Origin: SAR86 cluster bacterium
GTDB taxonomy: Bacteria > Pseudomonadota > Gammaproteobacteria > Magnimaribacterales > Magnimaribacteraceae
Assembly (NCBI GenBank): GCA_023703575.1
Contig: CP097969.1
Coordinates: 839,517 to 903,516 of the forward strand
Direction of reading: 5' to 3'
Length of the DNA stretch: 64,000 bases
Of the stretch, positions 1-64,000 are shown piece after piece (the stretch's first letter is position 1; every line of letters starts with the position of its first letter). The notes under the pieces were generated by a model. It was given only the letters and a program-made list of their open reading frames with translations, had not been told where the DNA came from and searched no databases. The position numbers and the translations under genes were made by a program.

Positions 1-1
1 C

Positions 2-427
2 AGCGATCATCATTTGACCCTCAATTTTGTGGGTTCTATGGAACCCGAACAGATTGAGGAGATGTATCAAGGTTTAACTGAAATAAACTTTATGAACCAT
101 CTACAAATTCAAATAACTAATGTAAATTTTTTTCCGAATGAGGATAGTCAATTATTAGTAGCGGTTATAAAACCTACAAATCAAATTCATAAGCTATTTG
201 AGAGAATTGATGAGGTAGTAACAAGAATAGGGTTTGGTTCTTCACTTAAAACATATAGACCTCATATAACTTTAGGTAGATTCAAAGATAAAGATAGACC
301 TCAATATTCCTTTGAAGATTTAGGTGAGATTCAAATTAGCTCGCGCGTAAACAAGCTCGATGTATATGAAAGCGAATTTGATGAAGGAAAAACAAATTAT
401 CAACTATTGAAAAGCTTTGAATTTTAG
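2..427 (+). CDS. thpR: RNA 2',3'-cyclic phosphodiesterase (ThpR/LigT), 5' end missing
   Basis: The gene is cut by the left window edge. Frame +2 is open from base 2, so the coding region runs in from outside and the TTG at 14 is not the start. The family carries two HxT catalytic motifs. Here they are HLTL at bases 11-22 and HITL in the segment YRPHITLGRF, about 80 residues later. This two-histidine layout defines the 2H phosphoesterases, which open 2',3'-cyclic phosphates on RNA ends (and historically seal 2'-5' links). The full protein is usually about 180 residues, so roughly 35-40 N-terminal residues are missing. It is cytoplasmic, and no operon partner is visible downstream. Confidence 0.85.
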   Translation, partial: SDHHLTLNFVGSMEPEQIEEMYQGLTEINFMNHLQIQITNVNFFPNEDSQLLVAVIKPTNQIHKLFERIDEVVTRIGFGSSLKTYRPHITLGRFKDKDRPQYSFEDLGEIQISSRVNKLDVYESEFDEGKTNYQLLKSFEF

Positions 428-641
428 AAGTCGAAGTTGAAGGGCCCAGCGCGGGTTTCTCACTGTGTGGCCGATACCCATTTCAGCTCACAATTTGTTA
501 ACCAAGTTAACTTTTTCACCCTTCTTCTTCTGTCCATTTTCTTCCTGATTTGGGTCTCGAGGTCCAATTCTTTCCGAAATATGTCCTGACGAAAAATTTA
601 ACAAATTTAAATCTTAATGCAAGTAAATTTTTTTTAAATAT
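428..641. other. Intergenic block with G+C-rich hairpin, possible structured RNA
   Basis: This stretch lies between the convergent ends of thpR and the LOG-family gene. Bases 428-545 look visibly richer in G+C than the AT-rich surroundings. A hairpin at 443-472 pairs GGCC+CAGCG with CACTG-tgt-GGCC. Read as minus-strand RNA, its odd pair is G-U. Read as plus-strand RNA, it is a C-A mismatch, so the minus strand folds better. A second small inverted repeat (GTTAAC-caa-GTTAAC, 497-511) is followed by five T on the plus strand and could be a weak terminator for thpR. Short minus-strand open frames exist, but none has a recognisable start or homologue. I do not recognise a known RNA family. Confidence 0.3.
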
Positions 642-1223
642 TTATCTACCTAGTCTTTTAAACCAATCATCAGTATTTCTTTCTTCAAAAGAATTTATAA
701 AGTTAAATATTTCGTTCAATGAATCTGATACGAATAACTCTTCTTGTGTAGTTTCAGGTAAGAAACCTTCTTCAACAGAGAACTGGGTGAATTCAAATAG
801 CTTTGAATAATATCCTTCAACATCGAAAAGAATTATTGGTTTTGAATAAATGCCCAATTGATTCCAAGCTAAGGCCTCAAAAAATTCTTCCCATGTGCCC
901 ACTCCTCCAGGCAAAGAAATGATTGCATCCGAAAGCTCAGCCATTCTGGCTTTTCTATCATGCATTGATGGAACAATTTCAAGAGAGGTGAGATTTTTGT
1001 GGCCCACTTCTACGTCATGTAGTCTTTCAGTTATTACTCCTGTGACTGTTGCACCTCCTTCTAAAGCTGCATCAGCAACAATTCCCATCAATCCTTTGCT
1101 TCCTCCACCATAAACCATAGAAAATTCTCGATTAGCTATTTCTAGACCTAGATCTTTCGCTCTCTTAGAATAGGATTCCCTAACTCCTTTTGCAGAACCC
1201 GCAAAAATACAGATACTTTTCAT
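642..1223 (-). CDS. LOG-family protein (cytokinin riboside monophosphate phosphoribohydrolase-like)
   Basis: The 193-residue Rossmann-fold protein belongs to the TIGR00730/LOG family, once called lysine decarboxylase-like. Enzymes of this family hydrolyse the N-glycosidic bond of nucleoside 5'-monophosphates. Diagnostic motifs are GGGSKGLMG at residues 39-47, MHDRK at 87-91 and the signature PGGVGTWEE at 105-113, whose Glu and Arg residues form the active site. Length is normal and no signal peptide is seen. It starts at an ATG at 1223, back to back with the FrnE-like gene (43 bp apart), so both probably share one promoter region. The natural substrate cannot be told from sequence. Confidence 0.9.
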   Translation of the reverse strand: MKSICIFAGSAKGVRESYSKRAKDLGLEIANREFSMVYGGGSKGLMGIVADAALEGGATVTGVITERLHDVEVGHKNLTSLEIVPSMHDRKARMAELSDAIISLPGGVGTWEEFFEALAWNQLGIYSKPIILFDVEGYYSKLFEFTQFSVEEGFLPETTQEELFVSDSLNEIFNFINSFEERNTDDWFKRLGR

Positions 1224-1253
1224 AATTCCTTACTTTACAATAATTATATAACT

Positions 1254-1259
1254 TATAAT
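1254..1259 (+). promoter_or_regulatory. Candidate -10 box just upstream of the FrnE-like gene
   Basis: A perfect TATAAT lies seven bases before the ATG at 1267. A transcript started from it would have almost no leader. No good -35 element is visible at 16-18 bp spacing; TACTTT is the best at 17 bp. The hexamer is common by chance in AT-rich DNA. Confidence 0.3.
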
Positions 1260-1266
1260 TGAGAGA

Positions 1267-1929
1267 ATGGATAAGTTAAGAATTGATATTGTATCTGATG
1301 TTGTCTGTCCTTGGTGCGTCATAGGTTTCATAAATTTGCAAAAAGCAATGACTCAACTAAGTCCTAAAGTTGAGTTTGAAATAAACTGGAAACCATATGA
1401 ACTTCACCCTGAAATTCCTGAAAACGGATATGACAAAAAACTTTATATGCAACAAAGGTTTGGTGATTTGTCAGGTAAAGCCTCTCCTTATAAACAAATT
1501 GAGAAAATAGGAAAATCTCTTGGATTTGACTTTAATTTTTCTAAATCTGAACGAATTCCAAATACTTTCAATGCTCATAGACTTTTATGGAAGGCTAGAG
1601 AATTCGGAATACAAACAGAGCTCTCGGAAGCTCTTTTTAAATGTTACTTCACAGAAGGTAAAGATATTGGATCTAAGGAAGTACTTTTGGAAGTGGCCAC
1701 AAAGGCAGGTATGGATTCCAAAATGATACAATTATTTTTAGATTCAAAAGAGGGTGGCCAAGAAACAGCTGATGAGGAAATGAATTTTATTGAGAAAAGC
1801 ATTGGGGCTGTCCCAACATACTTCATCAATGAAAAATATATTATTCAGGGCGGTCAAGAACCCGAAACCTTCGTTTCTTTTCTTAATAAAATACTGATCA
1901 AAGAAAAACAAAATGAGGTTTCTGGATAA
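1267..1929 (+). CDS. DsbA-family (FrnE-like) thiol oxidoreductase
   Basis: This 220-residue protein has the DSBA-like thioredoxin fold (PF01323). The redox motif CPWC sits at residues 14-17 after the first beta strand (IDIVSDVVCPWC). A cis-proline loop, GAVPTYFINEKYIIQGGQ, lies near the C terminus. This is the FrnE/HCCA-isomerase-like subgroup. It has no signal peptide, so it probably acts in the cytoplasm on disulfides rather than as periplasmic DsbA. The next gene overlaps its end by 17 bp, suggesting co-transcription with the 2OG oxygenase and glycosyltransferase genes. The ATG has no clear Shine-Dalgarno, and a TATAAT lies seven bases upstream. Confidence 0.88.
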   Translation: MDKLRIDIVSDVVCPWCVIGFINLQKAMTQLSPKVEFEINWKPYELHPEIPENGYDKKLYMQQRFGDLSGKASPYKQIEKIGKSLGFDFNFSKSERIPNTFNAHRLLWKAREFGIQTELSEALFKCYFTEGKDIGSKEVLLEVATKAGMDSKMIQLFLDSKEGGQETADEEMNFIEKSIGAVPTYFINEKYIIQGGQEPETFVSFLNKILIKEKQNEVSG

Positions 1930-2539
1930 AAAAAATATCAATGCTGCAATAGTTGAAAAAGAGGTTTTTCCTTTCTTTCACACTGAAAATGCATTTATCA
2001 AGAGTCTAGACCCTGAGCATATCATTGACGACTTTCCAAATATAACTTCTGGAGGCAGTTATCCTGTGAATGATCTGGTTGCAGGGCCTCTGAAAGAACT
2101 GGTTGCAGAGCTTGAGGGAACAGAATTTAAAAATATCTTAGAGAATAAATTGAATGTTGATCTCACAGACGCACAAGTAATTACAACTTTAAGAGGATTT
2201 TCAAGATTGAAGGATGGACAAATACATACAGATTCAAAAACAAAAATACTTACAGTTTTGCTTTACTTAAACCTAAATTGGGATAGTCATATTGGAAACC
2301 TTAGATTATTAAATGAAAACAATAATTTAAATAATTATATTAAAGAGATTTCTTCTAGTTTCGGTAATTTAGTTGCTTTTAAAGTTACTGAGAATTGTTG
2401 GCATGGTTTTGAGCCCTTTGAAGGTAAAAGGCTCTCCATTCAATTGAATTACGTATATCCAGACGCCCTAAAGACGCATAGTTTAAGGCACACAGTAAGC
2501 TCTTTTTTTAAGAAGTTAACTCCTAGGAAAAAAATCTGA
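1913..2539 (+). CDS. Fe(II)/2-oxoglutarate oxygenase (prolyl-hydroxylase-like)
   Basis: The 208-residue protein carries the facial triad of Fe(II)/2OG oxygenases: HTD at residues 105-107 and the distal His at 164 (CWHGF). Arg173 in KRLSIQLNY is placed to bind 2-oxoglutarate. Similar short enzymes are often found with cell-surface polysaccharide genes. That fits its place just before a heptosyltransferase-like gene, with which it overlaps if the CTG start proposed there is right. Its own start overlaps the FrnE-like gene by 17 bp, which points to an operon. The substrate is unknown; hydroxylation of a sugar, lipid or protein is possible. Confidence 0.78.
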   Translation: MRFLDKKNINAAIVEKEVFPFFHTENAFIKSLDPEHIIDDFPNITSGGSYPVNDLVAGPLKELVAELEGTEFKNILENKLNVDLTDAQVITTLRGFSRLKDGQIHTDSKTKILTVLLYLNLNWDSHIGNLRLLNENNNLNNYIKEISSSFGNLVAFKVTENCWHGFEPFEGKRLSIQLNYVYPDALKTHSLRHTVSSFFKKLTPRKKI

Positions 2540-3501
2540 AAGTTCTAATTATTAAGCTTACTTCCATGGGCGACTTGATGCATGCCCTTCCTGCTATAAC
2601 AGAAGCAAAAGATCAAATTCCTAATATAATTTTCGATTGGGTAGTAGATAAAAATTTTAGTTCAGTGCCTAACTGGCACCCTGCTATCAATAAAACTATT
2701 GAAACGAACCATCGTCAATGGAAAGTAAATCCCTTCTCTGCTCAATCTAGAGATGAAATAAAAAGAGTTATTAAGACCATTAATGATGAAGACTATGATC
2801 TTATAATAGATATGCAAAATAATCTCAAAAGTGCATTTATATCTCTCTTGTGTAAAAAATCTGTGATCGGAATGGATGCGAAAAGTTCCAGAGAATTTCC
2901 CGCACATTTGGCTTACAAAAAAAAGGCGTCTATTTCAAAAAAATTACATGCAATTGAAAGGCAAAAAAATCTTTTATCTTTCGCTTTAAATTACGAATCA
3001 GATTTATCCAAGCATGATTATGGTATAGAAAAAACAAATTTTCTTAAATCTAAAATAGACTTACCTAGCAATTATGCTATTTGTGTTCAAAATGCAAGTT
3101 GGCCAACTAAGCAATGGCCTATTAAGTATTGGAAAGAATTAATTACAAAATTACCACAAGATCTGAGTTTAATATTTCCTTCCGGCAATCAAATGGAACT
3201 CCAAAGAGCTGAAGAAATATGCAATGTATCATCAAAAGCAATGGCTTTAGATTTATTACCATTGAATGAAATTGCTTATCTTGTTGATCAAGCATCATTT
3301 GCAATATGTTCTGATACTGGACTTGCACACCTATCTGCAATTACAGAAACGCCTTCACTTACTCTTTATGGACCAACCAAAACTAGTTTGATCGGTACAT
3401 ATGGTATTAACCAGAATCATTTGGTAGCAAATAACTCTGATATGGAGGATATATCGGTTAGTGAGGTTTTAACCGAACTGAAAGAACTTAATCTTATTTG
3501 A
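2536..3501 (+). CDS. Glycosyltransferase family 9, lipopolysaccharide heptosyltransferase-like
   Basis: This GT9 protein resembles heptosyltransferase I (WaaC), which adds heptose to the LPS inner core at the cytoplasmic face. The C-terminal half has the family nucleotide-sugar motif SDTGLAHLSAITETPSLTLYGPT, and VQNASWPTKQWPIKYW precedes it. The first ATG, at 2566, would remove the conserved opening strand KVLIIKLTSMGDLMHALPA. The same frame stays open upstream to a CTG at 2536, which overlaps the TGA of the previous gene. I therefore place the start at CTG 2536; ATT at 2548 or 2551 is an alternative. The resulting 321 residues match the family length. Which LPS sugar it transfers is not certain. 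Confidence 0.78.
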   Translation: MKVLIIKLTSMGDLMHALPAITEAKDQIPNIIFDWVVDKNFSSVPNWHPAINKTIETNHRQWKVNPFSAQSRDEIKRVIKTINDEDYDLIIDMQNNLKSAFISLLCKKSVIGMDAKSSREFPAHLAYKKKASISKKLHAIERQKNLLSFALNYESDLSKHDYGIEKTNFLKSKIDLPSNYAICVQNASWPTKQWPIKYWKELITKLPQDLSLIFPSGNQMELQRAEEICNVSSKAMALDLLPLNEIAYLVDQASFAICSDTGLAHLSAITETPSLTLYGPTKTSLIGTYGINQNHLVANNSDMEDISVSEVLTELKELNLI

Positions 3502-3505
3502 TTGT

Positions 3506-4687
3506 CTAATTAGATGATTTTGCTGCTTTAATAGCATCTTTAAGAGTATACTTTTTATTTAGATCTTTTTTACTTGAATGAGGCGATAATTCACCTACTC
3601 GAATATATTCTCCCGCATCAAAAGCTTCTCTAAAATGCTTAATACTTCCAAAGGATTCATTAATTCGACCTGAAGCTCCCATTCCAAATCCCTCAATAGT
3701 ACCGCCATAAGTCGCAGCTTGCATTCCCATTCTATGCAAAAGTTTAGGACTAGCACTCTTTATTATTTCTGGATCAACAGAAATAATCCAATTTTCCTGA
3801 GAGCGCATCCAAGATTTAACATTAGACATTGCTGCAACAAATCGTATTTTGTCTGTTTTATTGACTCCAGTTCCATGAAGTAACCTTCCGTCGAACAGCA
3901 TAATAGTTCCTGCTTTTGCTTCTAGATTTATAGCAGGATTAAGTTTGCCGACCTTTCCATTACTTCCTGCTTTAATTATATTTTTATGACTACCAGGGAT
4001 TATTAACGTGCCCCCATTATCTTCATTTACATCTTGAGGAATATAAAGTGTATTGACGAGAGCAGGAGCATCTTCGGTGATCCACGGAGATAAAGGACTT
4101 TGATCTAAATGCAAAACTTGTGGGTAAAATCCTTTCTCGGCACCATTGGCTAAAAAACTATGACATATCCATCCATCACCTAAAGTTTCATTGAGAAATT
4201 TCTCTATCAAAATTCCTGCTTGAACTGCATCTGTATCTTGTTCGATACATTTTCTAAATACTTCACCTTTGTTTATAAGAGTATGAACATATTGCCCAGA
4301 GGGAGTCATACTTTTTACGCCAGCTAACTTTTCGCCTTCGGCTTGCTCAAGAAGTCTCTCCATGAATATTCGACACTGATCTTGAGACATACCATCTTCG
4401 ATAAGTGCATATCCCCATTTCTTAAAATCTTTTCTAATTTGTTTTATTTCTTTTGTTGGCGAAGGAAGTTTTTTTGTCTTCCAAAAGGGATGTTTTCGTC
4501 CTACTGTAGTATCCCAATATTGACCATCAAATTTTAAAGGGTTTTTAAAGTCAGGCGGTCTAAGCCAAGGATTATTTGTAAAAATTGAAGTATAAGGTTC
4601 CTTCGAATCCAAAAAATCTTTAAAAAGTCTATCTTCATCTGGTGATGATTTTTCTATATAAGATTTTGTAAATTCTTTAATTTCCAT
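3506..4687 (-). CDS. Phytanoyl-CoA dioxygenase (PhyH) family protein
   Basis: The protein is a 393-residue member of the PhyH branch of Fe(II)/2OG oxygenases, which hydroxylate acyl-CoAs or diverse small molecules. The iron ligands are visible in HLDQS (about 193-195) and LLHGTGVN (about 271), and RFVAAM supplies the 2OG-binding Arg. The middle DNGGTLIIPGSHK is typical of the family. It is longer than human PhyH because of an extra N-terminal stretch. The start is either the ATG at 4687, forming TGATG with the stop of the upstream gene, or the GTG at 4690. It is the last gene of a minus-strand unit with two hydrolases and a TonB receptor, suggesting oxidation of an imported compound. Confidence 0.85.
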   Translation of the reverse strand: MEIKEFTKSYIEKSSPDEDRLFKDFLDSKEPYTSIFTNNPWLRPPDFKNPLKFDGQYWDTTVGRKHPFWKTKKLPSPTKEIKQIRKDFKKWGYALIEDGMSQDQCRIFMERLLEQAEGEKLAGVKSMTPSGQYVHTLINKGEVFRKCIEQDTDAVQAGILIEKFLNETLGDGWICHSFLANGAEKGFYPQVLHLDQSPLSPWITEDAPALVNTLYIPQDVNEDNGGTLIIPGSHKNIIKAGSNGKVGKLNPAINLEAKAGTIMLFDGRLLHGTGVNKTDKIRFVAAMSNVKSWMRSQENWIISVDPEIIKSASPKLLHRMGMQAATYGGTIEGFGMGASGRINESFGSIKHFREAFDAGEYIRVGELSPHSSKKDLNKKYTLKDAIKAAKSSN

Positions 4688-5835
4688 CACAATTCAGAGA
4701 TCAAGTTGCTTAATGAACGAACTAAATTCTGACTTCTATCGGCACCTAAAGCGCCTTCTTCCATCAGACAAGGGGTATAACCAAATGATACATGCTTATT
4801 TGTATCGGCAATAGACATTGAGCCTCCCCAACCTGCCCAAAAACAGGCTCCTTCTTCAAGATATCCCATCCAACTTACATTTTCTATAGGTAGGCCAAAA
4901 CCAATACCCCATCTTAGTGGCTCAACAAGTACAAGATCATTTCCCCTCACTTGCTCCTCTAGAGCGAATTTAATTAAGTCTTCAGAAAAAATTCTTTTTC
5001 CTTTATAAGCGCCTCCGTTAGCCATCAGAGCCATTGATTCAGCGATAGACCTGCCGTTACCATGACCTCCCGCTGCAGGTATTTCTGCTCTACGCCATTC
5101 TGAAGTATTGGCATCAGGAGCAGTAATAATTCCGTTAGTCATTACTTTCTGCATTACCGAGCCCTCTTCTAATTCAAATAAATCTTCTGGATTGGTTTCA
5201 ACTGCTTGATGAATTTCTGCAACCCTTTGGTGATGTTCATCTCCAAGTCCAATATGAAAATCAATATTTAAAGGTTCCGCTATCTCTTCCCTAAAGAAGT
5301 TACCAACAGTTTTTCCTGAAATTCTCTTTATAATTTCGCCCATTAGATTGCCTACTGATATAGCATGATATCCAACAGCACTTCCAGGTTCCCACCAAGG
5401 TTCTTGAGTCTCAAATAAAGCAGCAACTTTATCTGGGTCATAAAGATCATGTCCTGCAACCGGCTCATCCCATCCTGGCAATCCTGAAGAATGGCTCATT
5501 ATATGGCTCACCAGAATATTCTCTTTTCCATTTTGAGCGAATTCTGGCCAATATTCTGCTACCGGAGTTGAGAAGTCCAGTTTTCCCTGATCAGCAAGTA
5601 CATAAGCTGCAAGCGATGTAGCATTTTTTGTACTGGAAAAAACATTAACGATAGTATTCTCTTCCCATGGAAGCGACTGAGATTTGTCCCTAGTACCAGC
5701 CCATATATCAATGACTATCTCACCTTCATAGGTAAGTGCTAAAGATGAACCTATATCAAGACCAAGCTCAAATTGTTTTTTATAACAGTCTACAATTGAT
5801 TCAAATTTTTCATCATATCTTCCTTGAATTTCCAT
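4687..5835 (-). CDS. Serine hydrolase of the beta-lactamase (class C/EstB) family
   Basis: This 382-residue protein has the penicillin-binding transpeptidase-like fold. The nucleophile motif SSTK (SxxK) is at residues 67-70, a tyrosine base candidate is in GYHAISVGN (Tyr156), and HGNGRS sits further on. MSHSSGLPGW is typical of EstB-like esterases. No signal peptide is seen, so it is probably a cytoplasmic esterase or amidase rather than a drug-resistance beta-lactamase. Its stop overlaps the PhyH start and its ATG abuts the esterase stop at 5836. The three genes are therefore almost certainly translated together downstream of the TonB receptor. Confidence 0.87.
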   Translation of the reverse strand: MEIQGRYDEKFESIVDCYKKQFELGLDIGSSLALTYEGEIVIDIWAGTRDKSQSLPWEENTIVNVFSSTKNATSLAAYVLADQGKLDFSTPVAEYWPEFAQNGKENILVSHIMSHSSGLPGWDEPVAGHDLYDPDKVAALFETQEPWWEPGSAVGYHAISVGNLMGEIIKRISGKTVGNFFREEIAEPLNIDFHIGLGDEHHQRVAEIHQAVETNPEDLFELEEGSVMQKVMTNGIITAPDANTSEWRRAEIPAAGGHGNGRSIAESMALMANGGAYKGKRIFSEDLIKFALEEQVRGNDLVLVEPLRWGIGFGLPIENVSWMGYLEEGACFWAGWGGSMSIADTNKHVSFGYTPCLMEEGALGADRSQNLVRSLSNLISEL

Positions 5836-6945
5836 TTATTTTTCCTCGTTTAGTTTTGTATCTGGTAATTTTCCATATGCTCTTTCCATATTTGGATCAT
5901 TTTTAGTTAATTTCTTAAGTGGCTTCCATAATTCAGCATGTAAAGTAGGTGCCAATCTGAGATCTTCCTGCATTGTATTAGAGTCCTTGGTAATAAATTC
6001 ATCTCCTCCGAAGAATGATTGAGCATATTCAAGTTGTTTTGGTGTTAAAGGAAGATCTATTGGTTCTGACTTACCTCCCAAAAGAGATGCTGCTAAAAAT
6101 GCATGTGCCTCTTTAGTGCGCTCTTTCATACTTAATCCTACATGATCTGCCCAACGCACTAAATGATATTCATGACGAATATCATTATCCCAAAAGACCC
6201 GATGTAAAAACTCGGCTCCATCGTGAAGTTGTATAAAATCTTCATCACCTACTTCAAGATAAATATCTAAACCACTTTTCTTTATTCTTTCTGCATTATT
6301 TATTGCAATGTTTGCAGGATTGTCTTTCATGAAGTTTTGAGGATCAAATGGCTTCCCCCAAACATCTTCATAAATTTGCAAAGGAGTCCACCAAGAATTT
6401 CTTTTATGTGGTTCTTTAGGAAAATTCAATATTGGCATAATTGCCGGTTCCATAGGAGCTATGGCCTTAAAACGTTCTGGATTTTTTAAACCTATCTTTA
6501 AACTTCCATAACCCCCCATAGAAATACCTGTCATCAAAGTATGCTCGGGTTTTATGGAAACTCCATACATCCTTGAAGCCCATAATGGTAGTTCGTCAGT
6601 TACAAAAGCTTCCCATGTCCCATGATAGTAACTTATTCTTCCTGATGAAAACGAAACCACTACCATTGGTGGCAAGATACCTTCATCAAACATTTCTTGA
6701 TAAGTAGCTGCTTGTCTTAAAAGATTATCTCTAGTTCCTCCACCTCCATGAAGATTAATTAGTAGAGGAAGATTCTGTGTATTCCCTTCAAAACCAGGTG
6801 GGAGAATAACTGAAACAGGAACTATCTCATTACGAATTTCTGACTTAACATCATGGAGTTGAGTGATGACTTTTTTATTAATCTCTTGCTCACCTGAACA
6901 AGAGATTAATAATAAAATGAGTATAGATACAAAATTCCTAGTCAT
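5836..6945 (-). CDS. Lipoprotein esterase of the esterase D / Fes-like alpha/beta hydrolase family
   Basis: The 369-residue protein begins with a lipoprotein signal (ILILLLISC, Cys16), so it is predicted to be anchored in the periplasm. It belongs to PF00756 (esterase D, feruloyl esterase and siderophore esterases IroE/Fes). The oxyanion stretch is LHGGGGTRDN, the nucleophile lies in GISMGG (Ser142), the acid is probably in EVGDEDFIQLHDG and the His in WADHVGLSM. It lies 24 bp after the TonB receptor gene in the same direction. A periplasmic esterase paired with an outer-membrane importer suggests hydrolysis of an imported ester, possibly a siderophore or phenolic ester. The substrate is inference. 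Confidence 0.85.
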   Translation of the reverse strand: MTRNFVSILILLLISCSGEQEINKKVITQLHDVKSEIRNEIVPVSVILPPGFEGNTQNLPLLINLHGGGGTRDNLLRQAATYQEMFDEGILPPMVVVSFSSGRISYYHGTWEAFVTDELPLWASRMYGVSIKPEHTLMTGISMGGYGSLKIGLKNPERFKAIAPMEPAIMPILNFPKEPHKRNSWWTPLQIYEDVWGKPFDPQNFMKDNPANIAINNAERIKKSGLDIYLEVGDEDFIQLHDGAEFLHRVFWDNDIRHEYHLVRWADHVGLSMKERTKEAHAFLAASLLGGKSEPIDLPLTPKQLEYAQSFFGGDEFITKDSNTMQEDLRLAPTLHAELWKPLKKLTKNDPNMERAYGKLPDTKLNEEK

Positions 6946-6969
6946 TTAAGAATCATAAAGTAACAGTAC

Positions 6970-9123
6970 CTAGAAATTTCTTTGTATCTCAATTCCCGCA
7001 GTTCGTGGATAGCCCCATTGACCAAAACGGCCTCCACCGGTGGCAGAAGATAGATATCCAGATATATATTCCTCATCTGTTGCATTCTTTATAAAGAATC
7101 TAGACCTCATCGTCTCATCGGCACTTTCCCATATTAGATTTAAATCTACAATAGTATATGCATCCTGTGAGTACTCATTAAACTCTGAAAAATAAATTCT
7201 TGATTTATAGGCGGCATTTGCGCGGTAAGTAAGTGAGGCACCCGATGCCATAGCGCTTGTATAGTTAAAACCCAAGTTAATAGAAACTTTAGGTGCATTA
7301 GTTAAATAATTACCCTCTAATTGTTGCTCTCCTAATTGTGGCTCTATACCATTTGTATTAACAAATTCTCCATAAGTTGCATCTAAAAGAGTAATTCCAT
7401 AGTTTAGTGTCAAAGAGTCGCTAACATTCGATAAAGCTTCTATTTCTAATCCATTAACTGTTGCATCTCCTGCATTTCTCGTAACCGTTTGTATTCCAAC
7501 AACCTGTAATACTTGGAAATCTGTATAGTCATATCTAAATAAAGAAGCATTCAAACTCGTGTTTTCCGCTAGAGAGCCTTTAAATCCAAATTCTAAAGAA
7601 GTTACTTCTTCAGGATCATAAGGATCTGTGCATTCATATGTAGCATAACCTCCGGCCTTAAAGCCTTCACTTAAAGATGCATAAACATTGCTATCAGCAG
7701 ATAAGTCATGTTGTATAACAGCTCTCGAAGTTGTTGAAGAATATTCTGTAACCACTTCTCTATCACAAGTTTGAGCCGCTATAACCGGCATAGGCATTAA
7801 GATAGAAATAAAATTATCTTGTTTACTAGTGAATTCATCTGTTGTTCTTCTCACTCCTAAACTTAATCTAGTTGTATCATTGATATCGAATGTACCATCT
7901 GCAAAGTATGCTTCTGATTCCGTATCCATTTTGTCATGTTTAAAATCAAACATACTTGGTACAGGAAATCCTAGGATAGGTTGAGGATTATCGAAATGAG
8001 TATGTCTTGACGTTTCATCATCCATATAAAACAGACCAAATACAAGACTCATGGTATCCCTTTCAATATTGAAATTAAGTTCTTGAGTGAATGTTTCAGT
8101 CTCTGATATATCAAATGTATCTAGATAAGCACCGGCCGATCCATCTCTGTCCAAATTAAACTGATCATAAAATTCTTGTTTTGCAGTTATTGAAGTTAAT
8201 GTACCAAGTTCAGTGTCAATCTTTAGAGTCAAAGAAGAAACATCATATTCCCTATCTGTCATGTTGGTACCATTTACTGACTGAGCAGTAGGCGTCTGAT
8301 AGATTTCATGAGGTTTTAAAGATATAGGTTCAACTGCAATTTGAGGGAAGCCAAAAGCCGCAGCCAGTTCTCTATTATCCGTTAACCATCCATAGGGATC
8401 AGGCGTACCTTCTGTCTCAACAGATGCAACCATAAGGTCTGCAGAAACTGTATCGGTTAAATCTGATTTTATTTTTAATCGAAATGCTTGCTTGTCAGTA
8501 TACCCTTGCTCACCACATCCGGCATTCAGACAGTCATAAAAACCTTCACCTTGTTCAGTTCCATGTACTACCAATCTAAAACTGGTATTGTCAGAAATTC
8601 CACCACCAAAGGCTGCCTCAGCAGTAGTAGTATCATATTCTCCGTAACCTAATTTGACATAGCCATCCATATCTTGAGTAGGATTTTTTGTTATGAGATT
8701 AACAACCCCTCCGATAGAATTTCTTCCATATAGTGTACCTTGTGGGCCTCTCAGTACTTCTACCCTCTCAAGATCCATTTCACCCAGCTGTGATGAGTGC
8801 GCCCTAGATTGAAAAATACCATCAGTGCTTACCGACACACCTGGGTTACCATTAAACTGTCCAATTCCTCTTATCGTTATGTTCTGAGCTCCCAGAACAT
8901 TAGTAAAATTCATGCTGGGAACTAAATGTTTCAGATCATGCATACTAGTTATGCCCTTGTCCTCTATTTCTGTAGAACTAATAGCTGTGATTGCAGCAGG
9001 TGTATCTACTACTGTAGAGCTTCTCTTCAGTGCTGTAACAACTATTTCTTCTACGTCTTCAGCGTAAATTGGTCCAGTAAGTAATAACGAGATGAATAAT
9101 GGAAAATATCTGAGATGTAACAT
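6970..9123 (-). CDS. TonB-dependent outer-membrane receptor
   Basis: This is a 717-residue TonB-dependent receptor. The ATG at 9123 is preferred over the upstream in-frame start at 9171. It follows a strong GGGGAG site and gives a clean signal peptide (YFPLFISLLLTGPIYA). The TonB box EEIVVTALK follows the cleavage site. The plug domain contains VEVLRGPQGTLYGRNSIGGVVNLITK. A 22-strand barrel ends in phenylalanine (EIQRNF), the outer-membrane insertion signal. The ligand is unknown, but a Fur-like box lies about 130-148 bp upstream and an esterase operon follows. That makes a ferric siderophore or similar chelate a reasonable guess. It leads the 3506-9123 transcription unit. Confidence 0.93.
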   Translation of the reverse strand: MLHLRYFPLFISLLLTGPIYAEDVEEIVVTALKRSSTVVDTPAAITAISSTEIEDKGITSMHDLKHLVPSMNFTNVLGAQNITIRGIGQFNGNPGVSVSTDGIFQSRAHSSQLGEMDLERVEVLRGPQGTLYGRNSIGGVVNLITKNPTQDMDGYVKLGYGEYDTTTAEAAFGGGISDNTSFRLVVHGTEQGEGFYDCLNAGCGEQGYTDKQAFRLKIKSDLTDTVSADLMVASVETEGTPDPYGWLTDNRELAAAFGFPQIAVEPISLKPHEIYQTPTAQSVNGTNMTDREYDVSSLTLKIDTELGTLTSITAKQEFYDQFNLDRDGSAGAYLDTFDISETETFTQELNFNIERDTMSLVFGLFYMDDETSRHTHFDNPQPILGFPVPSMFDFKHDKMDTESEAYFADGTFDINDTTRLSLGVRRTTDEFTSKQDNFISILMPMPVIAAQTCDREVVTEYSSTTSRAVIQHDLSADSNVYASLSEGFKAGGYATYECTDPYDPEEVTSLEFGFKGSLAENTSLNASLFRYDYTDFQVLQVVGIQTVTRNAGDATVNGLEIEALSNVSDSLTLNYGITLLDATYGEFVNTNGIEPQLGEQQLEGNYLTNAPKVSINLGFNYTSAMASGASLTYRANAAYKSRIYFSEFNEYSQDAYTIVDLNLIWESADETMRSRFFIKNATDEEYISGYLSSATGGGRFGQWGYPRTAGIEIQRNF

Positions 9124-9252
9124 AAAACTCCCCTTTTTAGTTAACTTTAATAGTAATTTAATACAATTCATATGATATTACCAAGAAATTAAGATTATAA
9201 ATTTAATTCTTTTACCTTCCTTTTCTTTAGGCATTATTTGACTATGCTAAAT

Positions 9253-9271
9253 CAGAATGATTATCAAAATC
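9253..9271. promoter_or_regulatory. Fur-box candidate between TonB receptor and ferritin-like gene
   Basis: The 19-bp element CAGAATGATTATCAAAATC matches the E. coli-type Fur palindrome (GATAATGATTATCATTATC) at 15 of 19 positions, including the full central ATGATTATCA. It lies in the 199-bp divergent region, 52 bp before the ferritin-like start and about 130 bp before the receptor start. A TTGACT at 9238-9243 could be the -35 of a rightward promoter covered by the box. Fur control of a receptor and an iron-storage protein is biologically sensible, but AT-rich DNA raises the chance-match rate. Confidence 0.5.
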
Positions 9272-9322
9272 AAAACCATTTCCATTGGCTAATTTAGAGA
9301 AATATTCTGTTAAATTTAAGTT

Positions 9323-9748
9323 ATGAATACACAAGAAGTTAATACCATATTAAACAAAATAATAGAATATGAATTAGCTGGAGTTGTCAGATACACCCAC
9401 TCTGCTTTAATGGTAACAGGACCCTATAGATTGCCAATAGTGGAGTTTTTAAAAGAACAAGCTAATGAATCGCTCATGCATGCTCAGCAGGCCGGTGAAT
9501 TACTTACTGGTCTAGATGGACATCCCAGTCAAAAAATTGCAAAAATTGAGGAGACGAATGATCATTCCATACAAGGTATCCTGGAAGAAAGTCTTGGGCA
9601 CGAATTACATGCTCTTAACCTCTATAAAGAGTTATTATCGATTGTAGAGGGTAAATCAGTATATTTAGAAGAATATACTAGAGGCTTAATAGGAGAGGAA
9701 GAACAGCATCAACTTGAACTAAGAAAAATGCTCAAAGATTTTAGTTAG
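9323..9748 (+). CDS. Ferritin-like / bacterioferritin-type di-iron protein
   Basis: The 141-residue all-helical protein has the ferritin-like four-helix pattern with regularly spaced iron ligands: Glu17 in IIEYELAG, Glu49/His53 in ANESLMHA, Glu90/His94 in EESLGHELHA and Glu126/His129 in GEEEQHQLEL. It is a little shorter than bacterioferritin (about 158). The helix B motif is ExxxH rather than the usual ExxH, and no obvious haem-ligand Met position can be assigned. Iron storage or oxidation in the cytoplasm is the likely role. It is transcribed away from the TonB receptor, across the Fur-like box. A Dps-like or rubrerythrin-like role is the alternative. Confidence 0.75.
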   Translation: MNTQEVNTILNKIIEYELAGVVRYTHSALMVTGPYRLPIVEFLKEQANESLMHAQQAGELLTGLDGHPSQKIAKIEETNDHSIQGILEESLGHELHALNLYKELLSIVEGKSVYLEEYTRGLIGEEEQHQLELRKMLKDFS

Positions 9749-9756
9749 ATACATAT

Positions 9757-9993
9757 TTATCGTTTATTAGGCGACTTGTGTCTTCCAAATACAAATGACC
9801 TTTTTGAAAGATGCTTTGTTTTCCTTCCATGTACCCTTGCCCTCCAAAGTTTATATGAGGAATATTTCATCTCTTTTTTCATAAGATCTTTAACTTCTTT
9901 TTCAGATAAATTGTAAGTTGCCTCAATTGCTTCAAATGGAGTTCTATCTTCCCATGCCATTTCTATAATTCGTGATATGTCACTTTTGTTCAT
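9757..9993 (-). CDS. TIGR03643 / DUF2805 family small protein
   Basis: This 78-residue basic protein matches the conserved TIGR03643 (DUF2805) family. It opens with SDISRIIEMAWEDRTPFEAIE, a helix-turn-helix-like segment. KYSSYKLWRARVHGRKTKH follows, and the tail is rich in Lys and Arg. The function is unknown; a nucleic-acid-binding role is suggested by the HTH-like start and the basic tail. The start codon overlaps the end of the upstream SDR-type gene by 14 bp, so the two are probably co-transcribed. Confidence 0.8.
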   Translation of the reverse strand: MNKSDISRIIEMAWEDRTPFEAIEATYNLSEKEVKDLMKKEMKYSSYKLWRARVHGRKTKHLSKRSFVFGRHKSPNKR

Positions 9994-10630
9994 GAATAAT
10001 TATTTCAGAGGTGCTTTTATTAGATTCATAAGAATTAAGAAGATCCTGCGCAACAACTTGAGCAGGGATGTTTTTGTATTTCCTCAATATACTTATATAA
10101 AATGGTGAGAAGAGATTACCAAAAAATTCAATGAGCCTAACAAAGACGTCCACCCTACTTTTATCTCTAGGACCTAAAAGATGTCCTGGTCTTGCAAAAA
10201 AAATTGAATCAAAGCCGATTGCTCTTACTTCATCTTCCATCATACCCTTAATTTTTAGATAGTAATTTAGAGAAGAGCTATTTGCTCCAACAGCTGAAAT
10301 GATAAGAACATTCGAAATACCAGCATGTGAAGCCTTTTTGCAGATCTCAGTAACTAGATCTAAATCTATTCTTTTAAATTCTTTTTTTACACTGAGTTTC
10401 ATATATATCAGCTCTAAAAAATCTAAAGGGTAACCAATACATATTACAAGAGACTTGGCATTTGGTAGCTCAGGTAAATTTTCGGAATCAAATAGAGTTT
10501 GATTCTCTATCGATTCAGCAGATGAAACTTCTCTTACAAATAAATGATAGTTAAGGTTTCTGTTCTTTACCTCATCAAGAAAATATCCGCCTGTGAGACC
10601 TGTTGAACCAAAAATAACAAAATCATTCAT
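9980..10630 (-). CDS. NAD(P)-binding Rossmann protein (atypical SDR, HTATIP2-like)
   Basis: The 216-residue protein starts with the dinucleotide-binding strand and glycine motif VIFGSTGLTGGYF (GxTGxTG type). It continues with LIISAVGANSSSLNYYLKIKGMMEDEVRAIG, where Tyr and Lys lie in the YxxxK position of atypical short-chain dehydrogenases. ARPGHLLGPR matches the RPxxLxG motif of NAD(P)H-binding oxidoreductases related to HTATIP2. The substrate is unknown. It overlaps the VOC gene upstream by 8 bp and the DUF2805 gene downstream by 14 bp, forming a tight three-gene unit. Confidence 0.78.
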   Translation of the reverse strand: MNDFVIFGSTGLTGGYFLDEVKNRNLNYHLFVREVSSAESIENQTLFDSENLPELPNAKSLVICIGYPLDFLELIYMKLSVKKEFKRIDLDLVTEICKKASHAGISNVLIISAVGANSSSLNYYLKIKGMMEDEVRAIGFDSIFFARPGHLLGPRDKSRVDVFVRLIEFFGNLFSPFYISILRKYKNIPAQVVAQDLLNSYESNKSTSEIIIHEQK

Positions 10631-10925
10631 TATCGGGGAGTTTAATCATCTCAATATTATTTCCATCAATATCTCTAATGTAAACAGAAGCGGTACCATC
10701 TCGGTGCTTTGTTAATTCTCCATAGGAAGATGCCCCATCAAATTCAATAGCAAAATGAAAAGGATGTTGTTCTGGAATGACCAATGCAAGACTGGTATTT
10801 TCAAAATCGATCATCGCCCAAGTTTCGTCTTGATAAGAAACTTGAATATCAAAATTCTTCTTGTACCAATCCACAGATTTGCCGATATCTTCTACTTGTA
10901 TAGCTAAGTGGTGTATTTTATCCAT
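10623..10925 (-). CDS. Small VOC/glyoxalase-superfamily protein
   Basis: The 100-residue protein is a single vicinal-oxygen-chelate domain. HHLAIQVEDIGKSVDWYKKNFDIQV forms the first beta-alpha-beta unit and VYIRDIDGNNIEMIKLP the last. His6 and the late Glu (EMIKL) are in metal-ligand positions, and HFAIEFDG may give another. Family members include glyoxalase I, dioxygenases and resistance proteins, so the reaction cannot be specified. The gene begins 27 bp after the tRNA-Ser gene in the same direction and may be read through from it. Confidence 0.8.
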   Translation of the reverse strand: MDKIHHLAIQVEDIGKSVDWYKKNFDIQVSYQDETWAMIDFENTSLALVIPEQHPFHFAIEFDGASSYGELTKHRDGTASVYIRDIDGNNIEMIKLPDNE

Positions 10926-10951
10926 ATTTATATTACTAGTACGGGCGCTGA

Positions 10952-11043
10952 TGGCGGATAGTGAGGGATTCGAACCCCCGAAGGGTTTGACCCCTTGCCG
11001 GTTTTCAAGACCGGTGCATTCAACCAGACTCTGCCAACTATCC
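10952..11043 (-). tRNA. tRNA-Ser (UGA anticodon)
   Basis: The minus strand folds into a complete serine tRNA of 92 nt. The acceptor stem pairs GGATAGT with ACTATCC, then discriminator G and an encoded CCA (10952-10954). The D arm is followed by an anticodon stem CCGGT/ACCGG with loop CTTGAAA, giving anticodon TGA. The long variable arm, typical of class II tRNAs, is AGGGGTCAAACCCTT. The T arm contains GTTCGAAT. It reads UCN serine codons. A plus-strand open frame across this region is spurious. Confidence 0.96.
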
Positions 11044-11122
11044 TATAGAACATTGTCTAACCGGAGCGCATTGTAGCAAAAAAGAATAATGCGAAGGAAA
11101 AGATCAATAATCTTTTTTTTGG

Positions 11123-11128
11123 TACAAT
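11123..11128 (+). promoter_or_regulatory. Candidate -10 box upstream of nadA
   Basis: TACAAT (5 of 6 to TATAAT) lies 12 bases before the nadA ATG, after a run of eight T. No convincing -35 is seen. The 12-bp gap has no Shine-Dalgarno, so the nadA message may have a very short leader. A weak AAAGAT-caata-ATCTTT stem followed by T (11099-11120) could act as a terminator or attenuator just before it. Confidence 0.3.
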
Positions 11129-11140
11129 CGCGCACCTAAA

Positions 11141-12175
11141 ATGGAAGCTTCATCAAGATTTCTCAATACCGAATTAATCGATCGTCACAAGGCTGGATTG
11201 AATGGACAGCTTGTGGAAAAAGATAGAGATAATCTCTTTAAATCTATTACTGAAAATCTTGTGATAAATAATGCAACTCTTATTTCCCATTATTATGTTG
11301 ACCCTTTTATCCAACAAATAACGGAAGAAACAAATGGGTTTATAGGTGACTCCCTTGAAATGGCAAAATTTGGCAGTAACTGCCATACAGAAAACCTTAT
11401 AGTTTGTGGAGTTAAGTTCATGGCAGAGACTGCAAAAATTCTAAGCCCGGAGAAACATATTTACGTGCCAACTTATGAGTCAACTTGCTCATTGGACTTA
11501 GGATGTCCTGCGGCTGACTTAAAAATAATGAAAGATAAATATCCCGAAAGAAAACTTGTAGTTTATGCGAACACATCTGCTGAAGTTAAAGCAATGGCTG
11601 ATTGGGTAGTTACTTCAAGTATTGCAAAAGAAATTATTGAGGAACTCCATCTCAATGATCAAAAGATTCTATGGGCTCCTGATAAATACTTGGGCAGTTA
11701 TCTTCAAAAGGAAACAGGCGCTGACATGCTTTTATGGGATAGTGCCTGTGTTGTCCACGAGGAATTCAAGGCATCAGGGTTGAGAGATTTGAAAAAACTT
11801 CATCCTGATGCAGGCATATTGGTTCATCCCGAATCTCCTTCAGAAGTCATATCTATGGCAGATGCGGTTGGTTCGACTTCTCACCTTATTAAAGCCTCTC
11901 AGGATTTAGATTTTAATAAATTTATTGTAGCAACTGATAAATCAATTTTTTATAAGATGGGACAACTCTCACCTGAGAAGGAGTTCTTTGAAGCACCTAC
12001 AGGAGGATCTGGCTCTTCCTGTAAAAGTTGCGCACATTGTCCGTGGATGGGTTTAAATTCTTTAACCAACCTAGATGAGTGCGTTAGGACGCTTGCTAAT
12101 GAAATTAATTTAGATTCAGACATAATTCAACAGGCAAAAATTCCTTTAGATAAAATGATTAGCTTTAATGTCTAA
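11141..12175 (+). CDS. nadA: Quinolinate synthase
   Basis: NadA condenses iminoaspartate with dihydroxyacetone phosphate to quinolinate using a [4Fe-4S] cluster. The 344-residue sequence shows NATLISHYYVDPFIQ near residue 45, GFIGDSLEMAKF, and the segment TYESTCSLDLGCPAAD with one cluster cysteine. The C-terminal cysteine-rich SCKSCAHCPWMGLNSL matches the CxxCxxCPWM motif of the bacterial enzyme. It is the first gene of nadA-nadC-nadB, with nadC starting 8 bp inside its end. The iminoaspartate substrate is supplied by NadB encoded two genes downstream. The cluster is oxygen sensitive. Confidence 0.96.
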   Translation: MEASSRFLNTELIDRHKAGLNGQLVEKDRDNLFKSITENLVINNATLISHYYVDPFIQQITEETNGFIGDSLEMAKFGSNCHTENLIVCGVKFMAETAKILSPEKHIYVPTYESTCSLDLGCPAADLKIMKDKYPERKLVVYANTSAEVKAMADWVVTSSIAKEIIEELHLNDQKILWAPDKYLGSYLQKETGADMLLWDSACVVHEEFKASGLRDLKKLHPDAGILVHPESPSEVISMADAVGSTSHLIKASQDLDFNKFIVATDKSIFYKMGQLSPEKEFFEAPTGGSGSSCKSCAHCPWMGLNSLTNLDECVRTLANEINLDSDIIQQAKIPLDKMISFNV

Positions 12176-13016
12176 AAGGCACTTACCTAACTTAGTAAAG
12201 ATAGAAGAATCTGTAAAGCTTGCCTTAGAGGAAGACATTGGCATTGGAGATATTACTGGAGAGTTAATAGATCCCTTGCAAACTCAGAGTGCTATTCTTC
12301 TATGTAGAGAGAAGTCTATATTATGTGGCTCAAAGTGGTTTGAAGCATCTTTTAAAATTGTAGATCCTAATGCCAATATTCTCTGGAATATAGAGGAAGG
12401 AGCGCTAATCGAAGCTAATACTGAAGTAGCAACTATAGAAGGAAACGCAAAATGTATGGTAGCTTCAGAAAGAACTGGTCTTAATTTTTTGCAGATGATG
12501 TCAGGTATTGCTTACAAAACCTATTGTTATAAAAAGAAATTAGAAGGCTCTAAAACTAAATTATTAGATACAAGAAAAACTTTGCCAGGCTTGAGATACG
12601 AGCAAAAATATTCTGTTGTGATTGGCGGAGGTCAAAATCATAGGATGGGGTTATACGATGCGGCGCTAGTGAAAGAAAATCATATTGCTTCTTCCGGTTC
12701 AATAAAAAAAGCAGTTGAGACTCTTAGGAATAATGAGGTAAAAATTATAGAGGTTGAAGTTGAAAATCTTGATGAGCTCCGAGAGGCAATTGATTCAGGA
12801 GCTGATATTGCAATGTTAGATAATTTTGAACAAAAAGATTTAGTAGCTGCTGTCGAAATAGCAACTAATAAGATCAAATTAGAAGTTTCAGGAAACATTG
12901 ATGTTTATGCTTTGTCTACTATCAAGGAATTAGATATTGATTATATTTCTTCCGGAGACCTAACTAAAAATATATCTGCCACAGATTATTCTCTAATATT
13001 TAAATCAATTGATTAA
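12168..13016 (+). CDS. nadC: Nicotinate-nucleotide pyrophosphorylase (carboxylating)
   Basis: NadC (quinolinate phosphoribosyltransferase) converts quinolinate and PRPP to nicotinate mononucleotide, CO2 and pyrophosphate. The 282-residue protein has the family stretches ALEEDIGIGDITG near the N terminus, ASERTGLNFLQMMSGIA and DTRKTLPGLR, GGGQNHRMGLYD and a barrel end IDYISSGDLTK. The Arg, Lys and His residues in these motifs bind quinolinate and PRPP. It overlaps nadA by 8 bp and nadB by 8 bp, so all three NAD biosynthesis genes are translationally linked. Confidence 0.97.
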   Translation: MSKRHLPNLVKIEESVKLALEEDIGIGDITGELIDPLQTQSAILLCREKSILCGSKWFEASFKIVDPNANILWNIEEGALIEANTEVATIEGNAKCMVASERTGLNFLQMMSGIAYKTYCYKKKLEGSKTKLLDTRKTLPGLRYEQKYSVVIGGGQNHRMGLYDAALVKENHIASSGSIKKAVETLRNNEVKIIEVEVENLDELREAIDSGADIAMLDNFEQKDLVAAVEIATNKIKLEVSGNIDVYALSTIKELDIDYISSGDLTKNISATDYSLIFKSID

Positions 13017-14574
13017 AACAGACGTACTTATTATAGGGAGTGGAGCTGCAGGAATGACGGCTGCTATTGAGTTATCTAATCAATTTAATGTCACCCTCAT
13101 AACAAAAAATTCTCTGGTAGATAGTTCTACATGGTATGCCCAAGGCGGTATTGCTGCTGTTATTGATTCGAATGATTCAATCGAAGAGCATTTGAGGGAT
13201 ACACTAATAGCTGGCGATGGCTTGTGCGATGAAAATGCAGTAAGGCAATGTGTGAGTCATGGTAAAGAAGCAATTGAATGGCTGAGCAGTCTTGGAACAA
13301 ATTTTACAACTGATAAATCAAGAGAGAATCTTCATCTTACACAGGAAGGAGGTCACTCTAAAAGAAGAGTTGTGCACGCAGAAGATGCTACCGGAAGAGA
13401 GGTGTCCAGCTCTCTTTCAGAGATGGTTAAAAGAAGTAAGAGCATTGAAGTCTTAGAAAATCATATTTGTGTGGATCTCATAACTCGAAAGGAAAAGTGT
13501 ATAGGTGCATATGTTTTAGATATAGATTCAAACACCGTGAAAGCTTTTAGTTCTGGTGCTGTTATTCTTGCTACTGGTGGTGCAAGCAAGGTCTATTTAT
13601 ATACCAGCAATCCTGATGGTTCGTCAGGAGATGGCATTGGTTTAGCTTGGAGAGCGGGGTGTAAAGTTGAAAACCTAGAATTCAATCAATTTCATCCAAC
13701 ATGCCTTTTTCATCCAGAAGCCAAATCCTTCTTGATTAGCGAAGCTTTGAGGGGTGAAGGGGCTTTTTTGGTCAATCATAACAAAGAGAAATTCATGGAA
13801 AAGTATGATGCAAGGCTAGAACTTGCACCGAGAGATGTTGTTGCTAGATCTATTGATAAAGAAATGAAGATTTCTGGTGCTGATAATGTCTTTTTAGATA
13901 TTAGCCATAAGAATTCAGATGAAATAAAAGAACATTTTCCTAACATATACTCTGAATGCCTTAGATTTGGATATGATCTAACTGCAGAACCAATTCCTGT
14001 AGTGCCAGCAGCACATTACACCTGTGGAGGTGTCAAAGTTGACCTAAATAGTAAAACTAATATTGACAATTTATATGCCATAGGAGAGGTTTCTAGCACT
14101 GGATTGCATGGTGCAAATAGGATGGCAAGTAACTCTTTATTAGAGTGCGTGGTATTTGCAAAGAAAGCTTCAGATCATATCTGCAAAAATTTTAAGAATC
14201 ATAATCAAGAAATCCAAGAATGGGATATATCAAAGGTCACAGAGACACAAGAAGGTGTCATCATCCGTCATAATTGGGACGATATAAGAAGACTAATGTG
14301 GGATTATGTTGGAATTGTAAGATCTAACAATCTATTAAAAAGAGCCGAGATAGCAATGAAGGTTATTGATGAAGAAGTGAATTACTTTTATGGAAAATAT
14401 CTGATTAGCTCAGATTTGATTGAATTACGAAATCTGGCTCTTGTAGCTAATTTAATCATTAAGAGTGCACAAAAAAGAAAAGAAAGCAGAGGATTGCATT
14501 ACTCTCTAGATTATCCGAACCTTTTGAATACAGCCACACCAACTATACTAGATCCTTCAAAAATAAAAATTTGA
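13009..14574 (+). CDS. nadB: L-aspartate oxidase
   Basis: NadB is an FAD enzyme that oxidises L-aspartate to iminoaspartate, the first step of de novo NAD synthesis. The 521-residue protein begins with the FAD motif VLIIGSGAAGMTAAIEL. It has the fumarate-reductase/succinate-dehydrogenase-like stretches STWYAQGGIAAV, HTEDATGRE-like HAEDATGREV, EFNQFHPTCL and PAAHYTCGGVKVD, and closes FAD binding with GLHGANRMASNSLLECVVF. Translation starts at a TTG (13009) inside nadC; no ATG gives the full FAD strand. The gene order A-C-B differs from the common nadB-nadA arrangement. It ends tail to tail with the crotonase at 14575. Confidence 0.96.
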   Translation: MIKTDVLIIGSGAAGMTAAIELSNQFNVTLITKNSLVDSSTWYAQGGIAAVIDSNDSIEEHLRDTLIAGDGLCDENAVRQCVSHGKEAIEWLSSLGTNFTTDKSRENLHLTQEGGHSKRRVVHAEDATGREVSSSLSEMVKRSKSIEVLENHICVDLITRKEKCIGAYVLDIDSNTVKAFSSGAVILATGGASKVYLYTSNPDGSSGDGIGLAWRAGCKVENLEFNQFHPTCLFHPEAKSFLISEALRGEGAFLVNHNKEKFMEKYDARLELAPRDVVARSIDKEMKISGADNVFLDISHKNSDEIKEHFPNIYSECLRFGYDLTAEPIPVVPAAHYTCGGVKVDLNSKTNIDNLYAIGEVSSTGLHGANRMASNSLLECVVFAKKASDHICKNFKNHNQEIQEWDISKVTETQEGVIIRHNWDDIRRLMWDYVGIVRSNNLLKRAEIAMKVIDEEVNYFYGKYLISSDLIELRNLALVANLIIKSAQKRKESRGLHYSLDYPNLLNTATPTILDPSKIKI

Positions 14575-15348
14575 TTACTTTCGATTAAATTTAGGAATTT
14601 CTCTAGAGAGGGACGCCGCAATTCCTGCCTTGAAATCTTCAGTCTTTTGCAACCTCACTTGTTCGCTTAATTCCCAATCGACAATTTCTTCTACTTGATC
14701 GGCTAAGTTGCCTCGTAAGGTTGATCTAATTGATTCAACTGCCATAGGCGCAGAACTTGTAATTTCCTCAGCAAATTCTTTTGCTGTTTGCATCAAATTT
14801 TCTATTGAAGTCAGCTTATCAGCTAACCCAATCTCAAATGCTTCCTCACCTCCTACTCTTCTTGCAGTAAAAAGCATATCCATTGCTTTTTGAGTGCCGA
14901 TAACTCTCGGCAAAGTCACAGAGCTTCCAAATCCAGGGTGAAATCCAAGTTTTGCAAAATTTGCTGCAAATCTTGCCTCTGGACAAGCTATTCTAAAATC
15001 TGCAGATAAAGCTAGTCCTAAACCTCCTCCGATTGCGGCACCTTGGACGACAGCTATTACAGGTTTCTTAGTTTTGAATAATCTTACTGCTTGCGCATAC
15101 AGCTTTTTATATGGAACCGACTTATCCAACATGTCTTCATCTTGTCCAAAATTAGCTCCTGCACAAAAATTTTTTCCTTCAGACCTTAATATTATCACTC
15201 TGCAATCAGAAACTTGGTCAAGCCCTTCATAAGAATCAGCAATCTGCTCAATTAAAAGGTAATCAAAAAAATTATTTGGAGGTCTTTGAATAGTTACACA
15301 GGCTATGTTTTCATTTACCTCAACTGATATATCCTTAAAGTCTTTCAT
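14575..15348 (-). CDS. Crotonase-family protein (enoyl-CoA hydratase/isomerase-like) lacking both catalytic Glu
   Basis: The 257-residue protein has the crotonase fold with oxyanion-hole segments CAGANF (62-67) and GAAIGGGLGL (103-112), so it should bind acyl-CoA thioesters. Aligned by eye to rat mitochondrial hydratase, the catalytic pair Glu144/Glu164 falls on Gly111 and Phe131 (FAANFAKLG). Both acids are missing, so simple hydration is unlikely. Isomerase, hydrolase, dehalogenase or a non-catalytic role remains possible. It starts 2 bp after the alkylsulfatase-like gene and is the last of a three-gene minus unit with it and a MATE transporter. Confidence 0.85.
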   Translation of the reverse strand: MKDFKDISVEVNENIACVTIQRPPNNFFDYLLIEQIADSYEGLDQVSDCRVIILRSEGKNFCAGANFGQDEDMLDKSVPYKKLYAQAVRLFKTKKPVIAVVQGAAIGGGLGLALSADFRIACPEARFAANFAKLGFHPGFGSSVTLPRVIGTQKAMDMLFTARRVGGEEAFEIGLADKLTSIENLMQTAKEFAEEITSSAPMAVESIRSTLRGNLADQVEEIVDWELSEQVRLQKTEDFKAGIAASLSREIPKFNRK

Positions 15349-15350
15349 GT

Positions 15351-17066
15351 TTAATTCCTCAAACTACTAAAGAAAGATAGCAAATCTGCCCTACTACCTT
15401 CCACTTTTAAAGTACCGTTAACTAACGAGATTGGTAAACTTTTTACACCAGACAGTATAGCCTTTAAATCATTTTCACTAGATTTTATTTGGACAGATGA
15501 ACCTGTAATCATAAAAGGTTGAACTTCCAAAACTCCTCTTCTTAAAAATAGTGAAAAAGATTTTGGAGAATCTGTAAATGTAAATAATAGCTGAATAGTC
15601 TTATTCAAAGATTTTTCTGGTATGACATTAACTTTTAGAGTTTCCATCATAGATTCAATTGGATATTTCTGTATAACCTCCAAACTTGGCAATAAAATAT
15701 CATTTTCTTGATAATTTTCGTCCAACTGAGCTGCACTACTTAAATAATAATATCTCGAATTTGGATTACTTTCTTTTCTACCTAAAGCTTCTAATGCAGA
15801 TTTACGAAGAAGTTTAGTTTTTTGATCATCGGGTCTAGATCTTAGTAAATAATCAGTGAGTTGAAGAGACCATTGAAAATCATTAACTAAAAAGGCATCT
15901 TCTGCGACTTTAAAGAGACTATTCCAATCACCGGATAATTGAATTATTTTTTCAGCTTCATCTTTTAAAGGTAAAGGTTTTAAGCTCGATGGATTACCAT
16001 CAAACCAACCAAGGTATCCTGAAAACACATTTTTTGCCGACCATTCAGGCGTCCCATAAAACTCTTTAAGATAAGGAGAATCTCCTAGGTGTTTTGGTAA
16101 GACTAATCTTTCTGCAATCTCATTGGGATCCAAGCCCAAATTCATTAATCTCACGGTTTGATCGTGTACAAATTGAATAGCATCTCGATAAGTAGTAAGG
16201 AGTGTGTTTATGTTTTCTTTACCAACTATCGGTCTTGTGTGGCTGGGCACTAAATATTCAGGCTCAAGATACCTCATCAAGTCTATACTATTGACCCATC
16301 CAACCAGATCTCTATAAGGAGTACCTCTAATGGTATAAAGATTAGGAAAAGTTTTATAAAAGTTATCACCTGGAAATAAAACTTTTTTTTCCGGTAACCA
16401 AACAAATAACTGATCATTTGTCTCACCCGGTGCATGGAATAGCTGAACTTTGTGGCCAGCGGCCTCGAATTCAATTTGATCTGTAAATGTTTTTGTTGGG
16501 TAAAGAAGGCCAGGCTTTCTTCCGTCTCTTCCTATCTCTAAAAAAGGTCCTATGCCATTATTCTCAACTTGTTCTTTTGGTAGAGCATTTCCGAACATTC
16601 TGTTGCTTCTGGACGAAATTATAGGTCTTAAGATACCTATTACTCTAGATAGATAGATTTCGGTAGTAGAATGTGCATATATGTCTGGATTAGAACCTTC
16701 GGCAAATACTGTGGCACCATAAGTATGATCTGCGTGGTTGTGTGTATAAATTATAGTTTCGACTGGATTAGAATTGATGGCGTCAAACATATCTTTTACT
16801 TCTGTGGCAGTTTCCTCACTTCCGGTAGTATCAATTATGATATTCGTCTTCTCACCTTCAATAAGAATCGAGTTAGCTAAAGCATAACCAACAGCAACAT
16901 GCACACCATCAGTAACTGTTATTAACTCTCTTTTAAATTCATCAGAGTGTGCAATTAAATCTTCCGGAGTTTGAGGCTTAGTAGATTCTAAGGTTGTTGT
17001 TTCCGAACAACTCAAAAATAATTGAATAATCAATAGAAGTTTAATCTGTCGCATCATTAAAAACAT
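15351..17066 (-). CDS. Alkylsulfatase-like metallo-beta-lactamase lipoprotein (SdsA family)
   Basis: The 571-residue protein begins with a lipoprotein signal ending at Cys20 (LFLSC) and is probably periplasmic. The metallo-beta-lactamase core has THNHADH at 108-114 (zinc ligands). Further ligands lie in HAPGETNDQLFVWLPEKKVLFPGDNFY and VPSHTRPI. The helical dimerisation region and a C-terminal SCP2-like domain (about 460-571) give the three-part layout of SdsA1-type alkylsulfatases, which cleave sulfate from long-chain alkyl sulfates. It is shorter than SdsA1 (about 660). An alternative start is the Met pair at residues 4-5. It lies 1 bp from the MATE gene upstream. Confidence 0.87.
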   Translation of the reverse strand: MFLMMRQIKLLLIIQLFLSCSETTTLESTKPQTPEDLIAHSDEFKRELITVTDGVHVAVGYALANSILIEGEKTNIIIDTTGSEETATEVKDMFDAINSNPVETIIYTHNHADHTYGATVFAEGSNPDIYAHSTTEIYLSRVIGILRPIISSRSNRMFGNALPKEQVENNGIGPFLEIGRDGRKPGLLYPTKTFTDQIEFEAAGHKVQLFHAPGETNDQLFVWLPEKKVLFPGDNFYKTFPNLYTIRGTPYRDLVGWVNSIDLMRYLEPEYLVPSHTRPIVGKENINTLLTTYRDAIQFVHDQTVRLMNLGLDPNEIAERLVLPKHLGDSPYLKEFYGTPEWSAKNVFSGYLGWFDGNPSSLKPLPLKDEAEKIIQLSGDWNSLFKVAEDAFLVNDFQWSLQLTDYLLRSRPDDQKTKLLRKSALEALGRKESNPNSRYYYLSSAAQLDENYQENDILLPSLEVIQKYPIESMMETLKVNVIPEKSLNKTIQLLFTFTDSPKSFSLFLRRGVLEVQPFMITGSSVQIKSSENDLKAILSGVKSLPISLVNGTLKVEGSRADLLSFFSSLRN

Positions 17067-17067
17067 T

Positions 17068-18447
17068 TCAGTTATCCATCTTAAGAACTTTCATCCATCT
17101 TCTAGATTTATATCTATATGCAAGCAGCATTCCTTTTAAAAAATAATCAGCAATAAGCGTTGCATAAATCCACTCAATTGGAAGACCTAAACTGTAGAAA
17201 ATAAAAGCAAGAGGAACCCTAACTAAGACGAGTCCTACTAAAGTTATTACTAAAGGAGATTTAGTATCTCCCGCTCCTCTAACGGCACCGCCAATTGAAA
17301 ATTCTATTGCCATAAAGGGTTGCATGATTCCTAGCATCCACACGAATACGACGGTTTTATTGATCACATCAATATCGTTAATAAAGAAGCCTGCAAGCTC
17401 TCTAGAAAATATTGCTAATAGAATACCTAGCGACCCCATAGAAAGCATAGTTAATCGAGCTGCTTTAAAACCCGAATCATAAGCTTTGTCAGGATCAGAA
17501 GCACCTAGATGTTGTCCTGTTAAAGTAGCTCCTGCTATGGCAAAGCCATTACCTACAGTAAATGACAGCATTAGCACATTCACACCTATGTTGTAAGCAG
17601 CGACTGCATCCGTTCCATACAAAGCCACTATCCAAAAGAATGAAAGCATTCCAAATTGAAAAACAAAGGATTCTAATCCCGCAGGATAACTTATGGTGAT
17701 GAGTTGCTTTAAACGATCATATGTCATAGATCCTGCCTTACCTATCGAAACTGCCAGTTTCTTACCAAACCATAATCCTAATACAAGAATTGAGTTGAAA
17801 GTAAATGCAAGGCCTCCTGCTAAAGCTGCGCCCACAACTCCCATTTCTGGCATCCCGTAACGACCTTCAACTAATCCTATTAAAAGTACGATGTTTACGA
17901 TGTTTGTAATAAGTCCTATGTACAAAGGAGTTTTTGCGTCTCCCGCGGCTCGTTGAGCAGTTCCAAGAACCATTGAGATTGCAAACACTGGGGTAAATCC
18001 AACTAATATCTGTGTGTACGTTATGGATAGTTTTCTTGATTCTTCATCAAGACCAAACAAACCAATCATAAAATCTGCACCAACCCATAAAAGTATGACT
18101 GTGAAAAAAGAAATTAAAAGGCAAATGCCCAGTGAAGCTCTAGTGACCTGAGCTGCCTCATATTCGTCTCCTGATCCAATTGCTCTAGCAACTAAGGCTG
18201 TGGTGCCAGCCATAATAGCCATTAACAGAGCTTGAAAGACCCAAAATATTCTCTGCCCGGTTCCTACAGCTGCAACAGCCTCAGCACCGAGTGAGCCAAC
18301 CGCTTTGATTGAAACAAGTCCTACTGAGGCAAATAACAGATTACTTAGAATTGAAGGCCACGCTAGGCCCCATACACTGAGGGACTCTGGATGAGTAATC
18401 TCAGCAGATTCTTCTAGAATATGATCTTTATCAATTTCCTTGGACAT
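17068..18447 (-). CDS. MATE-family efflux transporter
   Basis: The 459-residue inner-membrane protein has about 12 hydrophobic segments and the internal two-fold pattern of MATE (NorM/DinF) exporters. Recognisable stretches are WPSILSNLLFASVGLVSIKAVGSLGAEAVAAVGTGQR at the start, LGTAQRAAGDAKTPLYIG and its repeat GGAVRGAGDTKSPLVITL. Such transporters expel drugs or metabolites using Na+ or H+ gradients. It is the first gene of a unit with the alkylsulfatase-like lipoprotein and the crotonase. The substrate could be linked to them but is unknown. The thymidine kinase gene diverges 40 bp away. Confidence 0.92.
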   Translation of the reverse strand: MSKEIDKDHILEESAEITHPESLSVWGLAWPSILSNLLFASVGLVSIKAVGSLGAEAVAAVGTGQRIFWVFQALLMAIMAGTTALVARAIGSGDEYEAAQVTRASLGICLLISFFTVILLWVGADFMIGLFGLDEESRKLSITYTQILVGFTPVFAISMVLGTAQRAAGDAKTPLYIGLITNIVNIVLLIGLVEGRYGMPEMGVVGAALAGGLAFTFNSILVLGLWFGKKLAVSIGKAGSMTYDRLKQLITISYPAGLESFVFQFGMLSFFWIVALYGTDAVAAYNIGVNVLMLSFTVGNGFAIAGATLTGQHLGASDPDKAYDSGFKAARLTMLSMGSLGILLAIFSRELAGFFINDIDVINKTVVFVWMLGIMQPFMAIEFSIGGAVRGAGDTKSPLVITLVGLVLVRVPLAFIFYSLGLPIEWIYATLIADYFLKGMLLAYRYKSRRWMKVLKMDN

Positions 18448-18487
18448 AAAAAAGGCTGCTATAGTAGCACAATCAAAATAATCAAAA

Positions 18488-19066
18488 ATGGCAAAGCTTT
18501 ACTTTAATTATTCTTCTATGAATGCCGGTAAATCAACTATGCTTTTACAGGCCAATCATAACTACATTGAAAGAGGCATGAACCCAAGAATATATACTTC
18601 TGACTTAGATAATAGATTTGGTAAAGGAGAAATAGTTTCACGAATAGGGCTGAAAGCAAAATCAAATATATTTACAAGTAAAACAGATATATACAGGGAT
18701 ATCTTAAATTTTAGTAAAAACTCTATTGTTGACTGCGTATTAATTGATGAGGCTCAGTTTCTAACTCAAAATCAAGTAAGCCAGCTGGGTAAGGTTGTCG
18801 ATGAATTAGATATTCCCGTATTAACTTTCGGTATTAGAACAGATTTTCAAGGTAATCTATTTGAAGGTAGTAAATATCTTTTAGCTTGGGCAGATAATTT
18901 GAAAGAAATTAAGACTGTTTGTCATTGTGGAAGGAAAGCTACAATGGTATTAAGATTAAATGCCAAAGGTGAAGTGGTATCCGATGGAACTCAGATAGAA
19001 ATAGGTGGTGAAGAGAAATATGTATCAGTTTGCAGGAAGCATTTTATTGAAAAAAATATTGGCTAA
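18488..19066 (+). CDS. tdk: Thymidine kinase
   Basis: The 192-residue type II thymidine kinase phosphorylates thymidine with ATP for nucleotide salvage. Its P-loop is SSMNAGKST (9-17), the Walker B-like strand is [10 protein letters not shown], and the flavin-independent lasso region lies in [21 protein letters not shown] structural zinc site is formed by CHCGRKA and the later CRKH. Length is normal. It converges with the nucleoside transporter nupC, whose 3' end overlaps by 4 bp. Uptake and phosphorylation of nucleosides are thus encoded side by side. Confidence 0.96.
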
Positions 19067-20313
19067 AGTATTCCGATGATAAAACCGGTTAGGCAAGATG
19101 CTAATAAAGCACACCAAAGTGCCTTTCCTGAGACCGATATTAAATCTGCCCTCCTCTCAGGTACCATTGCGCTCAAACCACTTAGTAAAATACCAACGCT
19201 ACTAAAGTTAGCAAAACCGCAAAGAGCATAAAGCAATATCATTCTGGTTTTATCTGACAGTTGATAATTTTCTGTGTCTGACAAATATAAATAAGCTACA
19301 AATTCGTTTAATGCAGTTTTTACACCTAGTAATTGACCTGCAATGATAGATTCACTCCAAGGTATGCCCATAAACCATGCCAAAGGTGCGAAAAGATAAC
19401 CTAACATTAATTCAAGTGTAATAGGATTGCCGTTCAGGTTTGGTAAAAGTCCAAGCATTGAATTTACTAAAAAAACTAAAGCCATTACAACAATCAACAT
19501 AGCAATGACGTTTAGGAATATATCAAGACCATTTTTTGTGCCTTGAGTTATAGCATCCATGATACTGGAGTACATATCATCAGATTTCTCATCTGGAAAA
19601 TCTGTTTTTGCATTGCTTGGTATCATCATGTTTGCATACATAATCGCCGCGGGTACAGAAATTAAGGAGGCAGACAAAAAGTGTCCAATTAATCCAGATC
19701 CGTAAATTGGAAAGAGCATGGTTGTATATACAACCATAACAGATCCAGCTATCGTAGACATTCCAACAGTCATGATTATCAGGAGTTCATGACGAGTCAT
19801 AGAAGATAGATAAGGCTTAATTAATAATGGCGCCTCAACTTGCCCTAAAAAAACATTTGCAGTGGCACCAAGTCCAATAGGACCGCCTACACCTAAAGGT
19901 TTTTTAAATAAAACTGAAAGGGCATTGACTATTAATGGTATGACTCTCAAGTGCCACAATAATGCCGATATTGCTGACATTAATATTATTAAAGTTAGGC
20001 CACCAAAAGCAAAAATAAATGTCCCTCCTGGATTAGTTATATCAAAAGGTGCATTAGGTGCGCCATCTGCTAAATAACCGAAAACAAATCCTGTGCCGTA
20101 ATCATTTGCAGCTTTTAAGACCATTACTCCATCTGAGAGAATATTAAAGAAAGAACTTATCAGTTCAATTTTAGTAAGAATTATTGCCAAAATTAGCTGA
20201 ATCAGAATAGCCATGACAATAAATCTAATTTTTATTGATTTTATACTTTCACTAAATACGGCCCCTAGAGCAAGTAATGAAAATAATCCTATCGTGGGTT
20301 GAAGATACTCCAT
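19063..20313 (-). CDS. nupC: Concentrative nucleoside transporter (NupC/CNT family)
   Basis: The 416-residue inner-membrane protein belongs to the CNT family of cation-coupled nucleoside importers. Characteristic segments are [31 protein letters not shown], followed by [16 protein letters not shown] and the C-terminal [26 protein letters not shown] with the conserved GFANFSS motif. The start ATG shares a base with the stop of the upstream oxygenase gene (TAATG), so the two are translationally coupled. It ends against the thymidine kinase gene. Confidence 0.94.
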
Positions 20314-21245
20314 TAGATAAGTTTAATTTCTTTTAGTCTTTCTTGCAGAAAATCTTCGGACAGGATGCCATCTGGATAGTTATTGGGATTAGAATCAGTA
20401 ATTTGATTTTCCAAGGTTTCTATAAACCAATCTGGATTAGGGTGAACAAAAAAGGGTATAGAGTATCGCGAAGAATAAGATTCTTCCGCCAGAGCGTTAA
20501 CTCTGTGTGTTGTAGAGATCATATTATTATTAGTCAATCTTTGGAGCATATCTCCAATATTGCAAACTATCACATCGCTATCAACCGAGACTCTTAACCA
20601 TTCATTATTTTTAGACAAAATTTCTAGGCCTGCTTGTTGACCTCCAATCAATAAAGTAATTAGATTGATATCTTCATGAGGACCTGCCCTTTCGCCTGAC
20701 TCTTCAATTCCAACTGGCGGATAATGAATCACCCTCATAACACTGTTTCCTTTGTTTGTTACTTTATGAAAGAAATTTGAATTTATACCTAAATCTAAAG
20801 CTATCCCTTCAAGTATTTGGTTACCCAAAGCATCGAATTGCAAAAAAAGCTTATTAGTTTTTTCTTTAAAAGATTTAAGATCGGGTACATCGATATTATC
20901 AGGCATCCATCTCCTAAAAGGATCGCCATCATCCAATTTTCTGCCGACATGCCAAAATTCTTTCAAATCTGCATGCTTAGCACCTTTTGCAGTTTCAATT
21001 TTAAAAGGAGTGTAACCCCTTGCTCCACCAAGCTCAGGATAAAAATATAATTTTTTAGTTTCTTCCGGTAGAGAAAAAAATTGAATGAATAAATCTTGTA
21101 CCTCTCTAACTAAATCTGTATCTATTTCATGATCCTTTATTCCGCAGAACCCAGATTTTCTGAAGTTATCGCCAAGTTCTTTGGAGAACTTGTTAGGATC
21201 TTTATAAAAGTTTTTCAAAGAAATTACTGAAAAAGGAATGTTCAA
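20313..21245 (-). CDS. Isopenicillin N synthase-family Fe(II)/2OG oxygenase
   Basis: The 310-residue protein has the double-stranded beta-helix of the IPNS/plant-type 2OG dioxygenases. The iron ligands are His190 and Asp192 in GPHEDINLITLL and His247 in STTHRV, and the co-substrate motif RYS (260-262) is intact. The N-terminal half has RGYTPFKIE and KEFWHVG, typical of bacterial members. Family reactions range from ring closure to hydroxylation, so the substrate is open. It is coupled to nupC, so a nucleoside-related substrate is conceivable but only a guess. Confidence 0.87.
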   Translation of the reverse strand: MNIPFSVISLKNFYKDPNKFSKELGDNFRKSGFCGIKDHEIDTDLVREVQDLFIQFFSLPEETKKLYFYPELGGARGYTPFKIETAKGAKHADLKEFWHVGRKLDDGDPFRRWMPDNIDVPDLKSFKEKTNKLFLQFDALGNQILEGIALDLGINSNFFHKVTNKGNSVMRVIHYPPVGIEESGERAGPHEDINLITLLIGGQQAGLEILSKNNEWLRVSVDSDVIVCNIGDMLQRLTNNNMISTTHRVNALAEESYSSRYSIPFFVHPNPDWFIETLENQITDSNPNNYPDGILSEDFLQERLKEIKLI

Positions 21246-21292
21246 CTTATTTATGTTTGTTATTGATTTATTTGAGTAAGATTATAGACCAT

Positions 21293-22189
21293 ATGAATAA
21301 AATTTATGGATTTGGCAATGCCTTGATTGATATTGAAATCAGGATTAGTGAGGAACAGTTAAAAACCATTTCCATCCCCAAGGGATCTATGAAACATATT
21401 TCTCAAGACGAACTTTCAATCTTATTAAAAGATTTTAAAAGTCAGAGATATTCTGCTTTACCTGGAGGCTCTGTAGCAAATTCCTTATATGCAGCTAATC
21501 AACACGGCTCTAAAACCTATTTTTCATGTTCAATAGGTGATGACGAATATGGAGAACTTTTCTTAAAATCTTTCAAAGATAGCGATAAAGCTATGTCCTT
21601 TTTTAGATCTTCGCTACCAACTGGTATTTGTTTAATTTTTGTAACTCCAGACGGCGAAAGAACAATGGCAGCAAATCTAGGAGCTAATTTAGATTTATGT
21701 CCCGAAAGTATTAATATCAGTGAACTTTTATCCTCAGATTTCTTAGTATTGGATAACTTTTCACTTTCTTCCATGAAAGGAATCGAAACTGTTGAATATT
21801 CTCTTCAAGTAAAAGATGAAGTCCGCGTGTGTTTTGGATTATCGGACACTAGTCTTATTGAACAAAATTATGAAAATCTAAAAAAAGTTTTTCTCAATAA
21901 AATCGATATTCTCTATGGTAATGAAGCTGAAATTATCAAATTACAGGAGTTAATCAGCAATCCTGCTTTGAACACATTAGTTAGCAAAGGCTCGAAAGGA
22001 GCTAAATATAATCAAATAAATATAGAGGCCTCCAAAATAGATGTGATTAACTCTAACGGAGCTGGTGACGCTTTGATTGGAACATTCTTGGCTTACACTG
22101 ACGTCCTAGAAGATAGATTGGCTCTAAGTAAAGCCATTTCTTATGCAACTAAGGTTTGTATGATAAATGGACCAAGACTTTTAACTTAA
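21293..22189 (+). CDS. PfkB-family carbohydrate/nucleoside kinase (adenosine kinase-like)
   Basis: The 298-residue protein is a ribokinase-fold kinase. The ATG at 21293 opens directly into IYGFGNALIDIEI; an earlier TTG at 21257 adds residues foreign to the family. The glycine-rich stretch LPGGSVANSLYAA binds substrate and NSNGAGDALIGTFLA holds the catalytic Asp and anion hole. The central FVTPDGERTMAANLGAN is common in adenosine kinase-like members. It phosphorylates a sugar or nucleoside with ATP. With tdk and nupC nearby, nucleoside salvage is plausible. A strong terminator begins at its stop codon. Confidence 0.88.
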   Translation: MNKIYGFGNALIDIEIRISEEQLKTISIPKGSMKHISQDELSILLKDFKSQRYSALPGGSVANSLYAANQHGSKTYFSCSIGDDEYGELFLKSFKDSDKAMSFFRSSLPTGICLIFVTPDGERTMAANLGANLDLCPESINISELLSSDFLVLDNFSLSSMKGIETVEYSLQVKDEVRVCFGLSDTSLIEQNYENLKKVFLNKIDILYGNEAEIIKLQELISNPALNTLVSKGSKGAKYNQINIEASKIDVINSNGAGDALIGTFLAYTDVLEDRLALSKAISYATKVCMINGPRLLT

Positions 22190-22217
22190 AAAAAACGCCA
22201 CGTGAGTGGCGTTTTTT
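22189..22217. terminator. Bidirectional rho-independent terminator
   Basis: A stem of CGCCAC/GTGGCG with loop GTGA is flanked by A-run and T-run that extend the pairing. It works in both directions and separates the convergent kinase gene (plus) and the large TonB receptor gene (minus, stop at 22230). Confidence 0.93.
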
Positions 22218-22229
22218 ACTTCAGTAAGA

Positions 22230-25200
22230 TCAGAATTGATATTTAAAACCTAAATTCCATTGATAAGAAGATTGTCCTGCCCTATTTTGGACAAATAAAC
22301 CATCGTCAGGATCAACACCAACTATATTGTATCTGCCTTGAGAATCATATGGATTATCTTCATCCAAAATTATTTGCCTGCTTCTGTTGCTATATTCCCT
22401 AATGATTCCATCCTCATCATCAATGAGATTAAGAAGATTAGTCACATCGAGATAAACAATTACTTTATGATCATTGGCAATATTAATATCCTGTGTTATT
22501 CGAAGGTCTAAGGTCCTTATCCAAGGGCTATTAAATGCATTTCTAGGTACAATTTGACCTTTGTAACTTGCCAATCCAGATCCATTTACATGAGCCATTA
22601 CAGCATCAGCGACGGATGAGCTTGCAAACACAACATTGGGATCTGAAGCTCCAGTAGGTATATACGCTGCATCATATCCACCATCAGTTCTGTCATTTGA
22701 AAATGCGTCATCATAACCATCAAAAGTAACACTATAGGGTTCTCCTGATTTTGCGACATATACAAGAGAAAACCTTGTATCATTATTTCCAAAGAACTGA
22801 GTAGTGTAATCGAGTCCAGTTATTAATTTATGTTCAACCATAAAGTTTGATCTGGCAGCACTAATATTCTCACCATCTGCTCTTACCGACCTTGCATAGG
22901 AACTTTCACTTTGTGCACTTGTCAATTCAAAAATGTCATTAGCTCTCATCTTTGTATAACCAGCAAACCAATCTATTTCACCAAACTGCTTGGTAGTCGT
23001 GATTGTCCAGGCCTCAGTAGTACCTTGGTCTGTATTGGTTAACCTATAGTCTCCTCTACCGCCGTAGATTCCTCTACCGTCAGCAAGTGTTCCTTCTCTT
23101 TGTAAACCAAGATCAGTAAAAAACACTGCTTGCCTTACCTGATCAAGATTATATTCAAGAGTTATATCCCAACCACTATCCAGTAAAAGATCTAATCCCA
23201 AACTTGTTCTCCACGAAGACGGAGCCTCAAAATTAGGATCTGTGCTTTGGGCAACACCGTAAGGATTGTCTGCTGCAGGTATTGAATACTTAGAATCAGG
23301 TGAAGTTAACCAGAATGCTGTCGGGTCACCCTTAGGCATATTGCCAGGACAATTCGTAACGCTTTCGTCACCAACACAATTACTATACCATCCACGATAG
23401 TCGCCTGTTGCTCCAGTCCTTGAGTATGCATTTCCATACCAAACTCGAGGTATCCTTCCCATAAATAATCCTCTACCACCTCTTAAAGTAGCAGAAACTA
23501 CACTTTCTCTACTCTCAAATAAATCCGTGAGATCCATATTAAACGAGAACCTTGGTTGCAAAACATCAAAATCAAATTTTGACGCGTTTGAGAAGCCATA
23601 TTCTTTAACAAAATTTACATTAGTAGCAGGCGCTATTGGAGTCTCAACTTCATCATAACGAAGACCAAACATAACCGTAAGATCATTGTTTACAAACCAC
23701 TTATCTTGAATATACAGAGAATTTTTCTCGACCTCAAAATCTGCAGCCATAGTTCCGACCGCTTCATGTCCAGCATAAGGCTCGTGTATTCTCAATCTAC
23801 TCCAAACCCCATTTTGATAATCTTCGAAGCTCCTAAACCTTACCTCACCGTTATATCTAGCAATGAATAGATTTACAACATCAGATTCATCCCTTTCAAA
23901 ACCGACTGTGTAAACATGGTCATCATTATTGTAATCAGCTTTTAAAGTTAGGAATTCACTCTCAACATTGATTAAATTAGCACCTCTGTATCGATCACCA
24001 CCTAAAAATACATTATCTCTATCGCCGGTAACAGAGTCAGTAATCGTGATATTCATTTCAGGAAATAAATCATCTCCATATGAGGAATCATCTTCCAACA
24101 TTTCATAGCTGGTATACTTAAATTTTGTTGAAAGTCTGTCTGACCAATCGCTATATAAAGTTAATGAAGCTCGGTCGATTTCTGGATCTTTATAATACCA
24201 ATTATTACTAAATACAGTTCTGGACCAGTTGTTGTATCTTTGTGGCAAAAGATCTTCGGAATGGGATACATTTAGAGTAGCTCTATGAGCGTCACTAATT
24301 ACCGCATCTAATTTAACTGTCCATTCCTCATGGGTTGCGTCGTAAGTTACTAAATTGATATATCCAGCATCATAACCACCATAATTATCAATGGTATATT
24401 GTCTAATTTCATTAGCTAGTGCTGTAGTTACAACTCTAGCGGGGTTTTGAGCGCCACTATCTTTAGTCCCAAAAAGACCAGGTAGTGATGAAGTATTTTC
24501 TTCATAACCCACAAAGAAAAAGAGTCTATCCTCGATGAGTGGTCCTGCAAAAGTCAGCGCGATAACTTCATCTTCAAATTCAGGAAAATCTTGACCTTCG
24601 AAATCACCCACGCTGCCTTCATCTCTTTTTTGATAGTAGGCTGATCCATGAAATTCATTAGTTCCTGACTTTGTAGCGACTGCAATAGAGCCACCGGTTG
24701 TATTGCCCCTGGACACATCAAATGGAGTTATATCTACAGATATTTGATCAACAAAATCCATACTAATAGGATTTCTCATAGTTCCGAATCCATTATCATT
24801 TAATCCAAAAGGGTCATTAAAGCTTATCCCATCTATAGTGAAGTCATTAAATCTTGAGTTGGCTCCCATAATGCTTATTTCTGCATCTCTTCCAACGCCT
24901 CCATTAACTGAAACTCTGGGATCCATTTTTGCAAAATCTGCTACTTGTCGATTGATTGTTGGAACAGCATCCATATCTTCTCTAGTCAGGATAGTACTTG
25001 TACCCATCTTAAAAGCGTCGGCAGGCTTCGCAGTTACTATGATTTCATCTGCTGCAGTGGTGCTCGTAAGAGTTACTCCAAAGGATAGTGGATCACCCAA
25101 ACTCAAGAATAAACCATCTAAGGATTCTGAATTGTAACCTGGTGCCGATACTCTAACGGTGTAAGGACCACCTAAAGGTAGAAAGGATATTGAAAAGCTA

Positions 25201-25382
25201 CCCGTAGAACTGGTTGTTGTGGTTTTAGTAATACCTGTCGGCGTATGTTCAGCTTCAACAGTGGCACCTGAGACATTTACACTCCCCCTCATACCAGATG
25301 TTGTGTCAACATCTGAAAATACGGGTAAGCTTAGACAGAAAATAGAAGAAAAAAGAAAAATCTTTTTTAAAATTAGTTTCAT
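22230..25382 (-). CDS. TonB-dependent receptor with N-terminal carboxypeptidase-regulatory-like domain (Oar type)
   Basis: The 1050-residue outer-membrane protein starts at ATG 25382 behind GGGG (8 bp); a TTG 12 bases upstream would lie in that site. A signal peptide (FLFSSIFCLSLPVFS) is followed by a beta-sandwich domain with SGATVEAEHTPTGITKTTTTSSTGSFSISFLPLGGPYTVRVSAPGY (about 30-100), then the TonB-box-like DEIIVTA. The plug has GANSRFNDFTIDGISFNDPFGLN and a long barrel ends in FKYQF. This is the Oar/OmpA-like receptor layout, often used for large substrates such as peptides or polysaccharides. It stands alone, with its own promoter candidate upstream. Confidence 0.92.
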   Translation of the reverse strand: MKLILKKIFLFSSIFCLSLPVFSDVDTTSGMRGSVNVSGATVEAEHTPTGITKTTTTSSTGSFSISFLPLGGPYTVRVSAPGYNSESLDGLFLSLGDPLSFGVTLTSTTAADEIIVTAKPADAFKMGTSTILTREDMDAVPTINRQVADFAKMDPRVSVNGGVGRDAEISIMGANSRFNDFTIDGISFNDPFGLNDNGFGTMRNPISMDFVDQISVDITPFDVSRGNTTGGSIAVATKSGTNEFHGSAYYQKRDEGSVGDFEGQDFPEFEDEVIALTFAGPLIEDRLFFFVGYEENTSSLPGLFGTKDSGAQNPARVVTTALANEIRQYTIDNYGGYDAGYINLVTYDATHEEWTVKLDAVISDAHRATLNVSHSEDLLPQRYNNWSRTVFSNNWYYKDPEIDRASLTLYSDWSDRLSTKFKYTSYEMLEDDSSYGDDLFPEMNITITDSVTGDRDNVFLGGDRYRGANLINVESEFLTLKADYNNDDHVYTVGFERDESDVVNLFIARYNGEVRFRSFEDYQNGVWSRLRIHEPYAGHEAVGTMAADFEVEKNSLYIQDKWFVNNDLTVMFGLRYDEVETPIAPATNVNFVKEYGFSNASKFDFDVLQPRFSFNMDLTDLFESRESVVSATLRGGRGLFMGRIPRVWYGNAYSRTGATGDYRGWYSNCVGDESVTNCPGNMPKGDPTAFWLTSPDSKYSIPAADNPYGVAQSTDPNFEAPSSWRTSLGLDLLLDSGWDITLEYNLDQVRQAVFFTDLGLQREGTLADGRGIYGGRGDYRLTNTDQGTTEAWTITTTKQFGEIDWFAGYTKMRANDIFELTSAQSESSYARSVRADGENISAARSNFMVEHKLITGLDYTTQFFGNNDTRFSLVYVAKSGEPYSVTFDGYDDAFSNDRTDGGYDAAYIPTGASDPNVVFASSSVADAVMAHVNGSGLASYKGQIVPRNAFNSPWIRTLDLRITQDINIANDHKVIVYLDVTNLLNLIDDEDGIIREYSNRSRQIILDEDNPYDSQGRYNIVGVDPDDGLFVQNRAGQSSYQWNLGFKYQF

Positions 25383-25445
25383 AATTAACCCCAAAATTAA
25401 TTAGACAAAAAGTTGATGTAATCATATACCTAATTTTGATTAAAA

Positions 25446-25473
25446 AATATAAAAAATCTTTAAAGTAGGTCAA
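25446..25473 (-). promoter_or_regulatory. Sigma-70-type promoter candidate for the large TonB receptor
   Basis: On the minus strand TTGACC (25468-25473) is followed after 16 bp by TATATT (25446-25451). This would start transcription near 25439, giving a leader of about 57 nt to the ATG at 25382. The match is good (5 of 6 in both boxes), but the region is very AT-rich. Confidence 0.42.
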
Positions 25474-25555
25474 AAGTTTCTTAGATTTCACAATCTATTG
25501 TATTAACCCTATTCTTCACCTAAAGAGGATATCAAAAAGTTTAGGATTTATTATC

Positions 25556-26833
25556 TTATTGAGGAAGTAAAATAGATTCTTTGCCTAGATAGTCTCTTAA
25601 GACATCCGGTATAGTTACAGAGCCATCTGATTCTTGATAGTTTTCAAGAATGGCTAAAACTGTCCTACTTAATGCTAGAGCAGAACCATTCAGAGTATTT
25701 AAAAGTTCAATCCTATTATCAGAATTATTTTTCCAGCGTGCTTTCATTCTTCTAGTTTGAAAAGCCCTAAAGTTTGAACATGAGGATATTTCTCTATAGG
25801 CCTGTTGCGAAGGTACCCAAACCTCTAAGTCATATGTTTTAGCTGCAGAAAAACCTATGTCACCAGAACAAAGAGAAACAACTCTGTAAGGCAATTCCAA
25901 TTTTTTGAGAATATTCTCAGCATGTTCGGTCAATTCTTCCAATGCTTCATCAGAATCTGAAGATTCAACAGCCTGAACTAACTCTACCTTTTCAAATTGA
26001 TGCAATCTCATTATGCCCTTTGTATCTTTTCCATAACTTCCAGCTTCGCTTCTAAAGCACGGAGTATGACATACATATTTGATTGGTAAATTTTCTGAAT
26101 TGAGAATCTCATCTCTGAATAAATTGGTTACTGGAACTTCGGCTGTGGAGGTTAAATAAAAATCATTTTTGTTATCGATCTTAAAAAGATCTTCTTCAAA
26201 CTTAGGGAGTTGACCTGTACCGATCATAGACTCTTTATTGACTATGTATGGAACATAAACTTCTTCATATCCATGCTCCTGTACATGTGTATCAATCATA
26301 AAGTTTATTAAGGCTCTTTGAAGGTGTGCTATATCATTTCTAAGAACTTTAAACCTTGAACCAGTCAGTTTTACCCCCGCTTCCATGTCAATTTCATAAG
26401 ATCTTCCAATGTCTAAGTGATCTTTAATAGGAAAATCAAATACTCTAGGTGAGCCAATCTTTTTTAACTCCAAGTTGGAAGTTTCGTCTTCACCATCAGG
26501 AACATCATGGTCAATTAGATTAGGAATCGACAAAACAAAATTTTCTATTTGTTCCAGTAAGTTATCTAGCTCATTACTCTGCTCTTTCAATGTTGCTGTA
26601 AGTTCTGAAGCCATTTTTTCAAGATCTTTTGTATCTTCAGAATTTTGTTTAGCAATTCCTATATTTTTTGAGAGCTCGTTTAACTTAGCTTGCTGATTTT
26701 CAGTTGAGCCTTGTAAATCTTTTCTTTTAGATTCAAGTTTGGTCCAGAGAGTCTCATCGAATTCGAAACCTCTCCTTTTCAGATTAGATATGACCTCTTT
26801 TGTTTCTTTCCTGAGTAATTTTGAATCAAGCAT
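25556..26833 (-). CDS. serS: Seryl-tRNA synthetase
   Basis: SerS charges tRNA-Ser with serine. The 425-residue protein has the N-terminal coiled-coil arm (about 30-100, LNELSKNIGIAKQNSEDTKD). The class II core follows, with motif 2 FRSEAGSYGKDTKGIMRLHQFEKVE and motif 3 GSALALSRTVLAILENYQ. The Ser-specific TSTAEVPVTNL is also present. It is the last gene of ftsK-lolA-serS. A TAGAAT hexamer six bases before its ATG could drive an extra transcript with almost no leader. Its cognate tRNA-Ser(UGA) is encoded at 10952. Confidence 0.97.
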   Translation of the reverse strand: MLDSKLLRKETKEVISNLKRRGFEFDETLWTKLESKRKDLQGSTENQQAKLNELSKNIGIAKQNSEDTKDLEKMASELTATLKEQSNELDNLLEQIENFVLSIPNLIDHDVPDGEDETSNLELKKIGSPRVFDFPIKDHLDIGRSYEIDMEAGVKLTGSRFKVLRNDIAHLQRALINFMIDTHVQEHGYEEVYVPYIVNKESMIGTGQLPKFEEDLFKIDNKNDFYLTSTAEVPVTNLFRDEILNSENLPIKYVCHTPCFRSEAGSYGKDTKGIMRLHQFEKVELVQAVESSDSDEALEELTEHAENILKKLELPYRVVSLCSGDIGFSAAKTYDLEVWVPSQQAYREISSCSNFRAFQTRRMKARWKNNSDNRIELLNTLNGSALALSRTVLAILENYQESDGSVTIPDVLRDYLGKESILLPQ

Positions 26834-26852
26834 GCCTCTATTCTAAAGAATA

Positions 26853-27470
26853 CTAGTGATAAACTACATCTATTCCTTCCGGTATGGAAATGTAAAGTTG
26901 GTTTTCGGTGAAAGGCTCCCAAGATATGTCATCAAAATCAAAATTTACATTTTGACCAAAAGAGTCTGTATAGGTTAGAGAATCAAGTTCTGTACCTGCA
27001 AATTGAAGGAATATCTTCTCAACGAAACTATTCTCCTCTTTGGTAGAAAGCGAACATACAGTAATAAGATTTTCCTCAGTACATGAGTTAATCGAATACA
27101 ATTTTTTTAGATTCTCAATATTGGAGATTAAGATACTTATAGGTGTATTTTTAAAATATTCTTCTCGAGGAACGATATCTAGTTGCTCCAACTCTATATC
27201 TAATTTGTAGAGAAATTCTTTATCTGCCGAAATGGTCTCTTTAATTGGATCAAGGTATTCAATCTTAAAATTTCCTGATCTTGATGCCTGTATGTTTCCA
27301 GAGACTACCCGCTCATTTAAATCTGCTAGTGTGGTTTGAGTGAAATTAGTTTTAAGATATTGTTTTGAATGTAAGAAATCAAATAAATTTTCTTTACTAA
27401 TAGTAGTCTCATTACCGACAACTGTGGTAGTCAGAAGTATACTAAACAAAGTAAGGTAAATTTTTCTCAA
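26853..27470 (-). CDS. lolA: Outer-membrane lipoprotein carrier protein LolA
   Basis: LolA ferries lipoproteins across the periplasm from LolCDE to LolB. The 205-residue protein has a signal peptide (IYLTLFSILLTTTVVGN) and the family pattern LHSKQYLKTNFTQTTLADLNERVVSGNIQASRSGNFKIEYLDPIKETISADKEFLYKLD. It starts at a TTG (27470) one base after the ftsK stop, so ftsK translation probably feeds it. Length is typical. The usual neighbour rarA is absent between lolA and serS. Confidence 0.92.
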   Translation of the reverse strand: MRKIYLTLFSILLTTTVVGNETTISKENLFDFLHSKQYLKTNFTQTTLADLNERVVSGNIQASRSGNFKIEYLDPIKETISADKEFLYKLDIELEQLDIVPREEYFKNTPISILISNIENLKKLYSINSCTEENLITVCSLSTKEENSFVEKIFLQFAGTELDSLTYTDSFGQNVNFDFDDISWEPFTENQLYISIPEGIDVVYH

Positions 27471-27471
27471 A

Positions 27472-29844
27472 TTAATCTTCGGGTGGCGGCGGTATTAAAA
27501 CTTCTCTATTTCCGTTAGAGGCCATAGGGCTTAATACTCCAGACTCTTCCATAGTTTCAATCATTCTAGCCGCCCTGTTATAGCCTATTCTTAGTCTTCT
27601 TTGGACAGCAGATATAGATGCCCTTCTTGATTGGGCAACAAATGCAACAGCTTCATCATATAACTCATCTTTCTCACCATCTGATTCTTCTTCAGATGCA
27701 ATACCAGGCATTCCTGAAACTGCTCCTTCCTCTTTGGTGACCTCATCTAAATAATCAGCTGTACCTCTTTGCCTCCAATCATCTGCTACTCGTTGTACTT
27801 CATCATCTCCAACAAAAGCGCCATGTACCCTTTGAGGTATGGAAGTTCCGGGGGCGAGATAAAGCATATCTCCTTTTCCTAATAATTGTTCTGCTCCCCC
27901 TTGGTCAAGTATTACTCTTGAATCCATTTTAGAGGCTACTTGAAAAGCAACTCTTGATGAAATATTTGCTTTTATTAAACCGGTTATAACATCCACTGAT
28001 GGTCTTTGAGTTGCTAGTAACATGTGAATTCCTGCAGCTCTGGCTTTTTGAGCTATCCTAGCAATAAGCTGCTCTGCTGTTTTACCAACAACCATCATCA
28101 AATCTGCTAATTCATCTACAGCCAAAACAATCAGCGGTAATTCTTCTAAATCAGGCGCTTCTTCACCTTCCGCAGCTTCATTAATCTTCCACATTGGATC
28201 TTTCAGAGGTTCACCTTTTGATGATGCTTCACTAACTTTTTTGTTATAGCCATTAAGATTTCTTACACCTAAATGTGCCATTAACTTGTAGCGTCTTTCC
28301 ATTTCATTAACACACCATCTCAATCCACTGGAAGCCTCTTTCATATCCGTGATTACAGGTGCCAACAAATGCGGTATATCTTCATATACAGAAAGCTCTA
28401 ACATCTTCGGGTCAATCAGTATCATGCGTACTTGTTCAGGACTAGCTTTATACAAAATACTGATAAGCATTGAGTTAATTGCTACGGATTTTCCTGAACC
28501 AGTCGTCCCTGCTACTAGTAAATGGGGCATTGATGCAAGATCTGCGACTATGGCTGATCCGCTGATATCTTTTCCAAGGGCTACTGTAATCGGACTTTTA
28601 GATTCATCATAAGTTTTACTAGATAAAACTTCACTGAGTAGGACTGGCTGTCTATCTTCTCTCGGTACTTCAATACCGATGGTATCTTTTCCCTCTATAA
28701 CTTCTACTATTCTTACACTTGTTTTTGCAAGCGAGCGTGCCAAGTCTTTACTGATATTTGATATTTGGTTAACTTTTAATCCACTAGGCAGCTTAAGTTC
28801 CAATCTTATTACAACCGGCCCAGGTTGGATTGATTCAACTTCAATATCATTGATATTGTATTCAGCTAGTTTAGATACAACTAATTCACCAAGACGACGA
28901 AGTGAGTCCTCAGAAGTTTCATTTGAAGTTTCTTGTGTCTGTTCATCAAGCAGAGAAAGTTTGGGAGGTACCGAAGGTTCTTTATATTCAAAAAGTTCAG
29001 TTTGTTTTTCTTCTTCTACTCTTTTACTTGTCTCAATCTTAGGCTTGGATTGAATGACTTCAGCAGGTTTACTTTGCTCTTTTGCTTTTGTACTGACTAT
29101 AACTTTCTCTTGTCTCTCAATTTTTTCTTTTCTTAACTTTTGTTTTTCTTTAAGAGTGTTTAAGTAATTTGAAGCTCTATGGCCTATTGTTGATCCGGAA
29201 GATAATAATAATTCCTGAACTTTATTTATCAGTGCAACCCAAGAAACTTCCAAAGACAAAGTAAGACCTAATAGTAGACTAGAGGTAAATAACAGTAAGC
29301 TACCTATCAAGCTTAAGGGAACTATAAATACTGAAGATATTCTTGTACCGATTAATCCTCCACCCTCTTGAGGCAAGAGACTCAATCCCGGCTCCAAGGT
29401 TAGAGCAAATAAAGTGCAACCGGAAATCACTACCAATATCCATCCGAATATTTTTAAACCTAACAATCCAGTGTATATGTCTGAGAAAGGGACTTTATTT
29501 CTTGAGAGAAAAAAATGACTTACTAATGGCCATAGAAGCCAATAGACCAACACATAAGCCATGTACCCAAATATTGTCAATAGGAAGTCGCTCAAATAAG
29601 CACCCCAACTCCCCACTGCATTTATGACTTGATTATTATCGATCGTATCGCCAGAAAAAACCTGTGTATTCCAACCCGAATCTCGAGGAGAAAAAGTAGT
29701 GAGTGCTAAAAAGACGAATATTCCAAGAAAGCCTTGAACTATTAACCAAGAATCTAATATGAGTTTATTGAGGCGTATACGTGACACCGATACGGCCTGG
29801 TTCGGAGACTTTTTTATTGCTTGAGACTTTTTAACCACTAACAA
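27472..29844 (-). CDS. ftsK: DNA translocase FtsK
   Basis: FtsK anchors at the septum and pumps chromosomal DNA toward dif for XerCD resolution. The 790-residue protein has about four membrane segments in the first 200 residues and a Lys/Glu-rich linker (about 225-310). The motor carries Walker [12 protein letters not shown] (about 440-452), Walker [15 protein letters not shown] and the [18 protein letters not shown] sensor. The winged-helix gamma domain is [38 protein letters not shown]. The linker is short next to E. coli FtsK (1329). No ATG is available: translation starts at TTG 29844 or GTG 29838. Gene order ftsK-lolA is conserved in Gammaproteobacteria. Confidence 0.96.
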
Positions 29845-29898
29845 ATATAAGTTTTAACTATTGTATAGTTTATTCAGAAGATGTTCTAATCCGAATAA

Positions 29899-30876
<978 letters not shown>

Positions 30877-31650
30877 GTGAAATATCTTCAAATAAAAAAA
30901 GATGGTTCGATAGCCACTGTCAGCATAAATAGACAAAGTTCAATGAATGCTCTGAGCATTGAGGTGCTTAAGGAATTCTGTACTTTACAAGAATATTTCA
31001 GAAAAGATCTTGAGACAAGAGTTGTCATATTTACTGGTGAAGGTGATCATTTTTCTGCAGGAGCTGATCTAAAAGAAAAACCTCAACTTTCTACTAAACT
31101 AGAATCTTGGAGAAATAATTTTGGTAAACCGGCCATTAAATCTATTTTAGATATTGATCAAATCACTATTGCAGCAGTCAATGGATACTGTTTAGGTGGT
31201 GCAGCTTGCATTATCTCTGCATGTGATTTTCGGATTGCATCAGAGAAAGCAATTCTAGGTTATCCAGAAATAAATTTAGGTATAAATTTAAACTGGCTAG
31301 GGTTGCCATTAGCAGTTCGTTTAATTGGCCCTGCAAGGGCAAAAAAAATGGTTATAGGAGGAGAAAATGAAAATGCAGAAACACTGCTTTCATGGGGCTT
31401 CTATGATGAAGTGTGTAAACCAGAAATTTTAATTCAACGTGCAAATGAAATGGCCAAACACTATGCCTCTAAACCTCCAATTGCTGCTCAAATGATTAAA
31501 AGAAGTGTAAATAATCTTGTTTATAAAAATGATGAATCAATTATGCATATGGATTATGACCAAACGTTATTAACTCATGAAACCAAAGACAGACGAGAAG
31601 CAGTTACAGCCTTTTTTGAAAAAAGAGAACCTGAATTTAAAGGGGACTAA
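30877..31650 (+). CDS. Enoyl-CoA hydratase/isomerase family protein
   Basis: The 257-residue crotonase has the oxyanion-hole segments SAGADLKE (60-67) and GYCLGGAAC (103-111). Of the two hydratase glutamates, the one in PEINLG (Glu131, rat Glu164) is kept and the other is Cys111, the position of rat Glu144. One-Glu crotonases include enoyl-CoA isomerases and related enzymes, so hydration is not assured. Translation starts at GTG 30877 directly after the trxB stop, making it a likely read-through gene. It ends tail to tail with the nitronate monooxygenase at 31651. Confidence 0.87.
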   Translation: MKYLQIKKDGSIATVSINRQSSMNALSIEVLKEFCTLQEYFRKDLETRVVIFTGEGDHFSAGADLKEKPQLSTKLESWRNNFGKPAIKSILDIDQITIAAVNGYCLGGAACIISACDFRIASEKAILGYPEINLGINLNWLGLPLAVRLIGPARAKKMVIGGENENAETLLSWGFYDEVCKPEILIQRANEMAKHYASKPPIAAQMIKRSVNNLVYKNDESIMHMDYDQTLLTHETKDRREAVTAFFEKREPEFKGD

Positions 31651-32631
31651 TTAAGCAGACTTTGTTTCTAAAGCTTTTTTAGCTTCTTCATACTCATCAA
31701 CCAAAGCGTCGACTGCATCTTTAACGGACGGTACTTCATGCAAGTTTCCTATACCCTGACCTGATCCCCAAATATCCTTCCAAGCTTTCTTCTGGTTATC
31801 ACCACCCATTCCTGAACTGCCAAAATTCATATCATTCTTATCAGCATAAGGAAGGTTATCTGGATCCAAGCCGGCGTTTACAATACTAGGCTTCAAATAA
31901 TTACCGTGTACACCTGTAAATGTCGAAGAATACATAATGTCATTAGCGGTACTCTCAACTATCATGTCTTTGTAACCTTCTGAAGCATTGGCTTCTTCGG
32001 TAGCTATGAAACGCGTGCCTATGTATGCAAAATCAGCGCCCATTGCCTGTGCAGATAAAATTGAAGCTCCATGAGAAATACTTCCGGATAAAGCCACAGG
32101 CCCATCAAAAAATTCTCTTACTTCTCTTACAAGTGCGAATGGACTTAGTGCACCTGCATGTCCACCTGCTCCAGCGCAAACTAATATAAGACCATCAGCC
32201 CCTTCATCAACCGCCTTCTTAGCGTGTCTGATATTTATAACATCATGCATTACTGCACCGCCATAACTATGAACTGCGTCTACCACAAACTTAGGCGCTC
32301 TTAAACTGGTAATGATTATAGGTACTTCGTGTTCTACACAAACCTCCATATCATGCTCTAGGCGATTATTTGAATGATGACAGATTTGATTAACAGCAAA
32401 AGGAGCAACGACCGCATCAGGATTAGTTTCTTTGTAATCAGCCAATTCCTTTTTCATCATACTAATCCATTCTGTGAGTTTTTCTTCAGGTCTAGCATTT
32501 AATGCAGGAAACGACCCTACAACACCAGCTTTACACTGTGCTAAAACCAGCTCAGGGTAAGAAACGGTAAACAAAGGAGCACCTATAACAGGTATCCTAG
32601 TCTTATCTTTCAAAAAATTTACAACGTCCAT
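31651..32631 (-). CDS. Nitronate monooxygenase family protein (NMO-1)
   Basis: The 326-residue TIM-barrel flavoprotein belongs to the nitronate monooxygenase/2-nitropropane dioxygenase family. It opens with TRIPVIGAPLFTVSYPELVLAQCKAGVVGSFPALN, the FMN-binding start. It has the catalytic-His segment CAGAGGHAGALSPFAL and the phosphate-binding VALSGSISHGASILSAQAMGADFAYIGTRFIAT. Many such proteins oxidise alkyl nitronates; related ones act as enoyl-CoA-linked enzymes. Good SD (AAGGAA). It is last in the operon running from 35579 and directly follows a 43-residue membrane protein gene. A paralogue lies at 40781. Confidence 0.88.
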   Translation of the reverse strand: MDVVNFLKDKTRIPVIGAPLFTVSYPELVLAQCKAGVVGSFPALNARPEEKLTEWISMMKKELADYKETNPDAVVAPFAVNQICHHSNNRLEHDMEVCVEHEVPIIITSLRAPKFVVDAVHSYGGAVMHDVINIRHAKKAVDEGADGLILVCAGAGGHAGALSPFALVREVREFFDGPVALSGSISHGASILSAQAMGADFAYIGTRFIATEEANASEGYKDMIVESTANDIMYSSTFTGVHGNYLKPSIVNAGLDPDNLPYADKNDMNFGSSGMGGDNQKKAWKDIWGSGQGIGNLHEVPSVKDAVDALVDEYEEAKKALETKSA

Positions 32632-32647
32632 ATTTTTCCTTATTTAA

Positions 32648-32779
32648 TTACTGATTTGAGACCCAAAAAACTGCTGCCGCTACAAGACTAAGAATTATTA
32701 CTACGGCAGCAATAGCATCTAGTTTACTGTCCTCTTGACGCATTATTTCTTTTTCCTGTTCACTGTGTTCGTTAGTCAT
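32648..32779 (-). CDS. 43-residue single-pass membrane protein
   Basis: This small gene sits in the gap between the AcuI-like and NMO genes. It has an ATG at 32779, a good AAAAGGA site 6-7 bases upstream and a TAA at 32650-32648. The peptide has a charged N-terminal half (TNEHSEQEKEIMRQEDSKLD) and one transmembrane helix (IAAVVIILSLVAAAVFWV), then SNQ. The charge pattern predicts one inner-membrane anchor, orientation uncertain. No family is recognised. Another tiny anchor protein precedes the second NMO gene at 40781. Co-transcription with its neighbours is very likely. Confidence 0.7.
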   Translation of the reverse strand: MTNEHSEQEKEIMRQEDSKLDAIAAVVIILSLVAAAVFWVSNQ

Positions 32780-32790
32780 TTTGTTTCCTT

Positions 32791-33786
32791 TTAGTTGAGA
32801 TCGACAACTACTCTGCCGACTTGGCCACCAGTCAATATTTTAGAGATTTCGTCTTCTAAACCTTCTAATTTAACTTCTTTGACAAGCGAAGATAAATCTA
32901 ATTTCCAATCCGTTGCAAAGTTTTCCCATACCTCTAACTTTTTTTCTATCGATATTTCAACAGAATCAACTCCTAAAAGGGCATTTCCTCTTAAAATAAA
33001 TGGAAATATAGAGCTTTCAAAAGAAGGACCGCCAACTAGTCCACTACACGCAACTGCCCCGCCCGGTTTAAGCGATGCTAATAATAAAGTAAGTATATTC
33101 CCGCTTACAACATCTACACCAAAATCCCATATGGGTTTTCCGATAGGAGCTCTCGATACTTCGGAGAGTTGTTCTCTTGAAATAATTTCAGAAGCACCGA
33201 GTCCATTAAGTAAATCATTTTGTGAATCTTTACCAGTCACTGCAGTAACATTAGATCCTAGCTTCGATAATAGCATTACAGCTATGGAACCAACTCCACC
33301 TGTTGAGCCAGTAACAATAGAAGCAGAAGATTCAAATCCTTTCTTAGAGTTATAATCATCAAGAGCCTTTATGGAAAGCCCAGCGGTTAAACCAGCTGTA
33401 CCTAGAGACATAGAATCTTTCTCACTTAAACCAGAGGGCAAATTTACGACCCATGCAGAAGGCACTCTTATATATTCACCGAAACCGCCAGAGGTATTCA
33501 TGCCAAGATCATATCCAGTAACGATGACAGAATCACCTTCTCTGAAATTTTGATTTGATGATTCTTCTATTGTCCCCACAGCATCAATACCGGGAGTATG
33601 TGGGTAGTTTCTGGTTACGCCTGGTGCACCTGAAGCTGATAGCGCATCTTTATAGTTAAGAGAAGAATAGTTAACTTTTATTAATAACTCTCCCTGGGGA
33701 AGATCATCAATAGATCTTTCAATTATAGATAATTGATTTCCTTGATCTGTCTTTACAGACTCTAATGCTTTAAATTTTTTTGTCAT
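32791..33786 (-). CDS. acuI: Acryloyl-CoA reductase-like MDR oxidoreductase (YhdH/AcuI)
   Basis: The 331-residue zinc-free medium-chain dehydrogenase resembles YhdH/AcuI, which reduces acryloyl-CoA to propionyl-CoA with NADPH and protects against acrylate from DMSP breakdown. Motifs are NYSSLNYKDALSASGAPGVTRNYPHTPGIDAVGTI near the start, SGGFGEYIRVP, and the cofactor loop IVTGSTGGVGSIAVMLLSKLG. The end GRVVVDLN is typical. Its ATG overlaps the sohB stop by 4 bp. AcuI fits a marine heterotroph, but no dddP, dmdA or other DMSP gene is in the window. Confidence 0.87.
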   Translation of the reverse strand: MTKKFKALESVKTDQGNQLSIIERSIDDLPQGELLIKVNYSSLNYKDALSASGAPGVTRNYPHTPGIDAVGTIEESSNQNFREGDSVIVTGYDLGMNTSGGFGEYIRVPSAWVVNLPSGLSEKDSMSLGTAGLTAGLSIKALDDYNSKKGFESSASIVTGSTGGVGSIAVMLLSKLGSNVTAVTGKDSQNDLLNGLGASEIISREQLSEVSRAPIGKPIWDFGVDVVSGNILTLLLASLKPGGAVACSGLVGGPSFESSIFPFILRGNALLGVDSVEISIEKKLEVWENFATDWKLDLSSLVKEVKLEGLEDEISKILTGGQVGRVVVDLN

Positions 33787-34811
33787 GAGAAACGGTCCTT
33801 GTTTATCAAATCATAGAATTTAATTAAAGATTTTTCTATTACTATCTGCATAGAAATTGCGAACCTCTCGGTAAGGTTTTTCTTTTCAACAAATTCTATC
33901 TCAAACAATTTAGCACCTTTTGATAAGCTAACAAGATAGTTATCAGAAGTTTCTAATGAGTCAACTAATCCTACTTTTACAGCATCCTCACCTTGCCAAG
34001 TTTCCCCAGTAGCTACTATTTCAGTGTCGACTTGAGGCCTTTGTTCTTTTACAAAATTTTTAAATATTAGATGCAGATCTTCGAGGTCTGATTTAAATTT
34101 CTCTCTACCCTCGTCTGTATTTTCTCCCAAAGTTGTAAGAGTTCTCTTAAATGCACCAGCAGTATGCATCTCAAAATCAATTGAATTCTTTTTTAACAAT
34201 CTATGGAAATTAGGTAATTGTGCTATCACACCAATAGATCCAACTATAGCCCATGGTGCGGCAATAATCTTAGTTGCAACGCAGGACATAAGGTATCCTC
34301 CACTAGCTGCAACTTTATCTATACAGACCGTGAGATTTATTTCATTATCAACTAATCTCTTAAGTTCTGCCGCACATAGTCCATATGCATAAGCAGATCC
34401 TCCGCCACTCTCCACTCTGATTACAACCTCTTTACATTCTGTGTCAGATAAGAGAATAGCATTTACTTCTTGTTTGAGTTTTTCTACCTCTGAAGCTTGA
34501 ATATCTCCTTTAAAATTAAGAACAAAGACTGAGTCAGTGTCTTTATTATTTTCCTTGCCCTTGTCTTTCTTTTTCTTATCTTTTAAATTTTCTTTATTAA
34601 ATTTTTTCAGTTCCTTTGGATTCATGACTGAGCCTTTTACGGCATTACCCATTTCTTCGAATTTATCCGAAAGGTTAGTGATGGATAGTTTTCCTTTTGC
34701 TTGGCTCTTGCCCTTAGAACTGCCAATTACCATTAACAAAGGGACAGTGATAGCCAAGGCAATAGTGAATACCTTCAATAGAAAAATAAGATAGTCAGTT
34801 AATATTTCCAT
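33783..34811 (-). CDS. sohB: Protease SohB (peptidase S49)
   Basis: The 342-residue membrane protease has an N-terminal transmembrane segment (IFLLKVFTIALAITVPLLMVI), the S49 N-terminal domain with a Lys-rich linker (65-90), and a SppA-like catalytic domain. The catalytic serine is in KVAASGGYLMSC and the lysine in HTAGAFKRTLTTLGENTDEGREKF. VGSIGVIAQLPNFHRLL is diagnostic for SohB. It acts in the periplasm on membrane-associated peptides. It sits between an SDR gene and acuI, overlapping the latter by 4 bp. Confidence 0.93.
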   Translation of the reverse strand: MEILTDYLIFLLKVFTIALAITVPLLMVIGSSKGKSQAKGKLSITNLSDKFEEMGNAVKGSVMNPKELKKFNKENLKDKKKKDKGKENNKDTDSVFVLNFKGDIQASEVEKLKQEVNAILLSDTECKEVVIRVESGGGSAYAYGLCAAELKRLVDNEINLTVCIDKVAASGGYLMSCVATKIIAAPWAIVGSIGVIAQLPNFHRLLKKNSIDFEMHTAGAFKRTLTTLGENTDEGREKFKSDLEDLHLIFKNFVKEQRPQVDTEIVATGETWQGEDAVKVGLVDSLETSDNYLVSLSKGAKLFEIEFVEKKNLTERFAISMQIVIEKSLIKFYDLINKDRFS

Positions 34812-35579
34812 TTACTTGGGTTGCATTCTTATGCCACCATCCAATCTAATAGTTTCGCCATTTAAAAAAGGATTTTCAACTATATGCTTTGTCAATGAAG
34901 CATATTCATTTGGCAAACCTAATCTTTTAGGGAATTGAGTCATCTCTATCAAAGGATTTCTCACGGTATCTGGTGCCATAGCCATTAAAGGAGTGTCAAA
35001 TATCCCTGGAGCAATGGTATTAATTCTTATTCCCATTCTTGCCAAATCTCTGGCTATAGGTAAAGTCATACCGACAACACCACCCTTGCTTGCACTATAT
35101 GCTGCCTGTCCAATTTGACCATCAAATGCAGCTACAGAAGCTGTATTTATAATCACTCCACATTCTCCATCTTCATTGGGCTCATTATTTCCCATGACTA
35201 CCGCAGCTAGCCTAAGAACATTAAAGGTACCATTCAAATTAATATCTACTACTGTTTTAAAATAATCTAATGGATGTGCACCGTCTCTCCCTACAGTTTT
35301 ACTAGCGCTGCCTATTCCTGCGCAGTTAACTACTATGTGTAAGCCACCAAATTCTTCAACTGTCTTATCGATTGCAGATTGAACAGATGATTCATCTGTT
35401 ACATTGGCAATTACATATGAAGAATCAGATCCCAGTTTTTCAACAGCTGCTTTCGCATTGTCTTCATTTAGGTCTAGTAACATTACTTTTGAGCCTGATC
35501 CTGCTAATGCTTCAGCGGTAGCAAGGCCTAAACCAGAAGCTCCACCCGTAATAAGAGCAACTTTATTTGAAATTTCCAT
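34812..35579 (-). CDS. Short-chain dehydrogenase, 3-hydroxyacyl-CoA dehydrogenase type 2-like
   Basis: The 255-residue classical SDR has the cofactor motif TGGASGLG (11-18), NCAGIG, the catalytic Ser in INTASVAAFDGQIGQ and YSASK (Tyr and Lys). The stretch RINTIAPGIFDTPLMA and the ending GETIRLDGGIRMQPK match HSD10-type enzymes, which oxidise 3-hydroxyacyl-CoAs with NAD and also act on steroids and branched acyl-CoAs. An Asp after strand two (LLDLN) favours NAD. It heads the operon SDR-sohB-acuI-small protein-NMO. Good SD (AGGAG) before ATG 35579. Confidence 0.9.
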   Translation of the reverse strand: MEISNKVALITGGASGLGLATAEALAGSGSKVMLLDLNEDNAKAAVEKLGSDSSYVIANVTDESSVQSAIDKTVEEFGGLHIVVNCAGIGSASKTVGRDGAHPLDYFKTVVDINLNGTFNVLRLAAVVMGNNEPNEDGECGVIINTASVAAFDGQIGQAAYSASKGGVVGMTLPIARDLARMGIRINTIAPGIFDTPLMAMAPDTVRNPLIEMTQFPKRLGLPNEYASLTKHIVENPFLNGETIRLDGGIRMQPK

Positions 35580-35679
35580 TTTTTCTCCTTATTAGTAGCG
35601 ATTAAAGTTGCATGATATTACACGAATAAAATAAAAAATTCTCAAATAGTATCCTGTAAAGAACTAAAAAAACCTGCTT

Positions 35680-35696
35680 CGCACGAAATTAGTGCA
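35680..35696. promoter_or_regulatory. NtrC-type binding site candidate upstream of torF
   Basis: The sequence CGCACGAAATTAGTGCA has the inverted repeat GCAC-N7-GTGC, the exact core and spacing of NtrC sites (TGCAC-N7-GTGCA), with 9 of 10 outer bases matching. It is centred about 62 bp before the predicted start of transcription. It lies upstream of a sigma-54-like promoter in the right orientation. Confidence 0.55.
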
Positions 35697-35723
35697 AAAT
35701 TATTTATTAAAACCCGATTTTTT

Positions 35724-35739
35724 TGGCATTCAAGTTGCA
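35724..35739 (+). promoter_or_regulatory. Sigma-54 (-24/-12) promoter candidate for torF
   Basis: TGGCATTCAAGTTGCA matches TGGCAC-N5-TTGCA at every position but one, with the invariant GG and GC separated by the right distance. Transcription would start near 35750, leaving a leader of about 30 nt that contains the AAGGAG site before the torF ATG at 35781. Whether the organism encodes RpoN is not shown in this window. Confidence 0.6.
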
Positions 35740-35780
35740 TAGATATATTTGTATTATTTAAAAACTTACAAGGAGTTAGG

Positions 35781-36401
35781 ATGAAAAATCTTATTAAATT
35801 TGGGGCCATAGCATTCTTTTCAAGTGCAATGACCTTGCAATCAGCAGAATTCGAGAGCAATATCGCTATGTCAAGTGACTATGTCTGGAGAGGTATGACT
35901 CAAACTGCTGAAGAACCTGCTATCTCTGGTGGATTCGATATAGCCGGTGAAAGTGGACTATATTTTGGAACTTGGGCTTCCAACGTTGAATTTGGTGATG
36001 GAGCAGCTCTAGAATTAGATTGGTATGCAGGCTATGCAGGTGAAATGGAAGGTGGATTAAGTTATGACATCGGATATTTAGCATTTACATACCCTGGAGA
36101 AGACTCTCTAGATTTTGAAGAAATCTATCTCGGACTCGGATACAGCTATTTCGGTATTACTTACTCATCAGGTCAAGATTCTGCACCCGATAACACAGAA
36201 TTTTCTGTTGCTCTAGGTGAAACTGGTTTAGGTGTTACTTATGGTGACTACGACGAGTACGGTGAATACACCATAATTAGCTACGATCTACCAATCTCTA
36301 TTGCTGGTTTAGGTGTTTCTCTAGCCTGGAATGACTTCAGTGCAGAGGACTCTAGCGGACTTTCCGACGAAGACACATTCGTCATTACATTTTCTATGTA
36401 A
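35781..36401 (+). CDS. TorF-family putative porin
   Basis: The 206-residue protein has a signal peptide (FGAIAFFSSAMTLQSA) followed by amphipathic beta strands of a small outer-membrane barrel. ESNIAMSSDYVWRGMTQTAEEPAISGGFD is the TIGR02001 (Gcw_chp/TorF) signature. The mature protein is acidic, with many Asp, Glu, Gly and Tyr. In many proteobacteria this family lies next to glnK-amtB and is nitrogen-related. Here it is alone but carries NtrC- and sigma-54-like sites. A strong SD (AAGGAG) precedes the ATG. A terminator follows at 36454. Confidence 0.88.
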   Translation: MKNLIKFGAIAFFSSAMTLQSAEFESNIAMSSDYVWRGMTQTAEEPAISGGFDIAGESGLYFGTWASNVEFGDGAALELDWYAGYAGEMEGGLSYDIGYLAFTYPGEDSLDFEEIYLGLGYSYFGITYSSGQDSAPDNTEFSVALGETGLGVTYGDYDEYGEYTIISYDLPISIAGLGVSLAWNDFSAEDSSGLSDEDTFVITFSM

Positions 36402-36451
36402 CTCTTAACTCCCCGTTAAGTAAGCATTCTTAATCTCCCCATTAAGATGCA

Positions 36452-37594
36452 TTAAAGGCCAGACGAAAGTCTGGCCTTTTCTTTATTAACAATAGGTCTG
36501 GCATAAGTCATCAAAAACTCATTTCGCTCTTCAGGCTTCAAATTTGCACATCTCTTTTCAAGCATAGAAATCTTGCTGGGCATATCCGATATTGTATCTA
36601 TATTCTCTTGTTGAATATTTATTTCAGGCAATAGCTCTAAAGCTGCTTGGTTGGTGGGCCAAATACGATAATTATTTATAATTTCTCTCTGTATCATTTC
36701 AGCTAGATGGCGTGTGGTATCCACTGGATCAGAAATAGGTTTACATATATGTAAATGAACTCTGCCTTTATAGCCAAAAATTCCGGTAGACATTTCTTTG
36801 ATGTCACTTTTATTTATTTCTTCAAGGGTCAAGGAATCCTGATAATCCCAACCTCTTGCTTTGACATAATCCAATGGGTCATATTCATAGGAAATAACAA
36901 TTGGAGTTAAGTTAACGCTTCTGACCCATTCATAAACTGAAAGTGCCTTTCTTTGATCGAGATATAGCATTTTTAAAACACCCTCATCTGTAAAGTCATT
37001 ACCATCATTTGCTCTTCCTTCTCTTTGAGCAATCCAGATACTCTCTTTATCTTGCATTAGCGAATGATTGATGTAAGCGGAGAGTTTTGATAGTTTTCTT
37101 AAAGTTTCCTTTACTCCTTTGATATTTCTGTGAACTATGAAACTTTTATTCAGCCTCATAAGCATTTCAGCATACCCGTCATCTAGAAGGTTATCTCCAA
37201 TAGCGATTCGTACAGTACTGAGTCCTTGGGTATAAAGGAGATAATTTAGAAAAGCAGGATCAAGAGATATATCTCTGTGATTACCTACAAACAGAGTAGG
37301 TTTTTCAGTTAAATTCTCAACTCCACTATATGTAAAACCATCTGTTGTTTTGTCGATCATTTTCGTCACTAAAGGAGCCAAACAATCTTGAAATTGATCT
37401 ATAGAATTGCAATCAGAAAAAATCTGCTTAAATTTTCTTCTTAAATAAATGCGGTTTATCTTTGAGAAATATTTATGGGATCTTGGAAAAATTAAACTAG
37501 AAATATAATTATGAAAATCTTCATTTGATTCTAGCTCATTCAGCTTTATCGCGACTTGATAATCGTCATAAGAAGCTATATCACTAAAATCCAT
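36452..37594 (-). CDS. PlsC-like 1-acylglycerol-3-phosphate acyltransferase family protein
   Basis: The 380-residue protein has an acyltransferase core with NHRDISLD (105-112), the counterpart of the catalytic NHxxxxD box, though the spacing from His to the second Asp is one residue longer. FIVHR and IWIAQREGRANDG follow, the latter corresponding to the EGTRS-like block. The flanking regions are longer than in PlsC, as in a known bacterial subgroup. It probably acylates a lysophospholipid at the inner membrane. Its last codons are encoded by the terminator hairpin of the convergent torF gene. Gene order with a hydrolase and a glycerophosphodiesterase suggests lipid metabolism. Confidence 0.8.
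   Translation of the reverse strand: MDFSDIASYDDYQVAIKLNELESNEDFHNYISSLIFPRSHKYFSKINRIYLRRKFKQIFSDCNSIDQFQDCLAPLVTKMIDKTTDGFTYSGVENLTEKPTLFVGNHRDISLDPAFLNYLLYTQGLSTVRIAIGDNLLDDGYAEMLMRLNKSFIVHRNIKGVKETLRKLSKLSAYINHSLMQDKESIWIAQREGRANDGNDFTDEGVLKMLYLDQRKALSVYEWVRSVNLTPIVISYEYDPLDYVKARGWDYQDSLTLEEINKSDIKEMSTGIFGYKGRVHLHICKPISDPVDTTRHLAEMIQREIINNYRIWPTNQAALELLPEINIQQENIDTISDMPSKISMLEKRCANLKPEERNEFLMTYARPIVNKEKARLSSGL
36454..36483. terminator. Rho-independent terminator for torF, inside the 3' end of the acyltransferase gene
   Basis: The stem AAGGCCAGAC/GTCTGGCCTT with a GAAA tetraloop is followed by TTCTTT on the plus strand. On the minus strand the same bases encode the final residues KARLSSGL and the TAA of the acyltransferase. 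Confidence 0.93.
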
Positions 37595-37597
37595 TTT

Positions 37598-38551
37598 TTA
37601 TAATTGGTCTATAAAATCTATAATTTCTGTTCCAACAATAGTTGGCTGTCTATAAGTTATATCATGTGTTCCCTCTTCCAAAACAACAAGTTTTCCATTA
37701 TCAAATATCCTTTGATATTCTTCTGACCCTGAAAAAGGAACTATTCCGTCTTTTTTTCCCCATAAAGCAAGCATAGGTATTTCTTTTTTACTTAGATTTT
37801 CGTACATGTCACGAACATCAAAAAGATTAAAGTTCCTTATAGTTGATAAAAGAGATTCATTGAATCCTTTAAAGCGCAGTTGATCTTGAAAGAGTGGTAA
37901 AAATTTATCTTCATTTATAGACAACGGATCATCGCTATATTGAGTTTCAGACATATTTCCTACGCCATATAATCTATGGCTAAATACTCTCCAGAACCAA
38001 TCTCCAACGACGGGCATAGTTATCCATGATTTCGTCTGAGGAAGAGATTTACTGAAACCTGCAGGAGCAATTAATGAAACGCTTGTTACTTCGTTAGGAT
38101 ACTCGGCTGCATAATAAGATGCAATTGGTCCTCCCATGGAATAGCCAACTATATGAACTTTCTCATTTATTTTTTGAGAAAGTATCAATTCCCTCAAAGT
38201 TTCAAGATAAAGATGCTTATCGTATTTTGTTCTAGGCCTTTCTGAATAGCCTCTGCCAAAATGATCATAAACAAGGACCTTGTAACCAGAGTTAGTGAAA
38301 TTATCTAGTAAGCCTTGCCATACAAAACTAGGTGTTGAAAAACCGTGCACCAAGATCAAAGACCCCTTCAAATCGGTTGAATCGTCCGGTAAAAACCAAC
38401 GATAATAGATATTACCTCTTGAAAGCTCTGCCCAATTTCCCTCAGAAGGTATATCTGATTGCAATATTTTCTTCAATCCATAAACCTTATAAAGATAAGG
38501 AAAAGCCAGAGCCAAAAAAATAAATAAAATCCCTATTAAAAGTTTCTCCAT
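37598..38551 (-). CDS. Membrane-anchored alpha/beta hydrolase
   Basis: The 317-residue protein has an N-terminal hydrophobic anchor (LLIGILFIFLALAFPYLY) and a classical alpha/beta-hydrolase domain. LVHGFSTPSFVW is the oxyanion region, GYSMGG holds the nucleophile, LWGKKDGIVPF the acid and EEGTHDITYRQP the His. It resembles lipases or acylglycerol hydrolases. It lies 3 bp upstream of the acyltransferase gene in the same direction, so the pair probably acts on membrane or exogenous lipids. The substrate is not defined by sequence. Confidence 0.85.
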   Translation of the reverse strand: MEKLLIGILFIFLALAFPYLYKVYGLKKILQSDIPSEGNWAELSRGNIYYRWFLPDDSTDLKGSLILVHGFSTPSFVWQGLLDNFTNSGYKVLVYDHFGRGYSERPRTKYDKHLYLETLRELILSQKINEKVHIVGYSMGGPIASYYAAEYPNEVTSVSLIAPAGFSKSLPQTKSWITMPVVGDWFWRVFSHRLYGVGNMSETQYSDDPLSINEDKFLPLFQDQLRFKGFNESLLSTIRNFNLFDVRDMYENLSKKEIPMLALWGKKDGIVPFSGSEEYQRIFDNGKLVVLEEGTHDITYRQPTIVGTEIIDFIDQL

Positions 38552-38598
38552 AGATAAGCTCCTTCAATATAGTATAGTTATTAAAAATACCAATATCT

Positions 38599-39363
38599 AT
38601 GCATCCATTTTTTCGAGATTTTAACTTTTATGGTTTTGTACATAGAGGTGGGGATGAAGTAGAAACAGAAAATACCTTAGAAGCCTTTGAATACTCATCA
38701 AATTTAGGATTTATTTTTATAGAAACAGATGTTCAATCTACTAAAGATGGTCATGTAGTTATATTTCATGACTCAACTTTAAAGAGGATGGCAGGTATAA
38801 ATAAGCGTATAAAGGACCTGATGCTAGATGAAGTAAAGGGAATAGAATTAATTAACGGTGGCAGGATCCCTTTATTAAGTGAAGCACTCGATAGCTTTCC
38901 TAACCTTAGATTCAATATTGATATTAAAACTGAGGATGCCTTAGAAAATACCGTAAAAATTATAAAAGAAATGAAATGCTTTAGTAGATCCTGTTTAGCT
39001 TCTTTCTCTTCTTCAAGATTAAATAGAATAAGAAAACTAGCCGGGTCAGAAGTATGCACTTCTTCTGGACAAATGGATATATTCAAATTGATATGCAAAT
39101 CTTTAGGAATTAATTTAAGAATTAATACAGCTGATTGTGCTCAAATTCCTATAAAGCAATGGGGAGTGCCTATTCTCACTAAGAGATTTCTTCGAATTGC
39201 AAAGAAGGAAAATAAACTTGTTCATGTTTGGACTATCGATAATAAAGAAGAGATGTTCAAATTAATTGACTTTGGTGTTGATGGAATAATGACAGATAAG
39301 CCTAGTATTTTAAAACAAGCTATGACTGAAAGAGGCTTTTCTGATTTAGGGAACTCTCCTTAA
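38599..39363 (+). CDS. Glycerophosphodiester phosphodiesterase
   Basis: The 254-residue TIM-barrel enzyme hydrolyses glycerophosphodiesters to glycerol-3-phosphate and an alcohol. HRGG (15-18) with ENTLEAF, IETDVQSTKDGHVVIFHDSTLKR and FNIDIK are the family active-site and metal motifs. VWTIDNKEEMFKLIDFGVDGIMTDKP is the typical ending. There is no signal peptide, so it is the cytoplasmic UgpQ type. Diverges from the alpha/beta hydrolase by 47 bp and overlaps the MFS gene tail to tail by 18 bp. Confidence 0.92.
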   Translation: MHPFFRDFNFYGFVHRGGDEVETENTLEAFEYSSNLGFIFIETDVQSTKDGHVVIFHDSTLKRMAGINKRIKDLMLDEVKGIELINGGRIPLLSEALDSFPNLRFNIDIKTEDALENTVKIIKEMKCFSRSCLASFSSSRLNRIRKLAGSEVCTSSGQMDIFKLICKSLGINLRINTADCAQIPIKQWGVPILTKRFLRIAKKENKLVHVWTIDNKEEMFKLIDFGVDGIMTDKPSILKQAMTERGFSDLGNSP

Positions 39364-40593
39364 AATTATTAATCCTGGTATAAATAATAAAAGTAAGCTT
39401 AATATTCCTAGGCTAGGGCTATCCGTTAAGAGTGCAATTCCTGAGACCATAAAGGGACCTATAAAGACTGAAGATTTTCCAATGAAATTATAGAATCCAA
39501 AGAATTCTGCCGCTTTATTGCTAGGTATTAGGCTACTAAAATAAGATCTGCTGATAGCTTGTACTCCTCCTTGAACAAGACCGATGATAGATGCCATGAT
39601 AAAAAATTCTAATGCACTATCCATCTGGGAACTAAATATAACGACTCCTATGTAGATGATAATCGCAAATGAAAGAGATTGTTTATGCCCGAATTTGTCA
39701 GAATACCTTCCAAAAGCTAGTGTTGCGGGAAATCCAATAAATTGAGTAAGTAAAAGAGCTGATATCATAGATTGTGCTGAAAGCCCTATATCAGAACCAT
39801 AAGATGTTGCCATTCTTATGATCGTATCTACACCATCCATGTAAAGAAAATATGCTAGTAAGAAAATAAAAGCACTTTTATATTGTCTTACCGATCTTCC
39901 TGTTTGGTAGAGACTAGAGAAAGCTTGCCCTGAAATTTCAAAAAAACTTTTCCTACTTACTGAGAATTTAGGCTCCTTTACACCTGTAAGTAAAGGTAGT
40001 GTAAAAATACTCCACCAGATAGCTACACTCAAAAAAGACCATAAAACAGCCTCAATTTGTGAATTAAGTCCAAAGAAAGATGGAAAAGAGAACATTAAGA
40101 CATTGATTAAAAATAATATCCCTCCACCAAGGTAACCAAGAGAAAATCCTAAAGATGATACACGATTCCTTTCATGGTGTTCAGCGACCGAAACTAATAA
40201 AGAGTCGTAGAAGATATTTCCACCTGAAAATCCAATCACACCAAGTGCATAAAAGGTAATAGCAAATTTCCATGAACTTTCAGGGACGAAAAATAAATAA
40301 CCAGTTGCTATTATTCCTAAAACTGCGAACGTTAGAAGCAGCTTTTTTTTTGAGTTTCCCGCATCGGCGAAAGCCCCTAAAATAGGTGCACTTAAAGCTA
40401 TCAGTAAACCAACAACAGAATTTGCTGTACCGATGACAAATGTACTCTCTCCATCAGTTAAATCATTTGCCCAAAAAGATTTAAAAAAAATAGGGAAAAA
40501 ACCAGCCATTACAGTTGTGGCAAATGCAGAATTAGCCCAATCATAAAAGGCCCATCTCCATGCTTGTGTTGATAATTTTCTTTGACCTTTCAT
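39346..40593 (-). CDS. MFS transporter, UMF1 (Atg22-like) family
   Basis: The 415-residue protein has about 12 membrane segments. I place the start at ATG 40593 because WRWAFYDWANSAFATTVMAGFFP, the UMF1 signature, follows soon after; the upstream start at 40671 adds an unsupported tail and would cover the 36-residue gene on the other strand. LGAFADAGNSKKKLL is the MFS loop 2-3 motif and GGVQAISRSYFSSLIPSNKAAEFFGFYNF is conserved. UMF1 relatives of yeast Atg22 may export amino acids; the substrate here is unknown. Confidence 0.9.
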   Translation of the reverse strand: MKGQRKLSTQAWRWAFYDWANSAFATTVMAGFFPIFFKSFWANDLTDGESTFVIGTANSVVGLLIALSAPILGAFADAGNSKKKLLLTFAVLGIIATGYLFFVPESSWKFAITFYALGVIGFSGGNIFYDSLLVSVAEHHERNRVSSLGFSLGYLGGGILFLINVLMFSFPSFFGLNSQIEAVLWSFLSVAIWWSIFTLPLLTGVKEPKFSVSRKSFFEISGQAFSSLYQTGRSVRQYKSAFIFLLAYFLYMDGVDTIIRMATSYGSDIGLSAQSMISALLLTQFIGFPATLAFGRYSDKFGHKQSLSFAIIIYIGVVIFSSQMDSALEFFIMASIIGLVQGGVQAISRSYFSSLIPSNKAAEFFGFYNFIGKSSVFIGPFMVSGIALLTDSPSLGILSLLLLFIPGLIILRRVP

Positions 40594-40634
40594 GTGATTT
40601 GTGGGAATAATAACCCTTTTATTGGGAGGAAAAA

Positions 40635-40745
40635 ATGGAAGAGGATAAAAAAACGTATAAATATATGACAATGTTTAGTGTAATCATTGCTGTGGTTGTG
40701 GTGGCACAAATTATTTTGGCAAATTATTTGCAATCAATTTATTAA
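40635..40745 (+). CDS. 36-residue single-pass membrane protein
   Basis: A small gene lies between the divergent MFS gene and the second nitronate monooxygenase. It has ATG at 40635, a strong GGGAGGA site six to seven bases upstream and TAA at 40743. The peptide begins with a charged MEEDKKTYKYM and continues into one hydrophobic helix (FSVIIAVVVVAQIILANYL). The strong ribosome site supports it being real. No family is recognised. It ends 35 bp before NMO-2 and mirrors the 43-residue gene before NMO-1. Confidence 0.68.
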   Translation: MEEDKKTYKYMTMFSVIIAVVVVAQIILANYLQSIY

Positions 40746-40780
40746 ATACAAATATTGAGACACAAAACTAAGGAGAGAAT

Positions 40781-41917
40781 ATGAACTCAAAAATATGTGA
40801 ACTTCTAGATATAGAATTCCCTTTAGTAGCTTTCACCCACTGCAGAGATGTAGTTGTAGCGGTATCTAAAGCAGGTGGATGTGGAGTTTTAGGTGCTGTT
40901 GGTATGTCACCAGAACAGTTAGAGAAAGAATTAACATGGATAGATGAACATATAGACGGAAAACCTTACGGAGTTGATGTTCTAATTCCCAACAAGATGG
41001 TCGATCAAAGTGAGAAATTTGATGCAGAAAAATTAAAAGGAATGATTCCACAAGAATATGCTGACTTCAGAGCAGATGTTCTTGAAAACCATGACATAGA
41101 GGCTTCGGAGTTAAGAACTATAGATACAGCTGGTTCAAGTTTTGCTGCAAATACAAAAGCTGATGGAGCAAAAGCTCTTTTAGATGTAGCTTTTAGCCAC
41201 CCTATCAAACTAATTGCTAACGCGCTGGGCGTGCCACCCGATTGGATGCTCGAGATGGGAAAAGAAAATGATGTTAAGGTTGCAGCACTTTTGGGAACTG
41301 CTCAGCATGCAATCAATCAGGTAAAAGCAGGTGTTGATATATTAGTTGTATCTGGTACGGAAGCTGGAGGCCACTGTGGAAGTGTTTCAACCATGGTACT
41401 CATACCTGAAGTTTACGAAGCAATTCAACCGTATGGTGATACACCAATCTTGGCTGCTGGAGGAATAGTAACTGGGAAACAAATGGCAGCAGCAATGACA
41501 ATGGGAGCATCTGGTGCTTGGTGTGGTTCAGTATGGCTAACTACTGTGGAATCAGAAGTCCCTCCTGTTATTAAAGAAAAAATGGTCGCTGCTAATTCAA
41601 GTCAAACAACAAGATCAAGAAGTAGAACAGGCAAGCACTCGAGACAATTAGTATCTCCTTGGACACAAGCATGGGAATCAGAACAAGCTCCAGATCCTTT
41701 ACCTATGCCTCTACAGCCGATGGTAGCTGAACCCGCTTTACAGAAGGTTGCTAAGCTAGCTGAAGGTGGACATGATGGAGCTAGAGACCTAGCAACTTAT
41801 TGGGTTGGACAAGGAGTAGGTCTAATGAATCAAAGCATTTCTGCGAGTGATGTTGTTCAGGAATTCAAAGAAGATTTTGTAGAAGCTTATGAAAGATTAA
41901 CAGGTTTTGTATCTTAA
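40781..41917 (+). CDS. Nitronate monooxygenase family protein (NMO-2)
   Basis: The 378-residue FMN TIM-barrel protein resembles class I nitronate monooxygenases. Its FMN-binding start is IEFPLVAFTHCRDVVVAVSKAGGCGVLGAVG. The key histidine is in VSGTEAGGHCGSVST, and the phosphate loop is ILAAGGIVTGKQMAAAMTMGASGAWCGSVWL. A region with TTRSRSRTGKHSRQL follows. It is only distantly similar to NMO-1. The physiological substrate could be nitronates such as propionate 3-nitronate, or an acyl-CoA. It has an AAGGAG site. It converges with the PhyH gene, overlapping by 4 bp. Confidence 0.86.
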   Translation: MNSKICELLDIEFPLVAFTHCRDVVVAVSKAGGCGVLGAVGMSPEQLEKELTWIDEHIDGKPYGVDVLIPNKMVDQSEKFDAEKLKGMIPQEYADFRADVLENHDIEASELRTIDTAGSSFAANTKADGAKALLDVAFSHPIKLIANALGVPPDWMLEMGKENDVKVAALLGTAQHAINQVKAGVDILVVSGTEAGGHCGSVSTMVLIPEVYEAIQPYGDTPILAAGGIVTGKQMAAAMTMGASGAWCGSVWLTTVESEVPPVIKEKMVAANSSQTTRSRSRTGKHSRQLVSPWTQAWESEQAPDPLPMPLQPMVAEPALQKVAKLAEGGHDGARDLATYWVGQGVGLMNQSISASDVVQEFKEDFVEAYERLTGFVS

Positions 41918-42729
41918 TTAACTTCTTTACCATCTTGAAGAATTAAAAACTGTCTGTTTTCATCATTCAGGTCCTCAGTAAGAGATTGAGATATTACTCT
42001 TTTAGACCCCTCCGGTGCATACTGGAGAATATAAGATTTTCTAATATCATCTGATAAATTAGGCCCCGTCCTGTGCGGTGTTAAAGAAGAGAAAATTGCT
42101 ATACTGCCTGCCTTCAGAGGTAAGCAAACTGCTTGGGATGAGTCTAAAGGTATTTCATGACCTAAATCTGTATTTTCATGGAAGAGGGTCCCCCGTCTAT
42201 GAAGTCCAGGCATCACCCAAGGACAGCCATTAGATTCATCTGTATCTGTAAGAGCTACCCAACAAGTTAAGTAGGCCTGCGGTTCAATATAGGTATAACC
42301 ATTGTCTTGATGCCAGGGAAATTCGTCTTTGGTACCTGGTTTTTTGTATACTGCTTGATCCCAATATAACCTCACATCAGGTCCGATTAAATCTCTGCAT
42401 ATGTCAGTAAAAACTTTATGTTTACTGAATTCTTTAAGTTCATCAGACTGAGTTACAAGATGGGTGGTAAAAGTAATTTCTTCAGCTCTAGCAATAAAAA
42501 ATTTACCACCATCAAGGCCTTTTAATGCTTCAGTTACATTGAACTCATAAGGGTCAATTTGATTTACTACTTTGTTGACTTCTTCGTCTGAAAAAGCATT
42601 TTCAAGTACAACATAACCTTTTTCGTTAAATGATGTGATGTCTTCATCGGAGAAGAATGTGTAAGGGCCATCAGGCATGGTCCAAGAAAAGCTCTTATTA
42701 CTCTCATGTAACCTAATATCTTTATCCAT
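41914..42729 (-). CDS. Phytanoyl-CoA dioxygenase family protein
   Basis: The 271-residue Fe(II)/2OG oxygenase has iron ligands His140 and Asp142 (WHQDNGYTY) and a distal His in SSLTPHRTGPN. The 2OG Arg is in IRKSYILQY. CWVALTDTDESNGCPWVMPGLHRRGTL is a standard PhyH substrate-side stretch resembling ectoine hydroxylase-like members. It is last in the five-gene unit 41914-46780 and starts 2 bp after the dihydroorotase-type gene. The substrate may be the product of one of the neighbouring amidohydrolases. Confidence 0.88.
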   Translation of the reverse strand: MDKDIRLHESNKSFSWTMPDGPYTFFSDEDITSFNEKGYVVLENAFSDEEVNKVVNQIDPYEFNVTEALKGLDGGKFFIARAEEITFTTHLVTQSDELKEFSKHKVFTDICRDLIGPDVRLYWDQAVYKKPGTKDEFPWHQDNGYTYIEPQAYLTCWVALTDTDESNGCPWVMPGLHRRGTLFHENTDLGHEIPLDSSQAVCLPLKAGSIAIFSSLTPHRTGPNLSDDIRKSYILQYAPEGSKRVISQSLTEDLNDENRQFLILQDGKEVN

Positions 42730-42731
42730 AA

Positions 42732-44063
42732 CTATCTATCAAATTTTAATTGAACGCCTAAATTAGTTTCTACAATTTTTCCATTATTATAGGCAAGTTT
42801 ACCATTCACAATAGTACTCATAATCTTTGAGCTAAAGGTCTCACCTTCAAAAGGCGACCAGCCACAGAAATAGAAAGTATTCTCTTTAGTAACTTTATGC
42901 TTAGATTCCAGATCTACGAGAACACAATCTGCCCAGTAACCTTCCCTAATGTAGCCTCTATCAACAATTTTGAATCTATCAGCAACTTTATGTGAAAGAT
43001 AGTATGGGAGATCATTCAATGAATAGATTCCTTCTTTAACAAGTTCCAAAAGAACAAGGAGTGAGTGCTGTACACTTGGAATACCAGAGGGACAATTCAT
43101 ATAGTCATTTGATTTTCCTTCCAAAACATGTGGAGCATGATCAGTAGCAACATAATCGATATAGCCCTCTAATAACGCCTTTCTTAATGCATCTCTATCT
43201 GTAGACTCTTTCAAAGATGGATTACATTTTATTAAAGTCCCTTTGGTTGAGTAATCATCACTTGAAAAGTAAAGATGAGGAATGCAAACTTCTGCAGTAA
43301 TCATTTTTTCATTAAAAGGTTTATTAGAGAAAAGTCCTACTTCTTCTTTGGTAGTTAAATGAAGTATATGCAAATTAGAATTATATTTTGTGGCTAATTC
43401 GATAGCTTTTTTTGAGGATTTTAAACAAGCCTCTCTGGATCTAATGAGGCCATGCATTTCTACAGGAATCTGTTCTCCATATTTAGCAAGATATTCTCTC
43501 TCTAAAGATTTTATCATTGGGTCGTCCTCGCAGTGGGTAGTAATAATTACCGGAGATTCTCTAAAAAGGTCATTCAAAGCATCCTCACTATCAACATGAA
43601 GATCTCCAGTAGAAGAACCCATAAATATTTTAATTCCACATACCTCCCTAGGATTTATAGCTTTTATTTCGTCTATATTGGAGTTGGATGTGCCCATGTA
43701 AAAAGAGAAATTAGCTGACGAAGTCTGGTTGGCAATGGAAATTTTATCTCTCCACAAATCAAGGCTGAGTGTAGGTGGGATTACATTCGGCATGTCCATA
43801 AAAGAGGTTGTGCCACCGGCAACAGCGGCCAAGGATTCAGTTTTTATACTGCCTCTTTCCGTCAGGCCAGGTTCTCTGAAATGACATTGATCATCTATTA
43901 CTCCAGGCAATAAATAATGACCTGTTGCATCAAGAATTTCTCCTTGAGGCTCTATATCATTTGCTATTTTCTCAAACCTACCTTCTTTAATAAGAATATC
44001 TTGTTCAGTTATTGAACCTTCATTTATAACTTTACAGTTTTTAATGGTGATTACATTACTCAA
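42732..44063 (-). CDS. Dihydroorotase-type amidohydrolase (QxH variant)
   Basis: The 443-residue protein has a dihydroorotase-like metal site: carboxylated Lys145 in GIKIFMG, His residues in THCEDD and LHILHLT, and the catalytic Asp in TDHAPH. The first motif reads DDQCHFREPG, so the first histidine of the usual HxH is Gln59. This QxH form occurs in dihydroorotases known to me from Bacteroidetes, which also share NFSFYMGTSN and AEVCIPHLYF-like stretches. It may therefore be a true PyrC. But its operon (two 2OG oxygenases, D-aminoacylase) suggests a catabolic cyclic amidase as an alternative. It overlaps tauD by 4 bp. Confidence 0.82.
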   Translation of the reverse strand: MSNVITIKNCKVINEGSITEQDILIKEGRFEKIANDIEPQGEILDATGHYLLPGVIDDQCHFREPGLTERGSIKTESLAAVAGGTTSFMDMPNVIPPTLSLDLWRDKISIANQTSSANFSFYMGTSNSNIDEIKAINPREVCGIKIFMGSSTGDLHVDSEDALNDLFRESPVIITTHCEDDPMIKSLEREYLAKYGEQIPVEMHGLIRSREACLKSSKKAIELATKYNSNLHILHLTTKEEVGLFSNKPFNEKMITAEVCIPHLYFSSDDYSTKGTLIKCNPSLKESTDRDALRKALLEGYIDYVATDHAPHVLEGKSNDYMNCPSGIPSVQHSLLVLLELVKEGIYSLNDLPYYLSHKVADRFKIVDRGYIREGYWADCVLVDLESKHKVTKENTFYFCGWSPFEGETFSSKIMSTIVNGKLAYNNGKIVETNLGVQLKFDR

Positions 44064-44845
44064 TATGGTTTGCTCCCTGATGTGGTTAATCTATGCATTG
44101 TCCTTTCATTGTCTCCATATCCATGTTCAGCAAAATGCTGAACACTCCTATTGTCCCATACAATTAAGTCACCTTTCGACCATTTATGTCGATAAATATA
44201 TTTTTCCTGGGATGCGTGACTATATAGAAATTCAAGCTTTTGTTGAGACTCTTTGGGATCTAAGTCTTTAATTTTTTTAACGAATGCTTCTGTGACATAA
44301 AGTGCCTTTTTTCCAGTTTCAGGGTGCTCTCGAAAAATTGGATGCTCTACTGTCTTGGCATCCTTCAGATCTCCACCTGACAACATTAATACTCCTATAT
44401 TGCTATGAATTGCTTTTTTTTCTGAGAGCTCTGATTTAAGATCATGATCTAAATCATCATAAGCAAGATACTGATTAGAGAATAGAGTATCTCCTCCTTG
44501 TTCAGGTACTACTAAAGAGTATAAAAGTGTTGCATCTGGAGGTGATTCTTCAAATGTTACATCCGAATGCCAATGAGCATTTGTATGATATTGCTCGCCA
44601 TAATTTCTAATTTCAATAATTTCTGGATATCCCTCTATGCCTTTAAAGACTGGATGAACTAAAGGTTTGCCCCATAAACTTGAAATATTTTTCAGTTGAG
44701 ATGGATTTAATTTCTGATTTCTAAAAATAAGGACCGAGTTATCTAGAAAGCATTGCCTGATTTTTAAAGAATCATCCTCAGAAAGAATATTTAGATCTAA
44801 TCCTGATATTTCGGCGCCTAAGGGTTTTAAGATTTTAATATCCAT
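44060..44845 (-). CDS. TauD/TfdA-family Fe(II)/2OG dioxygenase
   Basis: The 261-residue enzyme has HSD at 93-95 (HWHSDVTFEESPPDATLLY), the distal His in WDNRSVQHFAE and the 2OG Arg in ERTMHRLT. VPEQGGDTLFSNQYLAYDDL is typical of TauD, which releases sulfite from taurine, and of TfdA, which cleaves aryloxyacetates. The exact substrate cannot be named. The stop overlaps the amidohydrolase start by 4 bp, and the Smr gene ends just before its start. No sulfonate transporter is present nearby. Confidence 0.9.
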   Translation of the reverse strand: MDIKILKPLGAEISGLDLNILSEDDSLKIRQCFLDNSVLIFRNQKLNPSQLKNISSLWGKPLVHPVFKGIEGYPEIIEIRNYGEQYHTNAHWHSDVTFEESPPDATLLYSLVVPEQGGDTLFSNQYLAYDDLDHDLKSELSEKKAIHSNIGVLMLSGGDLKDAKTVEHPIFREHPETGKKALYVTEAFVKKIKDLDPKESQQKLEFLYSHASQEKYIYRHKWSKGDLIVWDNRSVQHFAEHGYGDNERTMHRLTTSGSKPY

Positions 44846-44846
44846 A

Positions 44847-45074
44847 TTATTTTAATTTATGGACTTTGATTTGTCCGTACTCATGACCTGCCCCATTGTA
44901 ATATTCGGCATTTGTTCTATCTAACACAGTTCTTACTAAAGAAAGCATTTTTTCACTGTTGCCACATATTATGGTTAAAGGCATTTCTTCTTGGTTCAAA
45001 AAAACAAAGTTTTCAACTGCAATATCTACTTCATGATGTCTATATCCATGAAGATCTAGAACATGACTAGACAC
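44847..45074 (-). CDS. Small Smr-domain-like protein
   Basis: The 75-residue protein looks like a single minimal Smr (small MutS-related) domain. LDLHGYRHHEVDIAVENFV has the LDxHG motif (6-10) of Smr nucleases, and TIICGNSEKMLSLVRTVLD takes the place of the usual GKG loop, which is degenerate here. The ending NGAGHEYGQIKVHKL resembles the final strand. Smr domains bind or cut nucleic acids. Its role within this catabolic-looking operon is unclear. One base separates it from tauD and five from the deacylase. Confidence 0.68.
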   Translation of the reverse strand: MSSHVLDLHGYRHHEVDIAVENFVFLNQEEMPLTIICGNSEKMLSLVRTVLDRTNAEYYNGAGHEYGQIKVHKLK

Positions 45075-45079
45075 AACTT

Positions 45080-46780
45080 CTAGGAGTTCCTGATCAATCT
45101 TCCATTGAGAGCACCAGTAGCTTCTCCTTTAATGAAAGCAACTTCCCCTGAAACAATGGTGTAATCATAACCTGAAGCTTTTTGAACAAGTCTTCGTCCT
45201 CCGGCAGGCAAATCGTTAATAATTTCAGGCTCATGCAAAGTTAAGCCTTCATAATCAATTATATTAATATCCGCTTTATAGCCCTTTTCTAATACTCCTC
45301 TATCTTTAATACCCAGTAATTTAGCAGTTTCTGATGTTTGCATTTTGATAACTTTTTCTAAAGGTAACTTCGATCCCCTGCTTCTGTCTCGAGACCAATG
45401 CTGTACAAGTGTTGTCGGAAAACTAGCATCACTTATAGCACCACAATGTGCACCAGCATCGCCGAGACCTGAAATTGTATAAGGATGTTTTAGCATTTTC
45501 TCTACAAGGCTCAAGTCACCCGTCTGATAATTAAAGAGCGGATGATAAATCAATGCTCTACCATCTTTTTCGAGCATCGCATCATAAGCTATTTCTTGTG
45601 CAGTCATATTTGACGAATTAGCCAAAGATTCAAATGACATGTCTGGATCAGGCTCGTAATTAGCAGGTTCACCTAATTTAAACATCTTTGTATAAGAATT
45701 AACTATTTCATCCACTAATGGATTGATAGATATGGCACTGTCATTAAGTAGCTTTTCTTTGAATTCATCATTGCTCATAATCTCGACTCTCTCTTCTAAA
45801 GCAAGGTCTGCTATTTCCATATAAGTAGGATGAAATCTAAATGGATTCAAAGTTGCTGTCAGACCCATCAAGATGCCTGTTGCTCTAGGAGGTACTTGTC
45901 CGTACATATTTATGCCTTCAGATTGGGCTTCTTCAATCCCATCAAGTAATTGCTGCCACCATTCTGGACGTGCATCTTGTTGTTCTACTGTTATTGATAT
46001 TGGTCTTCCAGATTCTTTTGACATTGCTTTGAAGATATCAAACTCAGAGTCAAAATCATAAAAATCTGATATCCCTTGCAAGACACCCTGATTTATTTCA
46101 CCTAAAGATTTGGCTATTTCTACTAATTCATTTTTGTGAGCAGTAATGCTTGGAGTCAAATTACCATTAACATCATTATGTTTCTCAGTCCTAGAGGTGC
46201 TAAATCCAAAAGCGCCCGCCTTTATTGCCTCCTGCACAATTTCTTTCATTCTATCGATTTCTTCTTGCGACGCTTCCTCGTGATTAATACCTCTCTCTCC
46301 CATGACATAAGCCCTTACAGCTCCATGAGGAATTTGTGTACCAACATCTATTGCAAGTGGCTTCTTTTCAAGTGCATCTAGATATTCAGGAAAACTTTCC
46401 CATTCCCAATCTATACCTTCATGTAAAGCAGTTCCAGGAATATCTTCTACACCTTCCATAAGACCTATCAACCAATCTCTTTGATCCGGTTTACATGGAG
46501 AAAACCCAACACCACAATTTCCCATTACTACCGTTGTAACTCCGTGATAAGTCGAAGGCCTTAAATATGGATCCCACGTTACCTGACCGTCATAGTGAGT
46601 ATGAATATCAACGAAGCCAGGAGTAACAATTTTCCCTTCAGCATCGATGACCTTTTTAGCTTCACCTTTGATATCACCAATTTCAACAATTTTTTCATTT
46701 GATATGGCTATATCTGCTTGATAGGGCTTGCTTCCCTTTCCATCATAAATTGAACCATTTTTTATTATTAGATCGAACAT
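45080..46780 (-). CDS. N-acyl-D-amino-acid deacylase-like amidohydrolase
   Basis: The 566-residue amidohydrolase (subtype III) has the metal motif HTHYD (60-64) in PGFVDIHTHYDGQVTWDP, MGNCGVGFSPC, a conserved SGLGDAGAHCGAISD and a C-terminal KGYKADINIID. These features match D-aminoacylases and N-acyl-D-Glu/Asp deacylases, which remove acyl groups from D-amino acids. D-amino acids come from peptidoglycan and are common in seawater. It heads the five-gene minus unit and diverges from the large metzincin gene; a 23-bp palindrome lies in the promoter gap. Confidence 0.88.
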   Translation of the reverse strand: MFDLIIKNGSIYDGKGSKPYQADIAISNEKIVEIGDIKGEAKKVIDAEGKIVTPGFVDIHTHYDGQVTWDPYLRPSTYHGVTTVVMGNCGVGFSPCKPDQRDWLIGLMEGVEDIPGTALHEGIDWEWESFPEYLDALEKKPLAIDVGTQIPHGAVRAYVMGERGINHEEASQEEIDRMKEIVQEAIKAGAFGFSTSRTEKHNDVNGNLTPSITAHKNELVEIAKSLGEINQGVLQGISDFYDFDSEFDIFKAMSKESGRPISITVEQQDARPEWWQQLLDGIEEAQSEGINMYGQVPPRATGILMGLTATLNPFRFHPTYMEIADLALEERVEIMSNDEFKEKLLNDSAISINPLVDEIVNSYTKMFKLGEPANYEPDPDMSFESLANSSNMTAQEIAYDAMLEKDGRALIYHPLFNYQTGDLSLVEKMLKHPYTISGLGDAGAHCGAISDASFPTTLVQHWSRDRSRGSKLPLEKVIKMQTSETAKLLGIKDRGVLEKGYKADINIIDYEGLTLHEPEIINDLPAGGRRLVQKASGYDYTIVSGEVAFIKGEATGALNGRLIRNS

Positions 46781-46832
46781 ATTAAAAACCTAAAACATTT
46801 AAATGATCTATGCGATATAGATATTCGTATTA

Positions 46833-46855
46833 ATTTTTACCATAATAGTAAAAAT
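46833..46855. repeat. Perfect 8-bp inverted repeat, possible operator
   Basis: ATTTTTAC-cataata-GTAAAAAT lies in the 88-bp gap between the divergent deacylase operon and metzincin gene, 14 bp before the metzincin ATG. Its symmetry and place suit an operator or a small hairpin in the leader. No regulator gene is adjacent. Confidence 0.4.
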
Positions 46856-46868
46856 ACATAAAAACTTC

Positions 46869-49361
46869 ATGAAAAAACACTTATTTAATCTATTTATTTT
46901 TCTTCTTCTGTCCTCTCAGGTCTTAATTCCTGAGGAAGAGAAATCAACAAAGGAAAATGAAGATGTTGTTTCTGAAGAAGAAAAAAAGGTCTATATAGAA
47001 GAATTAGTAGAGGACTTTGACGAAATTCCGGGTTTTTTTACAACATTCAGAGATCCAAAGACAAATCAAGTTTTCTTAAAAATTACTAATAATCAATTAA
47101 AAAGTGAGTTCATTTATTTTGCACATGCTTTGAATGGAGTTGCGAGCGTGGGAAAAGTTAAGGGTTCATATTTAGATGAAGGTGTTTTTAAAATTGAAAA
47201 AGACTATAACAATCTCAGATTTTCTAGAGTTTTAACAAATTATTTTTTTGATGAAACCAGTCCTCTCGCAAAATCGGAAGGAGCAAACGTATCGGATTCA
47301 ACTTTCAAAGTATTTGAAATCATGGGAATGAATGAAGCTGAAGACGAATATTTAATAGATATAACAAGTATGCTTTTGTCTGAGGCATTAACACCCATAA
47401 TGCCTATCTACTCTCCAGATGGTCCCCCGTCAGGATTTAGTTGGGGTCAAGTAAGCCCATCTAAATCAAGAATCAAAGGAGTCTTCAACTACGAGAAAAA
47501 TACAGATTTTGAAGTTGAGTATGTTATAGAAAGTGCACCTTCTTATGGATACGAAGCTGAAGATGTTGCGGATCCAAGGAATGTTAACGTAAATATTAGA
47601 TATAGCTTTATTGAGATGCCAAAAAATGATTTTGAACCTCGTGTAGCAAATCAATCAATAGGATATTTTTCAGAAAGAATAACTGACCTTACGTCCAAAG
47701 ATATAACACCTTATAAAGATCTTATCGGGAAATGGAATCTAAAGAAAAAGAATCCTGATGAAGAGCTTTCAGAACCAATCAAACCCATTACTTTCTGGAT
47801 AGAAAATACAACCCCTTATGAATTGAGAGACTATATCAAAGAAGGAGTTCTAGCATGGAATATTGCCTTCGAAGCTGCAGGTTTTATAAATGCCATAGAG
47901 GTCAAAATTCAACCAGATGATGCAGAATGGGATGCAGGAGACATTAGATATAATGTACTCAGATGGACTTCGTCCCCAGATCCGGTTTTTGGTGGATATG
48001 GACCGAGCTTCACAAATCCCAGAACAGGAGAAATAATTGGAGCAGATATAATGCTCGAATGGGTTTACTTAACCAATAGAGTAAATTATGACGGTATATT
48101 TAATGAACATTCGAGTCATGACAACTGTTCATCTTCCAGCTACATTCAGGATGGAATGATTCTAGCTCAAGCTATTGAATTAAATGACCCCAAAATAATT
48201 GAGCAAGCAATAATCAGATTAACGCTTCATGAAGTTGGACATACTCTTGGTCTGAATCATAATTTTAAAGGGAGCTACTTGCATAATATTGAAGATGTAC
48301 ATAATCCAGAAATAACCAGTAAAATTGGAGTGACCGCCTCGGTAATGGAATATCCGGCTATAAACCTTGCTCCTTTAGGAGTTAAACAAGGAGATTATTA
48401 CGACACAATACCTGGGCCCTATGACATATGGGCTATAAGATATGGATATACGCCCGATTTAACTGAATCTGATTTAGAAGATATTATTTCTGAGCAACAT
48501 AAACCCGAGCATATGTTTGCAAATGATTCAGAAGATATGAGATCCCCAGGTAGAGGAATTGATCCACGCGCTATGATCAATGATCTTACAAATGATCCAA
48601 TGACTTATGCAGAACAAAGAATTGAATTAGTGAATGATACTCAGGCTAAGTTGGTTCAAAAATTATCAGGCTCAATTGAGACCTTTGAGGAATTTAGATT
48701 AGCTCATGCAATCTTTATGAGAGAGTATTCAAGAGCATTAGAGGTCATCTCAAGACACATTGGTGGGGTTTACATAGAAAGATATGATCCTAAAAATATC
48801 AATGAAAATAAACCATACACCCCTGCTCCGTCTAATGAACAAAGAAGAGCTATGAAGCTTCTAAGTGAGCATGCATTTTCACCAGAAGCATTTCCAATAA
48901 ATTCTGATTTACTTCAATTGGTACAAGTTGAGAGAAGGATGTTTGATCTCTCTGGAGAACACGAAGATCCTCAGATGCACAAAATCATTCTTGGTATTCA
49001 GAATAGAGTGTTAGATCATATTTTAAGTCCATGGACACTCTACAGGATTTCAGATACCGAACTTTATGGCAATGATTACTCTGTTAATGAGGTGTTAAAT
49101 GATATGACAAAGGCTATCTTCGTTGGAGATACAAATAATAAGGTATCTTCTGTGAGACGTAATCTTCAAACTTCATACGTAAGGCGACTAATAAACTTAT
49201 TAGCTCAAGATTATTATGACGAATTGGCTACGGCTGCTGCTTATGACTCCTTAAGGCAGATTCAGAAACTTGCCAGGAGAACTTCTACCGATATTCCTAC
49301 TAGATCACATAGAAAACTTATTTCATGGATTATAGAATCCGGTCTTGATCGAGCCAATTAA
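46869..49361 (+). CDS. Large zinc metalloprotease (DUF5117/DUF4953 metzincin)
   Basis: The 830-residue secreted protease has a signal peptide (HLFNLFIFLLLSSQVLI), an acidic segment (22-50), and an N-terminal domain with FYSEFIYFAHALNG-like content (DUF5117). The metzincin domain has HEVGHTLGLNH at 454-464 (three zinc His, catalytic Glu455), with the Met-turn SVMEYPAIN further on. A long helical C terminus follows (about 590-830). Such proteins are common in marine bacteria and probably degrade peptides in the periplasm or at the surface. It may work with the D-aminoacylase across the shared promoter region. Confidence 0.88.
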   Translation: MKKHLFNLFIFLLLSSQVLIPEEEKSTKENEDVVSEEEKKVYIEELVEDFDEIPGFFTTFRDPKTNQVFLKITNNQLKSEFIYFAHALNGVASVGKVKGSYLDEGVFKIEKDYNNLRFSRVLTNYFFDETSPLAKSEGANVSDSTFKVFEIMGMNEAEDEYLIDITSMLLSEALTPIMPIYSPDGPPSGFSWGQVSPSKSRIKGVFNYEKNTDFEVEYVIESAPSYGYEAEDVADPRNVNVNIRYSFIEMPKNDFEPRVANQSIGYFSERITDLTSKDITPYKDLIGKWNLKKKNPDEELSEPIKPITFWIENTTPYELRDYIKEGVLAWNIAFEAAGFINAIEVKIQPDDAEWDAGDIRYNVLRWTSSPDPVFGGYGPSFTNPRTGEIIGADIMLEWVYLTNRVNYDGIFNEHSSHDNCSSSSYIQDGMILAQAIELNDPKIIEQAIIRLTLHEVGHTLGLNHNFKGSYLHNIEDVHNPEITSKIGVTASVMEYPAINLAPLGVKQGDYYDTIPGPYDIWAIRYGYTPDLTESDLEDIISEQHKPEHMFANDSEDMRSPGRGIDPRAMINDLTNDPMTYAEQRIELVNDTQAKLVQKLSGSIETFEEFRLAHAIFMREYSRALEVISRHIGGVYIERYDPKNINENKPYTPAPSNEQRRAMKLLSEHAFSPEAFPINSDLLQLVQVERRMFDLSGEHEDPQMHKIILGIQNRVLDHILSPWTLYRISDTELYGNDYSVNEVLNDMTKAIFVGDTNNKVSSVRRNLQTSYVRRLINLLAQDYYDELATAAAYDSLRQIQKLARRTSTDIPTRSHRKLISWIIESGLDRAN

Positions 49362-50347
49362 GAGACTTCTTTTAAAAATTTAATTATTAGCTCGTTAACC
49401 TCATTTGGTATCTCTTGTTGAGTCCAATGACCAATACCTTCAAACTCTTCTGCAAATTTAAGTTCTTTATAATTTGGTGAGATTCTGTCTATTAGAGTCT
49501 GGTCTGAAGGAATAAAAAAGTTTACGGGATCTAAGCTTCCAGTAATAAAAAATGCTGGCTGCTCAAGAATCTTATCTTCTAATTCTGTAAGTTCATGCCA
49601 ATCAATATTTTGAGCTCTATATCTATTGAAAGGACCTCTTAATCCACTCATTTCAAATTGACTTACAAAATAATCAAGATCCTCAGGTGTAAACCAATCA
49701 GGAAAGTCTTCAAATCTCTCCATCCCATCAAGAAAACTGGAATGCTTATCTTTTTGAGGCATCAAACCACTTTGACCTTTTTCAAGATTATGTTTCATGC
49801 CCCGTCCATCACTATTCGTATAAGTCATGAAAAGTGATCTTTTTAAATCTGACTCAAATTCCTCCTCCGCAATACCCTCTTTCTGAAAGTAAAGTTGGTA
49901 GAAAAATTTGTCTTTGTATATCTCTCTCCAAAGATCTAAGGTTGGCATCGGACCTCTTCCAGTAAAAGGAACTGACATAGTACCGGTTGCAGTTATTCTA
50001 TGTTCATTTAAAGCTGCTGTGTTTAGAGCAATTGGTCCACCCCAATCATGTCCAATTGTTATAGCTGTGTCATAACCTAAAGCATCAACAATACCAATTA
50101 CATCATCGGTCATATTCTTCATAGAATATGCTTCTATCTCGTGAGGTTTGTCTGACTCTCCATAACCACGAACGTCATAAGCAACTGCTTTGAAGCCAGC
50201 GGCAGCGACAGCAGGAAGCTGATGTCTATAACTATACCAGCTCTCAGGCCAGCCATGGCAAAATATAACTAAGGGACCATCCCCCATCATTGCTAGTCTT
50301 AATTTAATTCCATTGCTTTCTACATGTTTAAACTCTATATCATTCAT
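49358..50347 (-). CDS. Epoxide hydrolase-like alpha/beta hydrolase
   Basis: The 329-residue protein has the soluble epoxide hydrolase pattern. HGWPESWYSYRHQL (31-44) gives the oxyanion HGxP, YDVRGYGESDKP is conserved, and GHDWGG contains the nucleophile Asp101. Lid tyrosines lie in FYQLYFQ and RYRAQN, the acid in GSLDPVNFF and the His in GIGHWTQQEIP. An Asp nucleophile distinguishes it from serine esterases and suggests hydrolysis of an epoxide or halide. It is the last gene after the HupE gene (15 bp) and converges with the metzincin gene. Confidence 0.88.
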   Translation of the reverse strand: MNDIEFKHVESNGIKLRLAMMGDGPLVIFCHGWPESWYSYRHQLPAVAAAGFKAVAYDVRGYGESDKPHEIEAYSMKNMTDDVIGIVDALGYDTAITIGHDWGGPIALNTAALNEHRITATGTMSVPFTGRGPMPTLDLWREIYKDKFFYQLYFQKEGIAEEEFESDLKRSLFMTYTNSDGRGMKHNLEKGQSGLMPQKDKHSSFLDGMERFEDFPDWFTPEDLDYFVSQFEMSGLRGPFNRYRAQNIDWHELTELEDKILEQPAFFITGSLDPVNFFIPSDQTLIDRISPNYKELKFAEEFEGIGHWTQQEIPNEVNELIIKFLKEVS

Positions 50348-50362
50348 TTTTACCTCTAGATT

Positions 50363-51316
50363 TTATATTGACGATACTCTTTCAATTAACCAGTAAGTTC
50401 CAAGCCCACCTATAAAATAGCTTGCAAAAGCATGAACCTCAATCTTTATTTTATTCGATTTAAGAAAATATATAATTAATCCAAAGAAAGGAAGGATAGC
50501 TAATTGTCCCATCTCGATTCCTGCATTAAAAAATAATAGAGAAAGAAGGAGATTTTCATTATTTATTCCAATTTCTGTAAGAGCTCCCGCAAAACCTAGT
50601 CCATGTAATAATCCAAATCCAAAGGCTATCAACCAAGGGGTAGAATCATATTTGTGCTCATCGCCAACCTCCAAAGCTAAATATATAATTGTTAATGCTA
50701 TAAAAGCCTCTGTTGAAGCTTGGGGTACGCTAACAACATCCAGCACAGATAAAGCCAAAGTGATGCTATGCGCTAGAGTGAAGGCAGTGATTGTTTTAAC
50801 GAGATTTAAAGTTCCTGAAACAAGAAATAAAAGGCCAAAAACAAATAGCATATGGTCTATGCCACCGAGTAAGTGCTCTACACCAAGCCAAAAATAATTG
50901 ATTGGATAGATGCTTACTTCCTCTGGTACATCTAACTTGGAACTACTTATTGTTGCTAACCCTTCAAAAGTGGTCTCATCTAAAAATTTTACACTTACTA
51001 GTGCATCCGTAAGCCTTGAGAGACCCTTAAATGCTATTTCTTTACCTTTTAAGGATTCTTCGCAAGTAATTACAATATTCGTGACTAAATATTTACCTTG
51101 GACTTCTGGTAATTTTCTTTGCTCCTCCTTACAGTCTGTAAAGCTTACCTCTGCAGGAAGTCCACCTGTGTTAGTTGGAAACATCCATAAACCTGAATAA
51201 AATCCATCTAGTGTTTCCTCCAGGGACAATCTTGCAGGATTCATTTCATGAGTTTGTATAAATTCACCAAGAGATAGGCTGAAAAGAATAAAAATAAATT
51301 TATTTAGTTGTTTCAT
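50363..51316 (-). CDS. HupE/UreJ-family membrane protein
   Basis: The 317-residue protein has an N-terminal signal-like helix and a periplasmic domain of about 120 residues. Six or so membrane segments follow, including FWLGVEHLLGGIDHMLFVFGLLFL, TAFTLAHSITLALS and FGFGLLHGLGFAGA. The conserved His/Asp clusters (HxxxxxDH, HS, HG) are the hallmark of HupE/UreJ_2 proteins, thought to move nickel or another metal. No hydrogenase or urease is nearby, so another metal role is likely. It overlaps the upstream peptidylprolyl isomerase gene by 17 bp. Confidence 0.85.
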   Translation of the reverse strand: MKQLNKFIFILFSLSLGEFIQTHEMNPARLSLEETLDGFYSGLWMFPTNTGGLPAEVSFTDCKEEQRKLPEVQGKYLVTNIVITCEESLKGKEIAFKGLSRLTDALVSVKFLDETTFEGLATISSSKLDVPEEVSIYPINYFWLGVEHLLGGIDHMLFVFGLLFLVSGTLNLVKTITAFTLAHSITLALSVLDVVSVPQASTEAFIALTIIYLALEVGDEHKYDSTPWLIAFGFGLLHGLGFAGALTEIGINNENLLLSLLFFNAGIEMGQLAILPFFGLIIYFLKSNKIKIEVHAFASYFIGGLGTYWLIERVSSI

Positions 51317-52109
51317 TTAAATCTGCCAAAATCTCAATTTGATATTTATTTCTCAATTCCTTCAAATAGTTCTTCACAGAATTATTTTGTTTTTCAAGGA
51401 CCACATCATTAATAACAATATTTTTTATTTCCTCTAGATTTGGAGTGAAAGATTCTGCGATAGAGTTAATAAATACTAGGTGCGATCCATATTCAGACTT
51501 TAAAGGTCCTGACCATTCCTTGATGGTCAAATTTTGAATATCTTGTGAAAATGTTTTACCAAAAGATCTTTCAATTTCTCTAATAGTTTTAGAAGAAAAG
51601 TTCTTTCCCAGTAAAAATGGTTCACCAAAATTAGCTTCAGAAGAACCATTTTTTATTAGATTTAAAGCTTTAGAAGAATCATCCTCATCTGTCTTGCTCG
51701 AACTAAAATAAATATGAGAGAACGTTATTCTTTTTTCTACATAGTACTTATCTAAATTTCGATTATAAAAGTCATTTACCTCGCTCTCTGTAGGCAGAGA
51801 GGTATCTCCCTCTTGTCTTAAGAAACTAATTTTCTGAGCCAATCTTCTTTTTATGATAATGTCGTTTTTATCCAATCCCAACTTTATTGCTTCTCTATAG
51901 AGTATCTCTTCATCTAGGAGTTGTTTGATAATGCCGTCTACTTCTGACATTGTAGGCTCTCTTCCCACTTGAGTGACCCAGGTGTTTATCAATGAGTTAA
52001 CTTCTGATTCAAATATAGTTATTTTGTTATCGTCCTCATTATTAAAAAATAAATCCGCGATAAGAATCACTATTCCTAAAATAAAAAAAATAAGAAGTCT
52101 TTGTTTCAT
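51300..52109 (-). CDS. Membrane-anchored peptidylprolyl isomerase (PpiC/SurA-like)
   Basis: The 269-residue protein has an N-terminal transmembrane anchor (LLIFFILGIVILIADLFF), a SurA-type N-terminal helical region with TWVTQVGREPTMSEVDGIIKQLLDEEILYREAIKLGL, and a C-terminal parvulin-like region. HIYFSS opens the parvulin part and LKSEYGSHLVFINSI is its conserved end, though the centre is divergent. It should fold outer-membrane or periplasmic proteins. It overlaps the HupE gene, a pairing that suggests it serves that membrane protein. Start ATG 52109. Confidence 0.82.
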   Translation of the reverse strand: MKQRLLIFFILGIVILIADLFFNNEDDNKITIFESEVNSLINTWVTQVGREPTMSEVDGIIKQLLDEEILYREAIKLGLDKNDIIIKRRLAQKISFLRQEGDTSLPTESEVNDFYNRNLDKYYVEKRITFSHIYFSSSKTDEDDSSKALNLIKNGSSEANFGEPFLLGKNFSSKTIREIERSFGKTFSQDIQNLTIKEWSGPLKSEYGSHLVFINSIAESFTPNLEEIKNIVINDVVLEKQNNSVKNYLKELRNKYQIEILADLNETTK

Positions 52110-52162
52110 AATTATTAAAAATTACTATAAAATCATATATATACTTGAGAAAATTAAAGTAT

Positions 52163-55100
52163 TTACCAAGTATCTATATTAGGCCTTTTCTTACCGGATT
52201 TTGATTTTGGGGGGAGTGACTTGAGGGCACTAGATACCCAATTTCTAGTTTCTGCTGGATCAATAACATCATCAAGTTCAAAATGAGATGCCATATTTAC
52301 GGCCCTTCCTCTGTGATAGCTATCCGCTACCATCTTCTCATATGTTTCTATCCTTTTCTTAGGATCCTTAATGGCTTCTAATTCTTTTCTATATCCAAGC
52401 TTAACTGCACCTTCTAAACCCATGCCCCCAAATTCACCTGTTGGCCAAGTAACCGTAAATAAAGGTATTTTAAAACTTCCTCCTGCCATAGCCTGCGCTC
52501 CTAAACCATAAGCTTTTCTAATGACAACTGACATAAGAGGAGTTTCAATATTAGCACCAACTACAAACATTCTTGCAGCATGTCTGATTAGAGCAGATTT
52601 TTCACTTTCAGGTCCAACCATAATTCCCGGGCAATCTATTAAGGATAATATCGGAATATCAAACGCATCACATAGTTGAATGAATCTTGATCCTTTATCA
52701 GCACCAGGAGAGTCAATAGCACCCGAGAGATGACCTGGATTATTTGCAATAACTCCAACAGGCTTACCTTCAATTCTTACGAAACTAGTTATTATTCCAG
52801 GTGCCCAGTCTTTTCTGATTTCGAGTACTGAATCTATGTCAGCAATTCCATCAATAATATCTCTCATATCATAATACCTAAGCCTATTTTCTGGGACTGC
52901 AAACCTAAGTTTTCTTGCATCTGGTTCTTTCCATTTTTTTATTGGTCCTTGGAAATAGGAAAGATATTTTTTTGCTACTTCAACTGCTTCTTCTTCATCT
53001 TTAACAGCAATGTCAACAACACCATTTGGTACTTGAACGTCCATTGGCCCAACTTCATCTGGAGTAAATACTCCTAATCCTCCACCTTCAATCATGGCGG
53101 GTCCGCCGACGCCGATATTCGAATCTTCCGTAGCAATGATTACATCACAACAGCCCAAGAGAACTGCATTTCCTGCAAAGCATCGTCCAGTTGTTATTCC
53201 AATAACTGGAACTAATCCAGACAATTGAGCAAAATAAGTAAATGCTAAACAGTCTAAACCTGCCACGCCAGAGGTGTCAGTATCTCCTGGCCTTCCCCCT
53301 CCTCCTTCTGCAAATAAAATAGTGGGTAATTCATTCTGTTCAGCTATTTCGAACATTCTGTCTTTCTTAGCATGATTCATTTTTCCTTGAGTGCCAGCTA
53401 AAACCATGTAATCGTATGACATAGCCATTACTCTAGAAGCATTCTCAGGAAATAAATCACCATTAACATGACCTAATCCACAAACCATTCCATCACCAGT
53501 GGTATTTTTAATTAAATCTTCCTCGCTTCTTCTGCGCCTTTGGGCAGCCATCACAACCGAGCCATACTCAAGAAAACTTCCTTCATCACAAAGATGTTCA
53601 ATGTTTTCCCTTGCTGTTCTATGGCCAGTGCCATACCTTTTTTTCACTGCTTCAGGACGATTAACATCATGACTGGCCTCTTTTCGATCTAAAGCCTCTC
53701 TAAGGTCTGGTCTTATCCAATCTAAATCAATTTCTTCATCTTTGTTAGAAGTTTGTTTTTCGACTTTCTCAAGTCGAATTGTCATCAATGAATGACCTTC
53801 AAAAACTGTATCTAGACTTGAGACAGATATATCTTCCACAATACCGCTTACTTCAGAGATAATTTCATGCTCCATTTTCATGGCTTCCATAATTCCTAAA
53901 GTTTTACCTTCCCAAACGCTGTCTCCTATTTCAACATCAAACTTAACAATCATTCCTTGCATAGGAGCAGTAATACTTCGATAACCTTCTCTTATTTCTT
54001 CTTGTTGAAGCTCTAGAATATTTTCTGATTGATCGACGAACATGCCACCAGATTTGCCATGATCAAGAACTGCCAAAGGATCTAGGTTCTCTATCTTTCC
54101 TTTTTTAGGTTTATCTTTGGCAATAATACTTCTACTTATGTCAGAGAGGTCAGAATGAGTCTTTACTGAAATTAAGGTCTCTAAATTGTTCTCAAAAAAG
54201 TTAGTGTGAACTTTATTATTTTTAAAATCTTGGTTGATTAAAATATTTTTTAATAAGTCTAAATTAGTTGTAACTCCATCAATTTTGAATTCACAAAGAG
54301 ATCTATAATTTCTTTTTATCGCCTGTTTGAAGTTATCTTCAGAAGAATAAGTAATTATTTTTGCAATTAACGAATCAAAAAGAGGACTAGTTTCGTACCC
54401 TACATATCCATAACTATCAACTCGTACTCCAGGACCAGATGGAAGGTCGAATTTTGTGAAAATGCCTCCACTTGGATTGGCATTACCTTTAGAGTCAATA
54501 GTTTCCATATTCACTCGCGATTGAACTGCATATCCTTTAGGATCTGGAATATTTTTCTGCTCAAGTTTAATTTGCTTTAAAGTTTTACCTGAAGCTATTT
54601 GAATTTGAGCCTTAACTATATCAATAAATAATACTGACTCAGTTACTGTGTGCTCGACTTGTAACCTAGGATTGCATTCAATAAACCTGAAGTCATTTTT
54701 TTCTACATTGACTAAAAATTCTATAGTGGCCAAGCCCTCATATTTTAATTTCTTAGCTAGAGCCATAGATGCATCAATCATTTTATTTTTTAATTCAGGA
54801 CCTAGGCTTGGACTAGGAGCTATTTCGATAAGCTTTTGATGGCGTCTTTGAATGGAGCATTCTCTTTCATGTAAATGACTCACTGCTCCTGTCCCATCCC
54901 CTATGATTTGGAATTCGATATGCCTATAATTTTCTAGATACTCTTCTAGATACAAGTCAGGGGAATCAAAAGCTGCCTTAGCCTCTGATGATGCTCTATC
55001 ATAGGATTCTTTTAATTCTTCTAGCTTAGAGACAACTCTCATGCCTCTGCCTCCTCCACCTGAAATAGCCTTAATCAAAATAGATGAATTCTTATTTAAT

Positions 55101-55540
55101 GACTTCATAAAGTTTTGAGCTTGTTTCAGAGAAGTTTTCTGATGTGTTCCTGATATCGTGGGAATATCTAAACTCAAAGCTAATTCTTTGGCAGTGGTCT
55201 TGTCACCGAATATTTTTAAAGTCTTTTCACTAGGGCCAATAAATTTAATCTTGGCTCTTTTAGCTGATGCAGCTAAAGCCGAGTTTTCACTGAGAAAGCC
55301 ATATCCAGGATGGATGAAATCTGCCTTGGACTCTTTAGCTATTGATATGATTTGCTTGATATCGAGATAAGCTTGAGCCCCTTTTCCTTGAATCGGATAA
55401 GCCTCATCTACTTTTGAAAGATGCAAACAGTTGGCATCATCCTCTGAATAAATGCCAACAGTTTTAATGCCTAAATCACTACAAGTCCTAGCTATACGAA
55501 TTGCAATCTCACCTCTATTGGCTATTAAGACTTTTTTCAT
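52163..55540 (-). CDS. Single-chain biotin-dependent acyl-CoA carboxylase (BC-BCCP-CT fusion)
   Basis: The 1125-residue protein fuses all activities of an acyl-CoA carboxylase. Residues 1-450 are biotin carboxylase (KKVLIANRGEIAIRI, HPGYGFLSEN, KAISGGGGRGMR, FRFIECNPRLQVEHTVTE). About 520-590 is the biotinyl domain with EAMKMEH (Lys near 554). About 640-1125 is the carboxyltransferase (GTGHRTARENIEHL, FAEGGGGRPGDTD, GGGLGVFTP, DCPGIMVG, MAGGSF). Usually these parts are two or more polypeptides. The substrate could be propionyl-, methylcrotonyl-, geranyl- or long-chain acyl-CoA. The acyl-CoA dehydrogenase gene 31 bp upstream favours a leucine- or isoprenoid-like oxidation route. Confidence 0.9.
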   Translation of the reverse strand: MKKVLIANRGEIAIRIARTCSDLGIKTVGIYSEDDANCLHLSKVDEAYPIQGKGAQAYLDIKQIISIAKESKADFIHPGYGFLSENSALAASAKRAKIKFIGPSEKTLKIFGDKTTAKELALSLDIPTISGTHQKTSLKQAQNFMKSLNKNSSILIKAISGGGGRGMRVVSKLEELKESYDRASSEAKAAFDSPDLYLEEYLENYRHIEFQIIGDGTGAVSHLHERECSIQRRHQKLIEIAPSPSLGPELKNKMIDASMALAKKLKYEGLATIEFLVNVEKNDFRFIECNPRLQVEHTVTESVLFIDIVKAQIQIASGKTLKQIKLEQKNIPDPKGYAVQSRVNMETIDSKGNANPSGGIFTKFDLPSGPGVRVDSYGYVGYETSPLFDSLIAKIITYSSEDNFKQAIKRNYRSLCEFKIDGVTTNLDLLKNILINQDFKNNKVHTNFFENNLETLISVKTHSDLSDISRSIIAKDKPKKGKIENLDPLAVLDHGKSGGMFVDQSENILELQQEEIREGYRSITAPMQGMIVKFDVEIGDSVWEGKTLGIMEAMKMEHEIISEVSGIVEDISVSSLDTVFEGHSLMTIRLEKVEKQTSNKDEEIDLDWIRPDLREALDRKEASHDVNRPEAVKKRYGTGHRTARENIEHLCDEGSFLEYGSVVMAAQRRRRSEEDLIKNTTGDGMVCGLGHVNGDLFPENASRVMAMSYDYMVLAGTQGKMNHAKKDRMFEIAEQNELPTILFAEGGGGRPGDTDTSGVAGLDCLAFTYFAQLSGLVPVIGITTGRCFAGNAVLLGCCDVIIATEDSNIGVGGPAMIEGGGLGVFTPDEVGPMDVQVPNGVVDIAVKDEEEAVEVAKKYLSYFQGPIKKWKEPDARKLRFAVPENRLRYYDMRDIIDGIADIDSVLEIRKDWAPGIITSFVRIEGKPVGVIANNPGHLSGAIDSPGADKGSRFIQLCDAFDIPILSLIDCPGIMVGPESEKSALIRHAARMFVVGANIETPLMSVVIRKAYGLGAQAMAGGSFKIPLFTVTWPTGEFGGMGLEGAVKLGYRKELEAIKDPKKRIETYEKMVADSYHRGRAVNMASHFELDDVIDPAETRNWVSSALKSLPPKSKSGKKRPNIDTW

Positions 55541-55571
55541 GAACTTATTTCTAAAGTCTAGAAACTAGTTT

Positions 55572-56825
55572 TTACCATAGATCATATTTTTGCATTTCAG
55601 CTCTTCCGACGACCATGTGATGAACTTCATCAGGGCCATCGGCAAATCTCAAATGCCTTATATCGGTATAAAGTCCTGCAAGAGGTGTCCATTGAGATAT
55701 ACCAGCAGCACCATGCATCTGAATGGCTTGATCAATAATTTTACAAGCCTTCTCGGGTACCATGGCTTTTATAGCACTAACATATACTCTCGCCTCTTTA
55801 TTTCCTAGAACATCCATAGCTTTAGCAGCTTGAAGAACAGCTAATCTCATAGCGTTTATTTCTATTCGCGCTCTAGAAATAATTTCTAAATTTCCCCCAA
55901 GTTTTGCTATAGGTTTTCCAAAAGCCTCTCTATTTCCAGCTCTCTTCACCATTAACTCAAGTGCAACTTCAGCCTTACCTATAGTTCTCATACAGTGATG
56001 AATTCGACCTGGTCCAAGTCTTACTTGTGATATTTCAAATCCTCGACCTTCACCAAGAAGTATATTCTCTTTCGGTACTCTTACATTATCAAACTTTATG
56101 TGCATATGGCCATGGGGGGCATGATCATGACCAAAGACTTGCATACCTTCAAGTATGTGAACTCCAGGAGTGTCTTTTGGAACTAATATTTGAGATTGTT
56201 GCTTTGAAGGATGAGCATCAGGACTCGTTTTGACCATCACAATCATAATTTTGCACCTTGGGTCACCTGCACCAGAAATATAAAACTTTTCTCCATTAAT
56301 TACCCACTCATCGCCGTCAAGAACAGCGCTAGTACTGATATTCTTTGCATCTGAAGAGGCTAAATTTGGTTCGGTCATCGCATATGCCGATCTGATTTCT
56401 CCATTCAGTAACGGTTCTAGCCATTGTTTCTTTTGTTCTTCGGTGCCAACTCTCTCAAGTACCTCCATATTTCCAGTATCTGGAGCGGAGCAATTCATGC
56501 TTTCTGATGCCAAGGGATACTTACCTATTTCAGTAGCTACGTACGTATAATCTAGGTTAGTTAATCCGTCGCCGATATTTCCATCTGGATCAGGTAAAAA
56601 GAAGTTCCATAAACCTAACTCTTTAGCTTTTTCTTTGGCGCCTTCCATAAGTTCAATTTGTCTGGGATGCCAAGACCACCTATCCTCCTTCTCATTTTGC
56701 AAAGCTGAGTATTCAGCCTGTATGGGCTTAACGTTTTCTTCGCAATGCTTTTTTACCAAATCCATAAGCGGTTGAGTTTTTTTGGACATGGATAGTTCAA
56801 AAAGTTCTGGGTCATTTTGTAACAT
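55572..56825 (-). CDS. Acyl-CoA dehydrogenase (ACAD10/11-like)
   Basis: The 417-residue flavoprotein oxidises acyl-CoA to enoyl-CoA. The mid-domain motifs are SAYAMTEPNLASSDAKNISTSA and GDEWVINGEKFYISGAGDPRCKI, with FAD contacts. The late region RFADGPDEVHHMVVGR carries the base position of the ACAD10/11 group, and MHGAAGISQWTPLAGLYTDIR precedes it. It has an AAAGGAG site before ATG 56825. It sits between the DUF3604 genes and the acyl-CoA carboxylase, with which it probably forms a pathway. Confidence 0.92.
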   Translation of the reverse strand: MLQNDPELFELSMSKKTQPLMDLVKKHCEENVKPIQAEYSALQNEKEDRWSWHPRQIELMEGAKEKAKELGLWNFFLPDPDGNIGDGLTNLDYTYVATEIGKYPLASESMNCSAPDTGNMEVLERVGTEEQKKQWLEPLLNGEIRSAYAMTEPNLASSDAKNISTSAVLDGDEWVINGEKFYISGAGDPRCKIMIVMVKTSPDAHPSKQQSQILVPKDTPGVHILEGMQVFGHDHAPHGHMHIKFDNVRVPKENILLGEGRGFEISQVRLGPGRIHHCMRTIGKAEVALELMVKRAGNREAFGKPIAKLGGNLEIISRARIEINAMRLAVLQAAKAMDVLGNKEARVYVSAIKAMVPEKACKIIDQAIQMHGAAGISQWTPLAGLYTDIRHLRFADGPDEVHHMVVGRAEMQKYDLW

Positions 56826-56852
56826 GTTATTTCTCCTTTAATAACGAATAAA

Positions 56853-58934
56853 TTAATATGAATACCAAATTGGAGAGGACCACGCCCGCTCCTGTATCGT
56901 TGGTTGTAAATCTTCTCTTGGTCTCGTACCATTTTTTACGGCATCCCAAGTAGACCATCTGCAGCTAGGGTTCTCTAATACTCTTACATAATAAAAAGAC
57001 TTGACTGTAGAGTCAAAAGAATCGTCAGTCCAAACAGTTTTAATTTCATTGGCTCCCCTATCTGAGCTTATAGAGCAATCAGAAATATCCACTAAAGCAT
57101 CATTATCTGGGCATCTTTTCGTAATAGGATCAGGGGTTAAACCATCTGAACATGCCACATCTATAACTTTTTCATGTGGACGTCCGGATATTCTATCTAC
57201 CCAACCTTTTATGATCTGTACTCTTTGTAAAGGAGCTGCATTTCTGTCTCTCATTGCCCATATAAGGAAAGAAGGAGCAGTACCTTGAGAGGCTTCCAAA
57301 TCTTGTCCCATGGGCACTCCTTTTTTATAAGCCTCCTTTACAAGATCAGCCCTATCCAATAAAGACTTATCAAAATTGTAACCTCCGAAGAATCTAAGCT
57401 TAATTCTGCTGCCGGATGTAGCGTAAGTCTCTTTTCTGCGGAAGGCATCAAAAATAGAATCTCTTGTATTTTCTTCTGCCCAAACTGCAGCTAAGCCTGA
57501 GGCTCCCCATGTATTAAAGACAGCATTATTAAAATTTCTCTCTCCTATTTTCTTGAAAGCTAGTTGCCTAATCGCATTACCACCAGTTAAGTCTTGCACT
57601 TGCTGATCAGATATTGGAACTGATCCTCTTGCTACTGGCGTTCCATCCAAGATACCAACTTTAGAATGGAAGTCAGATTCATCATCAGATATCGCTCCTG
57701 TATGAGTATCACTGGCTCCGACCATACCGAATTTATATGGATTACCTCTTCTTTCTTCTTCCAAACCTAATCCATCTAAGTAAGCCTGCCTAACATAACT
57801 TCCGAACGGACGGCTGTAAGATGAGTTTCCAACTCTTTGCCACATGATTTCAAAGTCAGCCCATTCATCATCAGGCGATAGTATCGGATGAGTTTCAGAA
57901 GTTCCCTTAACTTGAGTCATCTCAACTAATGGTTCATTCCTCATTCTAAAGTCTGCATATTGAGTACTAATTGGAAGACCTTCCCAGTTTTCCATTTCAA
58001 ACATTTGTCCATTTGATCCATTCGAGTTATGGGGTATGGCAATCGTATCAACTCCTCTGTCTCTTAGATCATCCATCCAAGTCCAAAGCTTTTCTGGATT
58101 AACTGACTTAAGTCGGGTGTATGGCTCTACGGTAAATTTGTTTCCTTTATAAATTACGTTTCTATGTAAATTAGCATTTTCAAATGGTGGAAAACCATCA
58201 GATCCACAAGTGCCACTTAACCAACAAGTAAGGTCTGAAGCACCTTGAGTATTGGATGATCTAGTAGTTGAAGCTGTATATTCATATGCAACAAAGGTAG
58301 TGAATTTCCCAGGATCATTGTGTCTTTGTGCACTCAATATCACATCTTTCCATGCAGATCTGTGAACATCTACATCATAGAGAGTTGAACCTCTTGCTGT
58401 ATCTCCTGTGAAGTAAGCTATCGTGCGTGTCCAGATATTGCTAAATTGTGCAATATTTCTGACATAGTCTTGAAAAAGTCTAGATCGGGCGGCTACTGAT
58501 TCTTGGTTTAAATTCTCAGGAGCATTTAAGTTATGGAATGGTTCAGTGCCTTCTTTACCATTATTTGGATTTGCCCAATCTTCGACACTTCCCAATAAAA
58601 ATCCATGATCAGTCACTGCATAAAAATCTAAAGGCTCTCTGAGTTGCATGTCATAACCTAAAGGATGCTGTATGGCATTTCCTTTGGCGTATTCGTATGC
58701 ATCATCAGGTGTTGCTGTAGTTCCAAAAATATATGCATCAAATGAATGTTTTGTATGTACATGAAGGTCTCCAAAATAAACATTTCTATTCGGATTATAT
58801 CCAGGAGTAGATCCAGGCTCAGGGTCAGGAACAACAAGGTCATTCGTGTAATCAACTACACTGTCAGGAGAAGTACAGCTCCAAAGGCCAAAAATTAAAA
58901 ATAAGCCAAATATGACTTTTTGAAAGTTACCCAT
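56853..58934 (-). CDS. DUF3604 lipoprotein
   Basis: The 693-residue protein is a DUF3604 family member. ATG 58934 follows GGGGAGA; a GTG 12 bases upstream lies in that site. A lipoprotein signal ends at Cys20 (LFLIFGLWSC). YFGDLHVHTKHSFDAYIFGTT and FYAVTDHGFLLG resemble the metal-binding HxH and following motifs of PHP/amidohydrolase folds. TIAIPHNSNGSNGQMF, GASDTHTGAISDDESDFHSK and RMRNEPLVEMTQVKGTSETHP are conserved with its neighbour. The biochemical function is unknown; a periplasmic hydrolase is likely. The family is frequent in marine Gammaproteobacteria. Confidence 0.9.
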   Translation of the reverse strand: MGNFQKVIFGLFLIFGLWSCTSPDSVVDYTNDLVVPDPEPGSTPGYNPNRNVYFGDLHVHTKHSFDAYIFGTTATPDDAYEYAKGNAIQHPLGYDMQLREPLDFYAVTDHGFLLGSVEDWANPNNGKEGTEPFHNLNAPENLNQESVAARSRLFQDYVRNIAQFSNIWTRTIAYFTGDTARGSTLYDVDVHRSAWKDVILSAQRHNDPGKFTTFVAYEYTASTTRSSNTQGASDLTCWLSGTCGSDGFPPFENANLHRNVIYKGNKFTVEPYTRLKSVNPEKLWTWMDDLRDRGVDTIAIPHNSNGSNGQMFEMENWEGLPISTQYADFRMRNEPLVEMTQVKGTSETHPILSPDDEWADFEIMWQRVGNSSYSRPFGSYVRQAYLDGLGLEEERRGNPYKFGMVGASDTHTGAISDDESDFHSKVGILDGTPVARGSVPISDQQVQDLTGGNAIRQLAFKKIGERNFNNAVFNTWGASGLAAVWAEENTRDSIFDAFRRKETYATSGSRIKLRFFGGYNFDKSLLDRADLVKEAYKKGVPMGQDLEASQGTAPSFLIWAMRDRNAAPLQRVQIIKGWVDRISGRPHEKVIDVACSDGLTPDPITKRCPDNDALVDISDCSISSDRGANEIKTVWTDDSFDSTVKSFYYVRVLENPSCRWSTWDAVKNGTRPREDLQPTIQERAWSSPIWYSY

Positions 58935-59033
58935 AAATCTCCCCACTAAGAAAGATTAATTTAACAATTTACTTAGAGCTTGGAAAGGTAATCATCAAAA
59001 AATTTATAGAAAAAAATTCAATTAAGTTAAGGA

Positions 59034-61100
59034 TTAAATATCATCAGGTAAAATATTACCTATTGTGATACCTTCATTGTCTGGAATGTACCAGATAGGT
59101 GAACTCCAAGCTCTTTCTTGTATCGTGGCAGGAAGGTCTGCTCTGGGAATCTCTCCAGATTTTATTGCATCCCATGACGACCATCTACAAGTAGGATTTT
59201 CTAAAACTCGCACATAATAAAAAGCTTTCAAGTTTGGATCAAAATCAGGATCTTGCCATACTGCTTTAAGTTCGTCGGCACCCAAATTTTTAGATATCCT
59301 ACAGTTATTTAAGTTAACCTTAGCTCGAGTATCCCTACAAAGTTTTGTCTTTGAATCAGGCCTTCTGCCATCTGCGCATGCTACGTCATATATCTTTTCG
59401 TGAGGCTTTCCACTCAACTCAGTCCATCCTTTAATTATCTGAACCCTGTCTAAAGGTGCCCTTTTTATGTCTCTTAATGCCCAAACCATGAATTGAGGAA
59501 TTTTATTCTCAGACTGAAATAAATCAGAACCCATTGTTACCCCATTTAAGTATGCATAATTTATAGGATCTTCCTTATTAAAGACATCATCTATTTCATA
59601 TCCTCCAAAAAATCTCACTTTAATTCTGCTTCCGGTTGTAGCAAAAGTTTCTTTTCTTCTGAATGCGTTATAGATAGATTCTCTGGTGTTATCTTCAGCC
59701 CATACAGCTGCAAGACCAGATGCACCCCATTCAGTATAGCCTGTATCAATATATTCTTGACCACCAATTTCTTTATATCCATTAATAATTACATTCGCTC
59801 CGGAGCCTTCTATTTGCTCTTTAAAAGATTTCGTAAGAGGGGCTGCACCTCTCAATTCTGGTGTACCATCGAGAATACCTATTTTTGAATGGAAATCTGA
59901 TTCCTTATCAGATATTGCCCCAGTATGAGTATCGCTCGCACCCACAAGACCAAATTTATAGGGATTTATTTTATATTCAGAATCTAATGAAAGGCCCCTT
60001 AAGTAAGCGTTCCTTACATAACTGCCTGTTGGGCTAGAATAAAATGGAGATGCTACTCTATTATTCATAATTCCAAAATCTGCCCATTTATCTCCTGGTG
60101 AAAGAAGTGGATGAGTATCCGATGTCCCCTTAACTTGCGTAATCTCGACTAATGGTTCGTTTCTCATTCTTTTCGAAGCATAGTCATCGTCCATTGGATT
60201 TCCTGCCCAATCTACAAGTTGGAACATTTGTCCATTTGATCCATTTGAGTTATGAGGAATTGCAAGACTTTCAACTCCAAGGTTTCTTAGATTATCCATC
60301 CAATCCCATAAATCCTCAGGATTACTAGAATCTATGATTGAGAAAGGCTGAATGGGAGCCTTGTTATCTCGGAAAATAACATTTCTATGAAGATTACTTT
60401 GCCCTGGGCCACTTGAAGTAAATTCATATGCTATGAACGTAGTAAATTCTCCAGGGTTGTTATGCCTTTCAGCAGCTTCTGCTATATCTCTCCAAGCAGT
60501 GTGATGAGTTTCTCTATCGTATGCCCTTGTCCCATAAACCGTGTCCTCCTGCAAATAAGCACCAAGCATTTTTATAGGATTCTTTGAGGGTTCAATTAAT
60601 TCATTTGTTATTAGGTTAGCGAATAATCCAGCTCGCCTAACAAATGTGTTCGTGTTTAAATTTTCAGGATCATTTAATCCATGAAGATCTGAAGCAAAAT
60701 CTAACTTACCCGGTCTAGAAGAGGGATCCGCATATGCCGGCAACATCCCCAGCCAAGCAGCATGATCTGTAACAGCATAAAAATCCAAAGGATCATCAAG
60801 TTGCATGTCGAATCCCAGAGGATGTTTAATTGCACCTCCTTTAGCATATCTGTATGCATCATCAGGTGATGCGGTTGTTCCAAATATAAAGGCATCGAAA
60901 GAATACATTGTGTGAACATGAAGATCACCAAATAAAGCATCTTTATTCTGATTACTTGAAATTTCTTTGATCCTTGGGGTTTTTTCTATAGAGAAATCTA
61001 CAACATCATCTTTTATGGAAAAAATATTATTTGCACCTAAAATAAAAATTATTGCAGCAAATAAAAGAGCTATCAGAAAGGTTCTTATTATTACGCTCAT
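59034..61100 (-). CDS. DUF3604 protein with N-terminal membrane anchor
   Basis: The 688-residue paralogue of the preceding gene shares the same DLHVHTMYSFDAFIFGTT start, HNSNGSNGQMF, GASDTHTGAISDKESDFHSK and the C-terminal RAWSSPIWY. The N terminus differs: it has a transmembrane helix (TFLIALLFAAIIFILG) rather than a lipobox, so it may stay in the inner membrane facing the periplasm. GGGGAG precedes ATG 61100. The two genes are an 86-99 bp tandem pair, probably from duplication. The LexA-like box lies about 105 bp upstream, so it may share that control region. Confidence 0.9.
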   Translation of the reverse strand: MSVIIRTFLIALLFAAIIFILGANNIFSIKDDVVDFSIEKTPRIKEISSNQNKDALFGDLHVHTMYSFDAFIFGTTASPDDAYRYAKGGAIKHPLGFDMQLDDPLDFYAVTDHAAWLGMLPAYADPSSRPGKLDFASDLHGLNDPENLNTNTFVRRAGLFANLITNELIEPSKNPIKMLGAYLQEDTVYGTRAYDRETHHTAWRDIAEAAERHNNPGEFTTFIAYEFTSSGPGQSNLHRNVIFRDNKAPIQPFSIIDSSNPEDLWDWMDNLRNLGVESLAIPHNSNGSNGQMFQLVDWAGNPMDDDYASKRMRNEPLVEITQVKGTSDTHPLLSPGDKWADFGIMNNRVASPFYSSPTGSYVRNAYLRGLSLDSEYKINPYKFGLVGASDTHTGAISDKESDFHSKIGILDGTPELRGAAPLTKSFKEQIEGSGANVIINGYKEIGGQEYIDTGYTEWGASGLAAVWAEDNTRESIYNAFRRKETFATTGSRIKVRFFGGYEIDDVFNKEDPINYAYLNGVTMGSDLFQSENKIPQFMVWALRDIKRAPLDRVQIIKGWTELSGKPHEKIYDVACADGRRPDSKTKLCRDTRAKVNLNNCRISKNLGADELKAVWQDPDFDPNLKAFYYVRVLENPTCRWSSWDAIKSGEIPRADLPATIQERAWSSPIWYIPDNEGITIGNILPDDI

Positions 61101-61204
61101 TCAATTCTCCCCAGTATTGATTGTCTTTAAATATGAGAATTTATGTTCCCACGAAAAGCCTATATTTCAAACATTTATTATTAAGTATTGTAAAAAGTCG
61201 TAAA

Positions 61205-61224
61205 TACTGTATATTTATACAGTA
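61205..61224. promoter_or_regulatory. LexA (SOS) box candidate
   Basis: The core CTGTATATTTATACAG fits the gamma/betaproteobacterial LexA consensus CTGT-N8-ACAG. Over the full 20 bases it matches the E. coli consensus at all but one central position, and it is a perfect 18-bp palindrome around a central TT. Its last base is the A of the ATG at 61224. A TATATT at 61210-61215 with TTGTAA at 61188-61193 (16 bp apart) would put the -10 inside the box, as in classic SOS promoters. Confidence 0.72.
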
Positions 61225-61412
61225 TGAAAGATATATATAGAAAAAATAAACATTCAGGCCAGCCGATGGCAGTAAAAAGCATTGACACAATAGAGTTTAC
61301 AGAGACATTCAATTATCTGTGGATAGATAGATTGATAACCTCGTTATACATAGTCTTATCAGTTTCATTGACCATCATTTCTTTTGCATTAATGCTAGGC
61401 ATTTCCATTTAA
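61224..61412 (+). CDS. 62-residue single-pass membrane protein under a putative SOS box
   Basis: The short gene encodes a basic N-terminal part (MKDIYRKNKHSGQPMAVK) followed by SIDTIEFTETFNYLWIDR, then a long hydrophobic helix (LITSLYIVLSVSLTIISFALMLGISI) to the end. It should insert once in the inner membrane. There is no SD before ATG 61224; an internal ATG at 61266 would give 48 residues with a normal leader. No family is recognised. A near-perfect LexA box touches the first ATG. Small SOS-induced membrane proteins include division inhibitors (SidA, YneA) and toxins (TisB), so a damage-response role is a hypothesis. Confidence 0.6.
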   Translation: MKDIYRKNKHSGQPMAVKSIDTIEFTETFNYLWIDRLITSLYIVLSVSLTIISFALMLGISI

Positions 61413-61453
61413 TAAGATTACCTGAATAGTTTTTATCCTGTTATTCTCTTAAT

Positions 61454-62212
61454 ATGAATTTAGAGGATATCTTCTTCCCTTTCTTATTTCTTTGGTCAAC
61501 AATTGCTGTTCTAGTTTTTATCGCCTTGTTCTATAAAAATGCTCCTTATGGAAGATACTTTACTTTAGATTCCAATTACAAAATTCCTTCTAGAATTGGA
61601 TGGATTATTATGGAATCTCCAACAATAATTGGAATGCTTATATTTATAGTCCTATTTCGCAACAAAATAGGACAAACTGAAATCATCTTTTGCTTATTAT
61701 GGTTATCTCACTATATTCATAGAACAATGATTTGGCCTTTCAGGGCACAATTGAAAGGTAAGTCAATGGCAGTTGGCGTGGTTTCTATGGCCTTATTTTT
61801 TAATTCAGTAAATATCTCTTTGCAATGCATATGGATATTTATATTTGGAAATTACAGCGACGACTGGCTGATATCCATACCATTTATATTTGGCATAATT
61901 TTATTTTTTTTGGGCATGGCCATCAATATTAAATCAGATGATATATTGATTAAATTACGCAAAAATAATGGTGAAGGTTACTATTCTCCTCAAGGCTTCT
62001 TGTATAAATATATAAGTTGTCCAAATTATTTTGGAGAGATTATTGAGTGGCTTGGATGGGCAATTCTTACTTTAAGTCCTTCTGGTTTAGTTTTTTTTAT
62101 TTGGACATTTGCAAACTTAGTTCCAAGAGCTAGATCAAATCATAATTGGTCTAAATCTAATATCCCTAATTATCCAAAGAACAGAAAAGCGATATTTCCT
62201 TATATTTATTAA
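61454..62212 (+). CDS. Steroid 5-alpha-reductase-like membrane protein (3-oxo-5-alpha-steroid 4-dehydrogenase family)
   Basis: The 252-residue protein has six or so membrane segments. It ends with the steroid 5-alpha-reductase C-terminal signature: EGYYSPQGFLYKYISCPNYFGEIIEWLGWAI and NLVPRARSNHNWSKSNIPNYPKNRKAIFPYIY. The middle LSHYIHRTMIWPFR is also typical. Eukaryotic relatives reduce the 4,5 double bond of 3-oxo-steroids or the enoyl group of lipids using NADPH. It is 41 bp downstream of the small SOS-box gene in the same direction and 80 bp before an acyl-CoA dehydrogenase. No steroid-degradation genes are otherwise clear. Confidence 0.87.
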   Translation: MNLEDIFFPFLFLWSTIAVLVFIALFYKNAPYGRYFTLDSNYKIPSRIGWIIMESPTIIGMLIFIVLFRNKIGQTEIIFCLLWLSHYIHRTMIWPFRAQLKGKSMAVGVVSMALFFNSVNISLQCIWIFIFGNYSDDWLISIPFIFGIILFFLGMAINIKSDDILIKLRKNNGEGYYSPQGFLYKYISCPNYFGEIIEWLGWAILTLSPSGLVFFIWTFANLVPRARSNHNWSKSNIPNYPKNRKAIFPYIY

Positions 62213-62292
62213 TCAAGGTCATACAAATCCGCTTGTTTCTTATTAAGACAAACTTTATTCTATGATAATTATTTATGTAAAAGGAGATATTC

Positions 62293-63480
62293 ATGGATCT
62301 AGAATACGGACCTCAATATGATGACTTTAGGGCTGAGGTTATTAACTTTGTAAAAGAAAATGAAAATACAAAATTAACTGGACCTGCAAGAAGTGAGAGT
62401 AGAGTTGCATGGCAACAGAAATTGATTGACCACGGTTACTTCGCAAGATCTATACCCAAAGAGTATGGTGGTTATGGCGGAGACATGGACATAATCAAAT
62501 TAAGAATTATCGCAGAGGAGTTTGCTAAATCTCCAATTCCTAAGCCAGCTGGAGGTCAAGGTATTCAAATGCTTGTTCCGACTTTATTATCTTTAGGCAC
62601 AGAAGAGCAAAAACAAAAATATATTAAACCCACCCTAAGAGGTGAAATATTATGGTGTCAGGGTTATTCAGAACCAAATTCAGGAAGTGATCTAGCGAGT
62701 TTGCAAACTAAGGCAGAACTTGATGGAGATGAATGGGTTATAAATGGACAGAAGATTTGGACTAGTACTGCACATCTCTCGCAAATGTGTTTTATCCTAG
62801 TTAGGACGGAACCAGATGCACCGAAACATCAAGGAATAAGCTATCTTCTCATGCCTATGGATGCTGAAGGTATCGATAGAAGACCGATTAAGCAGATGAC
62901 TGGAGATTCAGATTTTAATGAACTATTTCTTACTGATGTCAGAATACCTGCAGAAAACATTGTCGGAAAAAGAGGAGAAGGTTGGAAAGTTGCGAATGCA
63001 ACTCTTGGACATGAAAGAGGCTCTTTAGCAGATCCAAACGTAACTCAGAATAGATTGAATTCTCTCATTGATCTTATGAAGAGCGAAACTATAGATGGTC
63101 AAAGGGTAATAGATAAACCAATATTCAGAGATAGACTTTTATCCATTCAAGGAAGATTGATGGCCCAGCAATCAAATGCTCTTAGAATTCTTTCCTCTCA
63201 AATTAATGAAGATCAAGATGCAAACTTAGCAAAATCTATTGTTAAGCTTCAAGGAACTGAATTGAGACATGAACTTGAGGGACTAGCGATTGACGCAATG
63301 GGTGAATTAGGAACACTTTATGAAGATAGTCCACACTTAAGAGACGAAGGAGCTTGGCAAATGACGTATATGTATTTCCTTGGTCTGATCATAGGTGGTG
63401 GAACAAATCAGATACAAAAAAATATTATCAGTGAAAGAGCTTTAGGAATGCCTAAAGAACCAAAAATTCAAGGAGCTTAA
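62293..63480 (+). CDS. Acyl-CoA dehydrogenase
   Basis: The 395-residue dehydrogenase has CQGYSEPNSGSDLASLQTKAE and GDEWVINGQKIWTSTAHLSQMC for FAD and substrate, and the C-terminal GGGTNQIQKNIISERALGMP. The usual base before GT is Gly here (IGGGT). Glu241 in LGHERGSL is retained, the position used by isovaleryl- and long-chain-type enzymes. It has an AAGGAG site before ATG 62293. A second acyl-CoA dehydrogenase starts 2 bp after its stop, so the two may form a heteromer. Confidence 0.92.
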   Translation: MDLEYGPQYDDFRAEVINFVKENENTKLTGPARSESRVAWQQKLIDHGYFARSIPKEYGGYGGDMDIIKLRIIAEEFAKSPIPKPAGGQGIQMLVPTLLSLGTEEQKQKYIKPTLRGEILWCQGYSEPNSGSDLASLQTKAELDGDEWVINGQKIWTSTAHLSQMCFILVRTEPDAPKHQGISYLLMPMDAEGIDRRPIKQMTGDSDFNELFLTDVRIPAENIVGKRGEGWKVANATLGHERGSLADPNVTQNRLNSLIDLMKSETIDGQRVIDKPIFRDRLLSIQGRLMAQQSNALRILSSQINEDQDANLAKSIVKLQGTELRHELEGLAIDAMGELGTLYEDSPHLRDEGAWQMTYMYFLGLIIGGGTNQIQKNIISERALGMPKEPKIQGA

Positions 63481-63482
63481 TT

Positions 63483-64000
63483 ATGTATTTTGGTCTATCT
63501 GAAGAACAAAAAAGCCTAGAAGAAAATATCCAAAGATTTCTTTCTGACAATGCCTCTTTGGACATAATCAAAGCAGTGGCAAATGGAGATGAAGATAAAG
63601 CTAAAGAAGTTCATAAAGGTATCATTGAACTTGGGCTAAGCGGCCTAATTGTTCCAGAAGAATATGGAGGATTAGAACTTAATATGCTTTTTGCAACCGT
63701 TGTTTCTGCTGCTTTAGGCTCAGGAACGGCGCCCGTACCTTTTGCAGGATCTTATATTATGTCGCCTATGGCTATAAATTTAGCCGGCAATGCAGAGCAA
63801 AAAAATAATTGGCTGCCAAAGATAGCTGGAGGTGAAGTTCAAGTTGGAGTAGGTATCTCTGAGTATGTTGGTGCAAGAGAAGATGCAGGGATAGAATTTA
63901 CCAATGGAAAAGTTAGTGGAAGATCTCTTTTCGTTATAGATGGTAAGGGTGCGGATGCCTATATTCTTGCGAATAAATCTGGTGAACTCTATCTAATTGA
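63483..64000 (+). CDS. Acyl-CoA dehydrogenase, second subunit-like, 3' end outside window
   Basis: The reading frame opens at ATG 63483 and runs off the right edge (about 172 residues visible). The start MYFGLSEEQKSLEENIQRFL, then LGLSGLIVPEEYGGLELNMLFATVVSAALGSGTAPVPF and NNWLPKIAGGEVQVGVGISE, is the N-terminal helical domain and start of the beta domain of acyl-CoA dehydrogenases. Its mid-domain is reduced compared with the preceding gene, as in the partner subunits of heteromeric dehydrogenases of steroid side-chain degradation. The catalytic region is not in view. Confidence 0.85.
   Translation, partial: MYFGLSEEQKSLEENIQRFLSDNASLDIIKAVANGDEDKAKEVHKGIIELGLSGLIVPEEYGGLELNMLFATVVSAALGSGTAPVPFAGSYIMSPMAINLAGNAEQKNNWLPKIAGGEVQVGVGISEYVGAREDAGIEFTNGKVSGRSLFVIDGKGADAYILANKSGELYLI

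Follow-up and report, generated by a model that had tools for sequence, protein, structure and literature searches.

A near-consensus LexA (SOS) box that runs onto the start codon of a 62-codon reading frame in a SAR86 genome raises the question of whether LexA controls this gene and what its small membrane product might do in the SOS response. SAR86 is among the most abundant bacterial groups of the surface ocean, and the family concerned here, Magnimaribacteraceae, has a cultured member, HIMB1674. The SAR86 order consists of four families (PMC11582366), and our literature search found no paper treating its SOS response. We analysed a window, by which we mean the whole 64,000-nt stretch of DNA (G+C 36.2%), together with the 1.59-Mb genome that holds it, and compared them with SAR86 cluster genomes as relatives (35 at the level of the family, in seven genera, and 203 at the level of the order).

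A first, sequence-only reading of the locus had described a perfect CTGT-N8-ACAG site that agrees with the E. coli consensus at 19 of 20 bases and has the A of the ATG as its last base. Both statements were borne out by the sequence itself (Table 1): TACTGTATATTTATACAGTA, which contains CTGTATATTTATACAG (61207-61222), differs from the consensus TACTGTATATATATACAGTA by a single mismatch, and the motif TACTGT-N8-ACAGTA lies over the predicted -10 element. By itself, CTGT-N8-ACAG is not significant in the window, with one site found versus 0.6 expected. Once both outer half-sites are included, the 20-mer is significant in the genome, where TACTGT-N8-ACAGTA occurs three times and the reversed-pattern control not once; the other two sites stand before recA and before umuDC. 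A second box-like site in the window, at 58274 with three mismatches, falls inside coding sequence and was taken as chance.

Table 1. Positions of the box, the predicted promoter elements and the small gene within the window.
Feature	Position	Strand	Basis
-35 element TTGTAA	61188-61193	+	promoter scan; TTG 36-38 nt before ATG in 25/25 sequences
LexA (SOS) box TACTGTATATTTATACAGTA	61205-61224	+	direct sequence; final base (61224) is the A of ATG
-10 element TATATT, inside the box	61210-61215	+	promoter scan; 16-bp spacer
62-aa single-TM SOS protein, no known family	61224-61412	+	ORF of 62 aa plus stop; homologues in 25/35 family genomes
Basic N-terminal segment M-x-D-x-[Y]-x-x-N-x(5)-PMA	61224-61277	+	conservation, 23 sequences
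Juxtamembrane WxDRL motif and TM helix, residues 33-59	61320-61400	+	conservation; AlphaFold2

Homologues of the small protein represent all seven genera of the family. None was detected in the remaining 168 genomes of the order, and a class-wide sample of 369 genomes gave a match in the genome of the window only. Conservation of the box at a fixed place amid varying flanking DNA, which had been proposed as a check on its function, is what the homologues present, as counted on 25 sequences from the 24 family genomes in which the start codon is assembled. In all 25 the half-sites TACTGTATA and TATACAGTA are invariant, the core being TT, or AA in three sequences, and the one-base overlap of box and ATG is never shifted. 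The DNA upstream of the box is divergent, save for a TTG at -36, -37 or -38. We also considered whether the gene had been lost from the 10 family genomes without it. Eight of these also lack a match to the adjoining acyl-CoA dehydrogenase and in the other two the contig stops before or inside the locus, so we attribute the absences to incompleteness and not to demonstrated loss. The gene has been inherited strictly vertically at one locus. In one family genome (G009) the boxed gene is found on two separate contigs (C3 and C49; L103 and L106), as copies or fragments; these differ in sequence and one lies at a contig end, so that they represent either a second copy or a strain mixture.

The strong box marks a small set of genes. 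Across the 35 family genomes we found two to five TACTGT-N8-ACAGTA sites per genome (zero to one for the reversed control), the maximum of five being reached in a genome where the small gene is present twice, as copies or fragments. Among the sites listed and classified, with classes assigned by core sequence and context, the strong boxes form four classes: lexA, recA, umuDC and the small gene. Comparison with the boxes of lexA, recA and umuDC had also been suggested at the outset, and in the family the same motif fronts all three. The upstream regions of 18 family lexA genes could be parsed, and each of the 18 has a box in which the eight CTGT/ACAG bases are all present, most often TACTGTATATAATTACAGTA. 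G040 is the genome of a member of a sister family; in the 1.15 of its 1.19 Mb that were read, strong boxes stand at lexA, recA and umuDC only. No sulA-type gene was found behind a strong box among the classified sites, nor in the portion of G040 that was read. Taken together, the small gene is almost certainly under LexA control, and the strong LexA regulon of the family looks minimal from its sequences, with four genes or operons, a tally of strong boxes to which weaker boxes may add members. Since other SAR86 families keep lexA and lack the small gene, the latter is not indispensable for an SOS response. As a side observation, the lexA box in the genus of the window stops 6 nt short of the ATG, and the one in the sister family (G040:C1:704577-704596, L152) has the A of the lexA ATG as its last base, the layout also present at the small gene. 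In addition, the UmuD of the family (L020, G000:C1 ~399,290-399,716, minus strand) has VGWPSP where E. coli UmuD has the cleavage site CGFPSP, and this motif is conserved among the family UmuD sequences compared.

The LexA DNA-binding domain (PF01726) had no match in the assembly from which the window comes (G000), which would suit an alternative in which the palindrome is the operator of some other repressor and LexA is missing from this genome. Against this, LexA was found in 26 of the 35 family genomes and 167 of the 203 order genomes, the same motif precedes lexA, recA and umuDC, and the assembly itself has a gap. Synteny with a related genome (G017) breaks within a thrH-like gene (G000 ~375,425-375,460; L107:13424-13460), where the truncated thrH-like gene is joined to a truncated TonB receptor. 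Between the same two points G017 carries ~27 kb with lexA, topA, a dihydroorotate-dehydrogenase-like (pyrD-like) gene and an NAD-kinase-like (nadK) gene, the last two names being read from the translated sequence. The C-terminal part of topA was likewise not found in the genome of the window. Because the loss of genes such as lexA and topA is unlikely, a misjoin is the better reading of the break; the junction is probably an assembly error, and LexA seems to be absent because the ~27 kb are missing there. Candidates for a repressor other than LexA, S24 proteins among them, were considered, but the only S24 match is the UmuD of the boxed umuDC operon, and the assembly has the ~27-kb hole. Control by a repressor other than LexA is thus extremely improbable. 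The sequence-only reading had named a lexA that recognises another motif as a possible objection. A composite SAR86 LexA query (the N terminus of the G029 protein joined to the remainder of the G017 protein) aligns with E. coli-type LexA from end to end, with the recognition helix SPNAAE-HL and an AG cleavage site, so that the family LexA has a recognition helix of the E. coli type.

The position of the box bears on how the gene would be transcribed and translated. The promoter scan showed no excess of promoter-like sites in the region, and the weight of the promoter call therefore rests on conservation across relatives: among the 25 sequences, the TTG of the -35 element is the sole conserved element upstream of the box, with TTGACA in several. 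From the promoter geometry we predict a transcription start at ~61221-61224, which would give a message that is leaderless or has a leader of 1-3 nt. The distance from box to ATG is fixed, and there is no room for a Shine-Dalgarno sequence such as recA of the same genome has; both points make a leaderless or near-leaderless message likely, and we consider a leaderless start of the small-gene message fairly probable. With the -10 element and the start codon both lying under the operator, repression is expected to be tight. A predicted leaderless promoter with its operator on the start codon would constitute a compact repression design.

The earlier description of the product as a 62-residue single-TM protein resembling no known protein held up in both respects. 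Hydropathy peaks at 2.3, and AlphaFold2 predicts one helix over residues 15-57 (pLDDT ~85-95 over residues 31-60); the gene behind the LexA box thus encodes a small single-pass membrane protein. Searches of Pfam, NCBIfam, PHROGs, PADLOC, the PDB, phage records and viral contigs gave no significant match to it; weak hits to Imm58 (E 0.03-0.04), phrog_6743 (0.005, in one member) and CARF (0.05) were discarded because they were far below the cut-off or confined to a single member. In particular, no SulA domain was matched in Pfam or NCBIfam, and no extracellular LysM domain scored above the Pfam cut-off, there being at most a few residues beyond the TM helix. The description of the N terminus as basic holds for residues 1-18 and fails over residues 1-36 (6 K/R versus 5 D/E). 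Since no charged residue follows position 37, an N-in topology is suggested, with the basic N terminus in the cytoplasm and almost no extracellular part. Homologues fall to 44% identity, and where dS could be estimated dN/dS is mostly 0.04-0.2, a pattern of purifying selection on the protein. Among 23 sequences M1, D3, N8, P14, M15 and A16 are invariant and Y5 and S11 are conserved in at least 90%, residues 19-32 are variable, and W33, D35, L37 and Y42 are again invariant, with R36, S40, L45, I52, S53 and G59 in at least 90%. D35, Y42, S46 and S53 share one face of the helix at 100 degrees per residue, and the helical periodicity of conservation is weak or borderline (shuffle p ~0.05).

These features suggest how the gene may act. 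We propose that it is a lineage-specific SOS effector gene which LexA, bound to a near-consensus operator that overlaps both -10 element and start codon, would hold tightly off in undamaged cells. Cleavage of LexA triggered by RecA filaments would then release a message whose 5' end is the AUG itself or lies no more than ~3 nt from it, to be translated without a Shine-Dalgarno leader. The product would be a 62-aa inner-membrane protein that crosses the membrane once, keeps its basic N terminus on the cytoplasmic side and exposes almost nothing outside, and the WxDRL motif and the D/Y/S/S stripe on the helix would most likely dock onto another membrane protein. The likeliest target would be the septal synthase complex FtsW/FtsI/FtsN, so that division would be delayed during repair.

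Small membrane proteins with such a role are known from several bacteria. SidA, YneA, SosA and ChiZ are LexA-controlled and impose a late block on division (PMC4211646, PMC13396833, PMC6851548). In Caulobacter, the LexA-repressed sidA encodes a 29-aa membrane protein that binds FtsW, and the 71-aa single-TM protein DidA binds FtsN (PMC4211646). The SAR86 protein is, like these two DNA-damage-induced proteins, a small single-TM inner-membrane protein, but the libraries searched revealed no sequence relation to either. It also resembles YneA of B. subtilis, ChiZ of M. tuberculosis and SosA of S. aureus in being a single-TM protein behind a LexA box, but lacks both the extracellular LysM domain of YneA and ChiZ and the extracellular extension of SosA. 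The TM helix of YneA contacts TM7 of FtsW, and ChiZ, SosA and SidA have been modelled likewise (PMC13396833). Toxicity requires the extracellular LysM domain in YneA and the extracellular extension in SosA. That the SAR86 protein has almost no extracellular part speaks against a divisome target, and its best-conserved residues, which are cytoplasmic and juxtamembrane, could point to another partner. SulA, for its part, is soluble and binds FtsZ. This division inhibitor of E. coli is tightly repressed by LexA (PMC9578287); the SAR86 protein shares with it a gene behind a LexA box, but is membrane-bound and without similarity to it. A checkpoint role is favoured by the conserved hydrophilic half, by a TM helix that looks suited to docking, by the expected tightness of the operator and by the want of a boxed sulA among the classified sites. 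By analogy we give a block of division during DNA repair an even chance, and an FtsW-type target, likened to those of SidA, YneA and SosA, is our guess.

A different role would be that of the E. coli membrane toxins. TisB is translated under the control of IstR RNA. DinQ is translated under the control of the antisense AgrA/AgrB RNA (PMC3567139). As a toxin or persistence factor of the TisB or DinQ type, the SAR86 protein would insert into the inner membrane, lower the proton-motive force and send damaged cells into dormancy, and like TisB and DinQ, which are LexA-controlled membrane peptides (PMC11575346, PMC3567139), it is a small single-TM protein behind a very strong box. Both, however, are shorter and their translation is RNA-controlled, whereas the SAR86 protein is twice the length of TisB, its message is predicted to be leaderless and its N terminus is conserved. 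The conserved hydrophilic N-terminal half with its invariant residues would be needless in a pore peptide. Moreover, no Rfam match, and hence no recognised antitoxin RNA, lies near the gene (an RNA of a new kind may still be encoded there), an RNA would find no untranslated leader on which to act if the promoter prediction holds, and inheritance is strictly vertical at one locus. We therefore regard a toxin as unlikely. The protein might instead be induced in the SOS response to modulate an enzyme, protease or transporter of the membrane, as many small single-TM proteins do, and so adjust the physiology of the envelope or of repair while leaving division unblocked. Its conserved cytoplasmic N terminus, WxDRL motif and polar stripe have the general look of a partner-docking helix, and none of the evidence singles out the divisome; by analogy, though, SOS membrane effectors beyond lexA, recA and umuDC would most often be division checkpoints, and we consider such a regulator possible, if on the improbable side. 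In a more far-reaching reading, we suggest tentatively, and with more doubt than confidence, that the family has added a protein of its own, unrelated to known ones, as the only non-repair, non-regulatory effector of a four-operon strong SOS regulon. This protein would be read from a leaderless, very tightly controlled message and would act on the divisome or another membrane target through a new WxDRL/TM interface. The analysis thus defines an apparently minimal strong LexA regulon in a SAR86 family together with one undescribed effector protein. If the block of division is real, it would be a further independent invention of a small-membrane-protein checkpoint and would bear on the recently proposed convergence of these checkpoint proteins on FtsW.

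The genes around the small gene offer another candidate for control by the box. A steroid-reductase-like gene (PF02544; 61454-62212) follows on the same strand 41 nt past the small ORF, no terminator was found between the two, and in the genome of the window transcription may read through. The sequence-only reading had suggested a shared transcript, and one could go further and let the box serve the reductase gene, the small ORF being only a leader peptide or part of the operon. Most genomes have the reductase gene behind the small gene. Two genera (G009 and G016) lack it: they retain box and small ORF, and the gene directly behind the small gene is the acyl-CoA dehydrogenase. This places the reductase outside the conserved unit and weakens the idea of a shared transcript. 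The box is fixed to the start codon of the small ORF, and the small protein is itself under purifying selection; that the box exists for the reductase is accordingly very improbable, and we take it to serve the small gene. Upstream of the small gene lie two tandem, divergently oriented paralogues of ~690 aa each (56853-58946 and 59034-61100, minus strand). Some relatives (L010, L017, L083) retain no more than remnants of the nearer one, while the box and the small gene persist.
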